DNA of 22,858 nucleotides from Priapulus caudatus (Eukaryota; Priapulida; Priapulimorpha; Priapulimorphida; Priapulidae). Below the pieces are notes generated by a model. The model did not search any database, was not told the DNA's origin, and saw only the letters and a program-made list of their open reading frames with translations. The translations under genes and the position numbers were made by a program. The stretch covers positions 13,145 to 36,002 of the forward strand of contig NW_014578050.1 of assembly GCF_000485595.1 (NCBI RefSeq), given 5' to 3'. Below, in pieces: positions 1-22,858 of the stretch. Numbering within the stretch: the stretch's first letter is position 1; each line of letters starts with the position of its first letter.

Positions 1-83
1 CGCCCGCCGCCCCGCTCTCTCACCTCCACGAGTCGCCCCATTCCTCCCTCCCTCGCCCGCCGCCCCGCTCTCTCACCTCCACG
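1..83. repeat. 53-bp tandem duplication across a 5' splice site
   Basis: Bases 1-30 are identical to 54-83, giving a 53-bp period. On the minus strand each copy reads CGTGGAG|gtgagag, seven exonic bases followed by the donor of the hydrolase GHSIG exon. The authentic donor starts at 76 and the duplicated one near 23. The array touches the window edge, so it may have more copies. Confidence 0.85.
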
Positions 84-2612
84 GTATGTGTCCGGTGGGA
101 TTCATGAAGAAAGCCGACTCGACGGGGAGACCTGGCACCCGAGCAGCGGCAAACAGCAGCACGGGGAAGGAGCCTATGCTGTGACCGATGGCCATCGCAA
201 CCCTGCGCAGAACGGCCGCAGGTTACTGACAGAGAGCGAAATTTACGGGTCTTATGCTCCTCGAGCAACGAAGAGGATTAAGTGAGTACAGAAGGACAGC
301 GAAGAGGACTATGAAGTAAACGGTGGAGTCCTATGGGATTAGTGAAAAGGAGAAAGACACATCGCCATCCCTAGCATGGCTTTTCCTGCTTGCTGACAGG
401 AAAGATAGCTTGACCGAGCTACAATAGTCATGTCACATGTGCATTTGAACATGTATAACATGATGTGCCTTACCAGAAGAAATGTCCAGACTTTTACTTT
501 GACAGAAAGTTGGCAGCACAATTCACACATTGATAACTTCTTTTCGACCAGAAATAAACCAAATTTTTAGCCAACCTCCAGGGAACAAATCTGCAGATAC
601 TGAGCTGTTCATAAAACAGCTATGAACATCGATAAAAAAAAAACAAAGAAAATCCATTTCAAAATCATCGCTTGATACCTCTTGATTTTGAGGGCACCTA
701 GTAAGTCAACGATCAATTCAACCTTTTCCGGAATAGAATGCTGGAAATACCCGTCATCATCCATGTCCGTGAAGCCGTAACCTGTCACACAGAAATCACC
801 ATCTCAATTCCCATGTTTGCAGCATTTCATGTACACAACGACGATATCGAAGGACATCACCTTATTCCTATCCCTAACACAACCCTAACCGAACCCTGTT
901 CCTATCTGCAACTCTAACTTAACCGTAACAAAAACCATAACCTAACCGTAATCCAAACTTAACTCTAAACCGATCTTTAAATGAAAGTGTCAATGACACT
1001 GTAGCTCACCACAAATAACGTTTTTATAATATTCAGATTTAGGCACTGCCTAAAAGCGGAGCTCCCGATGTGTAATGTGTAAGATTGAGAGGATACGCTT
1101 ATTCCACGTAGCTGCTATGTACCACGTGACAATGGTGTTTCCCTGCCCATAACACAACTTTTGTCAAAGGTTAATTGGTTGCATGGAAGTGTTTACTTCG
1201 TATGAGTTTTTCTAGGCGGTAGCACACGGTTGCCATCTGTATATCGCAATAATAATTTATAAACCAAAATGAATCACAATTTGTGACAGTAGATGGCGCT
1301 ATACCCGCTTTGTAGCGATGGCGTTCGAAATAAATAGGTTATGCTGCGTTCCGACATGTTTTGTAAAACTTTACTCTAATATAGACGTTTTATCGGCAGG
1401 GTGAAAAGGAAATACCAATTTTGCATTAAAGATATTGTCAATGAAATCTTGTAAAACGAACCAGACGAGTGTGACACCACAGACTGTTTGTTATCTGCGT
1501 TTTTTGCATAAATTGCATAAACCTATCTAATTTGCATAATTTTTTTTTTAAATATCAAAACCCCTAGCCCTTATTCATTCACATACCAAAAATGAGCAAA
1601 ATCCGTTGAACCTGAACTGATTAATGGCAATTCCCATTTTTGCCAAAAAATTGCCGTGGCTCGAAAGTACGTCGACTGGCGTGCTCCAAAATATGACGTT
1701 CCATATGGGAGCATAGCAGTAACAACTATACCCAATTTCAAACATGTGGGTAAAACAGTTCTTGAGTTATCGTTGACCGAAGCGAAATGTTGACGGACGG
1801 ACGGACGGACGGACGGACGTACGACGGACGACGACCCATGGCAATAGCTCAGCTTGACGATGTCAAGGTGAGCTAAAAATGGGGCACGAAAGTTAAGCTG
1901 AGCCTGCACATACTGTCGCCAATCAAAATTGCAATAATTTAAACTCCTCCCATCCGTGTTACCTGGGAAGTTTGGCACTATCACGCGTGCATGGGGTTCC
2001 AGCTTGTCTACCAGTGGCAGGAAGCCCATGTGAGAGCCGGGAGCGCCGTGTACCAATATTATAACAGGTTTTTTCAGGTCCTCTGTCGTGTTGGCTGAAA
2101 TATGGAAACCAAGGGGCAGAAATTACAACGACTTCTTTGTAGAACAGTTACATCTATATACAGACTGAAGATGTATTCAAATAAAACTTAAACATTTATG
2201 ATTTACTTCAAGAATTCATATCGGAACCTCCTGAATACACATGCATTTTGCAATCCACGGTTTACTCAGGAAGTTGTATTCATATCTGATTTTCTCAACT
2301 GATATCTTTTTCATGCAATTACTGCTTGACCAAGCCAATGCATGGCCATTCTGGCACAAGTTCAATTGCAGTATTCTACTTGATTCTTGGAGGATTATAC
2401 CTGTATCAATGTAGGAAACCATCAAGTTGGCACTGACGCCAACGTATTTGGAACTGGACCAGTATTCCGATACACGACTGTTCTCATTCTCAGACAGTTC
2501 CTGGGATACGGCATTGTTCACAGATGCGTAAACTCCTTGGCACGTCTCCAGGTACTGGTACTGTAGCGGATATTTGTCTTTTAGATCTATTGATGTTTTT
2601 GTGCACATGGAC
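77..2612 (-). CDS. Alpha/beta hydrolase fold protein, 3' end outside window
   Basis: Four exons on the minus strand join in phase: 2612-2401 (ATG at 2608), 2094-1963, 781-679 and 202-77. Each has an AG acceptor and a GT donor (gtataa, gtaaca, gtatca, gtgaga). Numbered from the ATG at 2608, a strand ending VSYIDT leads into VIILVHGAPGSH (HG oxyanion region, about residues 80-91). NFPGYGFTDMDDDG follows at about 111-124, then AIGHSIGS, a classic nucleophile elbow with Ser157. About 191 residues are visible; the acid, the histidine and the C terminus lie beyond the left edge. The HGxPGSH and NFPG pattern resembles the metazoan hydrolase family once called DUF1057; the substrate is unknown. The exon acceptor at 2612 leaves one base before TCC-ATG, so either ATG 2608 is the start after a 5'UTR intron or a coding exon upstream was missed. 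The final donor is duplicated by a 53-bp repeat. The fold is well supported; the exact start is not. Confidence 0.8.
203..678. other. Hydrolase intron, no recognised element
   Basis: The 476-bp intron between the exon ending in KIKR and the AIGHSIGS exon. Both ends are GT-AG on the minus strand (gtatca at 678; gcgcag at 203). It is AT-rich, and I recognise no repeat or exon in it. Confidence 0.6.
782..1962. other. Long hydrolase intron: telomere-like and GGAC repeats
   Basis: This is the 1,181-bp intron between the NFPG exon and the YGFTD exon. At about 862-970 it holds a degenerate array of CCTAAC-, ACCCTAAC- and CCGTAAC-like words. At about 1794-1826 there is a GGAC tetranucleotide microsatellite with a GACGACG tail. 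Several ATTTGCATAA words lie near 1505-1545. I see no coding exon here. The open frame reading leftward from 1963 is only read-through of the donor. Confidence 0.6.
2095..2400. other. Hydrolase intron, no recognised element
   Basis: The 306-bp intron joining the exon ending in SYIDT to the exon starting NTTEDL. The donor is gtataa and the acceptor tttcag on the minus strand. The G left by the donor side plus CC from the acceptor side completes an alanine codon. Confidence 0.6.
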
Positions 2613-2636
2613 CTGTAAAGTAAAGAGATGGCTCTG

Positions 2637-3225
2637 CAGGGCTCGAATTAACCGACGGCACCGACGGCAATTGCCGTCGGTGCCCCTATCAATTGCCGTA
2701 CTGCCCCTGAAAATCCAACTCGACCGACGGCAGTCACCTGCCTTGCCCTTTTGTGTAATTGCCGTCGGTGCCCTTTAATCTACTGCCCTAGTTTCGTTTT
2801 TAGTCGAATCAACATAACACGTGCGCGTGCGTGCTGTAGTTGCAATGAGCTTAAAACCGATAGTCGCAGGAGGGAACAATAACAGCATCGGATAATTATT
2901 CACTCCTGATAGCGGGCATATAAAATTTATTGTTACTGTACTTCCATTAGCAGAGGGGGGTACAAGGGTCGGTGTTACGGTGTAAGCTTACATGGGGGCA
3001 TATTGTTTTGTACATTAAAAGCAAGACGATGTTGATGTACTAATTTGTTATGAGTTTTCCTTTATTTTACAAAAGTGCCTTGGTGCCCTTCTCAAATTTT
3101 GAAAGTTGCCTTGGTGCCTTTTAAAATTGCCTCTGTGCCCTTCCATTTTAGAGAAAATTCAAGGCGATTTCTCACGTGCCCTAAAAAAATTGCCTTGCCC
3201 TTCTCGCCGCTTAATTCAAGCCCTG
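2637..3225. mobile_element. Non-autonomous hAT-type MITE, 589 bp, 8-bp TSD
   Basis: The ends are imperfect inverted repeats: CAGGGCTCGAATTAA at 2637 and, on the other strand, CAGGGCTTGAATTAA ending at 3225. The element is flanked by a perfect 8-bp direct repeat TGGCTCTG at 2629-2636 and 3226-3233. CAGGG-type ends with an 8-bp duplication are characteristic of hAT transposons. The interior is rich in TTGCCNNGGTGCCC-like words, which look like subterminal repeats, and contains a 28-bp perfect palindrome at 2657-2684. No transposase frame is present. It lies 16 bp upstream of the 3' splice site at 2612 on the minus strand. Confidence 0.93.
2657..2684. repeat. 28-bp perfect palindrome inside the MITE
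   Basis: The left arm GGCACCGACGGCAA is followed directly by its reverse complement, with the axis between 2670 and 2671. Related single arms recur near 2728 and 2758. It is probably part of the subterminal repeat region of the hAT-type element. Confidence 0.9.
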
Positions 3226-3436
3226 TGGCTCTGTATCAGTGTATGAACAGAGAAATTAATGGTCGCTAGCACAGTAGTAACCTCGTAACCTCCTAAGTAG
3301 TATTAGTCTTGAAGCCCAATAAATTATACAGAAGATGGACAGAGTCAAAGTTGATTAAATCGATAGAGCAACACTGTGGATTGCACTAGAAGTTTCAATT
3401 TTACAATTAAGCAAAGAACTGAGAAGAAATCAGCAA

Positions 3437-3650
3437 CAAACACTAACAGTAACAGTCAGTAACACTAACAATAACACTAACAGTAACACTAACAGTCAGT
3501 AACACTAACACTAACAGTAACACTAACAGTAACACCAAGTTAACAGTCAGTAACACTAATAGTAACACTAACACTAACAGTAACATGAAGTAAAACTAAC
3601 AGTAACAGTCAGTAACACTAACACTGTCACTAACAATAACAGTAATCAGT
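3437..3650. repeat. TAACAC / TAACAG hexanucleotide array
   Basis: About 210 bp of mixed TAACAC, TAACAG and CAGTCAG words with a mainly six-base period and a few interruptions. It is a simple-sequence array with no coding potential. Confidence 0.85.
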
Positions 3651-4283
3651 ATACGATTAACACTGTGCTGGCAATCATCGACACGGTATAACCCCGTGTA
3701 ATGAGACTGCCGTTAGCGATAGAGCACCTGACTTACCGTTTACCGAACCCGATGATTCGTGGACAGTTCCGATTATGTGAATTGTGTAGAAGAACATCGC
3801 TTTTTTTCACTACGAAACTGCTATACCAACGGTTTACAGTCGGTTTATGCCTTTTGCATAAATTATGTGTATATAGATTACCTACTTGAAGACGTAAACC
3901 GATCCTCAATTGCAAAAACCGAGCGAATTGCATCGTACGTGTATATTTATCAGCTAGAACTAGCACATTTCAATCCAACTACAAATTAATAACGAAAGCG
4001 TGTATGTTCACGGGCAGCGCCATATTGCCTAGTTAGTAGTTGCCAATCAGCGCGTGTACCGCCACCTAGTAACGTAATATTGAATAGTTTTTTAGAAGAA
4101 AAATTGTGAATATTTTATAGAAAAAAATAAAACAAAAATTGCATTTATATTGAACCAGGAGTTGATAAATACAATCTGTTTGATACAGTGTGGTACCCGG
4201 CAGGACTGCCAGACGACAGCTAATGCAGTGTCTGTCCTCTACCTTGACCATCTTGACAGAGAGCACTGCTCGTCTTGCTTCAC

Positions 4284-4295
4284 TGCGCATGCGCC
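4284..4295. promoter_or_regulatory. NRF1-like site
   Basis: TGCGCATGCGCC fits the palindromic NRF1 consensus YGCGCAYGCGCR. It sits in a locally GC-rich patch between two divergent genes, where a bidirectional promoter would be expected. Use in vivo is inferred. Confidence 0.5.
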
Positions 4296-5070
4296 GGCGC
4301 CCAAAAGTTAGTAGACGGGTACCCGGTCTCACCTCTCGGCTTAGGAGTAATCGAGTAATCGAGCTCTCGGCTCCCATCGAGTAATTGAGGTGGGAGCGAA
4401 TACCAGTCTAGAAAGTTAGGGAACCAGCTTTGGGAACCAGTCTACTAGAAGTGGGCGCGCAAATTTCAAAACAGCATAACGTTTCATGTCAGAGAGCTAC
4501 AGACTTGCGCGATTTTGCGGTAATTTTAATTTATATTTTATAGTTTAATGGCAGTGAATACGGCTAGAACTCAGCTATACAGCTCTAGAACTATATCCCT
4601 AGCCTGACCTCAGCGAAGGGCTATACTTATAGTTTAACTATCAGTTCAACTTCTATAACTACTCATGCAGTACAATCAATAACTATTATTATTATTTTAT
4701 TATTAATATTATATTGCAACATCCACGGAGTGAGGTTATTGTAATTTGTTATTCAATGTGTACTGTGTACACTGTATACTGTATAGTCACAGTGTACGTG
4801 TCACTGACGCAGCAACATTTAATGCCAACGCTAATGTATTAATTATTCATGTGACCACCCACATGTCTGATACTATCAGTATCACTATTAACCCGACCAG
4901 GCTGTGTGACTAACGTCAATACACCAATAAGGGTGTATACACCAATTAGAATACCTAGGGGTATTCTAACCCTAGCAATACCGTTTCCTGGAGCTATATC
5001 ACTATCAGTATCAGTGATAGTATTTTGGTGTTTTTCCCAGCAGCTAGTTAACGACTGCTAGATCATCAGC

Positions 5071-8000
5071 ATGGCTATGCGCATTGCCAGGCGACGATCG
5101 CTTAGACCGCTTACAATACCAAGAAGAAGGCAGGACACGGATGTCACTGATGTAGCGCAAGCCGGACCTAGCGCAGACAGTGACTGCTGGGAAGATGTGG
5201 AAATCTGGGAAGCAAAATGGTAACAATTAAGATCAGAGCTCTGTGCTGCACACTATAATGCACTGTACCATCATCTACTCTAAATGTGACCCTAACGATG
5301 ATCATAATATGACAAGTCAATCATCCAAATAATAATTATTAGGATAAATACTGATGATACCGTTCAGACACCCACGCGTAGCTCAACACGCATACCCTCC
5401 CCCCCCCCTCACCGTTGCCGCAGGAAGGGCTACACACGTAGAACTAACTCGCACGATGTGAACTCGGGCTGATTGCATCGCGATCCACACTTGACGTAGG
5501 TCTTCGGCAAACACGAGTGAGGTGCAGCTGAACTGCTCTAGCGTCCTGGACGCCGCCGGCTGGATCACGACCTCCGACCTCCACCGCCCCGTAGAGTCAG
5601 CGCTCGCTTGGTGCCAGACCAAAGTGTCCGAGGTAAGCGCGAGACCGTCCCCTCGCTCACGCCTTGTTCGCTTGCCGAAGGTCGCAGAGCGGAGTCCGAC
5701 GCATCGCGGGCACGTGCCGAACGGGTCACGACTGGGTGCACTGCTCTAGCGTAGTCTTGGGAGTGTCGAGTGTTGTAGTGGGACTAGCTTGGACCGTGGG
5801 CTCTCTTCTCGACTGGTGCTATTCGCTAACGGCCTCGGTAAGATGTGGGACGTACAGTCGACGATGCGGGGCGCTTGTAGATACTGCTATTTAGTAATGC
5901 TCGTATTTCGAGGTTTCCCCTTCACTTCGTTCTTGGTGTGCATTAGAAAAGATGTGTCAGATGTGAGCAATCAATGTATTAAGACTCATTTAATGCCAAT
6001 CGAGCTCGCAGGTACGGTACAAAAACATGAACTCTAGATGGTTTATTTTTGGTACTACCAATAACACATTTTTACAATCCATACAATGCTATACAATTTT
6101 GTATAGATATGTTTATGGTATTGCATACATAACGAAGTACAGATGATTTTGCACTCTGAGCTCACATTTTAGTTTCACCTTTCAGGCGTGGAATGCCACC
6201 CAACAAGTACTTTTTCCATCGACGCGTTACAAGAGGGACCTAGATGATGCCATGTCCAGAGTTGAGCAGCTAGAAATAGAGCTACAAGGCTTGAAAAAAC
6301 AGAAGCTTGATCATGAGGTATATATACATGTGTATGCGCACACACATACACATGCATGCACGCAAGCAGGCACACTCACACTTGTGTATATATATATAAA
6401 TATATTTATATTCCATCTATGATTACAGCACAGCTAGACTGCGATGCTTTAGGCTATATGTCAGGACCATGGTGTGTGTTGCAACTGTTTTCAGGTAGTA
6501 TCTGCAAAGCCAGACCACCAGTACTGCGAAAAATGCGCGGGACATTTGGCTGGTCATTTGCCGCAGGCTGCATGTGTAGGGGCAGCTCCTCCCCCTCCTC
6601 CTCCTCCTCCTCCTCCTCCGAAAGCAGCTCCACCTCCACCTCCTCCCCCACCTCCCCCTGGCAAGTTGAATTCATCAAAGAAGCCTGTGATCAAGAAGAG
6701 CAAGAAGGTATTTATTTGTTTTTGAGTCTTGTAAGTCTAATAAATGCCGATTTAGCGCCTTAAAAGTAAACTCCATTTGACTAATGAGAGCCCAACCAAA
6801 TATGAACTAAACGTCGATGCCTGGTGTAGTGGATCTGAGTTTGCTATGACGGTCTCCATGGTTACAGGCAGAGAAGCCGGCAGCTGCGAGTCTGCCTTCG
6901 ATAAGCCTGGACGACATCAAAAAGGTCAAGCTGAAGAAGAGGTCGCCGGCGAAAACCGCTACTCCCGTGAGTTCGCTCATCATCTATGTCCCACTTGTCG
7001 AGCACCCAATTATGCACTCAGTTTCCTCGTGGGATGGATGTTTCACTTAGCAGTGTAATTAAGGGCCCATTGTCAGAAACATTAATAGTAATGAGTATCA
7101 TCAGTGTAAAATGCCCGACTTTTACACAACAGTTCTCTGGAAAAAAAGCTGTGACATTTTCTTCTCGTGATGTCGTAAGAATTTACGACATATCTGACAA
7201 TAGGCCCCTGAGTGACGCGACTCATTCCCTAAATAAGCTACGTTATCGCATGTGACGTCACCTCGCGTCCGTCAACCCATCGTCTTCGTCCCGTCGTTAT
7301 ACGTACGTCGAGCCCGCCACGTCCTTCTCCACGCGTGCGGCGGCAACTGATGCGCCACCTGGTGTTGTTGCAGGGCACGCCGGAGGGGAAGCTGCGCACG
7401 CCCCTCATTACGCTCGACGCTCTCCGCTCCGTCACGCTGAAGTCGTCCGAGAAGAAGCGCCGGTCCGTCGGCCGGCGCGCCTCGAAGGAGAATGGCGGCG
7501 GCGGCGACTTCCGCAGCGGCCTCAAGCGGTCGCGCGTCGATCGGTGAGTAGCGGGAGGGGGAGGGTCGATCGGTGAGTAGCGGGAGTTTGAAGGGTCGAC
7601 GTGAGTAAGCGGATAGGGGAGGGCGAATCGGTGAGTAGCGGGAGGGAAGGTTCGATCGGTGAGTTAGTCGGGAGTGGAGGGTCGATCGCGAGTACTGCGA
7701 GGGGAGGGTCCGATCGTTGAGATAGCGGGAGGGGAGGGTTCGTCGGTGAGTAGAGCGGGAGGGGGAGGGTTCAATCGTGAGTAGGGGGAGGGAGGGTCGA
7801 TCGGTGATAGCGGAGGAGGTGGTCGAGTTCGGTGAGTAGCGGGAAGAGGAGGGTCGCTCGTGAGTAGGTGGAGGGGGAAAGGGTCGATCAGGTGAGGTAG
7901 GAGGGGGGAGGGGATGAGGTATATGGAGGGTCGGTCGTCAATCGATACGTGAGTACTGGGAGGGGAGGCGATCGTGATAGCGGGAGGGATGGAGTATAGG

Positions 8001-9512
8001 AGGGGATAGGGCGATCGTGCAGTAGGCGGGAGGGCAGGGTCATCGTGAAGTACGGAGGGGATGACGTATAAGAGGTTGGTCACACATCATCTACTAGCCA
8101 GGAGGCGAAGGGTCGATTCGGTGAGTAGCGGAGGGAGGGTCGATCGGTGAGTAAGCGGGAGGAGAGATCGGATCGGTGAGTAGCGGGAGGGGAGGGTCGA
8201 TCGGTGAGTAGCGGGAGGGGGAGGTCGATCGTGAGTAAGGCGGGAGGGGAAAGGGTCGACCGGTGAGTAGGGGGGGAGGGTCGATCGGTGAGTAGCGGGA
8301 GGGGGAGGGGGTGGAGGTATAGGAGGGTCGGTCTTGCATCAATCGGTGAGTAGCGGGAGGGGGAGGGTCGATCGTTGAGTAGGGGGAGGGGATGGAGGTA
8401 CAGGAAGATCGGACACACGTCGATTGGTGAGTGGGGGGGAGGGGGCGCAGGAGGGTCCGTCTGCACGACCGCCCACGGTCGAAGTGATGGGGAACGCGAA
8501 AATATCTGGACGATACCCACACACGTCTGGTGGATCTCGAGCATCACCACCCATTCTTGAGTGTCCTTGCCCATCCTCGAGAATCCCCGTCGGCCCCGGC
8601 GACGTCATTCATCTCGCTGCCTATCCTCTCATTGTTGCAGGAGCCCGGGAGGAACCCCGCTGAAGAGGAACGTGGAGGAATGCGGGGAGGGTCTCACACC
8701 GACGATGACGCGTGCCTTGAAGAAGAAGTTCGAGGTGAGCGGCAGCCGTGTTCGGTGAAGGAACCCTCGGCATGGCCCCGACCTCTTGAATTTCCAGCCA
8801 ATAACTAGAGTCAAACCTGCCCGAGAGTCGACGTCTCCTTAGAGTGGATGCCTGTCTAGAAAGGATGCGTTTGGCATTCTCTCTGAGTGACTGTTATAGA
8901 GTGAAACCAGCTCGATAGAATCGAAACCAGTCTATAAAAGATACCTCTCAGAACCTGTTGAGTAACCCTTACATACATGTTTCACTGTAGTTAGTACTGG
9001 TTGCAGTGTTATATAATAGCTATATAATAGTTGTAGTTAGTAGCCAGTTAGCTAATTCTTAGCTAGTGGGATTTTATCATATATCCATGTATGGTATGCA
9101 CGTAGGCACAATGCCACATCGCCTCCCATCGACCTGCGCAAAATTCTTTCCTTAAAAAATCGACGAAACGTCGAGTCGCGAAGAATTCTCCGTGTCGCGT
9201 CCTCACTCCCCGCCATCCGGAACATTCCAGAACACGAAGACCCCGTCGCCGAGGGACCTCACGTCAACTTCCCCGACCGACGACGGGTTCCAGGATTTCG
9301 ACGACATTCCGACGCCGACGACGAGGAGGTCGGACGCGCGACGCTCCGGGGGGAAGCCCAGGAGAAGGTCTCACTCCCTGCTGAGGAGGTCCATCGGGAG
9401 GCAGTCTCCGGGGAAGCTGGTGGCGGCAGGAGCTAAGGGCGGGGACGGCGACGCGTCGGCTCGGTGGTCCGTGGCGCCGGATAGTCTGAACCAGGTTGCA
9501 CCTGATATGTAG
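5071..9512 (+). CDS. PRR11: PRR11-like proline-rich protein (nine exons)
   Basis: Exons: 5071-5219, 5500-5632, 5688-5837, 6186-6317, 6495-6707, 6868-6966, 7374-7543, 8641-8734 and 9231-9512 (stop TAG). All junctions are GT-AG and in phase, giving 473 residues; human PRR11 has 360. The N terminus is basic (IARRRSLRPLTIPRRR). A Trp-rich region (GWITTSDL, LAWTVGSLLDWC) is followed by a short coiled coil (about 160-188) and Cys199/Cys202. Proline runs are at 220-230 and 234-243. Next come ISLDDIKKVKLKK (about 270-282), LITLDALRSVTLK (about 303-315), RSPGGTPL (349-356) and GLTPTMTRALKKKF (366-379). The last four correspond in order to vertebrate PRR11 motifs. PRR11 is linked to G2/M progression and actin/Arp2/3 in vertebrates; that role is only inferred here. 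Many SP/TP sites suggest proline-directed phosphorylation. ATG 5071 has a good Kozak context (A at -3, G at +4). Exons 1-3 are less certain than 4-9. Confidence 0.85.
5838..6185. other. PRR11-like intron 3, no recognised element
   Basis: A 348-bp phase-0 intron with donor gtaaga and acceptor tttcag. It is AT-rich towards its 3' end, and I recognise no repeat in it. Confidence 0.6.
6967..7373. other. PRR11-like intron 6 carrying a small MITE
   Basis: A 407-bp phase-0 intron (donor gtgagt, acceptor ttgcag). Its centre is a short inverted-repeat element at about 7063-7207 that has a relative in DRG1 intron 2. Confidence 0.65.
7063..7207. mobile_element. Short MITE, GGGCCNATTGTCAGA ends (copy 1)
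   Basis: The left end GGGCCCATTGTCAGA (7063-7077) matches the reverse complement of the right end, GGGCCTATTGTCAGA (7193-7207), with one mismatch. The interior (TAGTAATGAGTATCAT, ACTTTTACACAACA) resembles 16443-16590 in DRG1. About 145 bp, non-coding. No target duplication could be fixed. Confidence 0.7.
7536..8440. repeat. Minisatellite built from the exon 7 5' splice site
   Basis: About 900 bp of variants of a roughly 28-bp unit, GGGTCGATCGGTGAGTAGCG followed by GGAGG. The first copy is the authentic exon 7-intron 7 junction (GTCGATCG|gtgagtag, donor at 7544). About a dozen later copies keep the donor word GGTGAGTA, for example near 7569, 7629, 7828, 8144, 8172, 8200, 8284 and 8342; others carry single-base indels. 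A longer interspersed unit containing GGAGGTATAGGAGGGTCGGTC recurs near 7916, 7987, 8305 and 8390. The array fills most of the 1,097-bp intron 7. The proline-rich open frames on its minus strand are artefacts of the repeat. Confidence 0.9.
8735..9230. other. PRR11-like intron 8
   Basis: A 496-bp phase-0 intron, donor gtgagc and acceptor attccag. Other acceptors upstream in the same open frame (from 9156) are out of phase, which favours 9231. The segment at about 8808-8960 (AGTCAAACCTG, then TAGAGTGGATGCC) looks like a decayed repeat of the AGTCAAACCTG type. Confidence 0.55.
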
Positions 9513-9590
9513 ATGGTTAGGCAGAAGACATCTGTACCAGGTGTGATGTCGAGATGTGGTAACTGGTTTATGATGTTATTCTCATAAATG

Positions 9591-9614
9591 CATATATATA
9601 TATATATATATATA
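9591..9614. repeat. AT dinucleotide microsatellite
   Basis: About twelve TA units in the presumed 3'UTR of the PRR11-like gene. Confidence 0.85.
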
Positions 9615-9963
9615 ATATGTATGTAACAGTTATCTTCCTCCTGATATGTGCACTTCTAGCTGATCTAGTGCTTTTCAAGAAGTTACTGAGCTACAGGAAT
9701 TTTACAGGGCCTAGTTGTTATGTGAGGAAGATATATGATACCGGTGTGAGTAGGTATAAGGAATACGTAGCAGGGTACTAACAAATGCATGCAGAAGGAT
9801 AATCTTTTATTTTGGTTGCTGGATCAATCAATTAATGATAGGACCGTAATTGTAAGGTTTTTTGGCTGATGTCGTTCGAGTGACGTATGGAAATCACGTT
9901 TACGTCTCTTTTCGTTGGGTAATTATACAATTACATGCATGTGACTGTACTGTGTGTACAGTA

Positions 9964-9969
9964 AATAAA
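9964..9969 (+). terminator. Candidate poly(A) signal of PRR11-like gene
   Basis: AATAAA lies 452 bp after the stop codon in AT-rich sequence and is the first canonical hexamer I see on this strand downstream of the stop. Cleavage position unknown. Confidence 0.35.
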
Positions 9970-10284
9970 TGTTTTACCTACCCTCTACCCCCATGCATAC
10001 ATGCTTGTTTAATGGAAGGAGCTAACACCCCTTACCTCACGTACATTTGTGATTTTTTAACATTTTATTGTTTTGATTTTACGTCTGCATATATATATAT
10101 ATAGTTGCATTCGTTTTTATAATCCTACAGCTTTAAATTAATTTGTAAATTAAATATTAAAAATTATTAGTGGGAAACTAGAGTAACTGTAGTAAGTGAA
10201 TGCGAACTACTGCAGAAAATAGATCACTAGTGATATATTTGTGGTTATATACAATATATATGTAGGGTAAAATTGTTATAGTGA

Positions 10285-10879
10285 TACATATTATCAAGAG
10301 TAGATAATAGGAGAAGAGTATGACATCGTTTTAACAGCGTTCTGCATAGTTTTCAAATTGTAAATATTTTATCAATATGATATATTCAAACTTTACCTTG
10401 TTTTCGTCTATGATTCTCCCTTATTCCTTAATCATATGACACCACCAATTTTCCTAAAAATCGTATGTGTTCTTTGAATACGACATGGTTTCAAGCAGTT
10501 TTCACGAATGGACGCATGTGTTCGGCGAAAGTTTATGCCAAAGTTATGCGACGGCAGCACCAGGTTGTAACCAAGATACAAGATAGAGAATAGAACACTA
10601 ATCCCATAAATGATAATAAACTTTCACCGAACACATGCGTCCATTCGTGAAAACTGTTTGAAACCGTGTCGTATTCAAAGAACCTTTTTGAAGAACACAT
10701 ACGATTTTCAGGTAAATTGGTGGTGTCATATGATTAAGGGAGAATCATGGACGAAAACAAGGTAAAGTTTGAATATATTTATTCACATATTGATAGAATA
10801 TTTACAAGTTGAAAACTATGCAAAACGCTGTTAAAACGGTGTCATACTCTTCTCCTATTATGTACTCTTGATATTATAC
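10285..10879. mobile_element. Foldback element, about 250-bp inverted arms
   Basis: The left arm (about 10285-10536) and right arm (about 10615-10879) are near-perfect reverse complements around a 78-bp spacer. Matched landmarks include TATCAAGAGTA at the ends, GGAGAAGAGTATGACA, ACCTTGTTTTCGTC, CATATGACACCACCAA and CGAATGGACGCATGTGTTCG near the centre. There is no coding frame. This is the structure of a foldback MITE. Exact ends and target duplication are unclear (TA-rich flanks). Confidence 0.85.
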
Positions 10880-11494
10880 AAACCAACGTCTGAATTATGC
10901 TCTGTACTTGATCATGTAATATATTACATAAAAGTCAATGCAAAACACGCTGTTTTTGTCTCGATATAGAATTGATTTGCAAACTCCAACAGATGCATGA
11001 AAAAAATGATGCCTTTTATTAGTGGCCGAAAATACAATTCCGCATGACTGACATTTCAGCACCAGGTTCAAAGCAGCATGCGCAATGATAAACCTCATAA
11101 AACCCTATAAATAACAGTACCACGAACATATGTACGCTACGTGGGTTATCACCAGCATGTAGACAGGACTTGGGGTCGACATGCTCTTGATATTACGCAG
11201 AGTATGTATAGACAGCATCAGGAACAAATAATCACACATTTTTATTTGCGATTATTTACTCCCGACTATACATATATTCGTGATTGCAGCTGGGACATAA
11301 GTATGACCACGCGCCATAGCTGTCTCCTATTCTCACCAATTTCCTATAAATTCTCGGCCGTCGTCATTCTCAAGATAAACGAATCCCCCCAAAACACACT
11401 GCAATTCACGCAATACTTGTCACGCACAAGCGTCCGATTTAATCTCGCACCTCAAACTGTTCGATTCCCGCCTAAAACAGAGAGAACACGAGCG

Positions 11495-11640
11495 TTCTTG
11501 TATAATTTCCCCAGTACACTTTAGCACACAACTTCCTGATAACATACTGTCTGGCCAACCTAGACTGTCATATTATCCCAGTAAGGATCAGGACTACTTC
11601 ACATGCCATATACAGTCAAACTTGTATACGACATACGAGG
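11495..11640. repeat. Dispersed repeat fragment (copy 1)
   Basis: Shares TTCTTGTATAAT, CTGATAACATACTGTC and GGCCAACCTAGA, then ATACAGTCAAACTTGTA, in the same order and strand as 14245-14400, with visible divergence. Probably two copies of an old transposon. The family is not recognised. Confidence 0.55.
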
Positions 11641-12356
11641 GCTGTATAAAGAAAATCCCAAAAGTCCTTCACAGACAGGCGTTCATGCTACAGCGTAGAA
11701 CAGGATGGTTGCATTCAGGAAAACAATATGCACAAGTATATTAAATTCTCCAAAAATAGCGATTGGAGATCGGTTGATATATCCTGTCTCAACAGGGCTG
11801 CTGCTTGTCGATGGAGATGGAAGAAGCTGTACGTTTGTAACCAGTATATTGCATGTACACGTGCGCAGTATATTGCCAACTGCAGTAAATCCCTCTGGCT
11901 TCGCCCAGCAACTTCCTTCGCGCTAATTTAATAACCGCAGAAACGACGTATCTTGTCCTACTGAGAAAGACAACTGCACCACCTTTGGATGTTTCCGCTA
12001 TTTCGGTCAAGACAATCCGATTTGCATGAGTTTTCGGCCAAACTCGACTGTGCCGATTTAGGACGTAACGACGTAACGACGGTTGGCCGAAGCTGGCGGT
12101 CACTCACGCCAGGAGGGTAGGTCAGTTCGGAACCCGGATAAAAATGCCCGCTGAACACGCGCATCATGACGCAAACGCAAACGAGCAACGCACGGCGTAC
12201 GACGCTAACATCGCCCCCCTCCCTCATCCCTCCTCCCCTCGCTGCTAGGTTGTATGTACAGCATCTCAGACTGAGAAACACCCTGCGCCGCTGCGACGTA
12301 ACGGCCGAGCGACCTTGACGTGACCTCGAACGCTGCACGTGTGACCTTGACCTTCG

Positions 12357-13720
12357 CTACTTCTTCACGACCTGCACGACATCCTCGTCTTCCAGCTCGT
12401 GCTCCTTGCCGACCTTCTGCGGATTGTGCTTCACCGACGAGCCCCACACGAGGGCGCTGCAAACACACGAAAGAGAGACGTGATCGCAGGCTTGACGACT
12501 AGGACGGGAGGAGAGGCGTGACGCCGGACAGACGCTCCCCCACGACTCGCGGTCGACGGCGTGGGAGAGATTTGCGAGCATTTCGCTCTCAAATATAGAG
12601 TCAGTCGTCGTTCGTTACGGTTCAGTGAAAAAAATACACGGGGGCTCGGGGCGATTTAGCCCCCGAAATGCCAAAAAGAGCCCCGGAAATGCCAAAAAGA
12701 GCCCCCGTAAATTTGCATAGAGTTCAATGCAAACCAAATTTTAGAGTGCTGTTTTCATGCACGCAAGCTTGAAAAGTAGCCCCCGAAAAATAAATTTTTA
12801 TTTTTTCCCGTTACGGTTACATATTTCTAGTCGAGAAGTTATTTCGGCGTGTTACTGTAATTGGCACCTCGACTTCACACGAAACGAGACCTCAACGCAG
12901 GACCTCAGTTTTGCCATGTGATACAAATCGTTCAGTGACATATCAGAGATGCGAACATAAAAAAATCGACAATGCTTGTCAGCTGACGGCTTGATAGAGT
13001 CGATGTTGACATGGCACTAGCGGTGAAACGGCCCCGCGAAGCTTCTCAGCTCGTTAGCAGTTAAACGATGGAATGAATGCTCACTATTTGAACTCCTTCA
13101 TCAAGTTTCTGTGAAGCTGATTGCAGAAGTCCTCTATGGTTTTCTTCTCGTTCTGCAGAACGACGGGAGCGTTGTAGTCGGGAAGCTGTCCTTTTGGCTT
13201 TGTGTAACTGTGAAACACCCGACAATGAATTAGCCATAATAAAGATATTGTTTGTTTGCCCTCACCCGACCGATCCGCCAAAACGGGGGCCGACTCAAAC
13301 AATTTTATTGATCTTTCCCATTCTTTTTTTTTTACAAATTGTATCACTGTACAAATCTGTAGGCAATACATTATGTACCAAGCAAAACAAACATTCAACA
13401 TAAAAGGTATCTCCACACAAGCACACCCGAGTATGTAGACACCATGCTAAATTAGTAAAAAGACCCCCTCAAAAAAAATAAAAGCCTACCTACCTACCCA
13501 AACTTTTCAGCCTGGGTCGGGTGAGGGCAAACAAAGATTTTTTTAATTGTGGCCTTAAATATTATCACGTCACTATTATACACTTCATTATCAGTCATCG
13601 AAGAGAGGAGGGTGTGTGCATGTCAGTCTGCATGAGAGTTAGAAACAGAGCAGAGTGAGAGAGAGGCAGCAAGGAAGAGAGAGAGAGAAAGACAGAGAGA
13701 GGGGAAGGGAGGGAGGGAGG

Positions 13721-13778
<58 letters not shown>

Positions 13779-16700
13779 CTGCAGAGAAGCACATTTCACT
13801 CACATGCGGCACAGATTGAGGTATTCCCACATCTTCTCCAGCAGGTCGTCAAAATTCCACTTGTGATGAGCAGATATCGGCACAGTATGTGGGATCTTAT
13901 AGATGATATCAAGCTCCTAACACAGACAAGTCAAACTTATAGATGATATCAAGCTCCTAACACAGACAAGTCAAACTTATAGATGATATCAAGCTCCTAA
14001 CACAGACAAGTCAAACTTATAGATGATATCAAGCTCTTAGCACAGATAGATCAAGCACAACACTTCACTCGAAACATTTCCACACCACCCCATCCGCACT
14101 CGCCCTGAAAAATTTCGCTCGTTCCCAACCAAAGAATAGGAAAGACTTGAGAGAAACAATCGAAAGGCATCTGTCTGCCACACATCAGTAAACAGACTAC
14201 ATGAATCTCCCAGACTCTACTCTTCGCAAGCGAGTCGATTGAGATTCTTGTATAATCACCTCAGTCTAGAACATGACCTTCCGATAATATGCCGTCCGGC
14301 CAACCTAGATGTTCGTATTTATGCCTGTAAGAACCTACGTCACATCCCTATAATTCTTTACAGGCAACAGCTTATACAGTCAACCCTGTACATAATGGAT
14401 AGGGAAAGGGAAATGAAAGAGAGATTCGATGGACGATGCGGCGAGGCGTTACCTCGATGGAGATCTGGTCGATCTTGTTGAGGATGTATATGCAGGGAAC
14501 GTAGATGCGGTTGCCCTCGACGACGTCGATGAGGTCTTCCGACGTGCTGTCCTCGCTGAAACACGATCACGCCACCACAATCAACGCGCGCCACAAACCG
14601 CGTGGTTTTTCCACCGCAAACATCCGCTGCATTAAGAAGCAACTGCATTAAGAATCAAATCTCGTCGGCCGATCTTCGTCGAGTAATCGCACTGCGAGAC
14701 TGTCGTACTAGGACAAGCGGCTGTTCTATAGAGGTGGTTTTAGTGTATAACTGCCACTAAAGGGAAATGTCAAGTGTCTTCTACGTGTGTGGACTTTATA
14801 GTCCTTTCTACAGAGGTGCCTGCTAATACATGACTGCTTGACTGTATATCTATTCTATATATATGAAACCTATGAAAAAATTGTAGCGTCAGACAGTCAC
14901 GTGGAAGACACTATGAATTAACCGTCATACCGTAGAGTGATATCGGCATTGTGCAGCTTGTATTCGCTGAGAATTGTTCGTACCAATTCTAGATCCAACT
15001 CCGACTGCACTGTCTGTGAGTGAAGCAAAGAATCACAAATCAATCAAGTTTTCCATACGAGCACAACAGCAATAATACAGAGAATCAAAGTACATCATAC
15101 TTCACCGATACGCTCACGAGCAGAACCAGGATACCGAGTCAAAGTCACAGTCCTCGCCAAAGATGGCAGATCGATTCGCGACACCATCGTATCGGCAATA
15201 ATTTCGGACTTATCGCATAATTAGATGACTTCACACCACTTCCACAATTATCACATTAATGCCGCCCTTGTTTAAGTGCAACTTTGACTTTGCGTAACTT
15301 CGTCACGAAGCATTTTTAGAATGCCCGCATCAAAACGCTGACTGGCAAGAGCTCTAACCGCCGATTGTTACCGGTGAGTAGCATCTCACGCGGATCGTGT
15401 CACAACCCACCATGACGTTCAGGTTAATGCCGCCCTTGTCCTTCTTCTTGAAGTAGATGTTCGGCGGTTTCTTGTTGAGACGAATTCCGAAGCCTTCGAG
15501 CTCGTGCTCGATGAGACGCTTGTGTACGAGAGGCTTCAGCACATCGAGAATGATGAAGATCAGGCTGCAGGTGCGTGCGACTGCGAGCAGGAGAACGAAG
15601 CACCGCGTCAACACAACTTCAGCGTTAACGAGCGCGCACGTCGCTCTTACCACGTCATTGGATCGCGTTACCTAGCGTCCGGGCTGACACACGATAATGT
15701 CACATTCTTGGTGACGTTTACACCTATTGTATTCGTTCATTATTTTTATTATTTATTAGTATTTATAATTGAATCATGATCGTGTTAGCTAGCATCCGTG
15801 CTAATACACAACATTGTCACATTCTCGTTGACGTTTACGTTTGTCGTATTCGTTCATTATTGCTTGTTATTTATTAGTATTTATAATTGATTCATGCTCG
15901 CCTGATTCTACATTCATCTCTAATCTATCTAGGTGCCAAAAAATTCGTCAGAGATTGTATCAGGGAAAACACTGTGCAACACTTACAGTGTGGTGCAAAA
16001 GTTCTATGAGAAAAATTTAAGTTACCTGCTATGACCTGCCTGCCTCTGCCCTTTCCATCTTTGGCACCTTCGATGATACCTGGCAGATCCAGCAACTGAA
16101 ACGCATATATATAATTAACACTAGGATAAGGTTATCATCGAAATAATCCGCAAAATATAACAATAACAACGCGCTCAATCGCTCTCTCAGCAACAGCTCT
16201 GCACGGCTGCAGACCAAACGTTCGTCACACCCGCCCGCGTGTTCGACTCGCGTCGAGGAATTCTCGGTGCCCTGCTCACCTGCACTTTTGCTCCCTTGTA
16301 CTTGATCACTCCCGGAACGGTGGTGAGTGTCGTGAACTCGTACGCGGCCACCTCGGAATAGACCCCCGCGAGATTGCTCAGCAGTGTCGACTTGCCGACC
16401 GACGGGAAACCTACGAGGACGGATGAGGTTGCCACGGAGATCAGGGGTCCGTTGTCAGAAACATCGCGAGTAGTTATTACTATCATGAGTCTAAGCGTCA
16501 TTACTTTTGCACAACATTTCATTTCCAAAGTTATGATGTTTCAAACTTATGATGTCATAACTACTACTGCTTTTTCTGACAACGGCCACGTAACTTTGAA
16601 ATTCCCCAACCTTTCCTCCACATTTCCCTAATCCAATTTCAATTTGCACTGACCAGTTACACAATGAAAGCATGCACCAACAACAAATAATAGGCTCCAA

Positions 16701-19700
16701 CCACCCCTCACAGCTATCTTTTTCACTGATATTAATAACAAATAATTATTATATAAACTGTTAAAACTCAATATTTTTTATTTATATTTATGGGAAACAA
16801 TTTGAGAGAGATTTGCGAATAACCACTTATTTTCGCCTGCTTGAGATTACTATTACCATTGTAATTATTATTATTATTATTATTTTGATGTTAGAAAGAC
16901 AACAGCACTTCGTAAATAAAAAAATAAATTTCAACAGTTTTATGCAGCCACTATATATAAGTTTGACAATTATAAAACATCTTAAAACAGTATTTTGTGG
17001 TAATCTTCTACACAGCTAAACCGAGGAATTTTCTGAAGATTCACACCTGTACGTGATCACAGGCACTTGGAACATCACAATAAAAAAAATTATGGTAAAT
17101 AAAGAGATCTTTTATTCGTTGTTTATGCACAGCGGCGAGCGTGCGTTGTACTCGTGTGTTGCATAGGAGCATTTGAATGGCGTTTACAAGAAGTTATCGG
17201 CAATAATAGGCGAACTAGAGTAGAGAAACATTACAAGACTTTGGTGGTAAATACATTTCGTGTTTATGACGTACCATTATTTTTTTTATTGAGACGTTCC
17301 AAGTGCCTGTGTACATGATAGCCTACGTTGGTATAATTCCTCACATATACATGTATGCAACTTGGGCTTACACACTTAACACCTGCTATTCGCACCTACG
17401 AAACCGATTCTAGCATCTCCTGTCTTGGCCACGTCAAATCCCTCTCCGGCACCGCCTCCTCCTCCCTTTGGTGTGATGAGCTCTCGTCGTAATTTCGCTA
17501 AGCGGGCTTTCAGTAGACCTAGATGAGCGCTGGTGGCCTTGTTTCTTTGAGTTCTGGCCATCTACAGTACAGCGTAGTACAAACAGCATGACCAAACTAA
17601 AAAAACCTACACAACGTAATCGTTATGTTTTTCCTTATGTGACCTTATGTGGCCAATAGTGGCTAAAATCGTTCCGGAATAATTAACTCCAACCCCCTGT
17701 GTGAATACAAAACGGTAATGTGTGAATGCAGTCAGAACCGAGTTTACGGACTTGCCAACCCTGATTGATCATAGTGTCACTATTAGTGAGATTACAAGAT
17801 AAGTTTCGCCGATCTGACAATGCATGTCACAGGCACTTGGAATGTTTCAATAAAATACAATGCTAAATAAATATGAAATCTACTTACTACCAAAGTCTTA
17901 ATGTTTCTCTCCTCTCTTTCACCTATTATTGCCGACAATTTTCTGTAAATGCCGTCCAAATGCTCATCTGCAACACACGCTGGCTGCCGCACGCTAGCTG
18001 AGCTGCACACTGACACATAATTATATAGCACTGAGCAGGTAGGAAAGCGTGCTGCCAAAATTCGCTCGACGCTCGCTTGATTTCACGCGAATACAACACA
18101 AACATTCAACCATTCCACTCCATCTTTGTTTCTATTTGAAGAACAATGTTCACTTGTTATAAAAACATACTGTCTGTGTTCGTAACCGAGCTGTGTCACG
18201 AGAAATCACACAAAGCCTGATGAAATTCTCGCGTTCGCTCCTGTTTCGCAGTTTATGTAAATGGCTGTCGGAATCAGGAAACACCCAACGGCGCTCTTCG
18301 TGACCTCATTTTTGCGCCACATCCACGCATCATTTTTGCAACGCTCCACTGGCGGCTTTGATGAGGCTCGTACGGGAGTTGGAAAGCAGCGTGGTAGTTT
18401 CCCAAAATGCAGTGTGCCGCCTATAGCCCTGTACTTGCAGCCATTTACATAAACTGCGCAACGGAAGCGAACGCGAGAATTTCGTCCGGCTTTGTGTGAT
18501 TTCGGATGACACAGCTCAGTTACAATCACAGACAGTATGTTTTTATAACAACTCCTTCAAATAGAAACAAAGATGGAGTGGAATGGTTGAATGTTTGTGT
18601 TGTATTCGCATAAAATCAAGCGAGCGTCGGGCGAATTTTGGCAGCACGCTTTCCTACCTGCTATATATTTATGTGTCAGTGTGCGGCAGCGAGCGTGCGG
18701 TGTACATGTGTGTTGCAGATAAGCATTTGGACGGCATTTACAATTACAGGAAATTGTCGGCAATAATAAGTGAAAGAGAGTAGAGAAACATTAAGATTTT
18801 GGTAGTAAATAGATTTCGTATTTATTTAGCATTATATTTTATTGAAACGCTCCAAGTGCCTGTGATGCATGTGTTCGAATCAGAACGTGCCAAATCTACA
18901 CTGCCACTGGCGCTGCCTACTACTACTAGTACTAGTAGTAGTACAGCCTACAGGGACTACAGTCTACATAGCTCCAAGAAATGGTACGTATTGCTAGGGT
19001 TAGAATACCGTTTCAAATTCTTGCCCATAAAAATGTGTAGTTGGCTCGGTATCCAAACATCAACACAGCTATATATGCGTCACATGTAATAGCTCAAACA
19101 AATCTATAAACCTCTGGCTTGCTCGTGGTAACTGGGCGCTACTGATTTATCGAGTTATGCCGTATTTTCTGAGATGAATTGGATCAAAACAACCAGACAG
19201 CCGCCATGTCCGCCATGTTCAGTGCAGCTAAAATCGGCAATGGACCCGATTTTCACAGTGCGTAGGCCTAAACACAAGGCAAGTACATATCTTCGCAATG
19301 ATAATAGATCGCGTTGTTGTAGATTGATGTCCTGGTTTTCAATGTTTTAATATTTATATATATATACGACGCGATGCTTATTTATGCTCGCGCCAACGCG
19401 AGTTGCAACGCTATGTTTTCCGCGTTCCGATCGAAAAGCATGCGCATTGGAAACATTTAACATGGGGGTTGGCGGTTGGTTGAAATTTCGGTTCGGCTCT
19501 TGAAATTTACACTGTGCACAGCGAACTGAGCATTAGTTTTAATAACAACGCTGGACTACTATAAGGTGAAGGTTATACTTGATACAAAACAAGGCAGAAA
19601 TGCTTAGATGATCATTTTATTTGAAATATACGTAATTGTTCGGTAGTTCTTGTAGAGGTACACGATTTTCTAATGGATGGATGTCAGGCTGTATATTGAC

Positions 19701-19823
19701 GTTAGTCACACAGCCTGGTCGGGTTACACTTACTTAGTCTACAGTGATAATTATTAGTAAAACGATGCATGACAACGTTACCTCAGCCTCTATTCCGGCG
19801 ATTTTATCGACGATAGTCGTCAT
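12357..19823 (-). CDS. DRG1: DRG1, developmentally regulated GTP-binding protein 1
   Basis: Ten exons: 19823-19782, 17561-17396, 16410-16280, 16095-16026, 15580-15417, 15013-14931, 14555-14453, 13916-13804, 13207-13085 and 12456-12357 (stop TAG). Together they give 364 residues; human DRG1 has 367. The order is N-terminal helical region ([14 protein letters not shown], then [10 protein letters not shown]), G1 GFPSVGKS (70-77), switch region FTTLTTVPG (95-103), G3 DLPG (116-119), the S5D2L-type insert, G4 NKID (245-248), G5 SAHH (268-271) and a C-terminal TGS domain (about 291-364) ending VVQVVKK. DRG1 is a cytosolic potassium-stimulated GTPase of the OBG/HflX class that binds DFRP1 (ZC3H15) and associates with translating ribosomes. 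Exon 2 opens with ATG directly after its acceptor, but the exon 1 peptide matches the family, so 19823 is the start. No key residue is missing. Exon 8 begins inside a 40-bp tandem repeat. Confidence 0.97.
12457..13084. other. DRG1 intron 9 with short GCCCCCG repeats
   Basis: A 628-bp intron (donor gtgagc, acceptor tttgcag). At about 12655-12706 a word AGCCCCCGAAATGCCAAAAAG recurs about two and a half times, and another AGCCCCCGAAAA lies near 12778. The flanks hold GTTACGGTT near 12616 and 12820. It may be a small decayed element. Confidence 0.5.
13251..13535. mobile_element. MITE candidate with 21-bp inverted ends
   Basis: Bases 13251-13271 (core TTTGCCCTCACCCGACC) are the exact reverse complement of 13515-13535. 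The 285-bp interior is AT-rich, with a few Ts and As runs and no coding frame. It sits in DRG1 intron 8 next to a GA microsatellite. The target duplication was not resolved. Confidence 0.7.
13660..13780. repeat. GA-rich microsatellite
   Basis: About 120 bp of mostly GAGA with GGGA interruptions in DRG1 intron 8, some 25 bp downstream (on the minus strand) of the exon 8 donor. The Leu/Ser-rich open frames over it are artefacts. Confidence 0.9.
13896..14055. repeat. 40-bp tandem repeat across DRG1 exon 8 acceptor
   Basis: Four copies: 13896-13935, 13936-13975, 13976-14015 and a diverged fourth at 14016-14055. On the minus strand each unit has 21 exonic bases (GAGCTTGATATCATC then TATAAG) and 19 intronic bases (TTTGACTTGTCTGTGTTAG) with the pyrimidine tract and AG. 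The authentic acceptor gives exon start 13916. Copies 2 and 3 carry identical acceptors at 13956 and 13996; copy 4 has CTAAG instead of TTAG. An upstream acceptor adds 40 or 80 bases out of frame, and also a TGA within 50 bases of the first copy. Confidence 0.95.
14245..14400. repeat. Dispersed repeat fragment (copy 2)
   Basis: Relative of 11495-11640, in the same orientation, within DRG1 intron 7 directly upstream of the exon 7 donor region. Shared words are TTCTTGTATAATC, GATAATATGCCGTC and GGCCAACCTAGATG, then ATACAGTCAACCCTGTA. Confidence 0.55.
14556..14930. other. DRG1 intron 6, no defined element
   Basis: A 375-bp intron. The middle (about 14700-14840) has CTATAGAGGTGG and CTACAGAGGTGCC words typical of decayed MITE ends, but I could not define boundaries. 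Confidence 0.45.
15014..15416. other. DRG1 intron 5, nothing recognised
   Basis: A 403-bp intron, donor gtcatg (a weak GT donor) after GGINLN and acceptor ctcacag. It contains a second copy of the phrase TTAATGCCGCCCTTGT at about 15256, which also occurs in the adjacent exon at 15424-15439. This is a short duplication of exon 5 sequence. Confidence 0.55.
15670..15903. repeat. Tandem duplication of about 117 bp in DRG1 intron 4
   Basis: 15670-15786 and 15787-15903 align throughout (CTAGCGTCCG / CTAGCATCCG, TGTCACATTCT, GTATTCGTTCATTATT, TTATTTATTAGTATTTATAA) with moderate divergence. Non-coding. Confidence 0.8.
16443..16590. mobile_element. Short MITE, GGGNCCGTTGTCAGA ends (copy 2)
   Basis: The left end GGGGTCCGTTGTCAGAAAC and the right end TTTCTGACAACGGCCAC are inverted repeats. 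The interior shares TATCATGAGT-like words and ACTTTTGCACAACA with 7063-7207. It lies in DRG1 intron 2 close to the 3' splice site at 16411. Confidence 0.65.
17058..17311. mobile_element. 254-bp hAT-type MITE, short relative
   Basis: It begins CACAGGCACTTGGAAC and ends with the reverse complement GTTCCAAGTGCCTGTG. It is flanked by TACGTGAT (17050-17057) and TACATGAT (17312-17319), an 8-bp target duplication with one mismatch. The sequence matches the outer parts of the 1,037-bp element at 17828-18864 (GGCAATAATAGGCGA, GTAGAGAAACATTA), so it is an internally deleted relative. Confidence 0.9.
17828..18864. mobile_element. 1,037-bp foldback hAT-type element
   Basis: It has the same CACAGGCACTTGGAA ends as 17058-17311 and a perfect 8-bp target duplication ATGCATGT (17820-17827 and 18865-18872). 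The left arm (17828-18267) and right arm (18438-18864) are imperfect reverse complements over about 430 bp, separated by about 170 bp of unpaired sequence. Matched landmarks include CGGCAATAAT, GGCAGCACGCTTTCCTACCTG, ACCATTCCACTCCATC and CAGCCATTTACATAAACTGC. There is no transposase. It is inserted in DRG1 intron 1. Open frames inside it are arm artefacts. Confidence 0.93.
18918..18943. repeat. 26-bp perfect palindrome
   Basis: TACTACTACTAGT followed by its reverse complement, with the axis between 18930 and 18931. It lies 45 bp beyond the target duplication of the foldback element in DRG1 intron 1. Confidence 0.85.
18988..19726. repeat. Dispersed element with ends shared at 4889-4981
   Basis: 18988-19009 is the exact reverse complement of 4960-4981 (22 bp), and 19694-19726 the exact reverse complement of 4889-4921 (33 bp). 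The order is colinear, but the blocks are 684 bp apart here and 38 bp apart at the other locus. Both sit upstream of, or early in, a gene. The intervening DNA includes an NRF1-like GCATGCGCATTGG near 19439. Confidence 0.6.
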
Positions 19824-20307
19824 GTTTAATATTTAGATACTGCAACTATTAAAAGCAGATATGAGAGCTATAATCTTGAAAATATGTGCTATTTTACCAC
19901 ACGCGACTCTCTACTGCCATTAACCCGGAAGTAAATACTCTCTCCGGAAATGGCTGCCGTAGTTTCTATTTATATGGTTTATAGCAGTATTTATGTCATT
20001 ATCAAGTTAGATATTACACATATAATGATACATTAATTTATGTAAGATAACAGTCTGTGTAAAAATGTTTATATTTAGAAATATTCGGTTTATTGACCCC
20101 GTGTTTGACGTCAGAGGTCAACATCCGGGGATTGTTCTGCGACGTTTCTCTGTTTTGCAGCGGGTGGAAACTTGTGTAGTCTTTATGTTCATATTTCTCC
20201 GTTATGCAAGCGTGTACATTTTCGTGAACATTATCAGGTGGTACTTTGGTGTGTGTGAATTTTGTTTGTATAGATTAGGATAGTATTTGTTGTATTGAAA
20301 TCGAAAC
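19824..20307. promoter_or_regulatory. Probable bidirectional promoter, ETS and YY1-like sites
   Basis: This lies between the DRG1 start codon (minus) and the candidate start at 20308 (plus). It contains ACCCGGAAGT (about 19923-19932), a second ETS-like CCGGAAAT (about 19944-19951) and, overlapping it, GAAATGGCTGCCG, which resembles the YY1 core. ETS and YY1 sites close to the start are typical of housekeeping promoters. The function is inferred from motif and position. Confidence 0.45.
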
Positions 20308-20425
20308 ATGGGCGGAGGGAAAAAAGACGAGAAGTCGGCGCACACTAGCTGCTCAGCAGAGGTTCAGAAGTGTGAGCAAGAAGAACAGCCGGTCGAAACT
20401 GGGACAGTAGCAGAAGCAGCGACAG
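20308..20425 (+). CDS. Candidate first exon, unrecognised protein
   Basis: ATG 20308 has a strong start context (AAC before, G after). It opens 39 codons plus one base: MGGGKKDEKSAHTSC then a Glu-rich stretch ending TVAEAAT, followed by donor gtatta. The MGGGKK start has the Gly2 needed for N-myristoylation but a poor downstream context for it. A possible second exon starts at 20628 after ttgcag in matching phase and stays open to 20846, but its protein (RYGWSLSL, then VICCIVRHNQ) matches nothing I know. The head-to-head position with DRG1 and the promoter motifs between them favour a real gene. Not identified. Confidence 0.4.
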
Positions 20426-22789
20426 GTATTATTGTAATCCAGTGTTGCATAACATGCGTTATAACTTATAAGCTTGTAGTTACGCGTGGGAGCCTTACTT
20501 GTACGTGTCGGAGTGAGTGCGGTACGTCACGATGATCTGGTGTTTGTTTTGTAATTCACTGAGTTAACGACCACGTCTAATGACATTTTGGAAAATTAAA
20601 AACCATTGACATTGTTTACAAGTTGCAGGTTGCGACTTTGACGCTAAACGTTACGGTTGGTCGTTGTCGCTGCAGTGCGCCTTAACTTTTACATATAAGG
20701 AGAAAGCACAGTACACGGGTGTCATATGTTGCATTGTCCGTCACAACCAACCGGCAACACGGTCACCTGCAGAGGCTGTGGGCCAGAAAATGCAAAATTC
20801 ATCAGATCTGTCTGACAAAAAAACGGGTTTTGACGTGCAGGTCTGTTGAATTCTACTTGGATCATTATCCAACAATGTTTTTTCCTACAACTTGTCACTC
20901 GGCGTTCTTTACCTGACGATAACAATGGCAAAAAATCAGTGGGTTGAGCACAAGTTGGCTCAATGCTGAACCTACTGTCCGGCGGATTGAAACGAGATTT
21001 CGCATTCCCTATTGTGAGTACTGTTTCAGTTTCAGCTCTAATTTCTGGCAGCAAATCTGAAGCATTAACGGTGGGGGGGGGGCTCAGTGTGTATAGAGTG
21101 TGTGCATTTGGGGAATGGTGAAAGCTTGAACAGCTAAGTTATAATGTAGGTCAGCATATATATATGCTCCAGTGAGTAAATAATGTGCATGGTGTTATGC
21201 AATTGCATACGTTGTTATCGCTATCAGTTTAGTTATCTATACAGTTGGATATTTTTCTTTGTTTCATCAGAAACATGATATATGCTGTGAGCATATTCTG
21301 GTATGAAAAGTGCAGAGCATTGTATAATTTTTTTGGCTACCAAACTCACTGTGTGTACATTTAAATGCCTGGTCCTAATTTCAATTCTAAGCATAGCAAT
21401 GCTTTCTTCATCATCTTTGAAGTTTACACATACTATTTTCACACCCTACAGTGACTGTGTTCACCTAGCAGGGTCAAGTCTGAAGTAAAGGCAAAAACTC
21501 CAGGTTAAGCAGGAGGTTGGCCATCATATTGTACTGTGATTGCAATGATTGGTGTGCATCTACAGTCTCGGTGCAAAGTTAGCTTTGTTTGCAAAGTTGC
21601 TAGGTTCAGCTCTCAGTCTTTGTTTCCTAAATTGCGGCATTTTAAAACCGGTATGCTTCCATGCTACAGTGACGCCTTTGTATTTTTTTAAATAAGTTTA
21701 CATTTTATGGTAATTACATATAACATCACATATATATATACATTATTGTGAGATGGCTGAGGTTTGGTCCATAAAAAACATTCTGCAGTAGAAAAATTCT
21801 GCTCCAGCCTGCTGTATTTCGCAGCCTGCTGTATTTCGGAAGGTCTCAATATCTCGTTCTCTTTCAAAACCTAAAGCTGGGAAATCTGGAAATTCACATC
21901 CGACCATGAATGCTGAAGGTTATATTTAGGGCCAACCAACGTAAGTGCTGAAGAAGTGAGGTCATGCCGATATATAAAAGGCAAACAAGTCGCGTAATTC
22001 CTTAAAACAATTTGCAGAATTGAAGTCCGTCGACACTCACTTGGTTAGTAAGGGTAATCACGGGAGCTGGGGGTGGGGGTGGGATGGGCTTGTGCGTCAA
22101 ATCTAATTAATCGTTTAATTGCTTATCAGGGAGAGCGCTAGTTACCGTTACTTAGTCGCTGTTTGTACAGCCCTCTTCCCCGCCTCTCCCCTTCACCACC
22201 ACAGGCATGCTGCTAAGTGGCGGTGGCTGGCGTTCACATTGTCGCCTGTGCAACAAGGAAACACTAACGTCAGTTGACCGTGTACCTCATGCATGTTGCC
22301 CTCGAGTTACGTGGTTATTAGTTTAGCTTGCAGTGTCGATGACTCCTGTAGTGCAGTGCCAGAATCAGTAAAAACTGTAGGCTGTAGCCATTCGTAAGGT
22401 TAGGGCTGAGGTGACAATTTAGTAAATTCTCGTGTTAAAAAAGGCGCAGTGGTGAAAGGTGAGCAGGGTTCACATGGTTTCTTGCAATAAGGGAGCTCCC
22501 TCAGCAAAGCTTGGACAGCCTAACAAGAAAATACTGATTTATGATTGGCGATTAAAAAGTTTTTCCCCAAAAAAAGTTAATAGTGCATACTGCATAGTTT
22601 CTATTAATTTTCTGGCAGCAGATCTGAATGTCTCGGAAAAGTGTAGATATATATATGCTAATCCTGGCGTGACTTTTGCATGACGCTCCACTTGAATAGT
22701 TTGGCAATATGCCTCTCATCCATAATCGCATAATCTCAGAGCGCGGTGGAATCTACTGCTCGTGCTGTGCATGGATTTCACACTCTCCA
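20426..22789. other. Presumed intronic DNA, no supported exon
   Basis: AT-rich sequence with short open frames only. Near 21041 and 22608 the phrase TTCTGGCAGCAAATCTGAA / TTCTGGCAGCAGATCTGAA occurs twice in direct orientation, possibly two ends or copies of a repeat. A run of G lies at 21071-21081. Nothing else recognised. Confidence 0.5.
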
Positions 22790-22803
22790 TTTCGCTCTCT
22801 CTT

Positions 22804-22858
<55 letters not shown>
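22790..22858. repeat. CT microsatellite
   Basis: Mostly perfect CT repeats with TTTCT interruptions, running off the right edge. Confidence 0.95.

What the first reader, a model, noticed from the sequence alone, without database searches (positions are those of the whole stretch)
1..14055. Splice-junction minisatellites in all three recognised genes of one locus
Three independent arrays with unrelated sequences and unit sizes (53, about 28 and 40 bp) each span an exon-intron boundary, two donors and one acceptor. Chance placement would put most arrays wholly inside introns. Minisatellites over intron boundaries are known from amphioxus ('mirages', recalled, not checked here). The density suggests a genome-wide process, such as boundary-targeted breakage, replication slippage linked to splicing, or a step in intron birth and growth.
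Basis: partly seen in the sequence, partly recalled or inferred. Interest (0 to 1): 0.9.

Follow-up and report, generated by a model that had tools for sequence, protein, structure and literature searches.

The report
Minisatellites over splice sites in priapulid
In the penis worm Priapulus caudatus, short DNA stretches that include an intron edge are often copied several times in a row; in the genes examined this happens at intron edges about as often as inside introns, probably because the working splice site next to the exon is kept.

Summary
The three arrays are real. The window is Priapulus caudatus. A 53-bp array covers an inferred hydrolase donor, a 29-bp array the PRR11-like exon-4 donor, a 40-bp array the DRG1 exon-7 acceptor. 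In the two complete gene models only the exon-proximal site gives the known protein; 21 other donors and 3 other acceptors give early stops. Three hits among 17 arrays is not above chance (rotation mean 2.4, P=0.45): 10.6% of sampled genome is tandem array. In nine CCT/HSP60 genes, picked without regard to repeats, 8 of 80 junctions lie in a spanning local duplication, against 573 of 6495 intron windows and 2 of 501 exon windows. So boundary arrays are common, and no boundary hot spot is needed at loose similarity. At high identity junctions exceed introns 2.4-fold in these genes, and two donor words pair in tandem more often than pooled control words, though not significantly more than the nearest decoy. 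Selection on the working copy may explain part. Best reading: amphioxus-like mirages in another phylum, made by undirected tandem duplication and filtered by splicing.

The parts
1..83 (-). 53-bp donor array, at least 1.6 copies, bordered by N at the window edge; unit = 7 nt exon end + 46 nt intron of the hydrolase gene
   Evidence: sequence; exon and donor; N to the left; TRF does not list it
77..202 (-). hydrolase exon (GHSIGS motif) whose inferred donor lies in the 53-bp array
   Evidence: P0126 100% identical but ends at this donor
7374..7543 (+). PRR11-like exon 4 (counting from my exon 6186-6317 as 1; exon 6 of P0121); its last 8 nt are the start of the repeat unit
   Evidence: P0121 100% identical over the query
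7536..8391 (+). 28-29-bp donor array, about 27-30 units, unit GTCGATCG|GTGAGTAG...; a further degenerate copy near 8427
8641..8734 (+). next PRR11-like exon (acceptor side of the array-bearing intron)
13804..13916 (-). DRG1 exon 7 of my 9-exon model; its first 21 nt (ELDIIYK) are part of the repeat unit
   Evidence: P0001 100% identical
13896..14046 (-). 40-bp acceptor array, 3.8 copies, 98% matches; three copies end their intron part in TTAG, the outermost in TAAG one base later
   Evidence: one place found in the genome
12357..19823 (-). DRG1 (GTP-binding protein 128up) gene: 9 modelled exons plus a first coding exon 19823-19782
5071..9512 (+). PRR11-like gene, 8 coding exons; the first two placed by eye against P0121
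77..2612 (-). YNR064C-like alpha/beta hydrolase gene, 4 exons seen, 3' part in N

Best explanation
These are mirage-type minisatellites. P. caudatus carries many local tandem duplications in non-coding DNA. When a duplication happens to span an exon-intron junction, the copy next to the exon still joins to the exon and the extra copies fall into the intron, so the event is nearly neutral. A duplication inside a coding exon is mostly removed by selection. Junctions therefore show about the intron rate of duplication, while exon interiors show almost none. The exon-proximal splice site stays under selection, so junction copies remain more alike than intron-interior copies. Shown: array anatomy, exon-proximal site in two protein models, the rates in the genes examined. 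Inferred: the mutational step (slippage or unequal exchange), near-neutrality, and the choice of the exon-proximal site in RNA.
For: Random sample: 84 arrays, 10.6% of 99,763 readable bases, against 3 arrays and 0.08% after first-order Markov resampling. Nine CCT/HSP60 genes: junctions 7 of 79 with a spanning duplicate within 800 bp (score >=18 of 45), intron windows 363 of 4193, exon windows 2 of 501; ratio 1.03, bootstrap 0.65-1.56; with the N-rich locus kept, 8 of 80 against 573 of 6495. Window genes: 2 of 39 junctions, 135 of 1244 intron windows, 3 of 189 exon windows. The profile rises from 0 of 572 at 31-75 nt inside exons to 24 of 240 at the junction, 34 of 240 at +16..+30 and 120 of 926 at +61..+120, without a sharp peak at the junction (loose threshold). 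All 8 junction duplicates score >=28 against 270 of 573 intron ones, as expected if one copy is constrained. Non-proximal sites give early stops: 21 donors and 3 acceptors. The DRG1 array was found at one place only (that search skips very common words), which fits an origin in situ.
Against: At strict similarity junctions exceed introns 2.4-fold in the nine genes (8/80 against 270/6495; nominal p 0.02 with overlapping windows, threshold seen afterwards); the window genes do not show this (2/39 against 91/1244 at score 25). Donor words in tandem pairs 20-50 bp apart: 291 pair starts in 4096 occurrences against 33 in 3933 for four control words; by locus at least 53 of 4096 against at most 22 of 3933, p 0.0007. 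Halved divergence predicts only about 1.55-fold for an exact 9-mer. A mild excess of high-identity duplicates sits at +6..+30 (11/160 and 21/240 against 40/926 and 61/1479 further in).
Confidence: 0.62

Rival explanations
1. Tandem duplication is born preferentially at functional splice sites, for example through co-transcriptional R-loops or microhomology around AG|GT.
For: Strict-similarity excess 2.4-fold; CAGGTAAGT 86 pairs against 4 for its mirror, CAGGTGAGT 205 against 4, with single counts 1808/1165 and 2288/932; high-identity duplicates 11/160 and 21/240 at +6..+30 against 40/926 and 61/1479 further in.
Against: No excess at loose similarity. A decoy word without the GT also pairs often (19 pair starts, 8 loci, of 934), and neither donor word exceeds it significantly by locus (24/1808, p 0.35; 29/2288 as a lower bound, p 0.37). 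Of 25 donor-pair loci fetched, 10 flanks were scanned and 2 gave a Pfam match over its cut-off, so many donor-pair arrays may not lie at coding exons.
Confidence: 0.2
2. The arrays are intermediates of intron birth or growth by tandem duplication of AGGT (Rogers model) or dual-specific splice sites.
For: Described in print (passages of PMC3443670, and PMC10809524); the hydrolase unit contains AGGT.
Against: All three arrays lie at one end of an intron whose other end is ordinary or unseen; the DRG1 unit reads AG|GAG and the PRR11-like unit CG|GTGAG at the junction.
Confidence: 0.08
3. The extra splice sites are kept because they regulate splicing, for instance poison isoforms.
For: The donor hexamer is among the best kept parts of the PRR11-like units (93-100% per position); every internal site tested gives an early stop.
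Against: The three sequences are unrelated and lie at both kinds of intron end; the rate in other genes equals the intron background. The alignment behind the hexamer count trims ragged ends and was anchored on the unit consensus.
Confidence: 0.05
4. Assembly artefact: copies made by gap filling.
For: The 53-bp array runs into N; the PRR11-like array is indel-rich (17%).
Against: The DRG1 array and the 28-bp array of L025 are clean (98% and 96% matches); units carry exon sequence joined to the right intron; similar cases occur in other genes.
Confidence: 0.05

Closest known systems
Amphioxus mirages (Adh3, globins BflGb6 and BflGb9, TnC, PGBD5)
   Same: Tandem repeats over 5' or 3' intron boundaries, units of tens of bp, many units with splice signals, normal splicing reported (passages of PMC3087553, and PMC3902484).
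   Different: Here in a priapulid (Ecdysozoa), measured on 80 junctions of nine genes with an intron and an exon control; no data on polymorphism or RNA.
Intron gain by tandem genomic duplication (Rogers model; PMC3443670, passages)
   Same: Tandem duplication that carries splice signals and can be spliced away.
   Different: Here the arrays sit at ends of introns, and two of the three units lack AGGT at the junction.
Dual-specific splice sites in tandem repeats (human UBC; PMC10809524, passages)
   Same: Splice signals repeated in tandem.
   Different: There the repeats delimit coding monomers; here they are mainly intronic and only the exon-proximal site gives the open frame.

Membership tests
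Mirage (boundary minisatellite) | Tandem repeat spans an exon-intron boundary | tested here: met
   three arrays in the window; more in CCT genes
Mirage (boundary minisatellite) | Both 5' and 3' boundaries can be affected | tested here: met
   2 donors and 1 acceptor in the window; donors and acceptors in the CCT genes
Mirage (boundary minisatellite) | Unit length in the published range (10-160 bp) | tested here: met
   29 and 40 bp, 53 bp; range from passages of PMC3087553
Mirage (boundary minisatellite) | Regular splicing is not disturbed | tested here: inconclusive
   predicted proteins P0001 and P0121 use the exon-proximal site; P0126 ends at the donor; no RNA seen
Mirage (boundary minisatellite) | Copy number varies between haplotypes or cells | not testable with these tools
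   one assembly only
Intron gain by tandem genomic duplication | Duplicated AGGT at the splice junction | tested here: not met
   DRG1 AG|GAG, PRR11-like CG|GTGAG; only the hydrolase unit has AGGT
Intron gain by tandem genomic duplication | A new intron appears inside a former exon | not tested
   orthologous gene structures were not compared

The most novel reading that the evidence does not exclude
Functional splice donors in Priapulus are hot spots of young tandem duplication, so that roughly one junction in ten sits in a boundary minisatellite and introns grow from their ends by splice-site amplification; cephalochordates would be a second, independent case.
Probability: 0.22. Interest if true: 0.75.

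Novelty: new member of a known kind. Interest (0 to 1): 0.5.

Why it matters
The mirages that I could read about were described gene by gene in amphioxus. Here they appear in a distant phylum, and their rate is measured on junctions picked without regard to repeats. That turns a curiosity into a testable statement about intron ends: they tolerate tandem duplication about like intron interiors, whereas exons do not. It also offers natural splice-site arrays for asking how the spliceosome picks one of many near-equal sites, and a place to test intron growth by duplication.

Tried and rejected
Surprise by count in the window: rejected by rotation. Dispersed element as source: the DRG1 array has one place; the same question for the PRR11-like array was asked three times and not answered. 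Genome-wide acceptor word test: not answered. Open frames beside the 25 donor-pair loci: runs of about 40 open codons are common by chance over three frames, so these readings are not used as evidence; the Pfam scan covered 10 flanks, 2 with a match over its cut-off (fn3 in L046, E1_dh in L052). Rfam: no match in the window at gathering thresholds. Bacterial-type promoter scan of 1-1000: not informative here. Literature: among the titles listed (several lists were cut) I saw no paper on boundary minisatellites in a priapulid; only searches carried a priapulid term, and only open-access papers are held.

Dropped rows: one search tested 79 of 80 CCT/HSP60 junctions (one donor of L025 dropped for N) and 39 of 40 window junctions (the hydrolase donor at the edge). 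Exons that the Pfam search missed, two unclear junctions (the L023 acceptor before the exon at 2642, the second L028 donor) and locus L036 (no junction read) are not in the counts. Family matches at C781 and C28 were not used. Of the 20 random stretches, 5 were all N. In one search the outermost DRG1 copy was tested one base off its AG; one search repeated it at the AG (also an early stop). One search used 30 loci for the second donor word; the list holds 29, and repeats the test with 53 in all (52 if one array shared by both words is counted once; p 0.001).

Full report
What it is. The window is contig C990, bases 13145-36002, of an assembly with 385,217,808 bases in 2952 contigs. The species, the priapulid Priapulus caudatus, follows from the proteins: my spliced DRG1 model is 100% identical to a predicted P. 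caudatus protein, as are six of the eight PRR11-like exons and the four hydrolase exons.

Observation. The three arrays exist and each covers a junction. The 40-bp array (13896-14046) holds the acceptor of DRG1 exon 7 (of my 9-exon model) and the first 21 coding nucleotides. The 28-29-bp array (7536-8391) repeats the last 8 nt of the PRR11-like exon 7374-7543 with the donor GTGAGT; 27 units were found. The 53-bp array (1-83) repeats the last 7 nt of the hydrolase exon and its donor (30 identical nt); it runs into N in the held genome, and the predicted hydrolase protein ends there, so this donor is the least certain of the three. For DRG1 the predicted protein uses the acceptor nearest the exon; the three other copies give a first stop at residue 254 or 257 of the 352-residue model. 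For the PRR11-like gene the predicted protein uses the first donor; the 21 other GTGAG or GTGATAG sites in 7501-8480 give a stop at residue 206 of 329 modelled. These proteins are predictions; I saw no RNA.

Chance in the window. With 17 arrays (period 8 or more, the 53-bp array added) and 40 modelled junctions, 3 arrays contain a junction. Rotating the junctions gives a mean of 2.4 arrays and P(>=3) of 0.45. The reason is the repeat load: in 20 stretches of 10 kb, 99,763 readable bases, 84 arrays cover 10.6%; first-order Markov resampling gives 3 arrays and 0.08%.

Other genes. To get junctions chosen without regard to repeats I searched the genome for the Cpn60_TCP1 family (matches on 12 contigs) and read nine genes (L022-L035). 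I placed 80 junctions by eye with recalled human sequences as a guide; a few are only plausible. Spanning duplicates within 800 bp: 7 of 79 junctions, 363 of 4193 intron windows, 2 of 501 exon windows at score 18 of 45; ratio junction/intron 1.03, gene bootstrap 0.65-1.56. In the window genes: 2 of 39 junctions, 135 of 1244 intron windows and 3 of 189 exon windows. With the N-rich locus kept the nine-gene count is 8 of 80 against 573 of 6495. Two clear cases flank one exon of the gene in L025 (CCT7 by recalled likeness): a 77-bp array at its acceptor (2.5 copies, 81% matches) and a 28-bp array at its donor (6.6 copies, 96%).

Against this reading. The ratio rises with stringency: 1.13 at score 18, 2.41 at score 28 (8 of 80 against 270 of 6495), 1.90 at score 33 (4 of 80 against 171 of 6495). 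At 24 of 30 matches a mild excess sits just inside the intron. The window genes show no such excess (2 of 39 against 91 of 1244 at score 25). Genome-wide word counts, pairs 20-50 bp apart: CAGGTAAGT 86 (mirror word 4), CAGGTGAGT 205 (mirror 4), decoy CAGCTAAGT 19 (mirror 6), GATGAACTG 14 in 3 loci (mirror 4). Single counts: 1808 and 1165, 2288 and 932, 934 and 902; GATGAACTG singles were not counted, so that word is left out of the ratio. Donor words: 291 pair starts in 4096; four control words: 33 in 3933. By locus: CAGGTAAGT 24, CAGGTGAGT 29 in the first 100 of 205 places, decoy 8, mirrors counted as one locus per match: 53 of 4096 as a lower bound against 22 of 3933 as an upper bound, p 0.0007. 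Against the decoy alone neither donor word is significant: 24 of 1808 and 8 of 934, p 0.35; 29 of 2288 as a lower bound, p 0.37; if the unlisted half were like the listed one (60 loci), p 0.001. Composition-matched words in the random sample: 153 loci in 28,309 occurrences, 0.54%.

How to reconcile. If junctions and introns duplicate at the same rate but one junction copy is constrained, junction pairs diverge about half as fast. That predicts equal rates at loose similarity and an excess at strict similarity, as seen in the nine genes. From 331 intron duplicates the expected gain for an exact 9-mer is 1.55-fold. The word test against pooled controls shows somewhat more, so a modest birth bias at donors remains possible; word composition may also play a part, as the decoy suggests.

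Where it stands among known things. Passages of PMC3087553 and PMC3902484 describe the same kind of structure in amphioxus. Passages of PMC10809524 and PMC3443670 describe dual-specific splice sites and intron gain by tandem duplication; two of the three units here lack AGGT at the junction, so they are not filed there.

Noticed in passing
window 17827-18865: Long fold-back element in the DRG1 intron between 19782 and 17561: nested inverted arms of 108-125 nt, 90-97% complementary; a shorter pair of arms with similar ends (CACAGGCACTTGGAA...) lies at 17058-17311 in the next intron.
   Followed up: partly
window 10350-10815: Palindromic element of about 470 bp downstream of the PRR11-like gene, nested arms 93-96% complementary.
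   Followed up: partly
window 6586-6659: CTC and CTCCAC repeats in the exon that encodes the proline runs of the PRR11-like protein: a tandem repeat tolerated in a coding exon.
   Followed up: no
window 13657-13778: GA-rich array that ends about 25 bp from the donor of DRG1 exon 7, not across it.
   Followed up: no
window 20308-20427: A further gene may start here on the plus strand (MGGGKKDEKSAHTSCSAEVQKCEQEEQ...); not identified.
   Followed up: no
L040 and L041 (G000:C47:135193-138110): Two loci in opposite orientation about 2 kb apart, each with the same readable exon-like end and a donor-word pair.
   Followed up: no
L043 (G000:C249:193801-196124): Array stretch of about 2.3 kb with the CAGGTAAGT donor word in many units.
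   Followed up: no
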